The translations under genes were made by a program, and so were the position numbers. The notes beneath the pieces were generated by a model. That model was not told where the DNA came from. It made no database searches and saw only the letters and a program-made list of their open reading frames with translations. A stretch of 56,635 nucleotides of DNA, taken from positions 1 through 56,635 of the forward strand of contig CAISJV010000002.1 in assembly GCA_903885795.1 (NCBI GenBank), given 5' to 3'. This document shows, one piece after another, positions 1 through 56,635 of this stretch (positions are counted from its first letter, which is position 1; each line of letters opens with the position of its first letter). This DNA comes from an uncultured delta proteobacterium. GTDB taxonomy: Bacteria > Desulfobacterota > Syntrophia > Syntrophales > UBA8958.

Positions 1-63
1 GGCCTCCAACGCCACCTTGGCCTTGAACGCCGGTGCATGATTCCGTCTTGGTCTTTTGCTCAT
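1..63 (-). mobile_element. IS3-family transposase OrfA, 5' end only (cut by window edge)
   Basis: Reading the minus strand from position 63 gives an ATG and 21 codons beginning MSKRPRRNHAPAFKAKVA, then the window ends. This opening is characteristic of the OrfA helix-turn-helix subunit of IS3-family elements. A strong Shine-Dalgarno (AGGAGG) lies just upstream at about 71-76 on the same strand. The rest of the element lies outside the window, so whether it is intact is unknown. The terminal inverted repeat should lie within about 64-149 but I cannot place its edge. Confidence 0.75.
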
Positions 64-149
64 TTTATGATCCTCCTGGAATTCATTATAGAGCAATCCT
101 CCCACTTATGCACCTGTCCAATTTTGCCAGACCCGCTCTATGTATGAAT

Positions 150-1109
150 TTAAAAAGATGGGTGAAACTTGTTGCGGAAAGCAGCCGGGCTGATATGGGA
201 GTGTTTTTTGAAGAATTTTACCATATTGGTAGGTTCACTGAAGCCGAGTTCGTAAGCAATTTCTTTGATCGGCATTGTTCCTTGCGCCAGTAATCGTTGG
301 GCCTCAAGAATAACCTGCTCTTCGATGAATTCTTTGGCGGTTTTGTTAAGCACGTGACGAGTCAATTCATTAAGTTTTTTTTGCGAAACCGCCAGTTGAT
401 CTGCGTAATAGTGAACACTGCGGGATTTTCCCAAGTCGCGCTCGAGCAATCTGCGAAATGCGACGAATTTCAGATAATGCGGCGCAACCTTTTGACTTAA
501 TGAACTTGTCTGTTGAGTTCGTTCAATATGCAATAACATCATGCGCAACAAGTGACGCAGTATCTCGCTAGAAAATTCATCAACGGGTTTATGGTATTCA
601 TGTTTAATTCTCAGGAATAGCCTGCCCAACAGCTGATGTTGATCTGCAGACAAACGAATGGAGGGAGCAAATAGTGCGTGTTCAAAAACGTTAAGGCTAT
701 GAAATATGTTTAATTCGGTTGCGTTTTCGTACAAAAACTCAGAAGTAAATATGATTATGAAACCCTTATTTATGTTATTGACCTGAAACTGCTGAACCTG
801 TCCTTTGGAAACGAGCAGCAGCGTCTTGTCATCGTAATCACAATTGGAGAAGTCAACCGAATGATTGCCTGAGCCATGCGTAAACAGGAAGATGTGATAG
901 AAATGAACACGCTGAGGCGCTCCCAGCAAGCGATCCAAGCCACGCTTGAAGAGTGATTCAAGAGTTAATATTTCTACTCCCAGTTTTGGGGAGCGTGGGT
1001 TGAGAAAGTGAACATCAGGTATTTTGTTAGTAGCTGGCATAGAAAAACCGCCGATCAAAGACAGTAATTCTGTTATTAAAATAAGGGGCCAGCCGGATTT
1101 ATTTTCCAT
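150..1109 (-). CDS. AraC-family transcriptional regulator
   Basis: A 319-residue one-component regulator. The C-terminal ~100 residues form the double helix-turn-helix AraC DNA-binding domain: a first helix-turn-helix around YYADQLAVSQKKLNELTRHV and a second containing IKEIAYELGFSEPTNMVKFFKKH, ending with the typical SPAAFRNKF signature. The N-terminal ~200 residues look like a cupin-type sensing domain (HFYHIFLFTHGSG). The ligand is unknown. The start may instead be the methionine at residue 24 (position 1040); neither candidate has a clear ribosome site. It has the same orientation as the NTF2-like gene 110 bp upstream, so the two might be linked, but nothing in the sequence proves it. Confidence 0.9.
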   Translation of the reverse strand: MENKSGWPLILITELLSLIGGFSMPATNKIPDVHFLNPRSPKLGVEILTLESLFKRGLDRLLGAPQRVHFYHIFLFTHGSGNHSVDFSNCDYDDKTLLLVSKGQVQQFQVNNINKGFIIIFTSEFLYENATELNIFHSLNVFEHALFAPSIRLSADQHQLLGRLFLRIKHEYHKPVDEFSSEILRHLLRMMLLHIERTQQTSSLSQKVAPHYLKFVAFRRLLERDLGKSRSVHYYADQLAVSQKKLNELTRHVLNKTAKEFIEEQVILEAQRLLAQGTMPIKEIAYELGFSEPTNMVKFFKKHSHISPAAFRNKFHPSF

Positions 1110-1219
1110 CTAATACTTATCAAAATGCAAATCAACCATCATTAATTGTCATGGAAGCAACCATAATCATGTGTAATTTTGCATAAGTTTCTGTCAAGAC
1201 ACAAGACTCTTTCAATAGC

Positions 1220-1573
1220 TTACCCAGCCATAAGTTTGCGAAGTTCCGTTGCATCAAAAACCAGATTAATGGATTTAATCTTACCATCTTTAACCGTAAA
1301 GAACTCAGCTGTTCTAATAACACCTGTAGGGCTCATCGTGTCGCAATCATATAGTAAAGCAGCTTCACTTTCAGAAAAAAAGCTTTGAATCAAGTTGATT
1401 CCCCGAAGCATCTTTTTGAACATCATGAGTGCAATGATAAAGTCATCAGCTCTGTGGAAAGTATCAATGCTTCCTTGGAAATCTAAATCATCTGCCAGGC
1501 AAAGACGTGCTGCTTCCACATCACCGCCAGTCCAAGCATTATGATAATTTGTCACAATCTGCTTTGTGTCCAT
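1220..1573 (-). CDS. SnoaL/NTF2-like small protein
   Basis: A 117-residue protein with the fold signature of the SnoaL-like/NTF2 superfamily: an N-terminal helix (TNYHNAWTGGDVEAARLCLA), a central DDLDFQGS strand and a C-terminal AEFFTVKDGKIKSINLVFD hairpin. Members are cone-shaped dimers that act as small-molecule isomerases, hydrolases or binding proteins; the substrate cannot be read from sequence. The ATG is preceded by a good GAGGAGG ribosome site at about 1579-1585. It lies upstream of, and in the same direction as, the AraC-type regulator. Confidence 0.75.
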   Translation of the reverse strand: MDTKQIVTNYHNAWTGGDVEAARLCLADDLDFQGSIDTFHRADDFIIALMMFKKMLRGINLIQSFFSESEAALLYDCDTMSPTGVIRTAEFFTVKDGKIKSINLVFDATELRKLMAG

Positions 1574-1874
1574 GATTCCTCCTCATTCAATTTAGTTTCT
1601 CGGTGACAGCATATCAACTGTTAACATTCGTAATCTTGCATGTTTCTTAAATTTTATCAACTGAAGAGCACAGGAAGGAGTGGATCTGCTCCAAAAGGAA
1701 GAAATTGGCTTTTCAGATGTATGCGTGCTTTCGAATAAGATTCATTGGCTGGCCATATTTATTTATGTGAGGACTGGTATTTGTAAACGAAGTTCCTCAA
1801 TGATATACAATGTTTTATCGTTTGTGGCATTTCTTCTTTTACTTCGCAGAAAAAATCTTTGCCATTCAATATAA
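1574..1874. other. Intergenic, no gene recognised
   Basis: About 300 bp between the NTF2-like gene start and the ahcY terminator. One 64-codon reading frame on the plus strand has a purine-rich AAGGAG in front of a GTG, but its product shows no recognisable family and unusual composition, so I do not call it. It should hold the promoter for the NTF2-like gene; no clear -35/-10 pair was identified. Confidence 0.5.
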
Positions 1875-1921
1875 AAAAATCCCACCTTTCCCCTTTGACA
1901 AAGGGGAAAGGTGGGATTTTT
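1875..1921 (-). terminator. Perfect hairpin terminator after ahcY
   Basis: Two 22-nt arms (1875-1896 and 1900-1921) are exact reverse complements around a 3-nt loop; each arm ends in a run of A or T, so the hairpin can terminate transcription in both directions. It sits 33 bp beyond the ahcY stop and closes the panC-panD-DUF502-metK-ahcY operon. Confidence 0.9.
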
Positions 1922-1953
1922 ATGCCGAGCTGAGCCCGCTGCGGGCGTGATAT

Positions 1954-3378
1954 CTAGTAGCGATACTGTTCCGGCTTGAAGGGACCTTTGACGGAGATGC
2001 CGAGATAATCGGACTGGTCCTTCGTAAGCTTGGTCAACTTGGCGCCAAGACGTCCCAGGTGCAGTCTCGCCACCTCTTCATCCAGGATCTTGGGCAGAAT
2101 GTATACTCCCGGTTTATACCTGTTTTTTACTAATTCTATCTGGGCCATACATTGGTTCGTAAAGCTGTTGCTCATAACGAAACTCGGATGGCCGGTGGCG
2201 CAACCGAGATTGACGAGACGCCCCTCCGCCAGAACAATGATCGCCCGTCCCGAAGCGAGTGTCCATTTATCCACCTGTGGCTTGATCGTTTCTTTCTTGC
2301 ACTTTTTGCTGTTCTCCAGGTAATGCATGGCGATCTCGCTGTCGAAATGTCCAATATTGCAAATGATCGCTTCGTCTTTCATCTTTTCCATGTGGGCGCC
2401 CGTAATGACCTCGCAGCAGCCCGTTGCCGTCACAAAGATGTCCGCCAAGGAGACGACATCTTCCATGGTCACGACTTCATAACCCTCCATAGCCGCCTGA
2501 AGGGCGCAGATGGGATCGATTTCCGTGATGACTACCCGGGCGCCGAATCCTCTCATCGACTGGGCCGAACCCTTGCCGACATCGCCGTAGCCGCAGATCA
2601 CGACGAGCTTTCCGGCCACCATGACATCGGTCGCCCTCTTGATACCGTCAACGAGGGATTCACGACATCCGTAGAGATTGTCAAATTTGGATTTTGTTAC
2701 CGAATCATTGACATTGATGGCGGGAAAGAGGAGTTCACCATTTTTTTGCATCTGATATAAACGGTGGACGCCAGTCGTCGTTTCCTCGGAAACACCGATC
2801 ACTTTTTCTGCAACCTTTTGCCAGCGTTGCTTGCTCTTCTTGTATCCCTGGGCGAGGCGCTCCATGATGATGCGAAATTCCTTGTTCTCGGGGATGTCCT
2901 TCAGGAGGTCCGGATTCTTTTCTACTTTGACGCCCTGATGGATCAAGAGCGTAGCGTCACCGCCGTCATCGACGAGCAGGTCGGGACCAGTCCCGTCCGG
3001 CCAGGTGATCGCCTGTTCCGTACACCACCAGTATTCCTCCAGGGTCTCACCCTTCCAGGCGAATACGGCCGCCGTACCCGCTTTGGCAATAGCCGCGGCG
3101 GCATGATCCTGGGTCGAAAAGATATTGCAGGTGGCCCAACGGAGATCCGCTCCCAATTCCTTGAGGGTTTCGATGAGCATGGCCGTCTGAATGGTCATGT
3201 GGAGGCTGCCCATGATCTTTTTCCCTTGCAGGGGTTTCCTGGGACCGTATTTTTTGCGGACCGCCATGAGGCCCGGCATTTCATTTTCCGCTAACTCCAT
3301 TTCCCTGCGTCCCCAATCGGCCAGGTCGATATCGGCGACTTTGTAGGGTACTGACAGATCAATCTTTTTATAAGCCAC
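1954..3378 (-). CDS. ahcY: Adenosylhomocysteinase (SAH hydrolase)
   Basis: Cleaves S-adenosylhomocysteine to adenosine and homocysteine in the cytoplasm, relieving product inhibition of methyltransferases. The 474-residue protein has the full family architecture: N-terminal substrate domain ([29 protein letters not shown]), central NAD+-binding Rossmann segment ([14 protein letters not shown]) and the conserved C-terminus ending KPEQYRY that caps NAD in the partner subunit. I chose the GTG at 3378 because GGAGG lies 8 nt upstream; an in-frame TTG at 3393 overlaps that ribosome site. It follows metK by 25 bp, so SAM synthesis and SAH disposal are co-expressed. Confidence 0.97.
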
Positions 3379-3403
3379 GAATGGTTCCTCCAATTATTTT
3401 CAG

Positions 3404-4585
3404 TTATGCAAGGCCGGCTGCGGACTTCAGGGCCTCGACCTTATCCGTTTTTTCCCAGGGAAAATCATCAATGAAGAGGGTCCTGGAGATCTTTTTATAG
3501 GTTCTACTGTTGAGTAAATCGAAATTCTCGATCATCCCCCTGGGGGTGAGATCGAAGATCTCGGCAACCATTTTTCCTAATTTATCATCCCCGATCTGCC
3601 CTGATCCGAAAGTATTGACATAGATCGAAATCGGCTTGGCGATTCCGATAGCGTAGGCAACCTGAATGGAGCACTTCTTTGCCAGCCCGGCCGCAACGAT
3701 GTTTTTCGCTACATAGCGAGTCCCAAAAGTCGCAGAACAGTCGACTTTTTCAGGTGTTTTGTTAACAACGGCCCCGCCGCCAATCTGGGCCCCGGGATAA
3801 CCTCCATAGAGCTGCACCACCAGCTTCCTTCCCGTCACTCCCGAATCGGCGGCGCTACAGGAATTGATTGCCTGCCATTCACCGGTCGGGTTGAAGAGAA
3901 AGACCGTTTTGTCATCCACATGATCTTGCAGGGTTTCCATCGCAATATCCCTGGCAACGTGCTCGATGGTATTCCGGAAGGTATCCGGAACCTGACGATA
4001 ATCAATGGCATTGGACATGAGGATCGTCGCCACGCGGACCGGAACCATGTTTTCGTCATATTCCACGGTCACCTGACCTTTTCCATCGGGGGCAAAAACG
4101 GGATTCCCGCAATATTCAAAAGCCCGCATCAGACGGCTCCCAAGCACAAATGGGAGGGGCAACAACTCCGGCGTCTCATCACAGGCAAAACCGTAAATAA
4201 TACCCTGATCCCCGGCGCCGATTTCCTGGTATTTTCCCAGTCCGGCCCTGGTCCCCATATTGATGTCCGGAGACTGAGGAATCATGGCGTTGAGAATCCC
4301 CATCGAACTGCCATTGAGACCGACGGCGGAGTCTCTGTAACCCAGGGACAGGACCGTTTTCCGAATGACCTTTTCAATGTCCACATAGGTACGCGTGGCA
4401 ACCTCACCGCCAATGACACAGAGGCCCTTGCCAAGAAAAACCTCCAGTCCGCAGTGCGGCATATCATCGATAGTCATGCCAACCTTCTTTTCTTCAGAAA
4501 GAATGTCGGCAATAATATTGGCTGCAATGGCATCACAGACCATATCCGGGTGTCCGACCTTGACGCTCTCCGACGTGATGTACAT
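3404..4585 (-). CDS. metK: S-adenosylmethionine synthetase, divergent form
   Basis: Makes S-adenosylmethionine from methionine and ATP. Family hallmarks are visible: TSESVKVGHPD at the N-terminus, GAGDQGIIYG (ATP-binding loop), DGKGQVT, NPTGEW, TGRK, RYVAKNIVAAGLAKKC and the C-terminal FPWEKTDK. Length (393 aa) is normal. The protein is divergent at usually invariant places: GHPDK is GHPDM, and the glycine-rich GGGAFSGKDP loop is GGGAVVNKTP. The start at 4585 is set by AGGAG about 9 nt upstream; a longer frame to 4636 lacks a ribosome site. It lies in the panC-to-ahcY operon between a DUF502 membrane protein and ahcY. The essential lysine of the KTP loop is kept, so it is probably active. Confidence 0.93.
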   Translation of the reverse strand: MYITSESVKVGHPDMVCDAIAANIIADILSEEKKVGMTIDDMPHCGLEVFLGKGLCVIGGEVATRTYVDIEKVIRKTVLSLGYRDSAVGLNGSSMGILNAMIPQSPDINMGTRAGLGKYQEIGAGDQGIIYGFACDETPELLPLPFVLGSRLMRAFEYCGNPVFAPDGKGQVTVEYDENMVPVRVATILMSNAIDYRQVPDTFRNTIEHVARDIAMETLQDHVDDKTVFLFNPTGEWQAINSCSAADSGVTGRKLVVQLYGGYPGAQIGGGAVVNKTPEKVDCSATFGTRYVAKNIVAAGLAKKCSIQVAYAIGIAKPISIYVNTFGSGQIGDDKLGKMVAEIFDLTPRGMIENFDLLNSRTYKKISRTLFIDDFPWEKTDKVEALKSAAGLA

Positions 4586-4666
4586 GGGCGCATCTCCTTT
4601 TATGACATTTTCTTGCAGACCATTAACACAACCCATTGAATGAGTTCAATAACTTTTTAAATCGTA

Positions 4667-5278
4667 TTATATTTTGAGAACTTGGGGCTGAACAATCCCG
4701 CAGGAAATGACATAGGTTAGGGCCTCTTCTACGGTCATGTTGACCTCGATGAGATCCCGATCGGGAATCACCAGCAGATAGCCCGAGGTGGGGTTGGGAG
4801 TGGTGGGAACAAATACGTTGGTGCAGGGCTGCCCGACATGATGCCAGATCCGATCATGGGCAGGGCCGGTAACAAAGCCTATGGTGTAGGAACCGGGGCG
4901 TGGAAACTCCACCAGGACGACCTTCTTGAAGCTCCTGCTTTTGTTGACAAACATTCTGTCCACAACCTGTTTGGCTCCGTCATAAACACTTCTTATTACG
5001 GGTATTTTGTGAAAGACGGTCTCTCCAAAGTTAACAATCCGATTCCCGATATAGCTCTTCATTATGAGTCCGGCGATAAAAATCATCAGAATAACGAAAA
5101 TGACGCCGAGGCCGGGAATATGAAACTGCAACAGGGTATCGGGATGAAAACGGTTGGGTATAACCCTAAGCAGGTTATCCATGAGGGCTAAGAGGAAAAA
5201 GAAAACATACAAACTCAGACCGATGGGAATCGTCGCCACCAGGCCGGCAATAAATATCTGCCTGATTTTCTTTCTCAT
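4667..5278 (-). CDS. DUF502 family inner-membrane protein
   Basis: A 203-residue protein with two hydrophobic segments near the N-terminus (IFIAGLVATIPIGLSLYVFF, and VIFVILMIFIAGLIM) separated by a short loop, followed by a soluble domain with IPVIRSVYDGAKQVVD and the conserved VFVPTTPNPTSGYLLVIP motif. That motif and layout define the DUF502 family, whose function is unknown. The ATG at 5278 has GGGGGAG about 9 nt upstream. It sits between panD and metK in one transcription unit; no link to either pathway is known. Confidence 0.88.
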   Translation of the reverse strand: MRKKIRQIFIAGLVATIPIGLSLYVFFFLLALMDNLLRVIPNRFHPDTLLQFHIPGLGVIFVILMIFIAGLIMKSYIGNRIVNFGETVFHKIPVIRSVYDGAKQVVDRMFVNKSRSFKKVVLVEFPRPGSYTIGFVTGPAHDRIWHHVGQPCTNVFVPTTPNPTSGYLLVIPDRDLIEVNMTVEEALTYVISCGIVQPQVLKI

Positions 5279-5371
5279 TTTCTTATACTCCCCCGGATAA
5301 ACAAACGGGCAAGACACATACCCGCCTTGCCCGGATCTCATCGAATTGAAATAGTTCTCAAGATCTGCTTT

Positions 5372-5728
5372 TCAGTTTTTTTTCTTGATCTTGTTATTGC
5401 CGTCGAGGAGGACGCATTTGGGTGACCAGCCCTTAAGTTCCGAAGCATCGGCAGCAACATAAGTTGCTATAATTATTACGTTTCCTTTTGAGGCCTTGTG
5501 GGCTGCGGCGCCATTAAGACAGAAAGTACCTGACCCTCGGGCGGCTTTAATCGCGTAGGTGGTGAAGCGTTCACCATTGGTGACATTATAGATGGCGACC
5601 TTCTCGTAGGGAATGATGTCCGCCGCTTCCAGCAGGTCTTCGTCAATGGAAATACTTCCCTCATAATGCAGATCCGCATCCGTTACAACGGCTCGATGTA
5701 GTTTTGATTTAAGCATGAACCTCTGCAT
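5372..5728 (-). CDS. panD: Aspartate 1-decarboxylase proenzyme
   Basis: Decarboxylates L-aspartate to beta-alanine, the precursor joined to pantoate by PanC. The 118-residue proenzyme cleaves itself between Gly24 and Ser25 (in YEGSIS) to create the pyruvoyl cofactor; Lys9, Tyr22, the RFTTY motif (Arg54, Tyr58) and the NGAAAH loop are present. The ATG at 5728 matches the usual MQR..MLKSK start and is spaced 7 nt from GAGGGGG; two extra codons upstream in frame are less likely. It follows panC by 16 bp, so the two enzymes of the pantothenate branch are co-transcribed. No PanZ/PanM maturation factor is seen in the window. Confidence 0.96.
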
Positions 5729-5744
5729 ATACATTCCCCCTCTT

Positions 5745-6602
5745 TCATATCTCCAGAGGATCTCCGAAGACGTAATTATCGATCAAACGGGCCGCCCCAA
5801 CCCTCACGGCCAGAGCGATGACGGCCTCGTTGTCCAACTTTTCAATGTCCTTCATGGTCTTGGTATCACAGATATGAACGTAATCTATACGGGCATGGGG
5901 ATGATCACCGATAAATGTCCGAACCCTGGTAATGATGACGCCGGCATCCCTTTCGCCCCGGTCATACATCTCCTTCGCCATCTTCAAGGAACGGCTGAGA
6001 CTCAAGGCCGACTCCCGTTCCTCATGCTTGAGATAAATATTCCGGGAACTCATGGCCAGACCGTCCTTCTCCCTCGTGGTCTGCATGGCGACGACCTCCA
6101 GGTCCATATTCAGATCGACCACCATCCTCTTGATAGCTGTCAGTTGTTGAAAATCCTTCTTGCCAAAAATAGTGACATGGGGTTTTACCATATTGAAGAG
6201 CTTGCAGCACACCGTGGTAACACCCCGGAAATGCCCGGGCCGGGAAAGGCCGCAGAGGTTGTCGGTAACCCCTTCCACATTTACATAGGTCTGGTAGTTC
6301 TCAGGATACATCTCCCCGTTGGGGGGATAGAAAATGACATCGACGCCCACGCTTGCCGCCATTTTCCTGTCTCTTTCAAAGTCCCGGGGATACTTGGCCA
6401 GGTCTTCGTTGGGACCAAACTGGGTGGGATTCACATAGATACTTATTACCAGGCAGTCCCCCCGTTTCCGGCCGTCTCTCATCAGATCGAGATGGCCCTC
6501 ATGAAAATAGCCCATCGTGGGCACGAAGGCAATTTTCTTCCCAGCAATTCTCAGCGACTCAGCGTGAGCCTGCATTTCCTTGACCGTCTCGATAATCTCC
6601 AC
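5745..6602 (-). CDS. panC: Pantothenate synthetase
   Basis: Ligates pantoate and beta-alanine with ATP to give pantothenate. The 285-residue protein carries the nucleotidyltransferase motifs [15 protein letters not shown] (HxGH), [18 protein letters not shown], the FGKKDFQQL segment and the KMSKS-like MSSRN loop. The GTG at 6602 is chosen because AAGGGG lies 7 nt upstream and the protein then begins with the usual EIIETVKEM; a longer in-frame GTG at 6644 would lie inside a terminator hairpin. It is the first gene of the panC-panD-DUF502-metK-ahcY unit and is preceded by an unusual leader (6603-6755). Confidence 0.96.
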
Positions 6603-6624
6603 AGGAGCACCCCTTTTCAAACCT

Positions 6625-6655
6625 AAAAAAAGCCTCACCGTCACTGACGGGAGGC
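6625..6655 (-). terminator. Intrinsic terminator hairpin in the panC leader
   Basis: On the minus strand a GCCTC-CCG / CGG-T-GAGGC stem with a 7-nt loop (6632-6655) is followed directly by seven Ts (6625-6631). It lies just 22 bp upstream of the panC start codon and well inside the leader, so it is positioned as an attenuator rather than as the end of the previous gene, whose stop is 135 bp further upstream. Confidence 0.75.
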
Positions 6656-6755
6656 CTGGAATTACGTTCCTGTTATATTCCCTTACCTTCCGTCCCAGTC
6701 CCTAACGGGATCCAAGCGGTAGAGCTCCCCTATCAGAACATCCCTCGATCGTCAA
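6656..6755 (-). promoter_or_regulatory. Candidate structured leader and promoter of the panC operon
   Basis: A TTGACG (-35 like) lies at 6750-6755 on the minus strand; the -10 partner is weak. The ~95 nt between it and the terminator hairpin is G-rich and contains short self-complementary segments such as TCCC-GTTA-GGGA. A leader of this kind ending in an intrinsic terminator in front of pantothenate genes is compatible with a cis-acting attenuator. The published pan motif RNA occurs upstream of pan genes in some deltaproteobacteria, but I could not match its consensus here. Confidence 0.4.
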
Positions 6756-6789
6756 GGTTTTTCTTGAGTTATTTAGAGGAAAAATACTG

Positions 6790-8097
6790 CTATGAATTTT
6801 TCGAATCGTTTGCCCTGTCACCATAAACGACGCTGGTGTTGCCGCCCTGATTTTTCGCCTGGTACATGGCGTTGTCAGCCTTTTTTATGAGAGTGTCGAA
6901 GTCTTCCCCGTCCCGTGGATAAAGGGCGATACCAAGGCTCGTGCTGATCGTGAAAGACTGGTCACCGACTTCCATCGGCGCTTGAAAAGCGGCGATGATC
7001 TTTGCCCCCAGTTTCTCTACATCTCCCAACTGATGGATACCGGGAAGAAGAATCATAAATTCATCTCCTCCCGTGCGGGCTACGGTGTCACCTTCCCGAA
7101 GCTGTTTTTTGATCCGTTCCACAAAGGCGCAGAGGATGCAGTCCCCTATGTAGTGACCATAACAATCGTTGATCTCCTTGAATTTATCAAGATCCAGCAT
7201 CATCACGGCGAGTTGTTCATGGTTTCTTTTTGCCTGTGTCAGGGCCAGGATAAGTCGATCGTGAAGAAGAATCCGATTCGGCAAGCCGGTAAGGGGATCG
7301 TGATAAGCCATCCACTGAATAGTCTCCTCGGCCTTTTTCCTCTCCGTTACGTCATGAATTATCCCCATAAATCCGGTTGGCTTCCCCTTGCTGTCCTTTT
7401 TAAGAGAGACGGAAATCTCCACATATTGCTCTTGTCCATCCGGACGCTTGACGCGATTGACGAGACCCTTTGCCGGTTCACCGGTCATGAAGACGCGGCG
7501 GAAGATGTTATAAATATCCCCTTTCTCTTCCTCAAGGACAAAATCCTTGAAACTCAGACCCATAAGGTTTTGACGGGGGATGCCGCTGATGTGGGCACAG
7601 GCGTCGTTGATAAATTGGATGGTCCCTTTCAGATCAACTTCATAATAGCCGTCGCCGATATTTTCGATGATCGTCCGGTATCTTTCCTCACTTTCCCGAA
7701 GAGTCGCTTCCATCAGCTTCTTTTCGGTCACATCCATGGAATTTCCTAGGATGGCGGGTTTCCCCTGGTAGGTGATGGCCGTAGCCGTCTCCATGATCCA
7801 ACGGGTCTGCCAATCCTTGGTAATAATGCGATATTCATACGGCTCTGTTCTTAGACCTTTAAGCATCTCCTGGGCCAGCTTATTAACCAGATCTCTGTCT
7901 TCGATATGAACAATACTGAAGGCATGACGTCCCACCAGTTCCATAGGTGTGTATCCGGCGTATGAGGCGGCATTCCGGTTGAGGTAACTGAAAAGGCCAT
8001 CCTGAACTACATAAATACCGGCAAAAGAGGCTTCCGCGATGGTATGGTAAAAATCTTTCTGTTTGATATGATTTTCTATGGCATGTGGCTTTTTCAT
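6790..8097 (-). CDS. PAS-PAS-GGDEF diguanylate cyclase
   Basis: Makes the second messenger cyclic di-GMP from two GTP. The ~435-residue soluble protein has two PAS sensor domains (about residues 15-130 and 135-260, each ending in a PAC-type motif, DVTEKK and DVTERKK) and a C-terminal GGDEF domain that opens with AYHDPLTGLPNRILL. The active-site GGDEF is intact at about residue 343 and an inhibitory RxxD (REGD) lies five residues before it, so product feedback is expected. No transmembrane segment is seen. The start is uncertain: ATG at 8097 or GTG at 8118. The signal is unknown. It stands alone, divergent from the formate locus. Confidence 0.93.
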   Translation of the reverse strand: MKKPHAIENHIKQKDFYHTIAEASFAGIYVVQDGLFSYLNRNAASYAGYTPMELVGRHAFSIVHIEDRDLVNKLAQEMLKGLRTEPYEYRIITKDWQTRWIMETATAITYQGKPAILGNSMDVTEKKLMEATLRESEERYRTIIENIGDGYYEVDLKGTIQFINDACAHISGIPRQNLMGLSFKDFVLEEEKGDIYNIFRRVFMTGEPAKGLVNRVKRPDGQEQYVEISVSLKKDSKGKPTGFMGIIHDVTERKKAEETIQWMAYHDPLTGLPNRILLHDRLILALTQAKRNHEQLAVMMLDLDKFKEINDCYGHYIGDCILCAFVERIKKQLREGDTVARTGGDEFMILLPGIHQLGDVEKLGAKIIAAFQAPMEVGDQSFTISTSLGIALYPRDGEDFDTLIKKADNAMYQAKNQGGNTSVVYGDRANDSKNS

Positions 8098-8118
8098 ACT
8101 AGGTTGGCCGCTTAACAC

Positions 8119-8317
8119 ACCTTCCCAAAAGAGTCCACAAGCTTGTTTACTAAGTTGCTATTTATATCTTGAATGTCTCAAGATTTTGGATGCAATTTTT
8201 TTCCCGGTCCGGACAATTTCATTGACATCCCCCCTCTCGTTGTGGTAAGCGAATTCGCGTTTCAAGGAACGATTAGAGTCTTGATTTTTAACATTTTTTC
8301 TTTCAAAGGAGAGCAAG
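8119..8317. promoter_or_regulatory. Divergent intergenic region before the formate locus
   Basis: About 200 bp between the GGDEF gene and the first DRTGG gene. A TTGACA occurs at 8222-8227 on the plus strand with only a poor -10 (GGTAAG) at the right distance, so promoter assignment for the locus is tentative. An AAAGGAG ribosome site precedes the GTG at 8318. Confidence 0.3.
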
Positions 8318-8692
8318 GTGACGCTTCGAGAGATAAAAGAGCTACTGGATGCAGAAGTGCTCGTCGGCTACGATCAGTTGGACAAAGAGATAAAAACAGC
8401 CTTTGGCGCCGATCTCATGAGTGATGTCCTGGCTTTTGCCAAGGCGGGTAGTTTGCTGCTGACCGGTCTGACAAACCCTCAGGTCATTCGGACGTCTGAT
8501 GTTCTCGATATCGCCGCTATTATCATGGTGCGAGGAAAGCGACCATCTCCGGAAACGCTCCGCCTTGCGGAAGAGCTGCTCATCCCGGTTCTGACCACAA
8601 AATATATCCTCTTCGAAACCGCAGGGAAACTTTACGCCAAAGGTATTGTTGGCTGCATGGAAAGGGTTGACGACGAACGTGCTTTCTCATGA
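8318..8692 (+). CDS. DRTGG-domain protein (first copy)
   Basis: A 124-residue protein made of a single DRTGG domain, recognisable from the opening TLREIKELLDAEVLVG, the GADLMSDVLAFAKAGSLLLTGL segment and the MVRGKRPSPETLRLAEELLIPVL stretch. DRTGG domains have no settled function; stand-alone copies recur in operons of electron-bifurcating hydrogenases and related NuoEF-type enzymes. The GTG start has AAAGGAG about 7 nt upstream. Its 3' end overlaps the next gene by 14 bp, showing translational coupling. It is the first gene of the cassette that leads into the formate dehydrogenase. Confidence 0.85.
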   Translation: MTLREIKELLDAEVLVGYDQLDKEIKTAFGADLMSDVLAFAKAGSLLLTGLTNPQVIRTSDVLDIAAIIMVRGKRPSPETLRLAEELLIPVLTTKYILFETAGKLYAKGIVGCMERVDDERAFS

Positions 8693-9134
8693 AACCGCCA
8701 TCTACGAAAATTCATTTCCTGTAGAGGGTGGAACTTACGAAAACGCCGGGCATGTGTCCAGCCAGATCAAGGCCCTGCTGAAAAGGATGAAAATTTCCAA
8801 GGAGGTTGTCAGGCGGGCGGCTTTGGTCACTTACGAATCAGAGATCAATATCTGTTCCTATGCCAGAAGCGGCAAGATCGTCCTCCGGGTGACGCCGGAG
8901 CACGTCACGATCGAAGCGATTGATGAGGGCCAGGGAATCGTGGATATTGAGCTTGCCATGCAGGAAGGTTATTCGACGGCAACGGACAGGATAAGGGAAA
9001 TGGGTTTTGGGGCAGGGATGGGGTTGTGTAACATCAAGAATTTTTCTGATTTCTTTCGCATCACCTCGGAGATCGGAAAAGGCACCCATCTCAAAATGGT
9101 TATTCGCATTGACAAAGATTTTGATGGGATTTAG
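8679..9134 (+). CDS. RsbW-like anti-sigma / serine-kinase type ATPase
   Basis: A ~151-residue stand-alone GHKL ATPase of the RsbW/SpoIIAB type. The N-box (YESEINICSYA), G1 box (DEGQGI) and G2 box (GFGAGMGLCNI) are present, with the C-terminal GTHLKMVI strand. In classical systems such proteins bind or phosphorylate sigma-factor regulators; in bifurcating-hydrogenase cassettes the role is unknown. The GTG at 8679 is a likely start, overlapping the end of the DRTGG gene; GGAAAGG lies ~13 nt upstream, longer than ideal, so the exact start is uncertain. No partner STAS protein or sigma factor is adjacent. Confidence 0.85.
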   Translation: MLSHETAIYENSFPVEGGTYENAGHVSSQIKALLKRMKISKEVVRRAALVTYESEINICSYARSGKIVLRVTPEHVTIEAIDEGQGIVDIELAMQEGYSTATDRIREMGFGAGMGLCNIKNFSDFFRITSEIGKGTHLKMVIRIDKDFDGI

Positions 9135-9145
9135 TTAAATTTGCC

Positions 9146-9505
9146 GTGAATTTAGAAAACATTGTCAAAGCACTGAATTTAAGGGTTGTCTCCGGTGAGG
9201 AAAAGCTCACTGCCGAGGTCCTCGGGGGGTACGTTGGCGACCTCTTGAGCGATGTCATGGCCAACAGCAAAGAAGGCGATCTCTGGATCACCCGGCAGAT
9301 TCATCAGAACATCGTTGCCGTGGCCAGCCTGAAGGACCATGCCGGAATCATCCTGATTCAGGGTTGTAAACCGGCTGCCGATACCCTGGATAAGGCTCGT
9401 AAGGAAGGCGTCCCGATTATGGTAACGGACATGCCCGGTTTCGAGGTTATCGGCAGGGTATATAACATGATCGCAACAAAGAAGGGTCCCGACCCTTCCC
9501 CATGA
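9146..9505 (+). CDS. DRTGG-domain protein (second copy)
   Basis: A 119-residue single DRTGG domain, with LNLRVVSGEEKL near the start, GGYVGDLLSDVMANSKEGD in the centre and ILIQGCKPAADTLDKARKE near the end. It is paralogous to the first gene of the cassette. The GTG at 9146 is the only sensible start, although the ribosome site is weak. The stop codon lies at the very edge of a strong hairpin terminator (9505-9534), so transcription may partly end here. Confidence 0.85.
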   Translation: MNLENIVKALNLRVVSGEEKLTAEVLGGYVGDLLSDVMANSKEGDLWITRQIHQNIVAVASLKDHAGIILIQGCKPAADTLDKARKEGVPIMVTDMPGFEVIGRVYNMIATKKGPDPSP

Positions 9506-9534
9506 AAAGACCATGAATTCATGGTCTTTTTTTT
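9505..9534 (+). terminator. Palindromic intrinsic terminator inside the cassette
   Basis: Positions 9505-9530 are a perfect 26-bp palindrome (AAAAGACCATGAA and its reverse complement) continuing into eight or more Ts. It follows the stop codon of the second DRTGG gene with no gap and lies 22 bp before the PHP gene, so it would split or attenuate the operon. Being symmetric with A and T runs at both ends, it can act on either strand. Confidence 0.8.
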
Positions 9535-9556
9535 ATATTTCCAGGTTCAGCTCCTG

Positions 9557-10297
9557 ATGAAGGCGTTTCGTTGTGACCTTCACATCCATACCTGCCTGTC
9601 GCCATGCGCTGAACTGGATATGTACCCCCGGGCCATTGTGCGGAAGGTCCGTGAGGAAAAACTAGATATTATCGGCATATGTGATCATAATTCCTCAGAG
9701 AATGCAGCCTCCGTTCAGAGGGCGGCATCCGGTCTTCCCCTGACGGTGCTCCCGGGTATGGAGGTTTCCAGCAGAGAGGAAGTTCATACGCTGGCGCTCT
9801 TTGATAATATGTCCTGTTTACAGCACTTCCAGAAAGTCATCTATGATCACCTGCCCGGTAAAAACGACGAAGATGTTTTCGGATGTCAGGCCATCGTAAA
9901 CGAAAGGGACGAAGTCGAGGGATTCAATCAGCGGCTGCTCATCGGTGCGACGTCTCTATCTCTCCAGGAAATCATTAGCCATATACACCATCTGGAGGGA
10001 CTCGCCATTGCCTCCCATATCGACAGAGAAAGCTTCAGCGTCATCGGGCAATTGGGGTTCATTGACCCTAGCTTCGCCTTTGATGCCTTGGAAGTCACTC
10101 CCCGACTCGGCTTGGCCAAGGCCAGAGAAACCTTTCCCGACCTTAGCAATTATCCTTTTATTACCTCCTCTGACGCCCATTTCCTACGTGATATCGGCGG
10201 GGCTTTTACGGAGTTATGGATGGAGGCAGGAAATTTTCAGGAGCTCGGCATGGCCCTCCGCGGCGAGGCGGGAAGACGTATAATCGGCGGGACTTGA
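9557..10297 (+). CDS. PHP-domain metal-dependent phosphoesterase
   Basis: A 246-residue PHP-fold protein. Metal-binding motifs are all visible: DLHIHTCLSP, GICDHNSSEN, PGMEVSSREEVH, SHIDRE and SSDAHFLRDIG. Stand-alone members hydrolyse nucleotide or sugar phosphates; the substrate here is unknown. The methionine at 9557 is taken as the start since the upstream in-frame ATG at 9521 lies within the terminator stem; the ribosome site is weak. It is followed by the HATPase gene with a single-base gap. PHP genes at this place are typical of the accessory cassette of NuoEF-linked hydrogenases. Confidence 0.9.
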   Translation: MKAFRCDLHIHTCLSPCAELDMYPRAIVRKVREEKLDIIGICDHNSSENAASVQRAASGLPLTVLPGMEVSSREEVHTLALFDNMSCLQHFQKVIYDHLPGKNDEDVFGCQAIVNERDEVEGFNQRLLIGATSLSLQEIISHIHHLEGLAIASHIDRESFSVIGQLGFIDPSFAFDALEVTPRLGLAKARETFPDLSNYPFITSSDAHFLRDIGGAFTELWMEAGNFQELGMALRGEAGRRIIGGT

Positions 10298-10298
10298 C

Positions 10299-10847
10299 AT
10301 GCTGGAGTTAGCCTTACATATTCTTGATATCGCAGAGAATTCCACCCGGGCCGGGGCCAGGCATGTGGGTATACATCTAAATGAAGACCCCGAACATGAT
10401 CTCCTCACTCTGGAGATCACTGACGACGGCGCCGGTATGGATAAGGACACACTGGCTAGGGCCCTCGACCCTTTTTACACGACCAAAAAAGTCCGCCGGG
10501 TGGGGCTGGGGTTGCCGATGCTGGCCCAGGCTGCGGAAAGCGCGGGAGGCCAATTTATCCTGACATCAGAACCGGGCAGAGGGACGCAACTCAAAGTGAC
10601 CTTCGGACTCCATCATCTTGACCGTCAGCCCCTTGGCGATGCTGCCGGGGTCATGGTAACCCTGATCGCCGGAAATCCGGACATTGACTTTACCTATTGT
10701 CATGAGCATGGAGATCATATCTATCACCTCAGCACGGAAGAGATAAAGGAAGAGATCGAGGACGTCCCTATAAATCACATAGAGGTGCTTAAATACATAA
10801 GAAACCATATCGCGAAAGGCATAAAAGAAATCGGATCGGAAGCGTAA
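10299..10847 (+). CDS. Histidine-kinase-type ATPase domain protein
   Basis: A 182-residue protein with an N-terminal GHKL (HATPase_c) domain: N-box HILDIAENSTRAGA, G1 DDGAGM, and TTK...VGLGLPMLAQAAE. No phosphoacceptor histidine domain is present, so it is not a complete sensor kinase. The C-terminal ~60 residues (from AGVMVTLIAGNPDIDFTY) are family specific and include a His-rich CHEHGDHIYHL stretch that could bind metal. It begins 2 bases after the PHP stop and is 33 bp upstream of the NuoE-like gene. Confidence 0.85.
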   Translation: MLELALHILDIAENSTRAGARHVGIHLNEDPEHDLLTLEITDDGAGMDKDTLARALDPFYTTKKVRRVGLGLPMLAQAAESAGGQFILTSEPGRGTQLKVTFGLHHLDRQPLGDAAGVMVTLIAGNPDIDFTYCHEHGDHIYHLSTEEIKEEIEDVPINHIEVLKYIRNHIAKGIKEIGSEA

Positions 10848-10880
10848 GCATCGCTTTACATATGAAGGAGGAAGCAATTC

Positions 10881-11375
10881 ATGAAAGCGGAGAATGACGA
10901 GTTAATAAAAGAATTTTCAGCGGAAAAGATAGACCAATTAGACGAAATCATCGCCAAGTTCAAAGGGAAACCAGGTGGTCTGATTCCTGTCCTTGAGGAG
11001 GCCCAGGTAGCCCTGGAATATCTCCCTGTTTCCATCCAGAAAAAGATCGCCAAGGGTTTGAACCTTCCCCTAAGCCGTGTTTACGGCGTCGTCACCTTTT
11101 ATTCTTTTTTCACCATGACCCCCCGGGGAAGGCATACCGTCCGCGTCTGCCTCGGCACCGCCTGTTACGTCCGGGGGGGCAAGGCCCTTGCGGACGTCAT
11201 TGAAAAAAATTTCGGCGTCAGGGAGGGAGAAACGACTCTCGACCGCAAGTTTACCTATGAGTCGGTCCGTTGCCTGGGCGCCTGCGGCCTCGGACCGGTA
11301 ATTGTTGTGGACAACGACGTTCACGGACGGGTCAAACCGGGGAAAGTCAAAGATATCTTAAATGCTTATAACTGA
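10881..11375 (+). CDS. NuoE-like [2Fe-2S] subunit of NAD-linked formate dehydrogenase
   Basis: A 164-residue homologue of the 24-kDa subunit of complex I and of the small subunit of bifurcating hydrogenases and formate dehydrogenases. The four cluster cysteines fall in CLGTACYVRGG and CLGACGLGP, the thioredoxin-like arrangement that binds one [2Fe-2S]. It passes electrons between the flavin of the NuoF-like subunit and other clusters. AAGGAGG lies 9 nt before the ATG. The gene is followed after 19 bp by a ferredoxin and then by the NuoF-GltD fusion, the order seen in HydCB- and FdhCB-type operons. Confidence 0.95.
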   Translation: MKAENDELIKEFSAEKIDQLDEIIAKFKGKPGGLIPVLEEAQVALEYLPVSIQKKIAKGLNLPLSRVYGVVTFYSFFTMTPRGRHTVRVCLGTACYVRGGKALADVIEKNFGVREGETTLDRKFTYESVRCLGACGLGPVIVVDNDVHGRVKPGKVKDILNAYN

Positions 11376-11394
11376 TAAAAAGTGAGGATACCTT

Positions 11395-11778
11395 ATGGCA
11401 AAGATCACGATTGAAGATTTAAAGAAAATCAAGGAACGGGTCCATGCGGAAACGGCCCTGCGGGATGGTCACTTGCGTGTCAAGGTCACCGTTCATATGG
11501 GTACCTGCGGTATCGCTTCGGGGGCCAAGGATGTCATGGACTCCCTGTTGAGGGAAATTGAAGAAGCCGGGGTGTCGGATGTTTCCGTTACCACCTCGGG
11601 CTGCATGGGTCTTTGCAGCAGGGAACCACTGGTTACCGTCGAGATCCTCAACCAGGACCCGATCAAGTACGAATACATGAATTCAAACAAAATGCGTCAG
11701 GTCTTCAAACGGCACATTCTGGAAGGAGAAATTCAAAATCCCTTCGTACTGGCCCGGGGCGCGGAAACACAAAAATAG
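11395..11778 (+). CDS. Thioredoxin-like [2Fe-2S] ferredoxin
   Basis: A 127-residue protein of the small [2Fe-2S] ferredoxin family that accompanies NuoF-like subunits. The predicted ligands are in MGTCGIASGAKDV and TTSGCMGLCSREP, with the usual MNSNKMRQVFKRHILEG C-terminal segment. Homologues form an extra electron-transfer subunit in bifurcating complexes. Start ATG at 11395 is preceded by GTGAGG. It is 18 bp upstream of the NuoF-GltD start and overlaps nothing. Confidence 0.92.
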   Translation: MAKITIEDLKKIKERVHAETALRDGHLRVKVTVHMGTCGIASGAKDVMDSLLREIEEAGVSDVSVTTSGCMGLCSREPLVTVEILNQDPIKYEYMNSNKMRQVFKRHILEGEIQNPFVLARGAETQK

Positions 11779-11796
11779 AAGGAGGAGATGAACCTA

Positions 11797-14700
11797 ATGA
11801 AGGTATTCCGATCGCACTTACTGATTTGTGGCGGCACCGGCTGCCATGCCTCCGGAAGTCTGAACGTCAAGAAGGCATTAGTCGCAGAGCTTACCAAAAG
11901 AAAGCTCTCCGAAGAAATCAAGATCGTAGAAACGGGGTGTAACGGCTTCTGCGCCATGGGTCCGATCATGGTTGTCTATCCCGAAGGCATCATCTATATG
12001 CTGGTCACAGCCGAAGACATCCCTGAACTTGTAGAAGAACACCTGATCAAGGGCCGTATTCTCGAACGGCTCCTCTACAGGGAGCCTACCACGGAAGAGA
12101 TTATCCCGACGATGCAGGATATCCCCTTTTTCGCCCTCCAGGAGCTGCGAGTCCTCAGGAATCGGGGGCTCATCGATCCGGAGAAAATTGAAGAATATAT
12201 CGCCCGGGACGGCTACCAGGGAATGGTCAAGGCCCTGACCGAAATGACCGCCGCGGACATCGTCCAGGAAGTCCTCACTTCGGGTCTGCGCGGCAGGGGC
12301 GGCGCGGGCTTCCCCACGGGACTGAAATGGAAATTTGCCGCCGCCTCCGCCGGAGACGTCAAATACGTTTTGTGTAACGCCGACGAAGGAGACCCCGGGG
12401 CCTTCATGGACCGGAGCGTCCTCGAATCGGACCCCCATGCCGTTCTTGAAGGCATGGTCATCGCCGCCAAGGCCATCGGCTCCAACCACGGTTACATCTA
12501 CTGCCGCGCCGAATATCCCCTGGCGATCAGCCGTTTGAATATCGCTATTGACCAGGCCAAGGAGATGGGGCTTCTGGGCAGGAATATCCTGGGCACGGGC
12601 TTTGACTTTGACCTGGAAATCTATCAGGGAGCCGGGGCCTTTGTCTGCGGCGAGGAAACCGCCCTGATGACCTCCATCGAAGGAAAGAGAGGGATGCCTC
12701 GTCCCCGTCCACCCTTCCCCGCTATCGCCGGTCTCTGGCAACGTCCATCCGTCCTCAATAACGTGGAAACCCTTGCCAATATAGGCCAACTCATCCTGCG
12801 GGGTGGCGCCTGGTATGCCAGCGTCGGTACAGAAAAAAGCAAGGGAACAAAGGTTTTTGCCCTTACCGGGGACGTCAACAACGTCGGTCTCGTGGAAGTA
12901 CCCATGGGCACCACCCTCGGAACCATCGTCTTTGATATCGGCGGCGGCATCCCCAAGGGCAAGAAATTCAAAGCCGCCCAGTTGGGGGGACCATCGGGAG
13001 GCATGATTCCCATGCAGCACCTCAATGCCCCTATTGACTACGAAAAGGTGGCAGAACTGGGCGCCATCATGGGGTCCGGCGGTATGATCGTCATGAACGA
13101 GGATTCCTGTGCTGTCGACATGGCCCGGTTCTTCATGGATTTCTGCCAGGATGAGTCCTGCGGCAAGTGTACGCCCTGTCGGGAAGGAACCAAGCGGATG
13201 CTCCAGATCCTGGTGAATATTACTCAGGGCAAGGGCAAGGAAGGGGATATCGAACTGCTGGAGGAGATGGCCCCCATTATCAAGGACGCCTCCCTCTGCG
13301 GCTTGGGCCAGACGGCGCCGAACCCGATCCTCAGCACCATCCGTTATTTTCGGAAGGAATATGAGGATCACATCCGTAACCACCGTTGTGATGCGGCGGT
13401 CTGTACCGCCCTGTTCAAGTCCCCCTGCCAGCATACCTGTCCCATTGAAATGGATATTCCGGCCTATATCACCCTGATCCGGGCCAACCGCATGGAAGAC
13501 GCCTATAAAATGCTGCTCCGCACCAATCCTTTCCCGTCGGTCTGCGGGCGGGTCTGCGATCATAAATGCCAGACCAAATGCCGCCGCGGTAAGATGGATG
13601 AACCAATTGCCATCAAATTCCTCAAGCGCTTCATTACTGACAACGCCCCGCGGCCCAAGACCGAACCGGTTCCCGTAACCCGCAAAGAAAAGATCGCCGT
13701 CGTCGGCGCCGGTCCTGCGGGCTTGACGGCGGCCCGTGACCTTGCCCTGCGTGGTTACAAGGTAACTGTTTACGAAGAGCTTTCCGAACCGGGGGGCATG
13801 CTCCGCTGGGCCATTCCCGCCTACCGCCTTCCCCGCAATATCCTGGCAAACGAAATCGCCGACGTGACGGCCCTGGGAGTGGAGATCAAATGCAATATCC
13901 GGGTGGGAAGAGAGCTGTCCTTTAGCAAACTGAATAAGAATTATGATTATGTCTATCTGGCCCCTGGGGCCCACAAGAGCCAAAAGATGGGCGTAGAAGG
14001 GGAAGACATCCCCGGTGTCCATGGGGGAGTAGAATTCCTCCGGGACTTCAACGCCCATGAAGACGCCTGGGTTAAAGGTGAAAAAACGCTGGGATCGAAG
14101 GTCGCCGTGATCGGCGGCGGGAATTCAGCCATTGACGCCGCCCGGGTGGCCCTGCGTCTCGGAACAGATGTCACGATCCTCTATCGCCGGGAGCGGAAGG
14201 ATATGCCCGCAGCGGACGAAGAGATAATCGCCGCGGAAGATGAAGGGATCAAAATAGAATACCTCGTCGCCCCTCTGAAGATCGAGGCCAAAGACGGGAA
14301 AGTCTCCGGGATCACCTGCGAACGTATGAAGCTTGGCGAGTTCGACCGCAGCGGCAGAAAGAAGCCGGTAGCCATCCCCGGTTCGGCCTTCACGCTGTCA
14401 GTTGACGCCATTGTGGCTTCCATTGGCCAGGCCCCGGATCTGACTTTTGTACCCAAAGACAGCGGTGTCATAGTCAATAAGTGGGATTGCTTCGATCTGG
14501 CGAAGGGCAGCAAGTCCCGGACTACAGACGCCAGATTCTATGCCGGCGGAGACGCCGTAACAGGACCGGATACTGTTATCGGCGCCATCGCCGCTGGTCA
14601 TCAGGCGGCAAGAGATATGGACGCCGCCATCCGTATGGCCGCCGGCGAACCGGCATACGAAGAGCCGACGATAGAGAAGATAGATATTCCCCTGATTATC

Positions 14701-14853
14701 GACGAGGAGGGCGAGGAAGCGCCCCAGGGAAAGATGCCGGAATTACACGGGCCGGAGCGTAAAACAAGCTTTGTGGAAGTTGAACTCGGCTTCACAATGG
14801 AAGACGCCGTCAAAGAGGCAGCCCGCTGCCTCCGGTGTGACGCGGAAATCTGA
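11797..14853 (+). CDS. NuoF-GltD fusion: NAD(P)H-binding flavoprotein subunit
   Basis: A ~1018-residue fusion. Residues 1-90: thioredoxin-like [2Fe-2S] domain (GTGCHASGS, TGCNGFCAMG). Residues ~120-525: NuoF core with the NADH loop GRGGAGFPTG, the FMN segment NADEGDPGAFMD and a [4Fe-4S] site (SCGKCTPCREG ... CGLGQ). From ~530: a GltD/NfnB-like module with a cysteine-rich entry (CQHTCPIEMDIP, CGRVCDHKCQTKC), an FAD Rossmann motif [12 protein letters not shown] near 637 and a second nucleotide motif VIGGGNSAIDAA near 770. Two separate pyridine-nucleotide sites are therefore present. I start at 11797, since GGAGGAG is 9 nt upstream; the ATG at 11788 is too close to that site. It should be the NAD(P)-reducing hub of the formate dehydrogenase. 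Confidence 0.95.
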   Translation: MKVFRSHLLICGGTGCHASGSLNVKKALVAELTKRKLSEEIKIVETGCNGFCAMGPIMVVYPEGIIYMLVTAEDIPELVEEHLIKGRILERLLYREPTTEEIIPTMQDIPFFALQELRVLRNRGLIDPEKIEEYIARDGYQGMVKALTEMTAADIVQEVLTSGLRGRGGAGFPTGLKWKFAAASAGDVKYVLCNADEGDPGAFMDRSVLESDPHAVLEGMVIAAKAIGSNHGYIYCRAEYPLAISRLNIAIDQAKEMGLLGRNILGTGFDFDLEIYQGAGAFVCGEETALMTSIEGKRGMPRPRPPFPAIAGLWQRPSVLNNVETLANIGQLILRGGAWYASVGTEKSKGTKVFALTGDVNNVGLVEVPMGTTLGTIVFDIGGGIPKGKKFKAAQLGGPSGGMIPMQHLNAPIDYEKVAELGAIMGSGGMIVMNEDSCAVDMARFFMDFCQDESCGKCTPCREGTKRMLQILVNITQGKGKEGDIELLEEMAPIIKDASLCGLGQTAPNPILSTIRYFRKEYEDHIRNHRCDAAVCTALFKSPCQHTCPIEMDIPAYITLIRANRMEDAYKMLLRTNPFPSVCGRVCDHKCQTKCRRGKMDEPIAIKFLKRFITDNAPRPKTEPVPVTRKEKIAVVGAGPAGLTAARDLALRGYKVTVYEELSEPGGMLRWAIPAYRLPRNILANEIADVTALGVEIKCNIRVGRELSFSKLNKNYDYVYLAPGAHKSQKMGVEGEDIPGVHGGVEFLRDFNAHEDAWVKGEKTLGSKVAVIGGGNSAIDAARVALRLGTDVTILYRRERKDMPAADEEIIAAEDEGIKIEYLVAPLKIEAKDGKVSGITCERMKLGEFDRSGRKKPVAIPGSAFTLSVDAIVASIGQAPDLTFVPKDSGVIVNKWDCFDLAKGSKSRTTDARFYAGGDAVTGPDTVIGAIAAGHQAARDMDAAIRMAAGEPAYEEPTIEKIDIPLIIDEEGEEAPQGKMPELHGPERKTSFVEVELGFTMEDAVKEAARCLRCDAEI

Positions 14854-14861
14854 TTGAATAT

Positions 14862-15974
14862 ATGAGCGATTCACGGGCATCCAAACTGGCCGGGCTCCTG
14901 GTTGATTATTCAGTGGCCGTGCAGCCTGGCGATAAAGTTGTGATCAACGGCAGCGCCGATGCGGGGCTGCTCCTGAGGGAAGTCTATACCGCCGTCTTGA
15001 AGGCGGGAGGTTATCCCCTCCTGCTTGTTTCCCTGTCCGGCATGGACGAGATTCTTTACAGGAATGCCACGGATGACCAGTTGCGCTTCGTGGCGCCACC
15101 TCTCAAGGCGATCATGGAAACCTACGATGTGAGTATTTCCATCGCCAGTACGGATAACACGAGGTCTTTGAGCGGCGTCGATCCCGGCAGGGTGATGCTC
15201 CGCAGCCAGGGACGTCGTGAGATCCTGGATATTTTCATGGCCCGGTCGGCGCGGGGAGAACTGCGCTGGACGGGGACCCTTTTCCCTACCAACGCCTACG
15301 CCCAGGACGCCGACATGAGTCTTTCCGATTATGAAGATTTCGTCTATGGGGCTTGTATGCCTGACCTCAACGACCCGGTTGGTTACTGGCGTAATTTTTC
15401 CGCCGGGCAACAAAAAATCATCGACTGGCTGCATGGAAAGAAGCAGGTTCATATCAAAGGGAAGAATACGGATCTTCGCCTGAGTATCGCCGGTCGGGTC
15501 TTCCGCAATTGCGACGGTCATCACAATATGCCGGACGGTGAAATTTTTACGGGACCCGTGGAAGACAGCCTGGAGGGACATGTCTGCTTTTCCTATCCCG
15601 CCATTTATCAGGGGCGGGAAGTGACGGGGATAATCCTTGATTTTTCAAAGGGTAAAGTCGTGCAGGCCCGGGCGGAAAAGAACGAGGACTTTCTCCGCAA
15701 GATGGTCGCTACGGATGAAGGCTCCCGTTACGCCGGCGAGTTTGCCATCGGAACCAATGAAGGAATCAAGAATTTTACCCGCCAGATCCTCTTTGACGAA
15801 AAGATCGCCGGCAGCTTTCATCTGGCCCTGGGGTCGGGGTATCCCGAAACGGGAAGCGTCAATAAGTCGGCCATTCACTGGGACATGATCTGTGACCTCC
15901 GGGAAGGGGGCGAGATCAGGGTGGACGATGAATTGTTCTATAAGGACGGAAAATTTGTGATCAACCTCCCTTAG
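14862..15974 (+). CDS. M29-family (thermophilic metalloprotease-type) aminopeptidase
   Basis: A 370-residue cytoplasmic protein of the M29/AmpS aminopeptidase family, which removes N-terminal residues from peptides using a two-metal centre. Visible signatures include the N-terminal KLAGLLVDYSVAVQPGDKVVI, the EGHVCFSYPA substrate region, EFAIGTNEGI and the C-terminal SYPETGS-like GSGYPETGSVNKSAIHWDM motif with the metal-binding histidine and aspartate. It begins 8 bp after the NuoF-GltD stop and ends 53 bp before the formate dehydrogenase catalytic gene, an odd place for a peptidase. No signal peptide is seen. Confidence 0.88.
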   Translation: MSDSRASKLAGLLVDYSVAVQPGDKVVINGSADAGLLLREVYTAVLKAGGYPLLLVSLSGMDEILYRNATDDQLRFVAPPLKAIMETYDVSISIASTDNTRSLSGVDPGRVMLRSQGRREILDIFMARSARGELRWTGTLFPTNAYAQDADMSLSDYEDFVYGACMPDLNDPVGYWRNFSAGQQKIIDWLHGKKQVHIKGKNTDLRLSIAGRVFRNCDGHHNMPDGEIFTGPVEDSLEGHVCFSYPAIYQGREVTGIILDFSKGKVVQARAEKNEDFLRKMVATDEGSRYAGEFAIGTNEGIKNFTRQILFDEKIAGSFHLALGSGYPETGSVNKSAIHWDMICDLREGGEIRVDDELFYKDGKFVINLP

Positions 15975-16027
15975 CGGGTGAGGTCTCACATAATGTTTAT
16001 GACTCAAGTGATATTAAGGAGTGTGAC

Positions 16028-18727
16028 ATGGAAAAAAAGATCCCCATAACAATTGATGGCAGGGAAGTTGAAGCAACGGCGGGTCAGATGATCCTGGAAG
16101 TCGCCAGGGAAAATGGAATTTTTATCCCGACCCTTTGTCATTACACGGGCACAACCAAAGTCGGCGCCTGTCGCGTCTGCGTAGTGGACGTCGAAGGCGC
16201 CCGTTCTCTCGTCGCCTCCTGTTGCATGCCCGTCAGCCCCGGCATGGTTATCAGGACGGACACCAAGAAAGTTCGCGATGCCCAGCGTCTGATCGTGGAG
16301 CTGCTCTGGGCCTCGGGCGATCATAATTGCCTGACCTGCGAACAGAATGGCAATTGTGATCTGCAAAATCTTGTTTACTGGCTTGAATTGGAGTCACCCC
16401 GCTTCAGTATCCAGTTCCCGAAATACAAACAGGAAACGACCAATTCCATGATCTCCCGGGACCTTAACAAGTGCATCCTCTGCGGGCGCTGTATCCGGGC
16501 CTGCAACGAGATCCAGGTCAATGAGGTCCTCGATTTTTCCAAACGCGGTTCCCGGGCTAAGGTCGGTCCCGCCTTTGACGCCGATTACATTGATTCGGAA
16601 TGTTTCTTCTGCGGAGAATGCGCCGATGTCTGTCCCGTAGGGGCCATCACCTTCCGCCAGTCCCGCTTTAAAGGCCGTCCCTGGGAGATACAGAAGGTCA
16701 AGACAACCTGCACTTACTGCGGCGTCGGTTGCCAGATGGATCTCAACATTAACAATGAAAAAATCATCAAGGTTACGGGGAATCGCGATTATGCACAGCC
16801 TAACGGCGGCAGCCTCTGCATCAAGGGGCGTTTTGGTCTCGACTTTGTCAACCACCCGGATCGTTTAAAGAAACCCCTGATTCGCAAGGAAAAGGGAGGG
16901 GAGCTTACGGAGGCATCCTGGGACGAGGCGCTGGAACTCATTGCCAAAAAGTTCGGGGAGATCAAGAAGAAGGACGGCGCCGACAGCATCGCCGGTCTTT
17001 CGTCGGCTCGATGCACCAACGAAGAGAATTATCTCTTCCAGAAATTCATGCGGGCGGTGGTCGGAACCAACAATGTCGATCACTGTGCCCGGCTCTGACA
17101 CTCCGTAACGGTGGCCGGTCTGGCCGCCGCCTTCGGCAGTGGAGCAATGACGAATTCCATCGATGAGATCGAATTTACCGACCTGATCCTGGCAACGGGA
17201 ACCAATACCACGGAAAATCACCCCGTTATCGGCATGAAAATTAAGCGGGCCGTCCGCCAGCACGGGGCCAAGCTCATCGTTATCGACCCCCGGGAGATCG
17301 ACCTGGTGAAATACGCCGATCTCTGGCTCCGACAGGCGCCGGGTACGGATGTAGCAGTCCTCAATGGGCTCATGAATGTCATGATCGCGGAAAACCTGTA
17401 TGACAAGGATTATGTTGAGAGCCGCACGGAAAACTTTGAGGCCCTGAAAAAGACGGTGGAAAAATACACCCCTGATTATGTGGAGAAGATCTCCGGCATT
17501 CCGGCGGAGGATCTCCGGAGCGCCGCCCGGATGTACGGCCGGGCGAACAGGGCCTCCATCCTCTATGCCATGGGAATGACCCAGCACATCACCGGTACGG
17601 ACAACGTCAAGTCCGTCGCTAACCTGTCCATGCTGGGCGGCAACGTCGGCATCGAAGGGGGCGGTGTAAATCCCCTGCGGGGCCAGAACAACGTTCAGGG
17701 AGCCTGCGACATGGGGGCGCTGCCCAATGTATACCCCGCCTACCAGCAGGTCGCCAGCGACGAGGCCAGGGTCAAATTCGAAAAGGCCTGGGATGTAAAG
17801 CTCTCGGCAAGGGTTGGTCTGACGATCATGGAAATCATGGAAGGGGCCCATAAGGGCGCGATCAAGGGTCTCTACATCATGGGCGAAAACCCAATGATCT
17901 CCGATCCCGACCTCTCCCATGTAGAGGCGTCGTTGAAACACCTTGATTTCCTTGTTGTTCAGGATATCTTCCTGACCGAGACGGCGCGGCTTGCCGATGT
18001 CGTTCTTCCCTCCGCCTGTTTCGCCGAAAAAGACGGCACGTTCTCCAATACGGAAAGGAGGGTCCAGCGGATCAGAAAGGCCGTCACCCCGCCCGGGGAA
18101 GCCAGAAGCGACTGGGAAATCATCGCCGCCATTTCCAACCGTATGGGCTATGCCATGAATTATTCCTCCGCCCAGGACGTCATGGAGGAAATCAGCCGGG
18201 TGACTCCCAGTTACGGCGGGATAACCTATAAAAGGCTGGAAAAGAACGGCCTCCAGTGGCCCTGCCCCACCCCGGACCACAAAGGGACAAAATTCCTCCA
18301 TAAGGATCGCTTTACCAGAGGGCTGGGTCTGTTCCACGCCATCGAATATATTCCCCCGGCGGAACTCCCCGACGAGGCCTACCCGATGTTCATGACAACA
18401 GGACGGGTTCTGTATCATTACCACACGGGAACGATGACGCGTCTGTCGGCGGGGGCAATGGAACGTTGCCCGGAGAGCCTCGTGGAAATAAATCCCCTCG
18501 ATGCGGACAAACTGGGCATTGAGGAGGGACAGATGGTCAAGGTGACATCCCGCCGGGGCAAGGTCACGGCCAAGGCGCGGTTGACGGAAAAGTCGGCAGC
18601 CGGCTCCATCTTTATGAATTTCCACTTCCATGAGACGGCGGTGAACCTGCTGACCAATCCGGCCATGGATCCCATCGGCAAGATTCCCGAGTACAAGGTT
18701 TGTGCCGTCAAAGTGGAAGCAGCATAG
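16028..18727 (+). CDS. fdhA: Formate dehydrogenase catalytic subunit, selenocysteine-containing
   Basis: One 899-residue protein read through an in-frame UGA (17096-17098) as selenocysteine 357. The N-terminus is NuoG-like: a [2Fe-2S] set ([17 protein letters not shown] ... SCCMP), a His/Cys [4Fe-4S] motif ([13 protein letters not shown]) and two ferredoxin clusters ([25 protein letters not shown]). Next comes the molybdopterin-enzyme cluster (CTYCGVGC) and the active-site segment DHCARL[12 protein letters not shown]. The C-terminal domain ends with the molydopterin-dinucleotide-binding fold (VTSRRGKV ... FHFHETAVN). Without readthrough the product would be an inactive 356-residue stub. It should oxidise formate or reduce CO2 with the upstream NuoE, ferredoxin and NuoF-GltD proteins, in the cytoplasm (no Tat signal). 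GGAG at ~16018 is a suitable ribosome site. Confidence 0.95.
17096..17128 (+). promoter_or_regulatory. UGA-Sec codon with bacterial SECIS element
   Basis: The UGA is followed 11 nt later by a hairpin: GGTGGCC (17110-17116), loop GGTCT (17117-17121), GGCCGCC (17122-17128). All seven pairs form (one G-U). The GGUCU apical loop is the same as in the E. coli fdhF SECIS recognised by SelB, and the distance from UGA is appropriate. This directly supports decoding as selenocysteine. Confidence 0.9.
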
Positions 18728-18740
18728 TTGACAAGATAGT

Positions 18741-18775
18741 GGATGGGACCTCACATCCCACCAACAGATTTTTTT
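18741..18775 (+). terminator. Probable terminator after fdhA
   Basis: A TGGGA-CCTCACA-TCCCA hairpin with flanking GG/CC pairs lies 13 bp after the fdhA stop and is followed, after AACAGA, by a run of seven Ts. The stem is short, so readthrough into the transporter gene 25 bp further on is possible. Confidence 0.55.
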
Positions 18776-18799
18776 AACTAATTTTATAGGAGAACTAAA

Positions 18800-20053
18800 A
18801 TGGCTAATGAGAATTTAATGTCAAAACGGTGGCTGATTGCCTGTGCGGGGGTCGTCATCCAGTTACTGTTGGGTACCGTGTATGCCTGGTCGGTTTTCGT
18901 GAAGCCGGTTATGGCCGCCCATGGCTGGTCGCAGGCGGGAGTCGCGGTGGTCTTTATGATCATTATCGGCACAATCGGTGTGTCCGCCGCATTTGGTGGT
19001 ATACTGGTTGACAAAAAGGGCCCGAAGTTCGCGGCAACTACAGGTGTTATTCTCTACGGCATCGGCGTCCTATTGGGCGGGGTTGCCCTCAAAATTGGCA
19101 GTATCTGGCTTCTCTACATCGGTTATGGCGTCATCGCGGGCATCGGCAACGGTCTGGCCTATGTGGTCCCCATCGCGACCCTGATCCGCTGGTTTCCCGA
19201 TAAACGTGGTCTCATCACGGGGCTCGCAGTCATGGGCTTTGGTCTTGGCGCCTTCTTTATCGGCAAAATCGTCCCGGGCCTGATTCTCAATATCGGCGTT
19301 GCCAACGCCTTCTTTGTCCTCGGCACCGTTTATCTGGTCGGGAATGGTCTTGCGGCCATGGTCCTCCGGAATCCTCCCGCCGGCTGGCTTCCCGACGGCT
19401 TCACCCCATCGTCATCGACGGTCTCCGCAGCCGATTCATTCAGTTGGGCCGAAGCAAAAAAGACCCCCCAGTGGTACATGATCTGGGGTATGCTCTTTCT
19501 TAATGTCAGCGCCGGCATGGGGCTCCTCTCCAAACTCTCGCCCATGGCACAGGATGTTTACCGGGTTGCCCAGGGCATTACCGATCCCGCACAGCTTGCG
19601 ATTCTCGGAGGCGGTGTATTGGCTACGGCCTCGATTTTCAACGGTCTCGGCCGTCTATTCTGGGCTGCCGTATCGGACAAGATCGGCCGCAAGAATGTCT
19701 TTCTGGTCATGTTTGCCACCCAGGCGGCCCTCTACTTTTACCTGCCTTCCGTAACCAGCACCTTGATTTTCACCATTGTTGCCTGCTACCTCCTCTCCTG
19801 TCTCGGGGGCGGCTTTGCTGTCATGCCTGCCTTTGCGGCTGACTCCTTCGGCCCCACCTATATCGGGAAGGTTTACGGATTTGTCCTGACCGCGTGGGGT
19901 GCGGCGGGTGTCATAGGCGGTCTGGTCTTCGCCAAGTTCACTGTCCAGCCCGCCCTCTGGACTGCTGCCGCCCTGCTCTGCGCCGGCTTCGCAGTGGCCA
20001 TGATGTTCACGCGGCCCAAACATGTCTCCCATTACAAAACCAAGTCCGCTTAG
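18800..20053 (+). CDS. Oxalate/formate antiporter (OFA) family MFS transporter
   Basis: A 417-residue integral membrane protein with about 12 transmembrane helices. The first helix carries the OFA signature (LLLGTVYAWSVFVKPVM) and the cytoplasmic MFS loop is present as FPDKRGLITG; a second loop appears as SDKIGRKNVF. OFA proteins exchange or import small carboxylates such as oxalate, formate, lactate or pyruvate. Its place directly behind the formate dehydrogenase suggests formate or a similar acid as substrate, but this is inference. TAGGAG precedes the ATG by 7 nt. A strong terminator follows at 20101-20129. Confidence 0.9.
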   Translation: MANENLMSKRWLIACAGVVIQLLLGTVYAWSVFVKPVMAAHGWSQAGVAVVFMIIIGTIGVSAAFGGILVDKKGPKFAATTGVILYGIGVLLGGVALKIGSIWLLYIGYGVIAGIGNGLAYVVPIATLIRWFPDKRGLITGLAVMGFGLGAFFIGKIVPGLILNIGVANAFFVLGTVYLVGNGLAAMVLRNPPAGWLPDGFTPSSSTVSAADSFSWAEAKKTPQWYMIWGMLFLNVSAGMGLLSKLSPMAQDVYRVAQGITDPAQLAILGGGVLATASIFNGLGRLFWAAVSDKIGRKNVFLVMFATQAALYFYLPSVTSTLIFTIVACYLLSCLGGGFAVMPAFAADSFGPTYIGKVYGFVLTAWGAAGVIGGLVFAKFTVQPALWTAAALLCAGFAVAMMFTRPKHVSHYKTKSA

Positions 20054-20100
20054 GAAAACCATTCTCAGCGGAAATTTAGTCAGAAGTTCTTTTTAATTCA

Positions 20101-20131
20101 GTGGGGCCTTCGCCAGAAGGCCCCACCTCTT
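20101..20131 (+). terminator. Strong hairpin terminator after the OFA transporter
   Basis: GTGGGGCCTTC (20101-20111), loop GCCA, and GAAGGCCCCAC (20116-20126) form a perfect 11-bp GC-rich stem, followed by CTCTTT. It lies 47 bp after the transporter stop and ends the formate locus. Confidence 0.85.
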
Positions 20132-20132
20132 T

Positions 20133-20207
20133 ACCCCGGCCAAGGGCGGTCATGAATGGCTTCTTGAAAACCGACCAGGCAGAGACCGTTCCCAGGCAAA
20201 ACTGCAT
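20133..20207 (-). pseudogene. Relic of an OFA-family transporter N-terminus
   Basis: Read on the minus strand from the ATG at 20207, the first 25 codons give MQFCLGTVSAWSVFKKPFM and a few more residues. This matches the first-helix signature of OFA transporters, including the intact neighbour at 18800 (LLLGTVYAWSVFVKPVM), but with many substitutions. Homology then stops and the frame runs into the terminator stem. It is a fragment only, inverted relative to the intact gene. I judge it a decayed paralogue or an old inverted duplication. Confidence 0.65.
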
Positions 20208-20221
20208 AAGGAATCATAAAC

Positions 20222-20995
20222 ATGGTCTGGTGGATGGATGTCTTTGTCGCTGTCTTTGGAGCTGCCGTGGGCAGCTTTTTAAATGTTTGCATCTGGCGTC
20301 TTCCAGAAGAGCGGTCCATCGTTACACCCCGCTCCTTTTGCCCTGTCTGCAACCATCCCATTCGTTTTTATGACAACATTCCGCTCCTGAGTTATTTGCT
20401 GCTCCGGGGGCAATGCCGTGACTGCCAAACCCGGATTCCCTGGCGATACCCGCTGGTGGAAGGCCTCACGGGGATGCTGGCCGTGTTCCTCTTCTGGAAA
20501 TACGGCGCCAGTTTAAAGTTTCTTGTGGCCTTCCTGTTCGTCGCCAGTCTCATTGTCATCACCTTCATCGATATTGATCACCAGATAATTCCCGACATCA
20601 TTTCCCTGCCGGGAATCCCCATCTTTTTCCTCGCGGCGGTGTTTGTGATGAAAGTGCCTTTTTATGAAGCGCTGTGGGGACTGCTGGCGGGCGGGGGCAT
20701 TCTTTATTTTATCGCTACAGTGTACGCCTTCCTGCGAAAACAGGAAGGCATGGGGGGCGGAGATATTAAGCTCCTGGCCATGCTCGGGGCTTTTCTGGGG
20801 TGGAAGTCTCTGATTTTCATTATTCTCATCAGTTCCCTGACAGCCGCAATTGTCGGGATCACCCTTATGGTAATCCGGGGAAAGGACATGAAGTACGCCA
20901 TCCCTTTCGGACCGTTCCTATCCCTGGCCGCCATTGCCTATATCTTCTGGGGGGATCTTTTTATGCGTGCCCTATTTATGATGCATCAGCGATAA
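20222..20995 (+). CDS. pilD: Prepilin peptidase / N-methyltransferase
   Basis: Cleaves the leader of type IV prepilins and methylates the new N-terminal phenylalanine at the inner membrane. The 257-residue polytopic protein starts with the GSFLNVCIWRLP segment, then carries the two zinc-type CxxC pairs (CPVCNHPI, CRDCQTR) of the cytoplasmic methylase loop. The two catalytic aspartates lie in FIDIDHQIIPD and GGGDIKLLAMLG, as required for this aspartyl peptidase family. It is 17 kb from the pilus operon and oriented oppositely, but is the obvious processing enzyme for the pilins at 37518-38455. AAGGAA serves as ribosome site. Confidence 0.95.
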   Translation: MVWWMDVFVAVFGAAVGSFLNVCIWRLPEERSIVTPRSFCPVCNHPIRFYDNIPLLSYLLLRGQCRDCQTRIPWRYPLVEGLTGMLAVFLFWKYGASLKFLVAFLFVASLIVITFIDIDHQIIPDIISLPGIPIFFLAAVFVMKVPFYEALWGLLAGGGILYFIATVYAFLRKQEGMGGGDIKLLAMLGAFLGWKSLIFIILISSLTAAIVGITLMVIRGKDMKYAIPFGPFLSLAAIAYIFWGDLFMRALFMMHQR

Positions 20996-21062
20996 ATTCG
21001 TAATGAATCAACTACCCCTTGAAATGACAAAGCTCTCTACATGAAATCTTGAGGTGATGGTC

Positions 21063-21401
21063 ATGAAAACGTCGAGCAAAGCTGCGCTATTGTCAGCCCT
21101 GGTTTTCCCCGGTGCGGGACAGATGTACCTAAAGCATTACCTGCGGGGGCTGCTTCCGATGATTGTCGTTTTGACCGGCCTGGGCGTTCTGATTACAAGG
21201 GCGACGCTCCGCGCCTTGGAGGTTCTCAACAAAATGCAGGCCGGCGGCGGTGTCATTGACATAAATGTCGCCTCCGATCTCGCCGCGACCTCCGCCGCAT
21301 TCAACGACCCGTATTCCCCATTCATCGTGCTGTTAGTGTCCTGTTGCTGGATCTTTTCCGTGATCGATGCCTATCGGCTGGGAAAGGAGGGAGCGGACTG
21401 A
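21063..21401 (+). CDS. Small membrane protein of unknown function
   Basis: A 112-residue protein with an N-terminal SALVFPGAGQMYLKHYLRG motif, like that of DUF5683/TM2-type small membrane proteins, followed by a hydrophobic helix (LLPMIVVLTGLGVLI) and a C-terminal helix (FIVLLVSCCWIFSVIDAYRLG). The ATG at 21063 is chosen because GAGGTG lies 7 nt upstream. Its stop overlaps the start of the HD-GYP gene by one base, so the two are probably co-translated. Function is unknown. Confidence 0.7.
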   Translation: MKTSSKAALLSALVFPGAGQMYLKHYLRGLLPMIVVLTGLGVLITRATLRALEVLNKMQAGGGVIDINVASDLAATSAAFNDPYSPFIVLLVSCCWIFSVIDAYRLGKEGAD

Positions 21402-24400
21402 TGCCCCTTTTGCCATTTTCTAAAATCTTCAAGAAGCTTCCCCGTTATCACTTGCATGTACATATCGGGTTTTTATTCTCCCTGTTGATTGTGTTCTCCG
21501 GGTTAACGCTCGGGTGGTACAACCATCTTCAGAATAGCCGCTTGATCCTGGACTCCGCCGACAAGCTATTCGATCAGGTAGAGGTAGAGATGCGAATGAC
21601 GGTCGAACTGTACTACGCGCCAATCCACAACCTTACCTCTATATTTGCGTACCAGCGAATTACCGGTGCGACCACACTGAAAGAGCGCCTCCTCAGCCTG
21701 TCTTATCTTCCCGAGGAGCTACTGACCCAAAAGTCCATAGCATCGATCTATGTTGCTTATGATGACGGCAGTTTTTTCCTGATACGCCCCTTACGCACAG
21801 AGGCCATGAGGAAGGCATTTACGGCGCCTGCGGACGCCGCTTATCTGGTCCAGAGTGTGGAGCGCACTGCCGGGGAGCCGATGCGGGGAGTGTATATCTT
21901 TTTCGATGAAGCACGCACCGAAATTGGCCGTACGACGCGAGCGGATTATCGATTCGATCCCCGCGACCGTGACTGGTACCAGCGAGCCTTACGGGAGGAC
22001 CGCCAGATTCGCACCGACCCATATATCTTTTTTACCACCCGCGAACTCGGGGTGACATTTTCCCGCCGTAGTGCAAACGGCCGTGGGGTGGTCGGTGTGG
22101 ATGCGACAATGGAAGACATATCGAGTCTGCTCCTTTCCCGCAAGATAACCCCATCGACTCGCATGGTCTGGTTCGACGGGAATGAGCAGGTCATTGCTTT
22201 CGATCAACCGGAACTTTTGATGCAGCGGATCGTGGATGACGGTCAAGGCAAGCTGCGCCTGCCGAAGGTGGGCGAAATGGGCGTACCGATTCTTGAACTG
22301 GTCATGGCGGAATATCGTCAGCAAAAGAAAAATTTCAGCAGTATTATTAATGACGGTCAGCGTGACTGGAAAGCGAAGGTTATCCAGTTCAGTACGGCCG
22401 GTAAAGTGGAGCGCGTGATGGCGATTGCCGCACCAATGGATGAACTGCTTGCCGAGGCAGTGGCAATCCGGAGCAATGCAACCCTGATTACGATCCTTAT
22501 CGTATTACTGATGATACCTATTGCCTGGATGGTGTCGAGAATGATCTCCAAACCCTTGCGGCAGCTAGCCGAGGACGCCCGGCAAATTCGCGCCTTCCGT
22601 TTTTCCGAAACCGGCAAGGATGTAAAATCGATTGTCTGGGAAATTGACCACCTTGCCCAGGCGATTTATTTAATGCGCTCGGCAATACGCAAATTCCTCG
22701 ATATCAGCTCCGCCTTGGCCGCAGAGCGTCAGTTCAATCGCTTATTTGAAAGTGTTTTGAATGAAACCAGCAGCATCGCGACAGCTGACGGCGGTTTCAT
22801 CTACCTTCTGGAGGATGACGAGATTACCCTCTCGCCGGTTATCCAATACTTTTTGACCACCTCGACTGTAACACTAGATTTACCGGTGCTGCGGCTGGAT
22901 CAGTCGGATCAGGCGAATCCACTGATTGCCTCCGCCCGGGCGGGACAGACCCGGGTTATCCGGATTGCTCGCGCTCAAACCGGGTCAGACTGGCTCGATC
23001 CGCTGCTGACCAGGCTTGGGCATGATTTCGCCACCCTAATCTCTGTGCCCCTCCGTAACCGTCAAAGCGAACTGATCGGCCTGTTGTGCCTCTTGAAGTC
23101 AGCGACATCGACGTCAACTGAGGATGCAGACGTAAAGCCGGAATTGGTGTCCTTTATCGAGGCCCTATCCGGCGTATCGGCAATTGCCATCGACAATCAA
23201 CGTCTCCTCAAGGCCCAGCGTGACCTGCTGGAATCACTGTTGAAACTCTTGGCAAACGCCATTGACGCAAAATCACCCTATACGGGCGCGCATTGCCAGC
23301 GCGTACCTGAGTTGACCAAGATGCTCGCTCAGGCTGCCTGCGATTCCAAGGAGGGCGCCCTGAGTGATTTTAAGCTCAGCGACGATGAATGGGAGGAGTT
23401 GCACATCGCCGCCTGGTTGCATGATTGCGGGAAGGTCACTACACCGGAGTACGTAGTTGACAAGGCGACCAAACTGGAAACCATTTATGACCGCCTAAAC
23501 GAAATAAGAATGCGTTTCGAAGTCCTGAAGCGGGACGCTGAAATTGACTACTGGAAGCGGCTTGCCAACGGTGAGCAGGTCGCCGCTCTGCGCGGTGAAC
23601 TCGAACGGCAATGGCAGATGCTGGATGAGGAATTTGCCCTGGTTGCCCGGTGCAACGAAGGCGGGGAATTCATGGCCCCGGAAAAACTCGTCCAACTGGA
23701 GCAGATCGCTTCCCGAACCTGGCTGCGCACCCTCGATGACCGGATCGGCCTGTCCCAGGAGGAACAGTTTCGCAAGGCCCACACCGCCACAACACCGCTG
23801 CCGGTGCGCGAGCCACTGCTCTCCGACAAGGCCGAACACATCATCCCGCGGCAACCACGTAATAAGATTCCCCCTGACAACCCCTGGGGCTTCAAACTGA
23901 ATATACCGGAATATGCCCATAACAGAGGCGAGATCTATAACCTCAGTATCAATCATGGGACCCTGACCAAAGAAGAGCGCTACATAATCAATGATCACAT
24001 CGTTCAGACCATTATCATGCTCTCTCAACTCCCGTTTCCTAAACATTTGAAACATGTGACGGAAATTGCCGGCGGCCATCATGAAAAAATCAATGGCAGG
24101 GGATATCCGAAACGCCTGCGAGGCGATGAAATAAGCAGGGTCGTGCGGATGACCGCTATTGCAGATATTTTCGAAGCGCTGACTGCGGTAGATCGTCCAT
24201 ACAAGCGCGGCAAAACCCTGTCCGAGGCGCTACGTATTATGAGCAGCATGAAGAATGACGGTCATGTGGACCCGGATCTGTTTGAGCTGTTTTTGCGCTC
24301 AGGAGTGTACCTGAGCTACGCCAAGCGCTTCCTGCGACCGGAGCAGATTGATGCGGTAGATATCGAAGAGTACCTTCATCCTCATCAGAGCTGTTCCAGG

Positions 24401-24406
24401 GAATAA
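21401..24406 (+). CDS. Membrane-bound Cache-HAMP-GAF-HD-GYP phosphodiesterase
   Basis: A ~1001-residue sensor-effector. A first transmembrane helix (FLFSLLIVFSGLTLGWY) and a second (ITILIVLLMIPIAWMV, near residue 370) enclose a periplasmic Cache-type domain with the RDWYQRAL signature. A HAMP-like linker, a GAF domain (~450-620) and a C-terminal HD-GYP domain follow. The metal site motifs are intact: HCQRVPELT, WLHDCGK (~672) and HHEKINGRGYP (~900), so cyclic-di-GMP hydrolysis is expected. About 160 extra residues separate HD from HHE/GYP compared with standard HD-GYP proteins. It begins on the stop of the small membrane protein gene. Its 3' end overlaps the convergent TraB-like gene by 22 bp. 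Confidence 0.92.
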   Translation: MPLLPFSKIFKKLPRYHLHVHIGFLFSLLIVFSGLTLGWYNHLQNSRLILDSADKLFDQVEVEMRMTVELYYAPIHNLTSIFAYQRITGATTLKERLLSLSYLPEELLTQKSIASIYVAYDDGSFFLIRPLRTEAMRKAFTAPADAAYLVQSVERTAGEPMRGVYIFFDEARTEIGRTTRADYRFDPRDRDWYQRALREDRQIRTDPYIFFTTRELGVTFSRRSANGRGVVGVDATMEDISSLLLSRKITPSTRMVWFDGNEQVIAFDQPELLMQRIVDDGQGKLRLPKVGEMGVPILELVMAEYRQQKKNFSSIINDGQRDWKAKVIQFSTAGKVERVMAIAAPMDELLAEAVAIRSNATLITILIVLLMIPIAWMVSRMISKPLRQLAEDARQIRAFRFSETGKDVKSIVWEIDHLAQAIYLMRSAIRKFLDISSALAAERQFNRLFESVLNETSSIATADGGFIYLLEDDEITLSPVIQYFLTTSTVTLDLPVLRLDQSDQANPLIASARAGQTRVIRIARAQTGSDWLDPLLTRLGHDFATLISVPLRNRQSELIGLLCLLKSATSTSTEDADVKPELVSFIEALSGVSAIAIDNQRLLKAQRDLLESLLKLLANAIDAKSPYTGAHCQRVPELTKMLAQAACDSKEGALSDFKLSDDEWEELHIAAWLHDCGKVTTPEYVVDKATKLETIYDRLNEIRMRFEVLKRDAEIDYWKRLANGEQVAALRGELERQWQMLDEEFALVARCNEGGEFMAPEKLVQLEQIASRTWLRTLDDRIGLSQEEQFRKAHTATTPLPVREPLLSDKAEHIIPRQPRNKIPPDNPWGFKLNIPEYAHNRGEIYNLSINHGTLTKEERYIINDHIVQTIIMLSQLPFPKHLKHVTEIAGGHHEKINGRGYPKRLRGDEISRVVRMTAIADIFEALTAVDRPYKRGKTLSEALRIMSSMKNDGHVDPDLFELFLRSGVYLSYAKRFLRPEQIDAVDIEEYLHPHQSCSRE

Positions 24407-25281
24407 CTTTTTCTTTGAAGAAGCTGAATGATGCCGTCGCTGCCTACGAGGTGACCGGCGCCGACGGCAACAAAATACGTGCCCCTTGTTTTCAGATATC
24501 CTTCAATCTTTGCCGTCATGTTTCTGTTGCGCACAGAAATGAGCTTCTCATGGATCGAACGAAATCTCCGGTCATCAGCAACGCTTTTTTTCATAATTGA
24601 TTCTACTGCCGCAATATTGCCTGATTTCCATCCGTTAACAAGCCTGTCTATTTCTTGCCCAAGGACGGCAAGGTCGCGAAGATTGTAGAGCAGAAAGGCC
24701 TCCTGTTCCTCATCGGAAAAACCTGAGAGGAGATTAAGCTGATAGTCAAGGTTTTCCAGTTCGACGATGCGTTTTCCTCCTTGAGCTTTCGTGAGAAAAT
24801 GCTTATCTATTCCATAGTTAGGGTCATATCCTAATCGCAGCAGCTCATATGAAGTGAAACTGAGGCCAAGGAACCAGGGTCTCTGGAGCACAACCAATTC
24901 CATCGGAAGTCCAACTCGTTGCGCTTCTTTTCTGATTACACCAAAAGTGCCGACAGAAACGTGCTTATCGATCGTATCTCCGCCAGTATAAAAGGCGCTC
25001 GTGATGAGTTTTTGCAAATCAAGCTTGGATAAATCATTGATATTTGCTTCAACAGCCAGGGTGTCGGATTTTGCAAAGGCGTCTTCAATAGTACTGCTGA
25101 GAGGGTAAGAATCAGGCTTCATGAGATGAATGGAGCCGAGGATGTACACAGTAGCACTCGAACTCTGGACTCGCCAGAGGAAGTTTTTCTGCGATTGAGA
25201 ATTGGACTCCGACGGACGAATACAGAGGCTGAAAAGCAAGAGAATACAGATTAGTGGTATGATCCTGAAAATGCGCTTCAT
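24385..25281 (-). CDS. TraB/GumN family protein
   Basis: A 298-residue protein with an N-terminal hydrophobic signal segment (IIPLICILLLFSLCIRPS), then the TraB/GumN signatures FLWRVQSSSATVYILGSIHLM, the NYGIDKHFLTKAQGGKRIVELE region and the C-terminal GTYFVAVGAGHLVGSDGIIQLL. The family includes Tiki-type metal-dependent proteases; the GSIHL histidine and GAGH motif would bind metal. Probably exported or membrane-anchored; the cysteine after the signal is not in a clear lipobox. It lies 27 bp behind an ECF sigma factor gene in the same direction, so may be part of its transcription unit. The 3' end overlaps the convergent HD-GYP gene. Confidence 0.88.
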   Translation of the reverse strand: MKRIFRIIPLICILLLFSLCIRPSESNSQSQKNFLWRVQSSSATVYILGSIHLMKPDSYPLSSTIEDAFAKSDTLAVEANINDLSKLDLQKLITSAFYTGGDTIDKHVSVGTFGVIRKEAQRVGLPMELVVLQRPWFLGLSFTSYELLRLGYDPNYGIDKHFLTKAQGGKRIVELENLDYQLNLLSGFSDEEQEAFLLYNLRDLAVLGQEIDRLVNGWKSGNIAAVESIMKKSVADDRRFRSIHEKLISVRNRNMTAKIEGYLKTRGTYFVAVGAGHLVGSDGIIQLLQRKSYSLEQL

Positions 25282-25307
25282 GGTCGTCTCCCTGCGTTCG
25301 TAAGAAA

Positions 25308-25856
25308 CTATTTTTCCACCAATCGCTTTAGTTGCTCCAGGCCGCGATACACCCGCATTTTAACGGCGCTCAGTGAGGCGTCTGAGATTACTGCAATCTC
25401 CTCGAAGGAAAGATCCTGATAAAATCTCAGGACAATGGCTTCGCGCAGATCGGTAGGAAGCTTCTGCAGGCATATTTCCAGATGGTGGATTTCTTGCGCC
25501 TGAATCAGGTCCTGCTCGGCTTGAGTGCCCTGATCGGTTCCCGCTTCGGATGAGATTTGCGTCGCGTTTTCCCGAGAAATCTCCCTCCCCCGTTTTTTCA
25601 GATGATTTCTGATGAGATTCAGGCCGATGGTGTAGAGCCAGGTGAAAAACCGTTTTCCCGGATCGAATTGCCGGAGGTTTCGATACGCCCTGATAAAGGT
25701 CTCCTGGGCAAGATCGGAGGCATCTTCATAATTTCCCGTCATGCGATAAGCAAGGTTGAAAATTTGCGTTCTATAGGCGTCAACCAAGACGGCATACGCT
25801 TCACGTTTGCCCTGAAGAACGCTTTTAATTACCTCATTTTCCTGTTCCAGTTCCAT
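25308..25856 (-). CDS. ECF (sigma-70 family, RpoE-like) sigma factor
   Basis: A 182-residue extracytoplasmic-function sigma factor. Region 2 (YRMTGNYEDASDLAQETFIRAYRNL and the FFTWLYTIGLNLIRNHLKKR recognition helix) and region 4 (LREAIVLRFYQDLSFEEIA ... SAVKMRVYRGLEQL) are both complete. Such factors direct polymerase to stress or envelope promoters and are usually held by an anti-sigma factor; none is adjacent here, the next gene being TraB/GumN-like. The ATG is at 25854-25856. Confidence 0.93.
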   Translation of the reverse strand: MELEQENEVIKSVLQGKREAYAVLVDAYRTQIFNLAYRMTGNYEDASDLAQETFIRAYRNLRQFDPGKRFFTWLYTIGLNLIRNHLKKRGREISRENATQISSEAGTDQGTQAEQDLIQAQEIHHLEICLQKLPTDLREAIVLRFYQDLSFEEIAVISDASLSAVKMRVYRGLEQLKRLVEK

Positions 25857-25876
25857 TTACTGAAAAAACCTTTTAT

Positions 25877-25933
25877 ATGAAAATCCTCTCCTCTTCCCTT
25901 CACTAAAGGGGGGGTTAATGGGAGGATTTTCAT
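25877..25933. terminator. Long inverted repeat, probable terminator
   Basis: ATGAAAATCCTC at 25878-25889 is complementary to GAGGATTTTCAT at 25922-25933, and an inner CCCTT / AAGGG pair closes the loop. On the minus strand it follows the HD hydrolase stop by 26 bp and leads into TTTTTT, so it probably ends that gene before the sigma factor gene. Confidence 0.6.
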
Positions 25934-25958
25934 GCTTCGTTGTGCCTGGTCAAAGGTG

Positions 25959-26843
25959 TTACCTGGTCTTTCCCCTTCTCAGATATTGAGTAAAATCCTC
26001 CCGATGATGGGTAAGGACATTCCGGATGTAATCAATATTCCGCTGAATGCCCACCCGGTAAAGATCTACGTCGATGCCCCACCGGTTTTGGAAATGATGG
26101 ATCATATACCCTTCAACGCCGCCGAATTCCACTGCAAGACGTTGTTTTGTCCACTCAGAAAAACCGATCGTCTTCTCCAAGAGATCCCACTCGCTCGTAA
26201 ATTGAGAAACGCCACCCTCCAGGAATTCCCGATATAGAAAAAGGAGTTTTTCGAGATACAGCCTGTCCGCCATCTGTCCGACGAGATCTGCCGTACCGAT
26301 CATCTTTCCTATGATGATCATTTTCTCGGATGAAAAATCCATTTCGTTGACCTTTGCCGTCAATCCTGTGCAATAGAGAATGCTGGCAAAGTCTTTCATA
26401 TCGCGGACGCTGTAAGCGGGATCTCCCTTGTAATAGTTCCGTAGAAAGGCGATGCTCCTTTCGATATGGGTCAAAGTATGCTTTGCCCCTGTTCCGTCAT
26501 GATCGACGATCTCCTGGATGTAACCCGTATCGTGCATCAGGGCGGCAACCATTCCCATATTGACTTCCCTGCCGGAAAATAACAGCCCCGTAACAGAGGC
26601 GCCGTGCATGAGCCGGGACATGGCCAGCATCACTTCGCATGTATGACTGAAATCATGGTACTCGGTATTGCAGGCCCGGTATCCGGGATAGAGACCGTCA
26701 AATAGTTGTTTTATGTCCCTAAAGACATCCAGGAAGGGACCTTTCTGGAAACTCGGGTCTATCAAGGCAATCAAATTAAGGACTTCTTTAAGCGTCGCCT
26801 CCGAATTGGATGAATCCACCAGTTTCGACAGATGAAATTCCAC
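25959..26843 (-). CDS. HD-domain phosphohydrolase
   Basis: A 294-residue soluble protein with an HD metal-dependent hydrolase core: YHDFSHTCEV (first histidine), AALMHDTGYIQ (HD pair), THIERSIAFL and GTADLVGQMADRLYLEKL (distal aspartate). This order resembles cyclic-nucleotide phosphodiesterase-like HD proteins, but the substrate is unknown. The start is GTG at 26841-26843 with AGGAGGG 10 nt upstream. It is transcribed alone between a hairpin and the first toxin-antitoxin operon. Confidence 0.85.
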   Translation of the reverse strand: MEFHLSKLVDSSNSEATLKEVLNLIALIDPSFQKGPFLDVFRDIKQLFDGLYPGYRACNTEYHDFSHTCEVMLAMSRLMHGASVTGLLFSGREVNMGMVAALMHDTGYIQEIVDHDGTGAKHTLTHIERSIAFLRNYYKGDPAYSVRDMKDFASILYCTGLTAKVNEMDFSSEKMIIIGKMIGTADLVGQMADRLYLEKLLFLYREFLEGGVSQFTSEWDLLEKTIGFSEWTKQRLAVEFGGVEGYMIHHFQNRWGIDVDLYRVGIQRNIDYIRNVLTHHREDFTQYLRRGKTR

Positions 26844-27027
26844 CGCCGCTAATCCCTCCTATAATATTATCCCTCAGTCTTTCCCATAGAACCCATGAAT
26901 TTACTGATACTCATACACGGATTACAAAGAAATATCATTGTTTTTCTGTGTTGCTAATCCCGGATTTCTCCCTCCGTTCTAAATTCCATTCTCACACCTC
27001 CGTCTTTGACCTGATCCCAACTTTGGC
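26844..27027. other. Intergenic segment before toxin-antitoxin operon 1
   Basis: Contains the ribosome site of the HD gene and, at 27006-27018, a short GACCTGATCCC stretch resembling the 3' half of the dispersed motif found at 28177, 29153, 55133 and 56391. No gene is visible. Confidence 0.4.
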
Positions 27028-27055
27028 TTGACATGGCTATCATTATGGCTATAAT
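27028..27055 (+). promoter_or_regulatory. Consensus promoter with operator-like repeats, TA operon 1
   Basis: TTGACA (27028-27033), 16-bp spacer, TATAAT (27050-27055): both hexamers match the sigma-70 consensus. The octamer ATGGCTAT occurs at 27033-27040 and again at 27044-27051, 11 bp (one helical turn) apart and overlapping the promoter. That is where an antitoxin dimer would bind to repress its own operon. Confidence 0.8.
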
Positions 27056-27090
27056 ACTCACAAGGGTTATATGAAGCGAGGTGAAAAGCG

Positions 27091-27375
27091 ATGAGCAGAA
27101 GCGTTTCGGTGGCGGAGGCCAAGAACAAGCTCCCTTCCATCCTTCGTGAAGTGGAGGAAGGATCTATTGTAAAGATTACCAGATATGGAAAAGCAGTAGC
27201 GATGGTAATTCCTGAAAGAGATTACCGGCGCCTGGTGGAAAAGGGGCAAGGATTCTGGGCGAGTCTCGGGAAAGTGAGGAACCTTATCTCCTCCGAAAGT
27301 ATTATTATTGATGAAAACGATCTTAAGAATCTACGTGACCAGTTGCCCGGTAGAGCGTTCGTTTGGACTCCATGA
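27091..27375 (+). CDS. Phd/YefM-type antitoxin (TA operon 1)
   Basis: A 94-residue antitoxin. The N-terminal DNA-binding part has the family pattern SVSVAEAKNKLPSILREVEEG ... VKITRYGKAVAMVIP, with the RYGKPVA-type turn; the C-terminal region would wrap the toxin. GAGGTG lies 8 nt before the ATG. The stop overlaps the toxin start (ATGA), the usual coupling. It is expected to neutralise the downstream PIN toxin and repress the operon. Confidence 0.9.
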   Translation: MSRSVSVAEAKNKLPSILREVEEGSIVKITRYGKAVAMVIPERDYRRLVEKGQGFWASLGKVRNLISSESIIIDENDLKNLRDQLPGRAFVWTP

Positions 27376-27788
27376 AATATCTCCTGGATACCAATGTTGT
27401 TTCTGAATTAGTGAAACCAGACCCTGACCAGGGAGTAATGGAACGGTGCAAGCAGCATCAAAGTGAGTTGGCCATCGGCGCTCCGATCTGGCATGAGTTG
27501 CAGTTTGGCTGTTATCGGATGCCCCTTTCAAAGAAGCGAGAATTACTGGAAGTCTTCCTCGAAGAGGTTGTTCGCAGAAATCTTCCGATACTCCCCTACG
27601 ACGAACGCGCTGCCCACTGGCAGGCCATAGAACGAGCCAGATTAACCTCTGAAGGACAGCCCCCTTCCTTTGTCGATGGCCAGATCGCAGCCATAACCGC
27701 AACCAACGGTTTAACTCTGGTCACACGCAATATTGATGACTTTCGATTGTTCACCGGATTGAAATGGGAAAAATGGCACCAGGGGTAG
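27372..27788 (+). CDS. vapC: PIN-domain VapC-type toxin (TA operon 1)
   Basis: A 138-residue PIN endoribonuclease. The acidic metal-binding residues are in place: Asp in MKYLLDTNVVSEL, Glu in IWHELQFG, Asp in SFVDGQIAAI and the TRNIDDF segment. VapC toxins cleave tRNA or rRNA and stop translation until neutralised. Start ATG at 27372 overlaps the antitoxin stop. The gene looks intact. Confidence 0.92.
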   Translation: MKYLLDTNVVSELVKPDPDQGVMERCKQHQSELAIGAPIWHELQFGCYRMPLSKKRELLEVFLEEVVRRNLPILPYDERAAHWQAIERARLTSEGQPPSFVDGQIAAITATNGLTLVTRNIDDFRLFTGLKWEKWHQG

Positions 27789-28040
27789 AAAATATCCTCA
27801 GGAACAACTGGCGGATAGAAAGCGGCTTTATATTTTGAAGAGCATTTCAGACAGGCAGGCTTTGAAACACCCTTGTTAGCACGATAATTAACCTCTCACT
27901 ATTTACCCTTCACCATTCACATATTTTTATAACCATCACTGATTTTATTCACTATTCACCTTAAACTTTTCACTGGACTACAAATATCGTCTTTTTCTCT
28001 CAACTTTTTTCTTTTCCCTTTTAGCGTTTAACTGGCTCTT
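27789..28040. other. Intergenic, AT-rich, degenerate
   Basis: About 250 bp with several near-repeats of CACTATTCACC/TTCACCATTCAC and no reading frame of note. The final ~60 bp resembles the stretch before the second Wzt relic (28950-29013), so this is the upstream part of the repeated module. Confidence 0.5.
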
Positions 28041-28178
28041 ATGACCTACATCGACATCAAAGTTGAACACCTGGGCAAAAAATACATCATCGGACACCAG
28101 GCTGAACCTGTCCCCTATCTTGCTTTTGCGCGACGTACAGATGCAGAATCCCCGAACCAAAATCAGAATAACTGTTAA
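28041..28178 (+). pseudogene. Relic of Wzt (O-antigen ABC transporter ATPase) N-terminus, copy 1
   Basis: An ATG opens 45 codons giving a peptide with IKVEHLGKKYIIGHQAE, the hallmark N-terminus of polysaccharide-export ABC ATPases of the Wzt/TagH type. The frame then stops before any Walker motif, so only the first strand of the ATPase remains. It ends at the dispersed AAGGCAAGACCTGACC motif. A second, frame-shifted copy lies at 29014. Whether the short frame is translated is unknown. Confidence 0.65.
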
Positions 28179-28192
28179 GGCAAGACCTGACC
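28177..28192 (+). repeat. Dispersed motif AAGGCAAGACCTGACC, copy 1
   Basis: Sixteen bases identical to the core of the copies at 29153-29170 and 55133-55152 (one mismatch in the last) and close to 56391-56410. It lies 20 bp upstream of the TTGACA of toxin-antitoxin operon 2. Confidence 0.8.
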
Positions 28193-28211
28193 TCCAATTT
28201 TCAATTTTCTC

Positions 28212-28250
28212 TTGACAGAGTTTAGTTGTACAGGATAGGTTGTACATAAT
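28212..28250 (+). promoter_or_regulatory. Promoter/operator region of TA operon 2
   Basis: TTGACA at 28212-28217 is followed by weak -10 candidates around 28234-28240. The palindromic heptamer TTGTACA occurs at 28226-28232 and 28240-28246, 14 bp apart, between the -35 and the ribosome site, a probable antitoxin operator. Confidence 0.6.
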
Positions 28251-28269
28251 ATTCTTGAGGAGGTCATGT

Positions 28270-28512
28270 ATGAGATCATTATCCGTATCATCAGCACGCA
28301 GCAAGCTGACATCTCTACTCGACGATGTTTTGATAAATCATGAGACCATCATCATCAGCCGCAAGGGAAAGCCTGTTGCCCATCTGGCTCCGATTCCGCC
28401 TGACATCTGTCGGGAGGAGGCCGCTCAATTTCCTTTACGAGGAATTTCCATTTTCATTGCTGATGATTTTGATGAGCCTCCTGCAGGGTTATGGGAGGCA
28501 TTAGAACAGTGA
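28270..28512 (+). CDS. Phd/YefM-type antitoxin (TA operon 2)
   Basis: An 80-residue antitoxin beginning MRSLSVSSARSKLTSLLDDV, with the conserved turn IISRKGKPVAHLAP, followed by a short acidic tail (ADDFDEPPAGLWEALE) that probably contacts the toxin. The ATG at 28270 has GAGGAGG 6 nt upstream; a longer frame would overlap the promoter. The stop overlaps the toxin GTG by four bases. Confidence 0.9.
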   Translation: MRSLSVSSARSKLTSLLDDVLINHETIIISRKGKPVAHLAPIPPDICREEAAQFPLRGISIFIADDFDEPPAGLWEALEQ

Positions 28513-28904
28513 TTGTGCTTGATACGCATGTCTGGCTCTGGTGGTTACATGATCCCGCGAGGTTATCGCCGGCTGCTGATAAATTGATACAGCAAGAACA
28601 GGCATCTGGCGCCCTCATCCTTTCTGCTATTTCTGTTTGGGAGGTGGCAGTAAAGATACAAATGGGCAAACTTGCGATTCCAATGGATATCCACCGTTGG
28701 TACGATTTGGCCAGAAGCTACCCGGCAACAGTCATTGAACCGCTCTCACCTTCTGATGCCATTGCCAGCACATTACTTCCGGGCAATTTTCATAAGGATC
28801 CGGCGGACCGCATTATAATTTCTCTGGCTCGAAGACTTGCCGTACCCTTGCTGACCTGTGATCGTAAAATTCTAGATTATGAGCATGTCATAACGGTTTG
28901 GTAA
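28509..28904 (+). CDS. vapC: PIN-domain VapC-type toxin (TA operon 2)
   Basis: A 131-residue PIN nuclease with VIVLDTHVWLWWLHDP at the start, SVWEVA (Glu), KDPADRIIISLA (Asp) and LLTCDRKIL (Asp). The WLWW variant places it in the PIN subgroup usually paired with Phd-like antitoxins. I choose the GTG at 28509, ten bases after GGGAGG and overlapping the antitoxin stop; an upstream ATG at 28491 is possible. Looks intact. Confidence 0.9.
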   Translation: MIVLDTHVWLWWLHDPARLSPAADKLIQQEQASGALILSAISVWEVAVKIQMGKLAIPMDIHRWYDLARSYPATVIEPLSPSDAIASTLLPGNFHKDPADRIIISLARRLAVPLLTCDRKILDYEHVITVW

Positions 28905-29013
28905 ATAAAAGGTGAACCCGTCCCCAATTCCCCACAAAATGCTCTATGGCCAAACTAAATAATTTATCTCATCTCACCCTTTACGATTCACCTCTAACTT
29001 TTAATTGGGCCTC

Positions 29014-29174
29014 ATGTCCTCATCGTTATCAAAGCTGAAAACCTCGGTAAAAAATACGTCATCGGCCACCAGACTGAACGTGCCCCTTATCTGGCTTCAG
29101 CGCGATGTACTAATGCAGAAGAATCCCGAGAGCCCAAAATCAGAATAACTGTCAAGGCAAGACCTGACCCCTGA
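29014..29174 (+). pseudogene. Relic of Wzt N-terminus, copy 2 (frameshifted)
   Basis: In one frame the DNA encodes LIVIKAENLGKKYVIGHQTE and ends at a TGA at 29172-29174, again the N-terminal strand of a Wzt-type ATPase. The ATG at 29014 is out of frame with this by a single missing base, so it is a dead fragment. The nucleotide sequence is about three-quarters identical to copy 1 and its last codons run into the dispersed motif at 29153-29170. Confidence 0.65.
29153..29170 (+). repeat. Dispersed motif CAAGGCAAGACCTGACCC, copy 2
   Basis: Identical in its 16-base core to copy 1 at 28177 and in the same orientation. Together the two copies bracket toxin-antitoxin operon 2 as direct repeats. Confidence 0.8.
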
Positions 29175-29243
29175 TTGAAGTTCATTCCTGCCCCCGATCG
29201 TGAAATGATTCCAGCGCCCCTTATATGCGCCTGGTGTTTGCGC

Positions 29244-30878
29244 CTAAATAGGACCTACTATACTTTTTAACAAATTCCTCTCGTAGACCGCATCCACTTT
29301 ACCGCCCAGTGTTTTCGTTTTATTCAAATATTCTAGAGCAGACTGATATTGTCTTTTTGAATAATAGATTAATGACATATAGTAGAAAGGCTCTGGATCA
29401 AGATGATTTAATTTTATGGCTTTTTGAAATTCCGGGACAGCTTCTTCAGTTCTATTTAGATTGACTAAATAAATACCGTATTGGGCATGAGCAAACGCTG
29501 TTGTATTTTCAGTTTTGATGTTAAATATTTTCAAAGGTAAGGCGGCAATTGCAATTAATATAATTGACGATAACACAGCAATAATTACTGTAGTCTTTGC
29601 TCTCTGCTGAATAAAATCATTAAGAATAAAAATATATTGCGCAGATAATATAATTATAAATGGAAAACTAACGATCCGATAGCGATCGGAGATAAAGAAA
29701 ACTACAGTTGATATAACTAATCCGGATAATATTATCTTAAGAAAGACTACCCTACAGTCATAATTAGAAACTGTAATAAAACCCATTATTGCCAGCGCAA
29801 TAAGAATGCCTGGAGGGACCATGCTATATTTAAGTATTATTGAAAATTCGCTGCTAAAGTCATAATCGAGATTTGTCGCCAGTTCTTTATTATTCATAAA
29901 AAGCAAAACTTTTACGGACAACAACTTTAAAGCTACAACGGGATTTTCAACAATAAATCCTATGCCCTGTTTATACCAATATATATCGGCTTCCTTGGCA
30001 CTTACTTCTCTCCCCAAGTTCTTCGCGGCAACCTCTTGCGCTTCATGCATATAAATATACGGTAGATTCGATGTTCCCGTAATTAACACATAAATTCCCG
30101 TAGCACCGGGATGGTTGCCAATGTAAAAGTTAAATCCTCCCTTGGCAGGATAGGGAGAAACTGATTTTTCAATATAGTAATTATTCAGACTGAAAGGCAG
30201 GATAACCAAAAGAATCCCCAAAGCATAGCGTACTACCGAATAATATTTTTTTTTATCAAGATAGTTATAAAATAAAATTCCTACGGTAACCATGACAAGT
30301 GAAAGTATGATATTCGGTCGGCCAAGACTTGCAACCCCACCAAGAAATCCTGAAAGATAATAATAAACAGTTTTATTTTTTGAATCTACAGCTTGGATTA
30401 AGAAGAGAAAGGACAAAAGCAGAAAAAATATTACAATTGATTCACCTACGGGCGTAGCGGCAAACCATATCATGGAGCCATAAATTGAGTATAAAACTCC
30501 AGCAAGTAATCCCGATCGGGTACCAAATATTCTGTGGGCGATCTTATAAACAATTACTGCTGATAAGGAATCAATGATTAACTGAACAATAACAGCTGCA
30601 ATAACACTTTTCTGGAATAATAAAATAAATGGGACCAGGTAAAGTGGATATAAGATATTCATGTTCATTGGAATCGTATAGAAAAAATTCCCTTCTATGA
30701 TTTTTTCGGCGATGATTATAAAGGGTAAGGTATCTGGAACATAATCAGTGGATAAAAGAGGCGTTTTATAGATCTGGGAAAAATGAACAAATCGAAAAAG
30801 TAAGGCCAGAAGAAATACAAGTGCGGATTTTACGATTCCAGGAAAGTATTCATGCCGCAGAACATTTTTCAGGCGCAT
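29244..30878 (-). CDS. Membrane glycosyltransferase (GT39-like) with C-terminal TPR
   Basis: A 544-residue protein with about ten transmembrane helices. The first periplasmic loop has the DY...D arrangement (LLSTDYVPDTLPFIIIAEKI) of the GT39/ArnT/PMT superfamily, which transfers sugars from polyprenyl-phosphate donors. Helical segments such as LLAGVLYSIYGSMIWF and GRPNIILSLVMV match this group. The last ~90 residues are soluble and form TPR-like repeats (AQYGIYLVNLNRTEEAVPEFQKAI). Acceptor unknown. The gene is notably AT-rich compared with its neighbours. The ATG at 30878 has no strong ribosome site. Confidence 0.75.
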   Translation of the reverse strand: MRLKNVLRHEYFPGIVKSALVFLLALLFRFVHFSQIYKTPLLSTDYVPDTLPFIIIAEKIIEGNFFYTIPMNMNILYPLYLVPFILLFQKSVIAAVIVQLIIDSLSAVIVYKIAHRIFGTRSGLLAGVLYSIYGSMIWFAATPVGESIVIFFLLLSFLFLIQAVDSKNKTVYYYLSGFLGGVASLGRPNIILSLVMVTVGILFYNYLDKKKYYSVVRYALGILLVILPFSLNNYYIEKSVSPYPAKGGFNFYIGNHPGATGIYVLITGTSNLPYIYMHEAQEVAAKNLGREVSAKEADIYWYKQGIGFIVENPVVALKLLSVKVLLFMNNKELATNLDYDFSSEFSIILKYSMVPPGILIALAIMGFITVSNYDCRVVFLKIILSGLVISTVVFFISDRYRIVSFPFIIILSAQYIFILNDFIQQRAKTTVIIAVLSSIILIAIAALPLKIFNIKTENTTAFAHAQYGIYLVNLNRTEEAVPEFQKAIKLNHLDPEPFYYMSLIYYSKRQYQSALEYLNKTKTLGGKVDAVYERNLLKSIVGPI

Positions 30879-31388
30879 AAATAGCCTATCCTTTTTTTAT
30901 TCTTTTGAATATTACAGCGTTTTTATAGAGTCATATACAAGCTTTAACTAGTTACTAGGCAGGGATTTGTTGGTTATTTTTTTTTGATAACCTAAAAATT
31001 ATTCGTTTCCCCTACAATTGTTCTTTAGCATGATTTCCTCTCAAGTTACCTCTATTAAAAAGCATTTTCGTTCAGGTGGCTTGAGTGTAACGACGCTGTG
31101 CTTGCGTGTCAAGGATTTTTCTGCACTTGTCCTGCATTTTGCTCACCGGCATCATGACGGCGTCCCTCTCTTTCGCTATAGAGGGGCGGGAAAGATTTCT
31201 CGGAATATTTCCAAAATCACCCTAAATCCGGTTTTTACAAATGGTGAGGTGAAGCAAATACATACTTGTTTTGGTGATATTGATATATATTTTGTTCTGT
31301 TGACTAATATTGCAAATTGTGTTTTTATGCGCGGCATTCTGATAATGAACAGACTTCCAAATACATCCTTTGTAGATTGGTTTTTCCC
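30879..31388. other. Intergenic segment, no gene recognised
   Basis: About 510 bp. A 152-codon plus-strand frame (31018-31476) crosses it and overlaps gtrA in another frame, but the product shows no family signature and irregular composition, so I leave it out. A short hairpin CCCTCT-N-AGAGGG occurs near 31165-31185. Confidence 0.4.
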
Positions 31389-31817
31389 ATGGAGTATTTT
31401 AAAAGAGTACTGGACCTTCTACTCAAAGAAAAATCGAACAATGCCCTTATCCAGTTTTTCAGATATGCCTTCGTAGGTGGCGCCGCGTTTGTGGTTGATT
31501 TCGGTTTGCTTTTCATTTTAACCGACAAGGTAGGCGTTTATTATCTCCTTTCTGCAACAATATCCTTTCTTTGCGGCCTGCTTATAAACTATGCCCTCAG
31601 CGTCAGGTGGGTTTTCTCAAAACGCCGCCTGAGCGACACACGAATGGAATTCGTCATATTCGGGATTATCGGCATTATCGGCGTCGGCATTAATAACGCG
31701 ATCATCTGGTGCGGAGTTGAGATAGCAGGCCTGCATTATCTCTGGTCAAAAATAATCGCGGCGGTGGCGGTGCTGCTGTGGAACTTCACCGCCCGCAGAC
31801 AGACGCTTTTCAAGTAG
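31389..31817 (+). CDS. GtrA-family membrane protein
   Basis: A 142-residue protein with four predicted helices and the GtrA signatures: FFRYAFVGGAAFVVDFGLLFIL, LSATISFLCGLLINYALSVRWVF and a C-terminal LLWNFTARRQTLF. GtrA-type proteins act as flippases or transport components for lipid-linked sugars used to decorate O-antigen or cell-wall polymers. The ATG at 31389 gives the usual N-terminus; no strong ribosome site is visible. It precedes a UDP-galactopyranose-mutase-like flavoprotein and a GT39-like membrane protein, a common grouping for surface glycan modification. Confidence 0.88.
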   Translation: MEYFKRVLDLLLKEKSNNALIQFFRYAFVGGAAFVVDFGLLFILTDKVGVYYLLSATISFLCGLLINYALSVRWVFSKRRLSDTRMEFVIFGIIGIIGVGINNAIIWCGVEIAGLHYLWSKIIAAVAVLLWNFTARRQTLFK

Positions 31818-31820
31818 TGC

Positions 31821-31947
31821 GACCTTTGAAAAACGCCCTTTTCTCTCATTCCGGACTTGATCCGGAATCCAGAACGTGATGAAAAGACTGGATTTACGTT
31901 TCCACGGGAATGACAAATTGTCAGGTTTCGGGAGAAATTCAAAGGTC
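31821..31947. repeat. MITE-like palindromic element
   Basis: A 127-bp element bounded by a perfect 10-bp inverted repeat (GACCTTTGAA at 31821-31830, TTCAAAGGTC at 31938-31947). Inside is a nested hairpin: ATTCCGG / CCGGAAT (31848-31868), CCAG / CTGG and CATTCC / GGGAATG. The ATTCCGGACTTGATCCGGAAT type of core is common as dispersed intergenic repeats in proteobacteria. No target duplication is obvious. Confidence 0.6.
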
Positions 31948-31958
31948 TCGTAGCGACC

Positions 31959-31978
31959 AACGCCCTTTGGGGCGTTTT
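31959..31978 (+). terminator. Hairpin terminator between gtrA and the flavoprotein
   Basis: AACGCCC (31959-31965), loop TTTG, GGGCGTT (31970-31976) and then further Ts. Located about 140 bp after gtrA, beyond the MITE-like element. Confidence 0.6.
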
Positions 31979-32020
31979 ACCATTACAAAACTCCTTTCAA
32001 ATTACTCAGAAGGTTGATTC

Positions 32021-33604
32021 ATGAAAAGAAAAACAGCGATCATCATCGGAGCAGGTCCCGCAGGGCTCACAGCGGCATACGAATTGTTGCAGAAAACCGA
32101 TATCCGTCCGGTCATACTTGAGCAGACCGGACATATTGGCGGCATTTCCAGCACGTTTAATCATCACGGCAACCGAATGGATATGGGCGGTCACAGGTTC
32201 TTTTCCAAATCAGACCGGGTGATGAAATGGTGGCAGGAGATTTTGCCGCTCCAGGGATTCCCATCGAAAGACGACATTATCTTAGGACGCGATAAACCGC
32301 TTTCAAAGGCCGAAGGTGCACCGGATCCGGAGAGGTCTGATAAGGTAATGTTACTGCGCGACCGGTTTTCGCGTATTTATTATCTGCGGAAATTCTTCGA
32401 TTATCCCGTAAAACTTAACGCAACCACTCTTACTAATCTTGGCGTAAAACGAATTTTCAGGGCCGGTTTGAGTTATCTCAAGGCCCGCGTGTTTCCCATA
32501 AGAAACGAAAAGTCGCTTGAGGATTTTATGATCAACCGCTTCGGGAGAGAGCTCTATAAAACCTTTTTCCGCGATTACACTGAGAAAGTTTGGGGTGTTC
32601 CCCCATCAAAGATACAGCCGGACTGGGGCGCCCAGCGCATTAAAGGGATTTCTATCAGCAGGGTCCTCGCACAGGCCCTCCGTTCGGCGTTTCGGGGTAA
32701 AGAACGCTCCCTTTCCCAGAAAGAGACAGAGACCAGCCTTATCGAGCAGTTCATCTACCCAAAGTTCGGTCCCGGCCAATTGTGGGAGGAGGTCGCCAGC
32801 CTGATAACTGCAAAGGGCGGTGAGATCCGTCTTCACAGCAAGGTTTCCGCCCTGGGATTCACTGAGAACCTTATAACATCGGTCGAGGCAACCGATACGG
32901 AGACGGGCGCAAAAACTATGATGCCGGCTGACTATTTTTTTTCCTCCATGCCGGTGAGCGAACTTATCGGCGCCGCCGGAAATGCAGCCGAAAGTAACGT
33001 CCGCGAAGTGGCTGACGGTTTGGTTTACCGCGATTTCATGACCGTCGGGTTGCTCGTAAAAAAGCTCGCCATCCGCAATACATCGAAGATCAGGACCGTC
33101 GCCGGAATCGTACCCGACCTATGGATATATATTCAGGAGGGAGATGTCCGATTCGGTCGCCTACAGGTATTCAACAACTGGAGCCCATACATGGTCAGCG
33201 ACCTTGAGCATACGGTATGGCTCGGGCTTGAGTATTTCTGCAATGAAGGCGACGACCTTTGGACCATGAATGACGGTGCGTTCATGGAAATGGCGGCCGG
33301 CGAACTTGCCAAAATTGGCATCATATCGCGGAATGATGTACTGGACAGTTGCCTGGTGCGGGTCCCAAAGGCATACCCGGCATACTTCGGCACCTACGAA
33401 AGATTCGACGAGATACGGCGCTTTACCGACCGCTATGAAAATCTCTTCCTCATTGGCCGCAACGGCCAGCATCGCTATAATAACATGGATCATTCCATGC
33501 TTACCGCGATGACGGCAGTGGACAATATTATCGCCGGCATCACCGCAAAAGACGCCATTTGGGACGTGAACACGGAAGAAGATTACCATGAAAAGAAGTC
33601 TTAG
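32021..33604 (+). CDS. FAD-dependent oxidoreductase, UDP-galactopyranose-mutase-like
   Basis: A 527-residue flavoprotein. The FAD Rossmann motif is at the N-terminus ([18 protein letters not shown] ... [11 protein letters not shown]), followed by [13 protein letters not shown], the flavin-contacting stretch of UDP-galactopyranose mutase and amine-oxidase-like proteins. The C-terminal [14 protein letters not shown] region is the second flavin-binding segment. Probable role: rearrangement or oxidation of a nucleotide sugar or lipid-linked sugar for surface glycans, judged from the gtrA and glycosyltransferase neighbours. GAAGG lies ~9 nt before the ATG. The next gene begins 13 bp downstream. 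Confidence 0.85.
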
Positions 33605-33617
33605 GAATTCATAACCT

Positions 33618-35300
33618 GTGCCGGATGACACCGTAGCGAACGGTAATCAGAAGAGACTTTTATACGCTATCGGGAAATATGGGATTGTGGGCGTCCTATT
33701 CCTCACAGTGCTGCTCCATCTCAATTTCATCGATGTAAGCCAAATCTGGGATGGATACATCTATTATGCAGAGCTCCTGAAAGCCATCCGCGAAACCAGA
33801 TCTCTACCGGATTTCCTGCATAATTTCAATATTGCCGGACACCCCACCATGGGCTACATGTCCTTGATGGCCATCGGTCAACTGATAGATTATGGGAACC
33901 CTATCCTGCTGAACGCTTCCAACCTCTTACTGCTTCTCCTTGCCGTCTGGGCTTTCTACAAAATACTTCTCTTTTTTTCTCCCGCGGAAAATGACCGGCT
34001 TGAGATGCTGATGGTCACACTGCTGTTTGCACTCAATCCCGTATTATTCGGGGCTTCTATTTTCTTTAATGCAGATTTTCCGGTCGCAATTTTCCTGGTG
34101 TGTGTTTTGTACGCCATATTCTACGAAAAATATTTTCTTGCCGGCGTTTTCGGACTGTTGCTGGTATTCTCAAAAGAGACGGGAATCATTCTTTTCGGGG
34201 GAATCATAACGTTGTTCGTTTTTGTTCCAATGCTGTCCCGGTTTGCCCCCGTAATGCGACGTCATGCCCAAGCCGAACCTGTGCTACGCTTTCGGGATCG
34301 ATGGCAGTCTGACGTTTTTAAGGTAATTGCGGTTGTTTTACCGCTTCCGCTGGCCCTGTATTTCTGGCTGATTTTTAATCGGACGCAAAATTGGATCGGA
34401 GGACCGATAGTTTCTGTCGGATGGGATGGTCATATTGCCCTTACCAGGTTATTTCAGATGTTTGGGATGAACTTTCAGTGGTTGTTGTCTCTTTGCATTC
34501 TTCTCGCTTTGATACGGATGTGCGTTGCGAAGAAAAACATCTTGAAGGATTTTTGCGACTGGAAAGGAAACAGATATTATTCCGGAGCGTTGATCATCCT
34601 TTGGGGCGGCTTTGTGGTGATGAACCTGTTTTTAAAGACGTTTACCAATGTCCGTTATGTCCTGCCCGCGATAATATTTTTGCTCCTCTTCTTTTCTCTT
34701 TCCCTCAGGAAACTGATTGCAAACAGTCGCTTACGGATAGCAATGATTGCGGTGATTATAGTTCTGACCGGTTGGCAGGTTTTTCAAACTGTTGACCCGG
34801 TATCAAGGGCGTTTTTTGGAACGGTCCCCTTTGGAAGTCATCCGATTTTGAAAATGACCTCCGTCACCGGCGAGTGTTGTGGTCGCGCCGGCAGGGATCA
34901 GCTTGTTTATAATGCCGAGTTTGCCATGATCCCCGGCTTGCTTGACAAGATGTATGCTGAAATTCCGCTCACCGGTGAGTCAAACATTATTGTGAACCCC
35001 CTTGGCAATTTTAATGTATTTACCCCCGTGGATGGGGCGTCACGAAAAAGAACCATAAAATCAGACCATGCCTTCCTTCCCCATGTGTATGGTTTTGAGC
35101 GGATTGTTCGGGGAGATCTTCCCGAAAGGGGGTATTATGTTTATCTGCCCTGGATGGAAGATGCTAAAAAGGAGTTGGCTTTCGTTCGGCATTTTTTTGA
35201 TGTGCAGGAAAAAAAGTTGATCGATATTCGTGGATACTCCCTGGATGTGTATCCCGTAACGGCCCGCATTAAGGCCCCCATTGCAGCAAAAGCAAGATAA
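33618..35300 (+). CDS. Multi-pass membrane glycosyltransferase-like protein
   Basis: A 560-residue protein with about 11 transmembrane helices. An acidic residue pair in the first large loop (VSQIWDGYIYYAELLKAI) and the helix pattern resemble GT39/PMT-type glycosyltransferases of lipid-linked sugars. The C-terminal ~130 residues are extracytoplasmic and contain ECCGRAGRDQLVYNAE. No specific family can be assigned. The start is a GTG with an uncertain ribosome site. It follows the flavoprotein gene closely and converges on the TPR protein gene, with only 4 bp between the two stop codons. Confidence 0.7.
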   Translation: MPDDTVANGNQKRLLYAIGKYGIVGVLFLTVLLHLNFIDVSQIWDGYIYYAELLKAIRETRSLPDFLHNFNIAGHPTMGYMSLMAIGQLIDYGNPILLNASNLLLLLLAVWAFYKILLFFSPAENDRLEMLMVTLLFALNPVLFGASIFFNADFPVAIFLVCVLYAIFYEKYFLAGVFGLLLVFSKETGIILFGGIITLFVFVPMLSRFAPVMRRHAQAEPVLRFRDRWQSDVFKVIAVVLPLPLALYFWLIFNRTQNWIGGPIVSVGWDGHIALTRLFQMFGMNFQWLLSLCILLALIRMCVAKKNILKDFCDWKGNRYYSGALIILWGGFVVMNLFLKTFTNVRYVLPAIIFLLLFFSLSLRKLIANSRLRIAMIAVIIVLTGWQVFQTVDPVSRAFFGTVPFGSHPILKMTSVTGECCGRAGRDQLVYNAEFAMIPGLLDKMYAEIPLTGESNIIVNPLGNFNVFTPVDGASRKRTIKSDHAFLPHVYGFERIVRGDLPERGYYVYLPWMEDAKKELAFVRHFFDVQEKKLIDIRGYSLDVYPVTARIKAPIAAKAR

Positions 35301-35304
35301 TCTT

Positions 35305-37443
35305 CTATGGGGAATCACCACTCAGCATCACCAGGTTCTTCTGAATTTTCTGCGTGTACTCCGTATCCGTGGGGGGCGCCTTCATCCTGGCGATTTTCAG
35401 GAAGGTGATGGCTTCCTTGAACTTACCGACCGTCGCCGCAGACATCCCCAGTTCATAGATGTCTTTATAACCTGCGTTCAGGTCAAAGGGGTTGACAAAT
35501 TTGGAAAGCGATTTATAGGCCTGCTTGTATTCCTTCAATTTTACATAGGAAGCATATAGGTTCCGATAGACGTTCTCGGTCTGGCCCGTCTGCCCCATAT
35601 CCAGCGCTTTATTGTAGAGACGGGCGGCTTCTTCATAACGCCCCATGCCGAAGAGTGCATCGGCTTTCAGTGCGTATCCTTGAGGATGATCAGGATAGTG
35701 TTGGGTGATCACGTTTGCATAAAAAATGGCCTGATCATATTGCTGACGGACAATCAAGATACTGCAAATGATATTATTCGCACTGTAATTATCAGGATCC
35801 TGCTCGCGCATCCTCGACGCTTCGGAAAACATCTCGGCCAGCTTTTCTGCCTTTTCATCTTCATATTTGATGCCCATGAAGTTGAAAGGATCGATGGCCT
35901 TCAACTCATAGCTCGCAGCCAGATCATTGTGGTGAGACTTCTTGACATATAATACATCCTTATGGTCAAAAAATACGGGCACATAATCTCCATTGCCTGC
36001 AATAACTTTCTTGAAATAAGGCCTGCTCAGGGAAGCGGAAATAAAGGACGGATCATATTCCCGGGTGAACACCCGGAAGGCATTCTCATCGGAAAAGGCA
36101 TTGTTCGCGGTAGCAAAATCCGTATCGTTGAAAATACTCATTTGCAGATCCATATATATCTTGAATTTCTGACTAAGAGCCCACTCAAGATACCCTCCCG
36201 TATTGGGCTCATTCAGAATTCTTCCCCCTGGCGCATGACGATTCAAAAAATTGACGACTCCCGTGGGGATGTTTAACTGCGAAAAGGGATAGGCCGGCCG
36301 GTTGCTGAACACATTGCTGAGAATCAGCAGTGGGATGACAATCATTAAAACGGGCAGAGAACAATTGATAACCCAGCGCGGGGTGTTGACATTTACTGTG
36401 ACCAGACGCATACCGTGACAGAGGAGAGGGATGGATAGCAGTACGAATTCATAGGTAAAACGAGTGCTTTTGACAAGGAGCAGGAATGAACAGACAAATA
36501 TAATGGTATGACTGATACGGATGTTCCTTTTGAATACGCTGATCAGAATGGTGACAACGGTGAACAGGACGATGATATTCTGGAGTGATAGGATAAAGCC
36601 ATTGGCCGTGATGGGGGCAAAGACAAGGAAATTTCCAATAGGGATACGGAGCATTTCTTTGATATATAAATGCGTCAGGGAAGATACGTCAAAGGGGCTC
36701 TTGACAAGTTCAACTGCATAAGGAGTGATAAATATTGTGTAAAATACTGATATTAAGAGCCATTTAGTTTTTTTATCGATTATGGGGTCTTGTTGGATAT
36801 TTCTGAACTGCCGCCAGTATATCTCCGCCACATAGGCGAAGACGATTACAAACATGACCGGGTATTCGATGCCGTGTATATTGGACCAGAGGATCCCGAT
36901 GAGCGGAAGGAGCCAGATCTTGTCCCTTCGGAATTCGAGGATAAAGAGAAAAACGACGATGAAAAGATACGAAAAAAGATGGGGCCGAACAAGCAAGTCC
37001 CGATAGAGTATAACCAAGGCATAACTGATCAGCAGGAAAAGACCGATCAGTAGTTCCGTTCGATTTTCTTTCCCTTTGATGAAGAAAAGACAGATAAAAA
37101 AAACCGTCAGGCAATAGAGAAGGCACCGCAGGACGATCAGGCCGTAATAGCCTGCCCATTGAAAGATCTTGTAGATGAGGGCCTGAAAGAGCCAGTAGTA
37201 GTTGTACCAGGCTTTGGGAGGGGTTATGTAGGAGAAGAAGGCGTCATTGGCGATGGCGCCGTGCTCCCAGAAATACCTGCCCCCGGAGAGGTGGTACCAG
37301 AGATCGGTATCGTACCCCACCACGGGCCAGCTTATAAAGAAGGAGATAAGAATTAGAAAAAATACGGATATTAATGAAAATATAAAATATTTCTGATTGG
37401 TTATGGATTGATTAAGCCGTTCACATATTTGCTTATAGGGCAT
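35305..37443 (-). CDS. Large membrane protein with C-terminal TPR repeats
   Basis: A 712-residue protein. About 11 hydrophobic helices occupy the first ~400 residues, with an early WHLSGGRYFWEHG segment typical of a widespread family of polytopic proteins with a GT-C-like fold. A middle domain follows (RAPGGRILNEPNTGGYLEWAL-like stretch, here NRHAPGGRILNEPNTGGYLE), and the last ~200 residues are TPR repeats (YSANNIICSILIVRQQYDQA, QGYALKADALFGMGRYEEAA). Function is unknown; a role in surface-glycan or pilin glycosylation is possible because it lies just behind the pilin genes in the same direction. No terminator separates it from the second pilin. Confidence 0.65.
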   Translation of the reverse strand: MPYKQICERLNQSITNQKYFIFSLISVFFLILISFFISWPVVGYDTDLWYHLSGGRYFWEHGAIANDAFFSYITPPKAWYNYYWLFQALIYKIFQWAGYYGLIVLRCLLYCLTVFFICLFFIKGKENRTELLIGLFLLISYALVILYRDLLVRPHLFSYLFIVVFLFILEFRRDKIWLLPLIGILWSNIHGIEYPVMFVIVFAYVAEIYWRQFRNIQQDPIIDKKTKWLLISVFYTIFITPYAVELVKSPFDVSSLTHLYIKEMLRIPIGNFLVFAPITANGFILSLQNIIVLFTVVTILISVFKRNIRISHTIIFVCSFLLLVKSTRFTYEFVLLSIPLLCHGMRLVTVNVNTPRWVINCSLPVLMIVIPLLILSNVFSNRPAYPFSQLNIPTGVVNFLNRHAPGGRILNEPNTGGYLEWALSQKFKIYMDLQMSIFNDTDFATANNAFSDENAFRVFTREYDPSFISASLSRPYFKKVIAGNGDYVPVFFDHKDVLYVKKSHHNDLAASYELKAIDPFNFMGIKYEDEKAEKLAEMFSEASRMREQDPDNYSANNIICSILIVRQQYDQAIFYANVITQHYPDHPQGYALKADALFGMGRYEEAARLYNKALDMGQTGQTENVYRNLYASYVKLKEYKQAYKSLSKFVNPFDLNAGYKDIYELGMSAATVGKFKEAITFLKIARMKAPPTDTEYTQKIQKNLVMLSGDSP

Positions 37444-37517
37444 TGTTGATATTTGAGGTCCATCAATTTGAAAAGCATCTCCGCAGCATCTCCCTTAACC
37501 GTGCTGATAATAGGATA

Positions 37518-37925
37518 TTACGGATCACCTGCCGCAGCATAATTATCTGTTACACTGACGGTCTGACCCTTAACTGCCGTAACAGAGATGGTGATTGGCG
37601 TCCCGGAAGTCACGGTTACAGAAAAATCGGCCCCAACATTCGCAAGATTACCACCGTACTGGTTGGCATCTGTCGCATAACTATAAAGTATCGGTGAGGT
37701 GGGGGCAACACCATCGTTTCTCATCAGGTATTTGGCCTGTGAGGCTGAAAGCCTGCCCTTGACCTCGGCGACCGCTGCTTGTGCAGACTGTGAAGTCGTT
37801 TCATTGAGAATGCTCAGGTATCTCGGTATGGCCACGGCAGCCAATATTCCCAAAATCACAAGAACAGCGATGATTTCAATCAACGTAAACCCTCGATCAT
37901 CTTGCTTTATCAAAAGGCCATCCAT
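37518..37925 (-). CDS. Type IV major pilin-like prepilin (second copy)
   Basis: A 135-residue class III-signal prepilin. The short leader ends in DDRG and is cut before Phe13 by PilD; the mature start FTLIEIIAVLVILGILAAVA has the glutamate at +5 and the hydrophobic assembly helix of type IV pilins. The C-terminal globular domain is short and has no cysteine pair. Its first 60 residues nearly repeat those of the upstream pilin, so the two are tandem duplicates. The ribosome site is weak. A hairpin lies between them (37956-38000). Confidence 0.92.
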   Translation of the reverse strand: MDGLLIKQDDRGFTLIEIIAVLVILGILAAVAIPRYLSILNETTSQSAQAAVAEVKGRLSASQAKYLMRNDGVAPTSPILYSYATDANQYGGNLANVGADFSVTVTSGTPITISVTAVKGQTVSVTDNYAAAGDP

Positions 37926-37955
37926 TATTATCCACTCACTAACACATTCAAATTT

Positions 37956-38000
37956 GGCCAGGCAGGCCTAACCTCTACATGTTAGAGTCTGCCTGACCAT
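37956..38000 (-). terminator. Hairpin between the two pilin genes
   Basis: GGTCAGGCAG on the minus strand pairs with CTGCCTGGCC, with an inner CTAAC/GTTAG helix, giving a long stem followed by only three Ts. Likely a partial terminator or RNA-stability element that makes the first pilin more abundant than the second. Confidence 0.55.
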
Positions 38001-38050
38001 TTTGTTTCTATTAAGAAATTTAAAACGTATAAACTCTCTGTCCAATACTT

Positions 38051-38455
38051 TTACGAGCCATTGGCCGTATAGAAGGACCCATTGACCCCTGTAACTGGCT
38101 GACCCTGCACTGAGGTAACAATAATGGCAATGGGGTAAGCTGCGGCTAAGTCAGTAATATCATAATCGGTCCCAACGTTCGTCGCATTTGATAGAGTTCC
38201 ATAATACGTGGTTAAGTTTCCTACTATCTGCGCTGCTGAGGGTGCGGAACCATTGTTAGCCATCATCATTTTTGCCTGTACGGATGACAGTCTTCCCTTG
38301 ACCTCAGCAATGGCCCCTTGGGCAGCCTTGATACGCGCTTCATCTGCCATACTCAGATACTTGGGAATCGCCACGGCTGCCAATATCCCGAGGATGACGA
38401 GGACGGCGATGATTTCAATCAACGTAAAACCTTTCTGATCTCGCTTTTTCAGCAT
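38051..38455 (-). CDS. pilA: Type IV major pilin-like prepilin (first copy)
   Basis: A 134-residue prepilin. The leader MLKKRDQKG is cut before Phe10; the mature start FTLIEIIAVLVILGILAAVA includes Glu5 and the long N-terminal helix that packs in the pilus core. A compact C-terminal domain follows without a disulfide pair. The ATG at 38455 is 7 nt from GGAGG; an ATG two codons earlier overlaps the ribosome site too closely. It is the promoter-proximal pilin, with a sigma-54 promoter at 38588-38604, and is processed by PilD (20222). Confidence 0.95.
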   Translation of the reverse strand: MLKKRDQKGFTLIEIIAVLVILGILAAVAIPKYLSMADEARIKAAQGAIAEVKGRLSSVQAKMMMANNGSAPSAAQIVGNLTTYYGTLSNATNVGTDYDITDLAAAYPIAIIVTSVQGQPVTGVNGSFYTANGS

Positions 38456-38587
38456 GTTCATTCCTCCTTCATTTTAAATTGCATTGATGGATTTCTTTTT
38501 CTACTCTTTTAAGCTTATCAGGCCCAACCAGATGAGAATCTCCACCTCCCTCCGTTTCGTTAATCATTTATGTTATGTTGCTTTTAC

Positions 38588-38604
38588 AAGCACATGACGT
38601 GCCA
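38588..38604 (-). promoter_or_regulatory. Sigma-54 promoter of the pilin genes
   Basis: On the minus strand TGGCAC-N5-GTGCTT matches the -24/-12 consensus (TGGCAC-N5-TTGCW) with the invariant GG and GC 10 bp apart. It lies ~130 bp before the pilin start, suggesting a ~120-nt leader. A sigma-54 activator gene is the next gene upstream. Confidence 0.8.
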
Positions 38605-38741
38605 GAAACAAAACAATAGAATAGATCGTGGTCATAAAAGATCACCACACCATAACCAGCCGATCATTAAATGGTTTTTACCAAGTCCCGTAAAAGCAGA
38701 GAGCCTCCTTGCGGCTGATCAGTCCGATTCCTGGCCCTCAT

Positions 38742-38777
38742 CTACAATATTTCTCCCTCAATCTACAATATTTGTAG
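38742..38777. promoter_or_regulatory. Likely enhancer site for the sigma-54 activator
   Basis: CTACAATATTT occurs at 38742-38752 and again at 38763-38773, exactly 21 bp (two helical turns) apart; the second copy extends to the inverted repeat CTACAA-TAT-TTGTAG (38763-38777). The pair lies ~140-190 bp upstream of the sigma-54 promoter, the usual position of an activator site. Confidence 0.6.
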
Positions 38778-38947
38778 TTTATTGGGCAACGTGCCTCCGC
38801 TACCGCACTCTCAAATCCAACACCCCATATGAGGTAAATGGGGATTTTAATATTCATTTGCTTTCCCTTAAACAGCAACGTCTCTTGTGCAGCTTAAGAA
38901 AAATAATCACATATGTCAATGATATTTTGTCTCATTGATCAGAAATC

Positions 38948-40270
38948 TTACAGTTTTTTCAGCGAGGAAACATCTATGTTGTGCTTCTTGATACGGTGCC
39001 AGAGGCTCCGCTGGTTAATCCCCAGGAGTTTGGCCGCGCGGTTCTGTACCCCGCCCGTCCGGGTGATCGCCTCGATGATCAGCCCCTTTTCGATCCGGGC
39101 CATCCTCTCGTCGAGTTGCTGCCCTTCATCCTCCCCACCGCGATTTGCCGGCAATCCTGCTTCTCCATGGAGCTCCTGGGGAAGATGGCCCGGCTCAATG
39201 CTCCCCTCGGCGATTACCGCCGCCCGCTCGGTGATGTTCTGGAGCTCCCGGATGTTTCCAGGCCAATCGTATCCAAGCATAATCTGCATCGCTCGTGGGG
39301 AGACCGTCAGATCTTTTCCCGTTTTTTTCAGGAAGTGATCGATGAGAAACGGGATGTCCTCCCGCCGCTCCCGGAGTGGCGGGAGGTTCAGGGCAAAGAC
39401 GTTCAGGCGGTAGTAAAGATCCTCCCGGAACTGGCCCGTCTTGATCATCTCGGTCAGATTCTTGTTCGTTGCCGTAACGAATCGTATATCCACACGGATC
39501 GTCTGTGTGCCCCCCACCCGCTCGAACTCCTTCTCCTGAAGAACGCGGAGCAGCTTGGCCTGGGTCACCTGGGGCATATCGCCTATTTCATCGAGAAAAA
39601 TAGTCCCGCCATCGGCGATCTCGAATTTTCCTTTCTTCTGGGCGACGGCGCCGGTAAAGGCGCCTTTCTCGTGACCGAAGAGTTCGCTCTCCAGCAGTCC
39701 TTCCGGAATCGCAACGCAGTTGATCTTGACAAAGGGCTTACCCTTGCGGAGGCTGTGTTCATAAAGGCTCGTCGCGACCAGTTCCTTCCCCGTTCCACTC
39801 TCGCCCAGAATGAGAACGGTTGCATCGGTCGGCGCCACCTTCATAATCTGCCCGAAGATCCCCCGCATGGCCCGGCTCTGTCCGACAATCTCGGGAAACA
39901 ACTCCCTGGCCTCGATCTTTCCCAGGACCATCGACACCTGGTCGAGAACCCGTTGGAGATGATTAATATTATCGGCAACCGCCTCTATGTCACCAGTCTT
40001 GGCGGCCTGGATCATGACCGGGAATTTCTCCGCGCTTCTCACGAATTTGAAAATGGGACTCAGGATCAGGCGCAGAATCAGAAGATTGAATATAAAGGCC
40101 AGCATGCCGGCGCCTATGCCGAGCCAGATCATCTCCGGGACCGGATCGATATTCTTTTGTAAATAAGAGAACGTAACCTTGTAGGTTACGATGACGGCGA
40201 TAATCACCAAACCGGTAAAGATTCCCGGGACGATGACATAGAGATTCAGATGAATACGCTTGTTATTCAC
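38948..40270 (-). CDS. Membrane-anchored sigma-54-dependent transcriptional activator
   Basis: A ~440-residue NtrC-superfamily activator with an unusual N-terminus. Instead of a receiver domain it has two transmembrane helices (LYVIVPGIFTGLVIIAVIV and MIWLGIGAGMLAFIFNLLIL) and a HAMP-like linker. The AAA+ domain is complete: Walker A GESGTGKE, the sigma-54-contacting GAFTGA loop, Walker B GTIFLDEIGDM and the sensor region. A Fis-type helix-turn-helix ends the protein (NRAAKLLGINQRSLWHRIKKH). The GTG at 40270 is taken as start, 8 bp after the pilC stop. It probably drives the sigma-54 pilin promoter, in the role PilR plays elsewhere. No partner PilS is seen. Confidence 0.9.
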   Translation of the reverse strand: MNNKRIHLNLYVIVPGIFTGLVIIAVIVTYKVTFSYLQKNIDPVPEMIWLGIGAGMLAFIFNLLILRLILSPIFKFVRSAEKFPVMIQAAKTGDIEAVADNINHLQRVLDQVSMVLGKIEARELFPEIVGQSRAMRGIFGQIMKVAPTDATVLILGESGTGKELVATSLYEHSLRKGKPFVKINCVAIPEGLLESELFGHEKGAFTGAVAQKKGKFEIADGGTIFLDEIGDMPQVTQAKLLRVLQEKEFERVGGTQTIRVDIRFVTATNKNLTEMIKTGQFREDLYYRLNVFALNLPPLRERREDIPFLIDHFLKKTGKDLTVSPRAMQIMLGYDWPGNIRELQNITERAAVIAEGSIEPGHLPQELHGEAGLPANRGGEDEGQQLDERMARIEKGLIIEAITRTGGVQNRAAKLLGINQRSLWHRIKKHNIDVSSLKKL

Positions 40271-40278
40271 TAATCGGC

Positions 40279-41502
40279 CTATTTGGCCAGTTTTGTGAGG
40301 TCCCACATGGGCATGTAGATTGCCAGGGCGAAAAAGCCGACAACTCCGGCCAGCCCGACCATGAGAATGGGTCCAATCATGTCAGAGAGCCGCTTGACCG
40401 CATAGGCGACTTCGTCATCGTAATGGACAGCAATCTGGCGGAGCATTTCCTCAATGGTTCCCGATTCCTCGCCGATGGCGACCATGTCCACAACCATGGG
40501 GGTGAAGTATTTGGCGGTGCCAAGCGGGCCCGCAATCCCCTGACCTTCCTGAATCAGTATGCGGACCCGGTCGAATTCCTTGGTAATGGCCGCATTGTCG
40601 ATCGTCCCGGCGAGTACCTCAAGGGCCTGCATCACGGGGACACCGCTTGCCTGGAGAATCGAAAAAATACTTGCAAACCGGGACATCGCCGCCTTTTGGA
40701 ATAACGGTCCGAAGAGTGGCATCCAGAGCAAGAAGGCGTCGCGATTATAGCGGCCAAGGGGAGTTTTGAAGTAGAGGCGCAGCCCGACGATCAGTCCCAC
40801 GACCCCGGCGAGAATTATATACCAGTAATTGGAGAGTCCTGCATACATTATCATGGCGATCTTGGTGGGGAGGGGTAGGACCAAACCAGCCTTGGCGAAG
40901 ATCGTAGCAAATTTGGGAATGACGAAGGTCAAAAGGACGATAAAGGCAACCCCCAGGGCGATCAGGACGATGATCGGGTATTGAAGGGCGGCCTTGATTT
41001 CCGATTTAACTTTCGCCTCATGTTCGACAATGTTGATCAGCCGGTTAAGGACTTCGGGCAGCGTGCCACTGACTTCACCGGCGTTGATCATGCTGAGGTA
41101 GAGGGGCTCGAACACGGACGGGTGTTTCTTCATCGCATTGTGTAGCGTGGAGCCGGTCTTGATATCCTGACTGACTGTGGCAGCTATATTTTTTAGCTTC
41201 TTGTTTTGGGTCTGATTTTCGAGGACCTGCAGGAGCCTGATGATTGGAACGCCGGCTTGCATCATGGAACGGAACTGTTTCGTAAACAGGATCAGGTCGG
41301 AAACTTTAACGGTGGCCAGGCTATTCTCTATCCTGGAAAAAAAAGATCCGCCCCCTGCCGCCTTCGTTGTTGCCGTAACTTTAGAAGGAATGTGCCCCCT
41401 GGCAAGAACCATGTTCTCCGCCATTCCCACGGATTCGGCCTCAACCGTGCCGGACACGCTCATGCCGCTTTCATTGATCCCCTGATAAGAATAATTCGCC
41501 AT
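40279..41502 (-). CDS. pilC: Type IV pilus inner-membrane platform protein PilC
   Basis: A 407-residue platform protein of the GspF/PilC family that links the assembly ATPase to the growing pilus. Two GspF domains are visible, each with the FTKQFRSMMQAGVPIIRLL and SRFASIFSILQASGVPVMQAL type signature, plus three long transmembrane helices (IIVLIALGVAFIVLLTFVIP, YWYIILAGVVGLIVGLRLYF and the C-terminal GPILMVGLAGVVGFFALAIY). The ATG at 41502 starts 4 bp after the pilB stop, so translation is coupled. Confidence 0.95.
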   Translation of the reverse strand: MANYSYQGINESGMSVSGTVEAESVGMAENMVLARGHIPSKVTATTKAAGGGSFFSRIENSLATVKVSDLILFTKQFRSMMQAGVPIIRLLQVLENQTQNKKLKNIAATVSQDIKTGSTLHNAMKKHPSVFEPLYLSMINAGEVSGTLPEVLNRLINIVEHEAKVKSEIKAALQYPIIVLIALGVAFIVLLTFVIPKFATIFAKAGLVLPLPTKIAMIMYAGLSNYWYIILAGVVGLIVGLRLYFKTPLGRYNRDAFLLWMPLFGPLFQKAAMSRFASIFSILQASGVPVMQALEVLAGTIDNAAITKEFDRVRILIQEGQGIAGPLGTAKYFTPMVVDMVAIGEESGTIEEMLRQIAVHYDDEVAYAVKRLSDMIGPILMVGLAGVVGFFALAIYMPMWDLTKLAK

Positions 41503-41506
41503 CCCG

Positions 41507-43216
41507 TTACACCATAACCGCCGCGACGGCCTCCTCAAGTGTTGTGATCCCCTGGAGAACCTTGCTGGACGCATCGTCTTTCAGGGTCCGGAGCTTCCCT
41601 GCGGAGATTGCCGCCCTGGTAATCTCCTGGGCAGAACTCCGCTTCAGGATCATATCCTGGACCATTTCGTCGTTGACAAGGACTTCAAAAATGCCAGTCC
41701 GGCCTTTGTAGCCCGTATTCATGCACTGATAGCACCCTACGCCGTGTTGAAAATTGGCGTTTTCCGCCTTGTCAAGTCCCCAGGCGGCAAGAGCTGCCTC
41801 CGCAGGCCGGTAGGATTCCTTGCAATATGGACAGATGGTCCGCAACAGGCGCTGGGCGAAGGACACAAGTAGCACCGAAGAGACAAGGAAAGGTTCAATT
41901 CCCATATCCACAAATCTCGTTATCGCCCCCGCCGCATCGTTCGTATGCAGGGTGCTGAGGAGCCGATGTCCCGTCTGGGCCGCCTGGACCGCGATCGCGG
42001 CCGTCTCGGCGTCCCGGATTTCCCCCACCATGATGATGTCGGGATCCTGCCGGAGGACGGCACGGAGGCCGCTTGCGAAGGTCATCCCGGCCTTCCGGTT
42101 GAGCTGCACCTGGCGAATATTGTCTATCCGGTATTCGACGGGATCCTCGAGGGTAATGATGTGGGTATCGGGGGTGTTGAGTTCACGGAGTATGGAATAC
42201 AGGCTCGTGCTCTTGCCGCTTCCCGTCGGTCCGGTGCTCAGGATCATACCGTAGGCCTTGCGGCTCATCGTCTCGATTTTTTCCCTGTCGCTAGGGTTCA
42301 TTCCTAGACGGTCAAGAGTATATACACCGGAACTCATATCGAGGAGACGCATGACGACATTCTCACCATAGATGGTGGGCATAGTGGAAACGCGGACATT
42401 GATCTCCCGTTTCTCCATCTTGAGGGTGAAGCGACCGTCCTGCGGAATCCGCGAAATGGTGATATCCATGGTGGCGAGGATCTTTATCCGGGCGATAATC
42501 GGCAGAGAAAGGGTCTTCGGGGGGGACGGGACCTCGCGTAGCTTGCCGTCGATCCGGAAGCGGACTTGTAAGCGAGTTTGCTGGGGGCTGATGTGGATAT
42601 CGCTCGCCCCCTCACGAATGGCCTGGGCGAAGATGGAGTTGACCAGACGAACAACCGGGGCCTCGCCAGCCATATCCTGGAGGGAGGCGATCTGGATCTC
42701 CTCGGCAGCCTGGTCCGCGGCAACCCTTTCCACCTCCATCTGCGTATCGACCTCCATGGCTTCCATCACACCGCCCATTCCCGACTGCATCCCGTAGATG
42801 GAGTTGATCAACTGGTTTAATTCCCGCTCCGTACAGACGACGGGTTCAACCTCAGCGTTGACGGCGATTTCGATATTGTCCATGGCGTTGATGTCGAGGG
42901 GATCGATCATGGCGATCGTCAATAGTCGCCCCTTCTTCCGGAGGGGCACCACCTGCAATTTCTGGGCGGTCTCGACCGGGATTGTTCTGGCCAGAGTGAG
43001 GTCTATGGGATAGGCATCAGGGTGGTACCTCTCGATCTTGAGCTGCTTGCTCAAGAGCTCGACTATATCGTTTTCATTGATTTTCCCCTGTCGGCTGATG
43101 TACTGACCCAGTTTTAAACCGGCCCGCTTGTGTTCGACAAGGGCCTGCTTGAGCTGTTCGCCAGTGATGAATCTCGCCTCGACAAGCATTTCTCCCAGTT
43201 TCTTCTTTGCCTTCAT
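41507..43216 (-). CDS. pilB: Type IV pilus assembly ATPase PilB
   Basis: A 569-residue hexameric motor that powers pilin polymerisation on the cytoplasmic side of the inner membrane. The N-terminal MshEN/T2SSE-N domain begins KKLGEMLVEARFITGEQLKQAL. The ATPase core has Walker A (GPTGSGKST), the Asp-box, Walker B (DPDIIMVGEIRDAETA) and the His-box (AQTGHRLLSTLHTNDA). The zinc tetracysteine is present as CPYCKESYR ... CYQCMNTGYKG, the mark of an extension (PilB) rather than a retraction (PilT) ATPase. The ATG at 43216 is preceded by GGAAGG. Confidence 0.96.
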   Translation of the reverse strand: MKAKKKLGEMLVEARFITGEQLKQALVEHKRAGLKLGQYISRQGKINENDIVELLSKQLKIERYHPDAYPIDLTLARTIPVETAQKLQVVPLRKKGRLLTIAMIDPLDINAMDNIEIAVNAEVEPVVCTERELNQLINSIYGMQSGMGGVMEAMEVDTQMEVERVAADQAAEEIQIASLQDMAGEAPVVRLVNSIFAQAIREGASDIHISPQQTRLQVRFRIDGKLREVPSPPKTLSLPIIARIKILATMDITISRIPQDGRFTLKMEKREINVRVSTMPTIYGENVVMRLLDMSSGVYTLDRLGMNPSDREKIETMSRKAYGMILSTGPTGSGKSTSLYSILRELNTPDTHIITLEDPVEYRIDNIRQVQLNRKAGMTFASGLRAVLRQDPDIIMVGEIRDAETAAIAVQAAQTGHRLLSTLHTNDAAGAITRFVDMGIEPFLVSSVLLVSFAQRLLRTICPYCKESYRPAEAALAAWGLDKAENANFQHGVGCYQCMNTGYKGRTGIFEVLVNDEMVQDMILKRSSAQEITRAAISAGKLRTLKDDASSKVLQGITTLEEAVAAVMV

Positions 43217-43368
43217 AATTCCCAACCTTCCAGGTAATTGCAAATGTCTAAGTCAACCATTTCCAACGCTATTTCAAGTGTAAATACATTTTTTACCTAT
43301 CTATAACCATTCATCACCGATAGTAGCATCCGGTGATATCGGAGCACTTTACAATTGCCCTCTCTATG

Positions 43369-44964
43369 TCAATTGGCGAAATATACCGTATCCGCTCCTG
43401 GCTTTTCCATTATTAGCGCATTGGCTGCCAGACTTGCCGGGAGCTTTTTGATCACGTTCCGCATCGCTGCATCATTATCGAAAACATCTCTCAGCAGCAG
43501 ACCATATACCATCCCCTCCCGGGGGTTCCAGAAAGGTAGTATCTTTATGTAGCCAGGATATTCCTTATATAAACCGTAGGCCTCATCAAGGCTTCTTTTG
43601 GAAGCTATCTGTACCCGCTTCCCATTCTGCGGCCAAGGCGCCGCCATCTGAACCGCCGGAAAGGCGATCTGTTCTCCAGCCCGCACCCAGTTCATATTTG
43701 CAATCTGGGGATTAGCCCGGCTGACCGCCTGAAAAAGATCCATCCTCGTACTTCCGTAGATCTCCAGTAGTAACTGATAAACCGTGCCACCCTTATGGAT
43801 ATTCACACTTCCGAGACTGGTGGGGACTTTCAGCTCGCGAACAAGTTTCGACGTCGCCGCGAGATCCTTTGCCGAAACCACTGTCGCCGTCGCCGCCGAC
43901 GCAACGTTTCCTTGCGTCTGCCCCGCTATTGAATTGACGGATGGCACAGGATTTATCGGCGCTGCCAGTTTTAAGGAAGGAGTGGATTTAGCCGGATCAG
44001 TCGTTGTCGGAACGGCAAGCGTCGAATGCCGGAACATGCTCATCGGTTCCAGTACAAAGAACAGGAATGACACAAGGGACAAGAAGATGATTGCCGTTAT
44101 GGTCGCTTCGATCCACCGGCCACTCCGCATCAAGTTCGACTCTTGCCGCCTGGCTACGGAGCGTACGAGTAACCAACCCGCCTGTTGTTGGCTGCGGATG
44201 ATTAGGGCGAGGAGGATCTGATGGCAGAGGGTGATGATCCGGCGGGGGTAACCACCCGTGACCCGGTAAACCTCCCACAGTCCCAACGTACTGAAAAGTG
44301 GGGCCCCCGCTGACCTGCCAGCCCGGGCAAGACGGAATCGAATCATATCCCTCGTCTCCCGGTAGTTGAGCGGTTCGAGCTTATAATACTGATTTACCCG
44401 GTCAGCAAAATTAATATGTTCCTTAAGGATTTCCCGGAATTCCTTTTGGGCGAAGATGACGATCTGGAGGAGCTTGTTTTCATTCGTTTCGTAGTTAAGA
44501 AACTCGCGAAGGATCTCCCGGCAGAAAGCAGGGAGTTTCTGACCTTCGTCGATGATCAGAACGACGGTCTTCTTTTCCTCTACCCCCTTGTGAAAAAGAT
44601 GGTTCTTGATGTTTTCCTTGATTTGCCATTCGCTCTCCCCGGCCTCAACAGCAAATCCCAAGCTGAGAGTAACTGCGGAAAGGAATTCGAGAGGTGTGCT
44701 GAAAGAGGGATCGAGCATCAGGTGCGTCTCGATCTCATTGCGGTCCTCCTCCGTCTCCGTGAACCGGAGGAGCAACTCCCGGCAGAGGGTCGTCTTGCCG
44801 GTTCCCACATCGCCTATGAGGACGTTTAAGCCCCGGCGCAGCCGTATGGCAAGCTCGAGTTGCTGCAGACAGCCCAAATGCTGATCCGACTGGTAGAAGA
44901 AGTCCGGCTCCGGAGAATTGGAGAACGGCTCCCTGTTCATATTGAAGATCTTGTAGTATTCCAT
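43369..44964 (-). CDS. ExeA/GspA-like AAA ATPase with periplasmic domain
   Basis: A 531-residue protein. The N-terminal ~270 residues are an ExeA/MSHA-MshM-type ATPase (YYKIFNMNREPFSNSPEPDFFY, Walker A GDVGTGKTT, Walker B VVLIIDEGQKL). A single transmembrane helix follows (TAIIFLSLVSFLFFVLEP, about 285-305), then a linker rich in Ala, Pro and Thr and a periplasmic domain with a LysM-like segment (GGTVYQLLLEIYG ... VRAGEQIAFP). In type II secretion ExeAB-like proteins insert the secretin through peptidoglycan. Placement beside pilQ suggests a similar task for the pilus secretin; this is inference. Confidence 0.88.
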   Translation of the reverse strand: MEYYKIFNMNREPFSNSPEPDFFYQSDQHLGCLQQLELAIRLRRGLNVLIGDVGTGKTTLCRELLLRFTETEEDRNEIETHLMLDPSFSTPLEFLSAVTLSLGFAVEAGESEWQIKENIKNHLFHKGVEEKKTVVLIIDEGQKLPAFCREILREFLNYETNENKLLQIVIFAQKEFREILKEHINFADRVNQYYKLEPLNYRETRDMIRFRLARAGRSAGAPLFSTLGLWEVYRVTGGYPRRIITLCHQILLALIIRSQQQAGWLLVRSVARRQESNLMRSGRWIEATITAIIFLSLVSFLFFVLEPMSMFRHSTLAVPTTTDPAKSTPSLKLAAPINPVPSVNSIAGQTQGNVASAATATVVSAKDLAATSKLVRELKVPTSLGSVNIHKGGTVYQLLLEIYGSTRMDLFQAVSRANPQIANMNWVRAGEQIAFPAVQMAAPWPQNGKRVQIASKRSLDEAYGLYKEYPGYIKILPFWNPREGMVYGLLLRDVFDNDAAMRNVIKKLPASLAANALIMEKPGADTVYFAN

Positions 44965-45021
44965 TGCTACCAGTCTTTGATATCATTACTGTTCGGACCG
45001 ACTCTCCCTGACAAGTTCCGT

Positions 45022-46683
45022 TCACGGCTGCGGAGTCTTCACCGCTGGGGCAATTTTCCCGGCATCGCCGGCACTCTTCTGCTCAACGGCTGCGGGTGTT
45101 ACTGCTGCGACCTGATATGGCGCCAGAATCTTCGGTGTAATGAAGATAAGCACTTCCTCCATTTTTTCGCTTCGAGAATCATTCTTGAAAAGATATCCGA
45201 GTAAGGGGATGTCTTTCAGGCCGGGAAGACCCGTGTCGCCTATCGAGTTTCTCTGCTTCGTCAGACCGGAAATAACAATGGTTTCGCCGTTACGGACCAC
45301 GAGATTCGTCTCGGTCTTCTTCTTGATTATATAAGGATTCCCTTGCACGTTCCGAACAGGATCCACCTCATCCTTTTTCACAATGATCTTCATGGACAGG
45401 CTTTGATCGTCGATGACATGGGGCGTTATTTCCAGACGAAGGACGACGTCTTCAAACATTGTCGTCTGTGTGATCGTGCCGCCTGAGTTTTGATTCGTAA
45501 TATAGGGCACCCTTTCCCCGTTTTCCGTGAAGGCCATCTGGTTATCACGGGTGGTAATCGACGGACTGGAAAGAATGTTCAACTTGCTGTCCTTCTGCAG
45601 GGCATTGAGTTGAACATCGAGGATGTTCCCTCCCAGCTCCCCAAGCATAAAACCGAGTGAACCCAAGCCTCCGGATGCAGCAACCGCGGTGGCATTGGCG
45701 GCAAAATTGCTGGCGTAACCCTGGCCGGAGAGCCCTCCCAAGCCGTAGGCAGTTGTATAACCGCCCGTCATTGGGTTTATCTGCGTGATGGGATTTGCGA
45801 TTGACCCTCCGGGAGTTATCCACATATTTTGGGTGGCGCCAGACGCGGTCTTGTACATCCCGCCCCACTGGACACCGAGTTCCCTCGCCATTTCCTTGGT
45901 AGTCTCGACGATATTGGCCTTGATCATGATCTGCGGCGTTGGTTTGTCTACCTTTTCAATTATCGGCATCATTTTCAAGAGGTCCGAACGAATCGCCGAT
46001 ATAACCAGGGAATTGCTGTGTTCATCTACCCGCACAGATCCCCGGGGCTTGTTGTCTTTGGTCATGGTAAGGAAAGTTTCGAGGTTATCCTTGAGTTCCT
46101 TGGGCTTCGCGTAATCGATGGGGACAACAACGGTCAGAAGTGGGGCCACCATCTGGATTCCCCGTTCCTGAGTCTGACGCTTCAGATCAACTTCCATATC
46201 ATCCAGGGTCATAACCCGGATGACTTCGCCCTGCCATACATAGGCCAGCCCCTGGGTGCTCAGGATGCTGTTGAAGGCCTCGTTCCAGGGGACATCATGA
46301 AAATCAATGGTCATTTCCCCTTTTATATCGTTCTTCACGAGAATGTTTCGATCGACACTCCGGGCCAGTGATCGCAGCACTGCCTTGACGTCGGCCTGGC
46401 GCATCTTAAGGCTGACCGGTTGCGTAGGCAGAGTTCTGAGAACCTCAGCTACCTGATCCTTGTCCGCTACTCCGGCCTCCTTCAGTAGTTCCTCTGCGAG
46501 GAGGGATGCTTTTTTCCGTGGCGCCGGCGAATAACCAGTTGAGGTTTCCGCAAGGGTGTTCCACTTTTCAAAAAAAGGATCTTTCTGAGCGGCCTTCTGG
46601 CTAGAGCAACCACTAATCAGCAGGATTGACAGCAGTGCAGATGTTAGACCTCCCCAAGAATATCTATGCTTCGTGTAACCCAT
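45022..46683 (-). CDS. pilQ: Type IV pilus secretin PilQ (lipoprotein form)
   Basis: Outer-membrane gated channel for the pilus. The 553-residue precursor has a lipobox ending LISGC, so the mature protein should be lipidated at Cys26. An STN domain follows (VSLKMRQADVKAVLRSLARS), then a NolW/N1-like domain (VVVPIDYAKPKELKDNLETFL) and the secretin core (LNALQKDSKLNILSSPSITT ... VVRNGETIVISGL ... GLPGLKDIPLLGYLFK). AMIN domains common in PilQ are absent. The ATG at 46683 has TGGAGG 5 nt upstream; it is 11 bp behind pilP. The C-terminal tail is Ala/Lys rich. Confidence 0.95.
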   Translation of the reverse strand: MGYTKHRYSWGGLTSALLSILLISGCSSQKAAQKDPFFEKWNTLAETSTGYSPAPRKKASLLAEELLKEAGVADKDQVAEVLRTLPTQPVSLKMRQADVKAVLRSLARSVDRNILVKNDIKGEMTIDFHDVPWNEAFNSILSTQGLAYVWQGEVIRVMTLDDMEVDLKRQTQERGIQMVAPLLTVVVPIDYAKPKELKDNLETFLTMTKDNKPRGSVRVDEHSNSLVISAIRSDLLKMMPIIEKVDKPTPQIMIKANIVETTKEMARELGVQWGGMYKTASGATQNMWITPGGSIANPITQINPMTGGYTTAYGLGGLSGQGYASNFAANATAVAASGGLGSLGFMLGELGGNILDVQLNALQKDSKLNILSSPSITTRDNQMAFTENGERVPYITNQNSGGTITQTTMFEDVVLRLEITPHVIDDQSLSMKIIVKKDEVDPVRNVQGNPYIIKKKTETNLVVRNGETIVISGLTKQRNSIGDTGLPGLKDIPLLGYLFKNDSRSEKMEEVLIFITPKILAPYQVAAVTPAAVEQKSAGDAGKIAPAVKTPQP

Positions 46684-46694
46684 TTTCGCCTCCA

Positions 46695-47192
46695 TTATTC
46701 CTGCAGAAGAATCGTCTGTGGTGCTCTTGCATCCCGGTTATCTATTACAACCCTAACAGGGGAAATGCTTTTCAGTACGAATCCCTTGACATCAAGCTCC
46801 TCGCCTTCCCTGTACTCCATGCCATTGATGATGGCTATCCTTTGCTTTTTCAGTTCGAGATAACCGGTGTAGGCGAATTCAATCTTCGGGGCAGCCGCTT
46901 TTGTTGCCGTCTCCCTTGCCTTACTCCATGTTTGGTAGGATTTGGCCTCCAGGAAGGGGTCCTGCCTCCATCCCTTTTCCGCCTTGCTGATGATTACTTG
47001 CAGATTTTTCGTCGTGCCCTTGCTCAAGCCCGTGGTCACACCTGTGACAAAGTTACTCAATTCTGATGTACTCTGTGCCACACTCGGCACAACAGCTTTC
47101 TTTTTGGGGACAAGAAACTCGAACGCGGCGTAAAGGATAAGTATTCCCATAACCCCCAGAATAACCATTTCTCTTTTTTCCAGTTTTGCCAT
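46695..47192 (-). CDS. pilP: Type IV pilus alignment-complex lipoprotein-like PilP
   Basis: A 165-residue inner-membrane-anchored protein with one N-terminal helix (EMVILGVMGILILYAAFEFL), a linker and a beta-rich C-terminal region (EFAYTGYLELKKQRIAIINGMEYREGEELD) as in PilP proteins that connect PilO to the secretin. There is no lipobox, in contrast to the pseudomonad PilP. The identification leans on position between pilO and pilQ. The 14-bp gap from the pilO stop and the ATG at 47192 suggest tight coupling. Confidence 0.8.
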   Translation of the reverse strand: MAKLEKREMVILGVMGILILYAAFEFLVPKKKAVVPSVAQSTSELSNFVTGVTTGLSKGTTKNLQVIISKAEKGWRQDPFLEAKSYQTWSKARETATKAAAPKIEFAYTGYLELKKQRIAIINGMEYREGEELDVKGFVLKSISPVRVVIDNRDARAPQTILLQE

Positions 47193-47206
47193 AATCGATA
47201 CTTTTC

Positions 47207-47743
47207 TCAGCCCAATGCAGCCCAAACCTTTATTTTAAATTCCCGTGTATCCGCTTTATCCTGAATCGTTATTTCTTCAACATGCTGAATGTAGGGCATT
47301 GCACCAACCTGGATCAGAAATCTCCGGAAGTCAATGACGCCCCCTCGCAGCACGACATCAATCGGAATGAACTGAGAATCTCCGGTCATGGCGTTGAGCT
47401 GTGGAGTTGCCGATACCAGTCTCATCCCGCTCATTTTTGCCGCCGTCCGGAAAGCGATGGGAAGCGTGTCGATCTTGGATTGGGACAGCTTAGCCTTCTG
47501 CGGCATCGGCAGAACCATTTCCTTCTTCTCACTATCGGCCTTGAGAGATTTGAAGACCGGCTCAAAGGCCTTTTGTTCCTCAACAGCTTGTTTCTTGGCA
47601 ACAATCGAAGCGTCCAATTCCTTAAGCTTCATGCTTGCCGGGACGATTCCCGCAAGGATGAGGAGGAGAACAATGATAATGCCCACGCCGATATACATCT
47701 TGCTTTTCTGTGGAATATTGAGGCTCAGTTTCATATCAGCCAT
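47207..47743 (-). CDS. pilO: Type IV pilus alignment-complex protein PilO
   Basis: A 178-residue bitopic protein: short cytoplasmic start, one helix (YIGVGIIIVLLLILAGIVPA), a coiled-coil-prone stretch (LKELDASIVAKKQAVEEQKAF) and a ferredoxin-like periplasmic domain (VVLRGGVIDFRRFLIQVGAM). This is the PilO pattern; it pairs with PilN and binds PilP. GGAGGAG lies 7 nt before the ATG. The gap from the pilM-N fusion is 4 bp. Confidence 0.9.
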   Translation of the reverse strand: MADMKLSLNIPQKSKMYIGVGIIIVLLLILAGIVPASMKLKELDASIVAKKQAVEEQKAFEPVFKSLKADSEKKEMVLPMPQKAKLSQSKIDTLPIAFRTAAKMSGMRLVSATPQLNAMTGDSQFIPIDVVLRGGVIDFRRFLIQVGAMPYIQHVEEITIQDKADTREFKIKVWAALG

Positions 47744-47747
47744 GGCT

Positions 47748-49652
47748 CTACTCCTCCACCACCAGTTTTAGAATGAAATGAAGCGCATCATCCTTACTTA
47801 AAGGTTCCACAGTGTTCTTCTGAATGCTCACCTGACGGAATAAGGGCGAGGCCTCCAGCACCATCACATAACTGGCAAGGGAGGTTTCAAAAAGTTGCCG
47901 GTCCCCACGGATTAAGCCTTCCAGGATGATTTCTCTTGGAAGCGCCTTCGGCGCCTCTCCTGCTGCGGCGGGTTTGGCGGCATCCGTCGACGGTTTGGTT
48001 ACATTTGCAGCGACGGCTCCCGCCGGCACTTGTCCCAGATTGATTTTCAGATCGATAAACCTGATATTTGCAGGTGTGAGTTCCGTGAGTTCGCTGATCA
48101 CCGCCATGCCCAGATAACGTTCCGCATACACCTTGAATAACTCTCGCTGCTGACTGACCTTGTCGGCCATTTTCATAAGCTCGTTCCGATCAACGGTCGG
48201 ACGGAAGTCGGCTATCTGAGTCTCTATACCCTTAATTATATTCTTTTTCTGTGCTATTGCGGCGCTCTGAAAGACGAATACCCCGGTACAGAGGAAAATC
48301 GCAATAATGAAACTAGCAAAAATCACCTTGTTGACGAGGGCAATGCTGGCCTCACGTTCCTTGTCCTTGTAAGTCATCATCATGTTCGGCGTATGGTCGT
48401 CGCTCGAAAAGGCAAGTCCCAGCGCCGGCCCAAAGGCGATCCGTTCCGAAACGCAGTTTTCTTCCCCCGTATCCACACACGATGCAGGATCAAGATCGCT
48501 CAGGGGATCGAGGGCCTCGCTCGACAAGCCAAGCTGTGATCCCACATAGTCAACCATGGGCTGGTAGATGTTCATAGCGCCGGAAACGAATATCCGGGCG
48601 ATCCGTTCGCCGGGCATGGTCGTGGCGAAATGTTCGAAGGTCCTCTCCACCTGTCGCACCAGCCTTTCCATGGCGGGCTGGACCATTGCGAAGACACTCT
48701 CCTTCGTGAGTGTAAACCCGGCATCGCTTTCCTGAAGCGGCTGGGAATCTGGACTGAGGCTCTGGATAACCTTCTTGGCCTGTTCGTTTGTCAGTGTGAC
48801 AGCTTCCGGATCCTGTTTCTTCTGTTCGTTTAAGCTGTCCACCAGGGATTCCACCATACTGCTCAGCCCCGCCTTGATACCCCTGGTCATGACAAGATTA
48901 TCACCGGCGTAAATGTCAATGCGGGAGAATTCCTGCCCTATGAAGAGGCTGGCCATCGCTCCTTCGCGGACTGGAATCCATCCGGTTCGGAAGATGTTTT
49001 GAAGGGAAAATGGGACGATGGATATTCCTGAGAGGGGGCGGCCAATGCGGGAGAAGAGATCCTTCAGATCTTCGATCTCCTTACGGGGGGCCGTGTAAAC
49101 CATCACGGCGAGCTTGGGAATCCCCTGCTCGATGACCTCTCCCTGCAGTTCGTAATCAAAGACCGTATCCTTTTCGTCGAATGGGGTGTCCTTCTTTGCT
49201 GTCCAGTAAACAGCGTTGGAAATCTGCTTCTTAGGAACCTTCGGAATGCGTATATGCCGCACTTCGACATGCGCTGCAGACATGATGGCCCAAAGGTTGG
49301 TCTGCTTTGGTGAACCGGACACGCCCGCCAGCGCTGCTTTCAGAAAGGCGCCGAATTCGCTGGACTCCCTGGGTGTCTTTGGCGGTATGGCCAAGCGTCG
49401 CCGATCGTCGACCTGCCAACGCCCACTAGAGGTTTCGGTGGCCCTGACCAATCTGAGATACTCGTGGCCGATGTCGATGCCGACGGTACAGGCTTTTTTG
49501 AGGGATACTAGTTTCGGGGAAGGATGGCTGAAGTTGTCTCTCTTTTTTAGAGTCTGACCAGCCGCTGCTGCCGGATCAGGCTCCTCATCCCGCTTGCTGC
49601 GTATGAGTTTCAAGAGCTTATCCGTTGATGTGATGTCGCTTTTTCGTGCCAC
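47748..49652 (-). CDS. PilM-PilN fusion protein
   Basis: A 634-residue protein that joins two normally separate alignment-complex parts. Residues ~50-430 form the actin-like PilM domain (TVGIDIGHEYLRLVRA, RIFVSGAMNIYQPMVDY, ERIAFGPALGLAF). A single transmembrane helix near 440-462 (KVIFASFIIAIFLCTGVFVF) is followed by a coiled coil and a PilN-like ferredoxin-fold periplasmic domain (AVISELTELTPANIRFIDLKI, IILEGLIRGDRQLFETSLASYV). In most organisms PilM docks a short N-terminal peptide of PilN; here they are covalently linked. The start is a GTG with AAAGG 8 nt upstream. Confidence 0.9.
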   Translation of the reverse strand: MARKSDITSTDKLLKLIRSKRDEEPDPAAAAGQTLKKRDNFSHPSPKLVSLKKACTVGIDIGHEYLRLVRATETSSGRWQVDDRRRLAIPPKTPRESSEFGAFLKAALAGVSGSPKQTNLWAIMSAAHVEVRHIRIPKVPKKQISNAVYWTAKKDTPFDEKDTVFDYELQGEVIEQGIPKLAVMVYTAPRKEIEDLKDLFSRIGRPLSGISIVPFSLQNIFRTGWIPVREGAMASLFIGQEFSRIDIYAGDNLVMTRGIKAGLSSMVESLVDSLNEQKKQDPEAVTLTNEQAKKVIQSLSPDSQPLQESDAGFTLTKESVFAMVQPAMERLVRQVERTFEHFATTMPGERIARIFVSGAMNIYQPMVDYVGSQLGLSSEALDPLSDLDPASCVDTGEENCVSERIAFGPALGLAFSSDDHTPNMMMTYKDKEREASIALVNKVIFASFIIAIFLCTGVFVFQSAAIAQKKNIIKGIETQIADFRPTVDRNELMKMADKVSQQRELFKVYAERYLGMAVISELTELTPANIRFIDLKINLGQVPAGAVAANVTKPSTDAAKPAAAGEAPKALPREIILEGLIRGDRQLFETSLASYVMVLEASPLFRQVSIQKNTVEPLSKDDALHFILKLVVEE

Positions 49653-49976
49653 GCAGAACCTTTTTTATTATATCAAGAGATTCAACCTTGCCGAGCCTTT
49701 CCTACCCGCTCGTCCGCTACTCACACGCCGCATTTTATCAAAGCCATTCACAAATGATGCGGCACGACCCTAATATATTAGATTAAGCTTGTCAATAATT
49801 ATTTTTCATTTTTTTCATTTTTTTTACTCGGTGCGTGCTGCTTGTAAGTACCCGTATGTAATCACATAATGATCTCATGTCCCCAAATGCTTCTATCAGA
49901 CCTCCCCTTAAATTATATGATCTATATTTGTAAAATACTTTTCCCGACAAAATAATGCAAGGCTTCTCATGACCTT
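49653..49976. promoter_or_regulatory. Promoter region of the pilM-N to pilC operon
   Basis: About 320 bp, AT-rich. On the minus strand TTGACA (49790-49795) is followed by the 12-bp palindrome CTAATATATTAG (49770-49781), which could be both -10 region and operator. Poly-T stretches near 49800-49830 are seen. No gene found. Confidence 0.5.
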
Positions 49977-51752
49977 TTAGATCCTTGAGGTTCCAGGTAT
50001 TTTCAAGCGCTGATCCACATAAAGAGGGACCAGGCGCTTGCCTTGGTTGAGATCCTTCAAGGCATTTACCGTCGTCTTGTGCTTCCGGGCAATGGTGTCA
50101 AGACTGTCTCCCTTTTTCACGATATAAATCGTCGTGCGCGGTGTAGATCCTTCCGACTTCTGATTTGCCGTCTTTTCCTCAGTACCCTTAAGGGGAATCT
50201 TTATCTTCCGGTTTGCGTAGAGCGGATCCTTGGGTTTCATACCGTTGGTCTTCAAAATAAGCGCCGGGTTGACATGATATTTCCTGGCTATCCTGTCGAT
50301 GCTTTCTCCTCTTTTGACCATATGGAAGATGGTCACGGTTTTTCCGCTTCCCACTCCAGGCTCTTTTTTCCTGGCTTGATCCCCCTTCCCTATTATATCG
50401 TCTTTCCTGGGTAGATCCTCTTTCTTCGTCAGACCATCCGTTGTCCGTACATTTTCCTTCTTCGATAGATCTTCTTTCTGGGGTAGACCATCTTTGACAG
50501 GTACATCTTCCCGCTTGGTTACCTCTTCCTTCTTCCCTGTCTCCTCTATTTTACGGGAAACGCCTGGCTGCGTCTGCGTGGTGACCAAAGTCGGCGCCTT
50601 GACGGGTGAAGATGACAGGAAAGCGACGACTGACCTAACAATAGCCTCCGCAATCTCGTTTTGAAACTGACGGTTCCTCAGCTTTTTTTCCTCCTTCGGA
50701 TTGGAGAGATAGGCGGTCTCAACGAGAACCGAAGGCACTTCCGGAAGCTTCAGAACCATGAACGGCGCTTCCTGGACACTGTTGAATTTTATTCGGTTCA
50801 CGGCGGTCATGTTCTTCAGCAGCATTTGGCCGAAGGTCCGGGAGGAATTCATGGTGCTGGTTTGAAACATATTCAGAATGATCGGATCCGATTGATCACT
50901 GGTTGCCTCTCCATTCACGGCGCCGCCGACAATATCAGCAAGGTTTTCATTTCTCGCCAATATTTTCGCCGCCTCACTACTCGCACTGCGCAGAGAAAGG
51001 CTATAGACGGATGTGCCTGAAGCCTGGCGGCTCCTGGCGGCGTCGGCATGGATACTAACAAAAAGATCCGCCCCATATTCCCTGGCTATCTTCAATCGCT
51101 TCTTGAATGAAACGTAGTAATCCCCTTCCCTGGTCAGGAAGGCATGGTAACCTTCCCGGGCATTCAGTTTGTCCCTGACCTTTTTGCCTATCTCCAGGAC
51201 AATCTTTTTCTCATAAGTTCCGTTACGGCCCACGGCGCCAGGATCTTCACCGCCATGACCGGGATCGATCACGACGATCTTATCCCTGGTCTGTATCTTG
51301 ACCCGCTCCCGATCTTCCTGCTCCTCTTTTTCAACCTCCGGGAGAATGATGTCGATCACAATTCTGTCGGGCTTCTCTTCAATCTTTTCTACCCGAAAGA
51401 CTTTTGTCTCCGTATGCGCGGTAAGATAGAGATCGACGCTCACTATTCCTTGCGAGGGGGTAGTGAGCTTTATCTTGTCAATGCCGGGTTTCCTGATGGT
51501 GATGGTTCGCGGTCCGCCTTTAACGTATTGAGCGTCGGTAATTTGAATGCTCACTAGCATGTCTTTTTTCTCGATGGTGTACTGCGATTCCTCGCTGGTA
51601 TCAATAACGACGCGGGTGTGATCCGGAGCAGCCCAATGTCTGATATTCAGAATTTTCGTCTCGGCAAATCCTTGAGAAGACCATAATGCAATAACAAGAA
51701 TCGCCAGGCCATGTAACAATTTACGTATTAGATTTTTCTTTACCGGAAGCAT
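49977..51752 (-). CDS. N-acetylmuramoyl-L-alanine amidase (AMIN - Amidase_3 - LysM x2)
   Basis: A 591-residue exported peptidoglycan hydrolase. A signal peptide (LLHGLAILVIALWSSQGFAET) precedes an AMIN domain (KILNIRHWAAPDHTRVVIDTS). The zinc amidase core has VIDPGHGGEDPGAVG, FVSIHADAA and the catalytic PSVLVETAYLSN. A charged linker of about 90 residues with degenerate KKEDLxxKD units leads to two LysM domains (FHMVKRGESIDRIARKYHV; YIVKKGDSLDTIARKH). It resembles AmiC-type cell-separation enzymes; location ahead of the pilus genes suggests it may also open peptidoglycan for the secretin, which is inference. Confidence 0.95.
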   Translation of the reverse strand: MLPVKKNLIRKLLHGLAILVIALWSSQGFAETKILNIRHWAAPDHTRVVIDTSEESQYTIEKKDMLVSIQITDAQYVKGGPRTITIRKPGIDKIKLTTPSQGIVSVDLYLTAHTETKVFRVEKIEEKPDRIVIDIILPEVEKEEQEDRERVKIQTRDKIVVIDPGHGGEDPGAVGRNGTYEKKIVLEIGKKVRDKLNAREGYHAFLTREGDYYVSFKKRLKIAREYGADLFVSIHADAARSRQASGTSVYSLSLRSASSEAAKILARNENLADIVGGAVNGEATSDQSDPIILNMFQTSTMNSSRTFGQMLLKNMTAVNRIKFNSVQEAPFMVLKLPEVPSVLVETAYLSNPKEEKKLRNRQFQNEIAEAIVRSVVAFLSSSPVKAPTLVTTQTQPGVSRKIEETGKKEEVTKREDVPVKDGLPQKEDLSKKENVRTTDGLTKKEDLPRKDDIIGKGDQARKKEPGVGSGKTVTIFHMVKRGESIDRIARKYHVNPALILKTNGMKPKDPLYANRKIKIPLKGTEEKTANQKSEGSTPRTTIYIVKKGDSLDTIARKHKTTVNALKDLNQGKRLVPLYVDQRLKIPGTSRI

Positions 51753-51888
51753 GCTTCGCCACTAACAAATTTCCACATCAACTGCAAGGAAAGGTTATGG
51801 GTTATAGGTGATGTATGGGCGATATTTGTTTATCGCACTTCAGGTCTTACGCTTCACCACTGAAAAAAGTTGACAAGCTATTTCGTAA
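51753..51888. promoter_or_regulatory. Divergent control region between amidase and metF
   Basis: 135 bp. Contains the inverted repeat GCGATA-TTTGTT-TATCGC (51819-51836) and TTGACA at 51870-51875, the latter too close to the metF ATG to be its -35 unless the start lies further in. No terminator seen. Confidence 0.35.
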
Positions 51889-53490
51889 ATGCGATTTCCA
51901 ACGCACAATTTCAAGAGACGAAAACTGAGGGAAACGTTGCGGGAAAATCGTTTTAAAGCGGCTTTATTGAGTCCCTCCGAATTCCCGGTCACCTGGGAAC
52001 TGGTGCCGGGAAGAGGAGCGAAAGAAGCGGCACAGGAAAAGGTCATGACCCTCGCCAGGCAGGCGGCTTCAGCTGGAAACATCCATGCCCTGACCCTTAC
52101 GGACAACCCGGGTGGAACCCCGGCTATGTCGGCCGATTTCATGGGCAGCGAAATTGTACATCTGGGCATCGAGCCTCTCGTCCACTTTACCTGCAAAGAC
52201 AAAAACCGCAATGCTATTGAAAGCCAGCTTTACGCCCTGGACCGGGCGGGGGTCCGAAACCTTCTGGTAATGAGCGGCGATTACCCGGTATCGGGTTATC
52301 AGGGAAGACCCGCCCCGGTTTTTGATCTGGATCCGATTCATATCCTCCAATTGGTATCGGACATGAATCGCGGGCTTGAGTATCCGGGAATCAAAGGTGT
52401 CATCCGCCACCAGCCTTGCGATTTCTTCGCCGGAGCCGTTGTTTCTCCCTTCAAGGCGAGCGAAGCGGAACAGATGGTCCAGTACTACAAACTGAAAAAA
52501 AAGATCGATGCCGGTGCGCAATTCATCGTTACGCAACTGGGATACGACGCCCGAAAATTTCATGAAGTATTGCTCTTCATGAAACAAAGGGGTTTCAACA
52601 TTCCCTTGGTGGGGAACATTTATATCCTTCCCTTTGGCGCGGCCAAAATGATGAACCGCAATGACCTGCCGGGCTCCGTCGTTACGGATAAACTCCTCGC
52701 TGAGATTGACCGGGAGCGAAACGATCCGGACAAGGGAGAGAAAGCCAGAATCCTGCGCGCTGCGAGACTGTATGCCATCCTGAAGGGAATGGGATACAGC
52801 GGGGTTCATATCGGTGGTCACAATATCAAGTATGAACAGGTAGAAGAGATTATCCGGCAAGGGGAAACGCTTTCATCCCAATGGACCAGCCTGATCCGGT
52901 ACTTTGATTATCCTATTGACGGCGGTTTTTATTACTTTGAACATGATCCGGACACGGGCCTTAATCGCGAGACGCCGACCCGGCGTCAGGATTGGCCGCT
53001 CGATGCCAAAGTCGAATGCTCGTATGGTTTTTTACGCTTCTTCCATCAATTGATGTATGAGCCAGGAAAGAAACTCTACGGCGCCATGAAGGGACTTTGC
53101 AGTAAAGTACAGGGAACAAAGATGGAATATCTTTTTCACAAGCTGGAACACTTGACCAAGGTCGCCCTTTTTGACTGCAGAGACTGCGGGGATTGCGCCC
53201 TCATCGATGTGGCCTACCTCTGCCCAATGTCGCAATGCCCAAAAAACCAGCGCAACGGCGCCTGTGGCGGCAGTTTTCAAGGGTGGTGCGAGGTTTATCC
53301 CCAAAAGAGACAATGCGTTTATGTCCGGGCCTATAACCGATTGAAGAAGCACGGTAAGGAAGAACAACTGGGAAAAGATATCGTCCCGCCATGCAACTGG
53401 GATCTTTACCAAACCTCGTCCTGGATCAATTATTATCTCGGGAAAGATCATACCTCCAATAGGCAAGACGTTAATTCTTCTGAACATTAA
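51889..53490 (+). CDS. metF: Methylenetetrahydrofolate reductase with C-terminal zinc-binding domain
   Basis: A 533-residue two-domain protein. Residues ~25-330 form the MTHFR TIM barrel that binds FAD and folate: FPVTWELVPGRG, ALTLTDNPGG, NLLVMSGDYPVSGY, GAQFIVTQLGYDARKF, VHIGG. The C-terminal part carries a cysteine-rich zinc site (CRDCGDCALIDVAYLCPMSQC ... NGACGG) as in MetV-type proteins. It would reduce methylene- to methyl-tetrahydrofolate, feeding methionine synthesis or the Wood-Ljungdahl methyl branch. The ATG at 51889 lacks a clear ribosome site, so the exact start is uncertain. Confidence 0.92.
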   Translation: MRFPTHNFKRRKLRETLRENRFKAALLSPSEFPVTWELVPGRGAKEAAQEKVMTLARQAASAGNIHALTLTDNPGGTPAMSADFMGSEIVHLGIEPLVHFTCKDKNRNAIESQLYALDRAGVRNLLVMSGDYPVSGYQGRPAPVFDLDPIHILQLVSDMNRGLEYPGIKGVIRHQPCDFFAGAVVSPFKASEAEQMVQYYKLKKKIDAGAQFIVTQLGYDARKFHEVLLFMKQRGFNIPLVGNIYILPFGAAKMMNRNDLPGSVVTDKLLAEIDRERNDPDKGEKARILRAARLYAILKGMGYSGVHIGGHNIKYEQVEEIIRQGETLSSQWTSLIRYFDYPIDGGFYYFEHDPDTGLNRETPTRRQDWPLDAKVECSYGFLRFFHQLMYEPGKKLYGAMKGLCSKVQGTKMEYLFHKLEHLTKVALFDCRDCGDCALIDVAYLCPMSQCPKNQRNGACGGSFQGWCEVYPQKRQCVYVRAYNRLKKHGKEEQLGKDIVPPCNWDLYQTSSWINYYLGKDHTSNRQDVNSSEH

Positions 53491-53656
53491 TCCGTTAATC
53501 ATGCATTTATAAAACTGCCCTACCCACTTTTTTACCCTGATCACCCGATGACCTAAAGGTCCCACAAGATCACACGAGGTGGATAGAGGGCACACGGCAA
53601 AAGAGGGGAATTTATTCATTGAATATTATGGTGGGATATAGTAGAAGCTCCCGCGT

Positions 53657-53733
53657 GGGCGATTAGCTCAGATGGATAGAGCGTTGGCCTCCGAAGCCAA
53701 AGGCCCTGGGTTCGAGTCCCAGATCGCCCACCA
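53657..53733 (+). tRNA. tRNA-Arg(CCG)
   Basis: A complete 77-nt cloverleaf with encoded CCA. The acceptor arm GGGCGAT pairs with ATCGCCC; D-arm AGCTCAGATGGATAGAGC; anticodon stem TTGGC/GCCAA with loop CTCCGAA giving anticodon CCG (reads CGG, Arg); T-arm CTGGG-TTCGAGT-CCCAG. Positions 53731-53733 give the CCA end. It marks the border between the metF region and the toxin-antitoxin island, a frequent integration site, though no att duplicate was found. Confidence 0.97.
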
Positions 53734-53949
53734 TTTAATTTCAAGTGGTTAGAGAAATATCTCGGCCCCTCTCCCAGATGCTGGCTGCACTGAAAAACAA
53801 AACGTTCTTGAGAGTCTTCAAAAGGATGCGTGCTGATTCGGGGAGTTTTTCCGGTTTGGATTTAGTTTCATGGACTTAGTTTACACGCATGATTAGCACT
53901 TGTGAAGAGAAATGAGATTAGGAGAGATGATCTTTAATTTCATTAAGCA
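53734..53949. other. Intergenic, nothing recognised
   Basis: 216 bp between the tRNA and the third PIN toxin gene. I see no gene, hairpin or repeat of the tRNA 3' end here. Confidence 0.5.
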
Positions 53950-54387
53950 TTATGTCTCCGAATTTTCCCCAATCCAGTGGACCCACGGCAAATCCTTTTG
54001 CACAGTGTTAAACAATCTTTCATCCGCTGTGATCAAATCGACACCTTTGAGTTCAGCTAGGGCCAGATAGCTGGAATCATAAACAGAACGCCCATATAGA
54101 TGGCAATATTGAAACATTTTGTCTGCAAAAAAAGAGACATCGTAAAACTGGATACCCAGGCTCATGAAGCCACTGAAGGACAACGAAATGGTATTCTGGT
54201 CGAGGCGTGCGCGCCGGCCGGCGATTACCAACCCATTCATTAGTTCGTAAGTAAGCAGGGACGGAGCCAGTATTTCCAATTCCCCGGCGGTGCATTTTTG
54301 CAGTAAAGCCAGCGCCTGCACGCCGTGCGCCTCATCATGGAGATACCATTTCAGAATCGCGCTGGCATCAACCACAGCCCGCTTCAT
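53950..54387 (-). CDS. vapC: PIN-domain VapC-type toxin (TA operon 3)
   Basis: A 145-residue PIN nuclease: VVDASAILKWYLHDE (Asp), LLTYELMNGL (Glu), SVYDSSYLALAE (Asp) and DLITADERLFN (Asp). The DASAILKWYLHDE form is typical of VapC proteins paired with Phd-like antitoxins. The ATG overlaps the antitoxin stop by 4 bp. It looks intact; the target RNA is unknown. Confidence 0.92.
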   Translation of the reverse strand: MKRAVVDASAILKWYLHDEAHGVQALALLQKCTAGELEILAPSLLTYELMNGLVIAGRRARLDQNTISLSFSGFMSLGIQFYDVSFFADKMFQYCHLYGRSVYDSSYLALAELKGVDLITADERLFNTVQKDLPWVHWIGENSET

Positions 54388-54650
54388 GGCTTTTCTTCCA
54401 GTTGAGTCCTGGATTCCCGATAGACATCATCGGCTTTGATGCCACTCTTTAAAAAAGCCTCCCTGGCTTCCATGATGTTTTGATAACCCTCCATTCGGGC
54501 ATTGCGTTCATATTCATGGAAGGGGACGATGACGGCCACAGGTTTTCCTCGGCGTGTGACAATGATATTCGCTCTTTTTTCCTCAGTGTCGTGAATAAGG
54601 CGACTAAAACCTTTCTTGCCTTCGGCAATGCTAACGGTTGTACTGTTCAT
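54384..54650 (-). CDS. Phd/YefM-type antitoxin (TA operon 3)
   Basis: An 88-residue antitoxin starting MNSTTVSIAEGKKGFSRLI, with the conserved NIIVTRRGKPVAVIVPFHEYE core and an acidic C-terminal tail. The ATG at 54650 has AAGGTGG 5 nt upstream; three more codons upstream are possible. It is expressed from the promoter at 54684-54712. Confidence 0.9.
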   Translation of the reverse strand: MNSTTVSIAEGKKGFSRLIHDTEEKRANIIVTRRGKPVAVIVPFHEYERNARMEGYQNIMEAREAFLKSGIKADDVYRESRTQLEEKP

Positions 54651-54683
54651 TGGGTCCACCTTTATGACTCTTTATGATGACTA

Positions 54684-54712
54684 CTTATATGAAGCCCCAT
54701 TGAAGATGTCAA
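54684..54712 (-). promoter_or_regulatory. Sigma-70 promoter of TA operon 3
   Basis: On the minus strand TTGACA (54712-54707), 17-bp spacer and TATAAG (54689-54684). Just downstream the motif GTCATCATAAAGA/GTCATAAAGG is a tandem near-repeat, a possible antitoxin operator. Confidence 0.75.
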
Positions 54713-55044
54713 GGAATAATATCGATGGCTTTACCTATGCCGGGATAAGGCATACCGTCCGAATATCCAAAGGTTTTCCACGTCACAAAATGATGTCTTA
54801 AGAAGGATTGCGGTGGTGTAGGCAATTGCCGGAGTGCATTAACGAGAAAATTCCCCGTTTGCAGCCAAGTCAATTGGCCTGACGGCGGGGCATAATGGAG
54901 GATGAAAAACGGCGGACACTGTCGTCAATACATCAAGCACATCGAATAGTTAACCTCTGCCGGAGCTCCGGCAAAGAATTCTGGGAGGGGGGCATGGGGG
55001 ATCGCCAGAACAATAGATCGTTGGGAAGGTTCGATAACCACAGG
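54713..55044. other. Intergenic between TA operons 3 and 4
   Basis: About 330 bp without a gene. It contains an isolated CGGAGCTCCG palindrome near 54960-54971, the same core as in the paired repeat at 55045 and 56274. Short plus-strand frames here lack any family signature. Confidence 0.45.
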
Positions 55045-55152
55045 CCTTACCTATGTCGGAGCTCCGGCACACCCTCCGACCGCCTCGGGCATGGGTGTTA
55101 ATACGCTTTGTGTCCCCGGAATTACCAAATGTGTCAAAGCAAGACCTGACCC
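55045..55152 (+). repeat. Paired flanking repeat, copy A
   Basis: Begins CTTACCTATGTCGGAGCTCC, continues with CACACCCTCCGAC, a variable spacer, AATACGCTTTGTGT and CCAAATGTGTCAAAGCAAG, and ends in ACCTGACCC. Copy B at 56274-56410 follows the same order in the same orientation. It lies 41 bp upstream of the promoter of TA operon 4. Confidence 0.75.
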
Positions 55153-55193
55153 TCTCCCTTCATGCGTGACCCCATTGCCCCATAAAAAAGGTG

Positions 55194-55222
55194 TTGAAAA
55201 ATATGCTCAATACCTCTATGAT
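55194..55222 (+). promoter_or_regulatory. Sigma-70 promoter of TA operon 4
   Basis: TTGAAA (55194-55199), 17-bp spacer, TATGAT (55217-55222), 68 bp upstream of the antitoxin ATG. A longer antitoxin reading frame starting at 55191 would overlap this promoter and is rejected. Confidence 0.75.
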
Positions 55223-55225
55223 ACT

Positions 55226-55265
55226 AACTATTGGAGAAACATCTCCCGACGCCGCTCCAATAGTT
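55226..55265 (+). promoter_or_regulatory. Inverted repeat operator or leader hairpin, TA operon 4
   Basis: AACTATTGGAG (55226-55236) and CTCCAATAGTT (55255-55265) are perfect 11-bp reverse complements separated by 18 bp. The element starts 4 bp after the -10, so it covers the transcription start: either the AbrB-type antitoxin operator or a hairpin in the leader mRNA. Confidence 0.7.
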
Positions 55266-55289
55266 TCATATCATGTGAAGGAGGGACAA

Positions 55290-55568
55290 ATGGGACAGAC
55301 TATCGAAGTTTCGATCGACAACCACGGCGGCATTCTGTTGCCCCAGGAGTTGAAGAACCGCCTTGGGCTGTTGCCGGGAATGACCATGGTTGTTGAAGAG
55401 GACGACGACGCGAGGGTTTGCCTGCGTGTGCAGACAGAGTCGCCGGAGCTGGTCGACAAACAGGGTATCATCGTCGTCAGAGCCGAATCATCGGAAGATT
55501 TGACAAACATAACCAGCCGCGCGCGCGACCGCCGCGTGTCGGATCTGCTGCATAGGTCCGTCCGATGA
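55290..55568 (+). CDS. AbrB/MazE-type antitoxin (TA operon 4)
   Basis: A 92-residue protein. The N-terminal swapped-hairpin (SpoVT/AbrB) DNA-binding domain is clear: IEVSIDNHGGILLPQELKNRLGLLPGMTMVVEE. The C-terminal half, with RAESSEDLTNITSRARDRR, should bind the PIN toxin. GGAGGG lies 5 nt before the ATG at 55290. The stop overlaps the toxin ATG by four bases. It differs from the other three antitoxins in the window, which are Phd-like. Confidence 0.92.
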   Translation: MGQTIEVSIDNHGGILLPQELKNRLGLLPGMTMVVEEDDDARVCLRVQTESPELVDKQGIIVVRAESSEDLTNITSRARDRRVSDLLHRSVR

Positions 55569-55999
55569 AAGTTCTCCTGGACACATCCGTCCTGGTGGCG
55601 GCCATGGTCGAGGCGCACCCGGCGCACGAAAAGTCTCTCCCTTGGCTTCAGCGAATCAAGAAGGGTTCAGATTCAGGTCTGGTATCGGCCCATTCGGTTG
55701 CCGAATTATATGCCATCCTGACGACATTGCCGATGAAGCCCCGCATCTCGCCCATCGTCGCTTACGACCTGATTAAACGCAACGTCTTTGATCTTTGTGA
55801 AGTGTTGCCTTTATCGGCCGAGGATTACAGCGCCGTCACAAAATACCTTTCCGAGGAGGGGATTACCGGCGGCGTCACCTATGATGCAGTGATCCTGTAT
55901 GCGGCGATTAAGGGAAAGGCGGATCGTGTCGTGACGCTCAACGAAGGTGATTTTCGCCGGATCTATCCGCAGATGACAGAGCAGATCGTTTCCCCATGA
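55565..55999 (+). CDS. vapC: PIN-domain VapC-type toxin (TA operon 4)
   Basis: A 144-residue PIN nuclease: VLLDTSVLVAAMVEAHPAH (Asp), HSVAELYAIL (Glu), GVTYDAVILYAA (Asp) and VVTLNEGDFRRIYP. The last motif has N-E-x-D in place of a plain aspartate, common in this subgroup. It is paired with an AbrB-type antitoxin by an ATGA overlap. Confidence 0.92.
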   Translation: MKVLLDTSVLVAAMVEAHPAHEKSLPWLQRIKKGSDSGLVSAHSVAELYAILTTLPMKPRISPIVAYDLIKRNVFDLCEVLPLSAEDYSAVTKYLSEEGITGGVTYDAVILYAAIKGKADRVVTLNEGDFRRIYPQMTEQIVSP

Positions 56000-56016
56000 A
56001 AATATCCAATCCCTGA

Positions 56017-56178
56017 ATGACATCATGCTTACACCAAATTTGCCAAGTCGGGCTGCCTGAATTGCGCCGCGATGAACCAACCATTGCTGAGCTGAAAGAA
56101 ATTGCGGATAATAAAGGCCTTGGTATGTCCACACTCGTCAGAATGTGGGTGCAGGAGCAGCTTGCCGGTAACGCCTAA
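56017..56178 (+). pseudogene. Relic of a ribbon-helix-helix-type antitoxin (C-terminus)
   Basis: A 53-codon frame whose second half reads LKEIADNKGLGMSTLVRMW, the helix-turn typical of CopG/BrnA-like antitoxins (IA...G(I/L)G..TL(I/V)RMW). The N-terminal part that should carry the upstream strand is missing or degenerate and no ribosome site or toxin gene accompanies it. I read it as the remnant of another toxin-antitoxin operon just behind operon 4. Confidence 0.55.
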
Positions 56179-56273
56179 ATGTAGGATTACAAGGGGGAGA
56201 ACTGGGACTGTCCCCGGTTTTCCCCGGTAGCAAAACTTTTTGATCACCGTCGATTACTAAGTTATATAAATTG

Positions 56274-56410
56274 CTTAACCTATGTCGGAGCTCCGACACA
56301 CCCTCCGACAAAAAGGGGCAGATTTGAGAAATTCAACCATGACCCCTTTTCACGATTAATACGTTTTGTGTTCCCTGAATTCCCAAATGTGTCAAGGCAA
56401 GACCTGCCCC
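56274..56410 (+). repeat. Paired flanking repeat, copy B
   Basis: Same order of blocks as copy A: CTTAACCTATGTCGGAGCTCC, CACACCCTCCGAC, then a longer variable spacer, AATACGTTTTGTGT, CCCAAATGTGTCAAGGCAAG and ACCTGCCCC. With copy A it brackets TA operon 4 and the antitoxin relic as direct repeats ~1.2 kb apart. Confidence 0.75.
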
Positions 56411-56593
56411 CCTTGCCCCCTCAGCGTGGTGCTTCAATAGGCTGTATTTTAATCGTTATCAAGGAGTAGTTTATAATTTAACAGCGTCCCTCTTTACTTT
56501 ACACTTCAATTTTACTCTGTTGCGAGTTCGTGACATGTCCGGTTTGTAGCACGTAATCTGTCCGGTTCATATAGTCATCTGTAGAGGTGACAG
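56411..56593. other. Probable left end of an insertion sequence
   Basis: Between repeat B and the transposase start. The motif TGTCCGGTT occurs at about 56537-56545 and 56568-56576, as expected for subterminal repeats of an insertion element. The exact end cannot be fixed without the other end. Confidence 0.45.
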
Positions 56594-56635
56594 ATGAGAC
56601 CGACAGAGATGCTACAGGAGATCCGGAAGATGAGA
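56594..56635 (+). mobile_element. Transposase, first 14 codons (cut by window edge)
   Basis: ATG at 56594 with AGAGGTG 4 nt upstream opens MRPTEMLQEIRKMR and the window ends. This opening resembles transposases of the ISNCY/IS1202-type group (helix-turn-helix plus integrase core). Family assignment is tentative on so few residues. Confidence 0.55.

Follow-up and report, generated by a model that had tools for sequence, protein, structure and literature searches.

Integrons are the textbook platform for gene cassettes in bacteria, and to our knowledge it is not settled how integron cassettes first acquired their recombination site. TIRYT elements possess a terminal inverted repeat whose consensus is given as GGGGWSAS in the accessible text of PMC3733652 and, according to the accessible part of PMC6006769, are tied to subclass 2.1 of the Y1 transposases, with C-terminal HTH domains. 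The word "toxin" does not occur in the main text of PMC3733652. In Vibrio cholerae, T6SS orphan-immunity arrays are attributed to homology-facilitated illegitimate recombination in the accessible text of PMC5361080. No paper on toxin-antitoxin (TA) cassettes tailed by such repeats was found in the covered part of the open-licence PMC literature.

The window analysed here is the whole of a 56,635-nucleotide contig (C2) from the assembly of an uncultured delta proteobacterium of the order Syntrophales (G000; 4.0 Mb, 95 contigs). Between 27.0 and 29.2 kb it contains, all on one strand, a first TA operon (TA1), a CT-rich leader, a relic of the wzt start (relic 1) and a motif, followed by a second TA operon (TA2), a leader, relic 2 and the motif again. 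TA1 consists of a Phd/YefM antitoxin at 27091-27375 (PF02604, E 4.5e-11) and a PIN-domain (VapC-type) toxin at 27372-27788 (PF01850, E 1.1e-9), and TA2 of a Phd/YefM antitoxin at 28270-28512 (PF02604, E 4e-9) and a PIN-domain (VapC-type) toxin at 28491-28904 (PF01850, E 3.8e-14), all on the forward strand. With Phd adjoining PIN and both pairs above the Pfam cut-off, TA1 and TA2 have the predicted gene layout of type II TA systems. The first copy of the common tail (28014-28194, forward) comprises the end of the CT-rich leader, relic 1 at 28041-28148, a short ORF beginning MTYIDIKVEHLGKKYIIGHQAE and recognised by translation, tblastn and alignment, and the terminal-repeat motif at 28181-28194 with one mismatch. 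The second copy (28987-29171, forward) comprises relic 2 at 29021-29120, recognised by tblastn and alignment, and the motif CAAGACCTGACCCC at 29158-29171. The ATG of relic 1, at 28041, lies 252 nt past the stop of the first PIN gene, and relic 2 begins about 110 nt past that of the second. A possible decayed motif copy is located 5' of TA1 at 27008-27017 on the forward strand (GACCTGATCC, one mismatch from GACCTGACCC); it is a weak candidate because 10-mers with one mismatch also arise by chance, and the window has 11 of them where about 3 are expected. No RNA element of Rfam matched at E <= 1 in 26.8-29.3 kb.

The two tails are related along their whole length. Relic 1 (28049-28148) and relic 2 (29021-29120) share 82% identity over 100 nt, the 3' tails (28157-28199 and 29134-29176) share 91% over 43 nt, and both tails terminate in AAGGCAAGACCTGACC(C/T)C. 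Aligned as a single block, the 29.0-kb and 28.0-kb copies are about 80% (79-80%) identical over 184 nt with E 4e-38 to 7e-38, and the block E-value of 4e-38 excludes chance likeness; a reading of the locus made from the sequence alone (the sequence-only reading) had put the identity of the relics at about 75%, so that the likeness stands and the figure rises to about 80%. In tblastn with the intact Wzt of G083, relic 1 corresponds to codons 1-29 (66%, E 9e-5) and relic 2 to codons 4-28 (76%, E 6e-6), and both relics are Wzt in origin. They keep roughly the first 33 codons and stop at the same truncation point; as neither is a full-length ATPase with Walker motifs, they are relics and not genes. 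Pfam, tblastn and alignment thus bear out the earlier description of two wzt 5' fragments, each 3' of a Phd-PIN operon and closed by the same motif. The search of the genome for more relics that had been suggested, in which all 26 first-look candidates of the 4.0-Mb assembly were scored, gave none beyond these two, and two more matches, both on contig C56, cover a 25-nt part of the motif only. An intact Wzt of the relic type was absent from G000 at E <= 1e-20 among the 27 of 55 first-look candidates that were scored. A plasmid origin was rejected: the relic DNA had no match on plasmids, and the plasmid relatives of both PIN toxins are all below 60%.

The toxins of TA1 and TA2 have a best local alignment of 12 residues (E 29), and local alignment of the two antitoxins gave none. 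Since the TA operons are non-homologous and the tails alike, the repeating unit is the tail, that is the wzt relic plus the motif, with differing cargo in front of it, and not TA operon, relic and motif together as first proposed; the amplification of a TA unit, also proposed, fails for want of detectable homology between TA1 and TA2. Tandem duplication of a TA-plus-relic unit would explain two units in tandem with similar tails, and is scarcely credible given the toxin and antitoxin comparisons, which refute it for the TA part. The window feature is therefore a variable TA cargo on one common 3' tail.

The relic DNA was searched for in 155 genomes of the order, with at most five candidates per genome scored, and matches were obtained in 12 of them: G000 itself, G020 with an array of relics, nine genomes with an intact wzt and one with a match to the motif end only. 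Under these limits five truncated wzt copies were found (two in G000 and three in G020), and every one is located 3' of a TA-type pair, in agreement with the suggestion that further relics might also be preceded by TA genes. A sixth remnant, 8 codons long in G064, also lies by eye behind a TA-type pair. Of the counter-proposal that the relics are random remnants of a wzm-wzt pair unrelated to TA units, the first half holds, as they are remnants of wzt, and the second does not, as their position is not random with respect to TA genes.

The array of G020, a member of another family of the same order, is found on its contig C4 and reads HicA pair, truncated wzt, Phd/PIN, truncated wzt, HicBA, truncated wzt, the partner of the first HicA being assigned to no family. 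Its Phd/PIN block is 92% identical in DNA to TA1 (27026-27828 of the window, forward strand, blastn), with dS 0.22 and 0.18 and dN 0.03 and 0.07 for PIN and Phd, respectively; that dN is well under dS suggests, as far as sequence comparison goes, selection to retain the pair. The three relics all start at the wzt start and end at different codons (about 137, 110 and 69). No motif was found in this array at up to two mismatches, so the motif is not needed for arrays of wzt relics, and the common part of the G020 array is wzt and not the motif. Two processes may be superimposed in the window. Relics of G000 and G020 are 21-29% divergent in the longer alignments, with one 40-nt stretch identical, and because this divergence exceeds the dS of TA1 (about 0.2), the TA genes and the tail may have separate histories.

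Intact wzm-wzt junctions were also compared. A search for Wzt gave 30 loci, 14 of which were counted as having a wzm with at least 74% identity to the G083 protein. The spacer between wzm and wzt is at most 20 nt in ten of these and 449-639 nt, with cargo, in the other four. In G144 the insert is a TA-like pair, with a YafQ-like toxin (E 1e-5, under the Pfam cut-off) and a partner without Pfam hit; G051 has a 23S_rRNA_IVP four-helix-bundle gene in this place, and the inserts of G074 and G120 are visibly, by eye, genes of that kind. In G064 the order is a wzm fragment, a ParE-type TA, a leader, 8 wzt codons and an intact wzm-wzt. The G144 and G064 arrangements, together with the low dN of TA1, would suit a graveyard kept by addiction, in which TA genes lay between an old wzm and wzt, locus replacement eroded both up to a TA that could not be lost, and the repeats are incidental. 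Such a history is quite unlikely for the window, where two different TA operons carry a tail with the same truncation and the same repeat and where no wzm fragment was detected at 25-31 kb (E 1e-3), hence none near TA1; the array layout, moreover, recurs without wzt on contigs C56 and C78, in the first 12 kb of which neither wzm nor wzt was found.

Some further features of these junctions were noted. By eye, the upstream side of the G144 insert, too, seems to bear the wzt start in a short copy. Four-helix-bundle (23S_rRNA_IVP-type) genes lie between wzm and wzt at L278:1030-1500, L280:1050-1500 and L269:1030-1560, flanked by inverted arms AGTGAAAAGTGAAA and TTTTCACTTTTCACT, and the CT-rich leaders 5' of the wzt relics in the window resemble one such arm.

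The motif has a wide distribution. The sequence GCAAGACCTGACCCC occurs 12 times in G000 and its reversed control not at all; the motif is present in 38 of the 155 genomes of the order (against two hits overall for the reversed sequence), and scanning genome contigs gave at least 119 stretches from many phyla. Among the 119 stretches listed, 18 bear a Y1-transposase-like ORF, and outward inverted pairs of the motif are found at 22. Nine Y1 genes among the matches listed have outward motif copies (at most one mismatch) on both sides, namely L082, L100, L121, L143 and L178 among the 119 stretches, and L207, L322, L323 and L324 found in the order. Seven of seven motif-neighbour proteins scanned belong to PF01797, and five show a C-terminal HTH at E <= 0.001, mostly under the Pfam cut-off. 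Read from the outside inwards the motif is GGGGTCAGGTCTTG, and its reverse complement starts GGGGTCAG and fits GGGGWSAS. Because it flanks Y1 genes and fits the TIRYT consensus, the motif is one end of a TIRYT-type (Y1, IS200-like) element, that is, the terminal repeat of Y1 transposases. G000 itself has no Y1_Tnp match at E <= 0.001, so the window holds solo ends and not an element. Canonical REP was rejected, as neither GTAG nor GTGG is found on either strand of the 14-nt motif.

Several observations concern the motif in other settings. In L100, L124 and L138, short tandem units directly 3' of the motif repeat its flank several times, each closing with a 5'-truncated motif copy that retains GACCCC. 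The 16-mer TGCAAGACCTGACCCC was found in 27 stretches of a viral collection of 2.9 million contigs, one member of which, L351 (7381 nt), carries the exact motif six times, four times on one strand and twice on the other, partly in inverted pairs. A phage origin was rejected, one 26-nt form of the C78-type tail being found in none of the viral contigs.

The arrangement of TA cargo and 3' repeat is not confined to the wzt relics. A further cassette in the window is bounded by forward motif copies, each with one mismatch, at 55140-55153 (5') and 56398-56411 (3'), and contains a putative antitoxin without Pfam hit and a PIN toxin (55191-55999, forward; PF01850, E 4.9e-14); its tail is 94% identical to contig C13 over 318 nt. 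Contig C78 bears a 9.4-kb array that direct copies of the motif divide into nine intervals, when copies with as many as two mismatches are included and one 9-nt gap is ignored. Pfam names identify TA-type pairs in seven of the nine: MNT with HepT-like, DUF433 with DUF5615, an ORF without assignment with AbiEii, MNT with NTase_sub_bind, HicAB (HicA under the cut-off; followed by an ATPase and a nucleotidyltransferase), UPF0175 with DUF3368, and Phd with ParE. Several of these named pairs are known TA systems. The remaining two intervals contain ORF6N and an AAA_14/DUF4143 ATPase. C56 and the 55.1-56.4 kb cassette have the layout of C78 with different tails. Tails are mostly alike inside a locus (two on C56 are 87% identical over 278 nt) and unlike between loci, but C78, G007 and G132 include exceptions. 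The proposal of cassette-like accretion is upheld by these loci, which add to the unrelated TA operons on one tail in the window, and by a genome of the same genus, G007, where the flanks are conserved and the cassettes between them differ.

In G007 the corresponding site, C88, retains both flanks of C78 around an array of 0.87 kb instead of 9.4 kb. The left flank is 87% identical over 2.3 kb and the match stops at the last base of the motif, about 70 nt shortly 5' of the left motif being different; the right flank is 84% identical over 144 nt. One ORF6N cassette is common to both sites, with 96% identity between its start codon and the end of its motif, and has other neighbours in each. The comparison shows a variable content bounded by the motif, in which gain is not told from loss, and deletion alone could account for the difference. 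The AbiEii cassette of C78 is also present in motif-bearing loci of four other genomes at 79-85% identity.

Orientation was assessed for the 33 motif copies of nine array sequences, using a crude ORF caller by which a few ORFs may be spurious. The upstream ORF (within 450 nt) is co-directional with the motif in 26 of 30 cases in arrays and in 63 of 127 in control loci of other phyla (Fisher P 2e-4), and the downstream ORF (within 150 nt) in 14 of 17 and 34 of 92, respectively (P 9e-4). Four of the 30 motifs, with an upstream ORF that is not co-directional, and one inverted copy in C78, located where the ParE gene ends, are exceptions. The array ORFs scanned with Pfam were 19 from L035 (C78), one of the 68-aa type from G007, five from L225, four from L229, one from L228 and three from L005, those of L231 (G020:C2), G128, G011, G106 and G115 being left out; the G128 and G011 loci have no clear TA layout by eye.

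The arrays show other features as well. A Phd/PIN-like pair recognised by eye on the reverse strand at 53950-54659, just before the 55-56.4 kb cassette, makes four TA-like pairs in the window together with TA1, TA2 and that cassette. By eye, the tail of the 55-56.4 kb cassette has an antitoxin-like remnant, PTIAELKEIADNKGLGMSTLVRMWVQEQL (56017-56178; L036:3294-3377), which is found also on C13 and in another family (G090), and wzt may not be the only gene to have left relics in tails. A short ParB-like gene lies in or beside arrays at L225:4029-4799, L229:3673-4455, L231:7760-8626 and L264:4342-5142, the L225 copy having ParB_N and HTH_ParB hits. In G141 (L271:2527-3404) an MNT/HEPN-like pair, by eye, precedes a motif copy with a 32-nt tail that matches the window tail at 91% and lacks the wzt part.

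The identity of the motif raises the possibility of a transposase-driven, integron-like system. Here a TIRYT/Y1 HUH enzyme would act on single strands that carry its terminal repeat twice in direct orientation and cut each copy immediately 3' to GACCCC, and the excised circle of cargo plus repeat would be reinserted behind another copy in the manner of IS200/IS605, the wzt relic being a passenger. Besides the motif being the terminus of Y1 elements, this would account for the breaks in homology at its last base, seen on the left side of C78/C88 and again where the common cassette ends on the right, and for the single subterminal sequence common to most tails of a local array; precise breaks of this kind keep an enzyme-driven reading alive. 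It is nevertheless unlikely for the window: a Y1_Tnp match is missing from G000, the motif is absent from the flanks, of at most 1.5 kb, that were fetched with 12 of the 16 Y1 matches in its family, and the G020 array is free of the motif. Outside the order, moreover, the genes next to the motif are of ordinary kinds, and the 25 commonest of their 157 families (134 motif-neighbour ORFs of other phyla, in which single TA hits could hide) include no TA family; the window control, with 44 ORFs outside arrays and the 25 most frequent of 110 families, could hide single TA hits in the same way. A more general form, in which Syntrophales-type bacteria possess an integron-independent cassette system that inserts TA or defence-like genes, with a TIRYT end on their 3' side, behind another such end and builds direct arrays including relics of host genes such as wzt, is conceivable but improbable.

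The cassette layout, the shared 3' tails and the position of the repeat close to the start codon in many cassettes also recall an integron or CALIN with divergent attC sites as tails, and of the 155 genomes searched in the order, 60 have an integron integrase above the model cut-off, among them G007, G020 and G077, which bear arrays. Two defining features are nevertheless absent, and the explanation was rejected as very improbable. No GTTRRRY core is found on the motif strand within 12 nt of the motif 3' end in the nine array sequences, and G000, where 13 of 26 candidates were scored, has no integrase above the cut-off (best TIGR02249, E 3.6e-22). What the motif does flank is Y1 transposases, and no copy of it was found in six fetched integron-integrase loci.

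The locus is probably a two-unit array of TA cassettes, accreted at a wzm-wzt junction by means of a portable tail of relic plus repeat. For the recombination route, the order of events and retention through TA activity we infer the following. TA and other small, selfish-looking cargo would have settled at the wzm-wzt junction, directly 5' of the wzt start, and successive incoming DNAs, each with cargo before wzt, would have recombined through the shared wzt and left truncated wzt starts behind. In the G000 lineage a transposon terminal repeat may then have come to sit at the end of one relic, and relic plus repeat would have become a portable homology anchor, a copy of which accompanied a second, unrelated TA. 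As both window tails end alike, the tail would have been copied as a unit, after truncation. In general, a repeated 3' tail, whether wzt start, terminal repeat or both, could supply homology for more cargo with a like tail, and the shared tails would be recombination anchors at which TA cassettes accumulate. The TA genes may persist while wzt decayed because cells that lose an active pair are penalised.

Recombination without a dedicated enzyme is favoured because G000 has no Y1 match and G020 no motif. Homology-facilitated illegitimate recombination fits G020, where one homologous joint is combined with a variable other joint, seen in the differing relic ends; the window relics end alike, and recombination between repeats and a Y1 enzyme acting at repeats both fit their tails. 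No single route explains both arrays, and the most economical account is anchor-driven accretion.

The locus can finally be set beside the known systems. With REP/RAYT (REPIN, BIME) it shares dispersed repeats linked to Y1 transposases and outward inverted pairs, and differs in lacking the GTAG/GTGG tag and in having a repeat of the terminal type. The likeness to TIRYT/TIRtron elements, as described in the accessible text of PMC3733652 and PMC6006769, includes the fit to GGGGWSAS, a Y1_Tnp with C-terminal HTH-like stretches and dispersed solo or paired copies; the arrays of G000 differ in having single ends, in direct orientation, behind TA cassettes. In the T6SS immunity arrays, as far as the accessible text of PMC5361080 describes them, incoming modules likewise anchor on a conserved gene while old cargo and gene remnants stay, with the anchor upstream and the 3' parts of effectors remaining, whereas here the wzt anchor is downstream, 5' relics remain and the cargo is TA; in both the mechanism is proposed and unproven. 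Like integron arrays, the present ones combine cargo with a 3' repeat that is often near the start codon, are mostly in one orientation, have locally similar tails and are TA-rich with variable content between fixed flanks; unlike them, they have no attC core at junctions and no linked integrase was seen, and the repeat is that of a Y1 element. Cassette-like arrays thus recur here with a non-integron repeat, one belonging to single-strand Y1 transposases. In the wzt relics the origin of the tail can be traced to a neighbouring gene, which makes the gain of a shared 3' tail by cargo testable and suggests a natural way for TA genes to collect next to polysaccharide loci.
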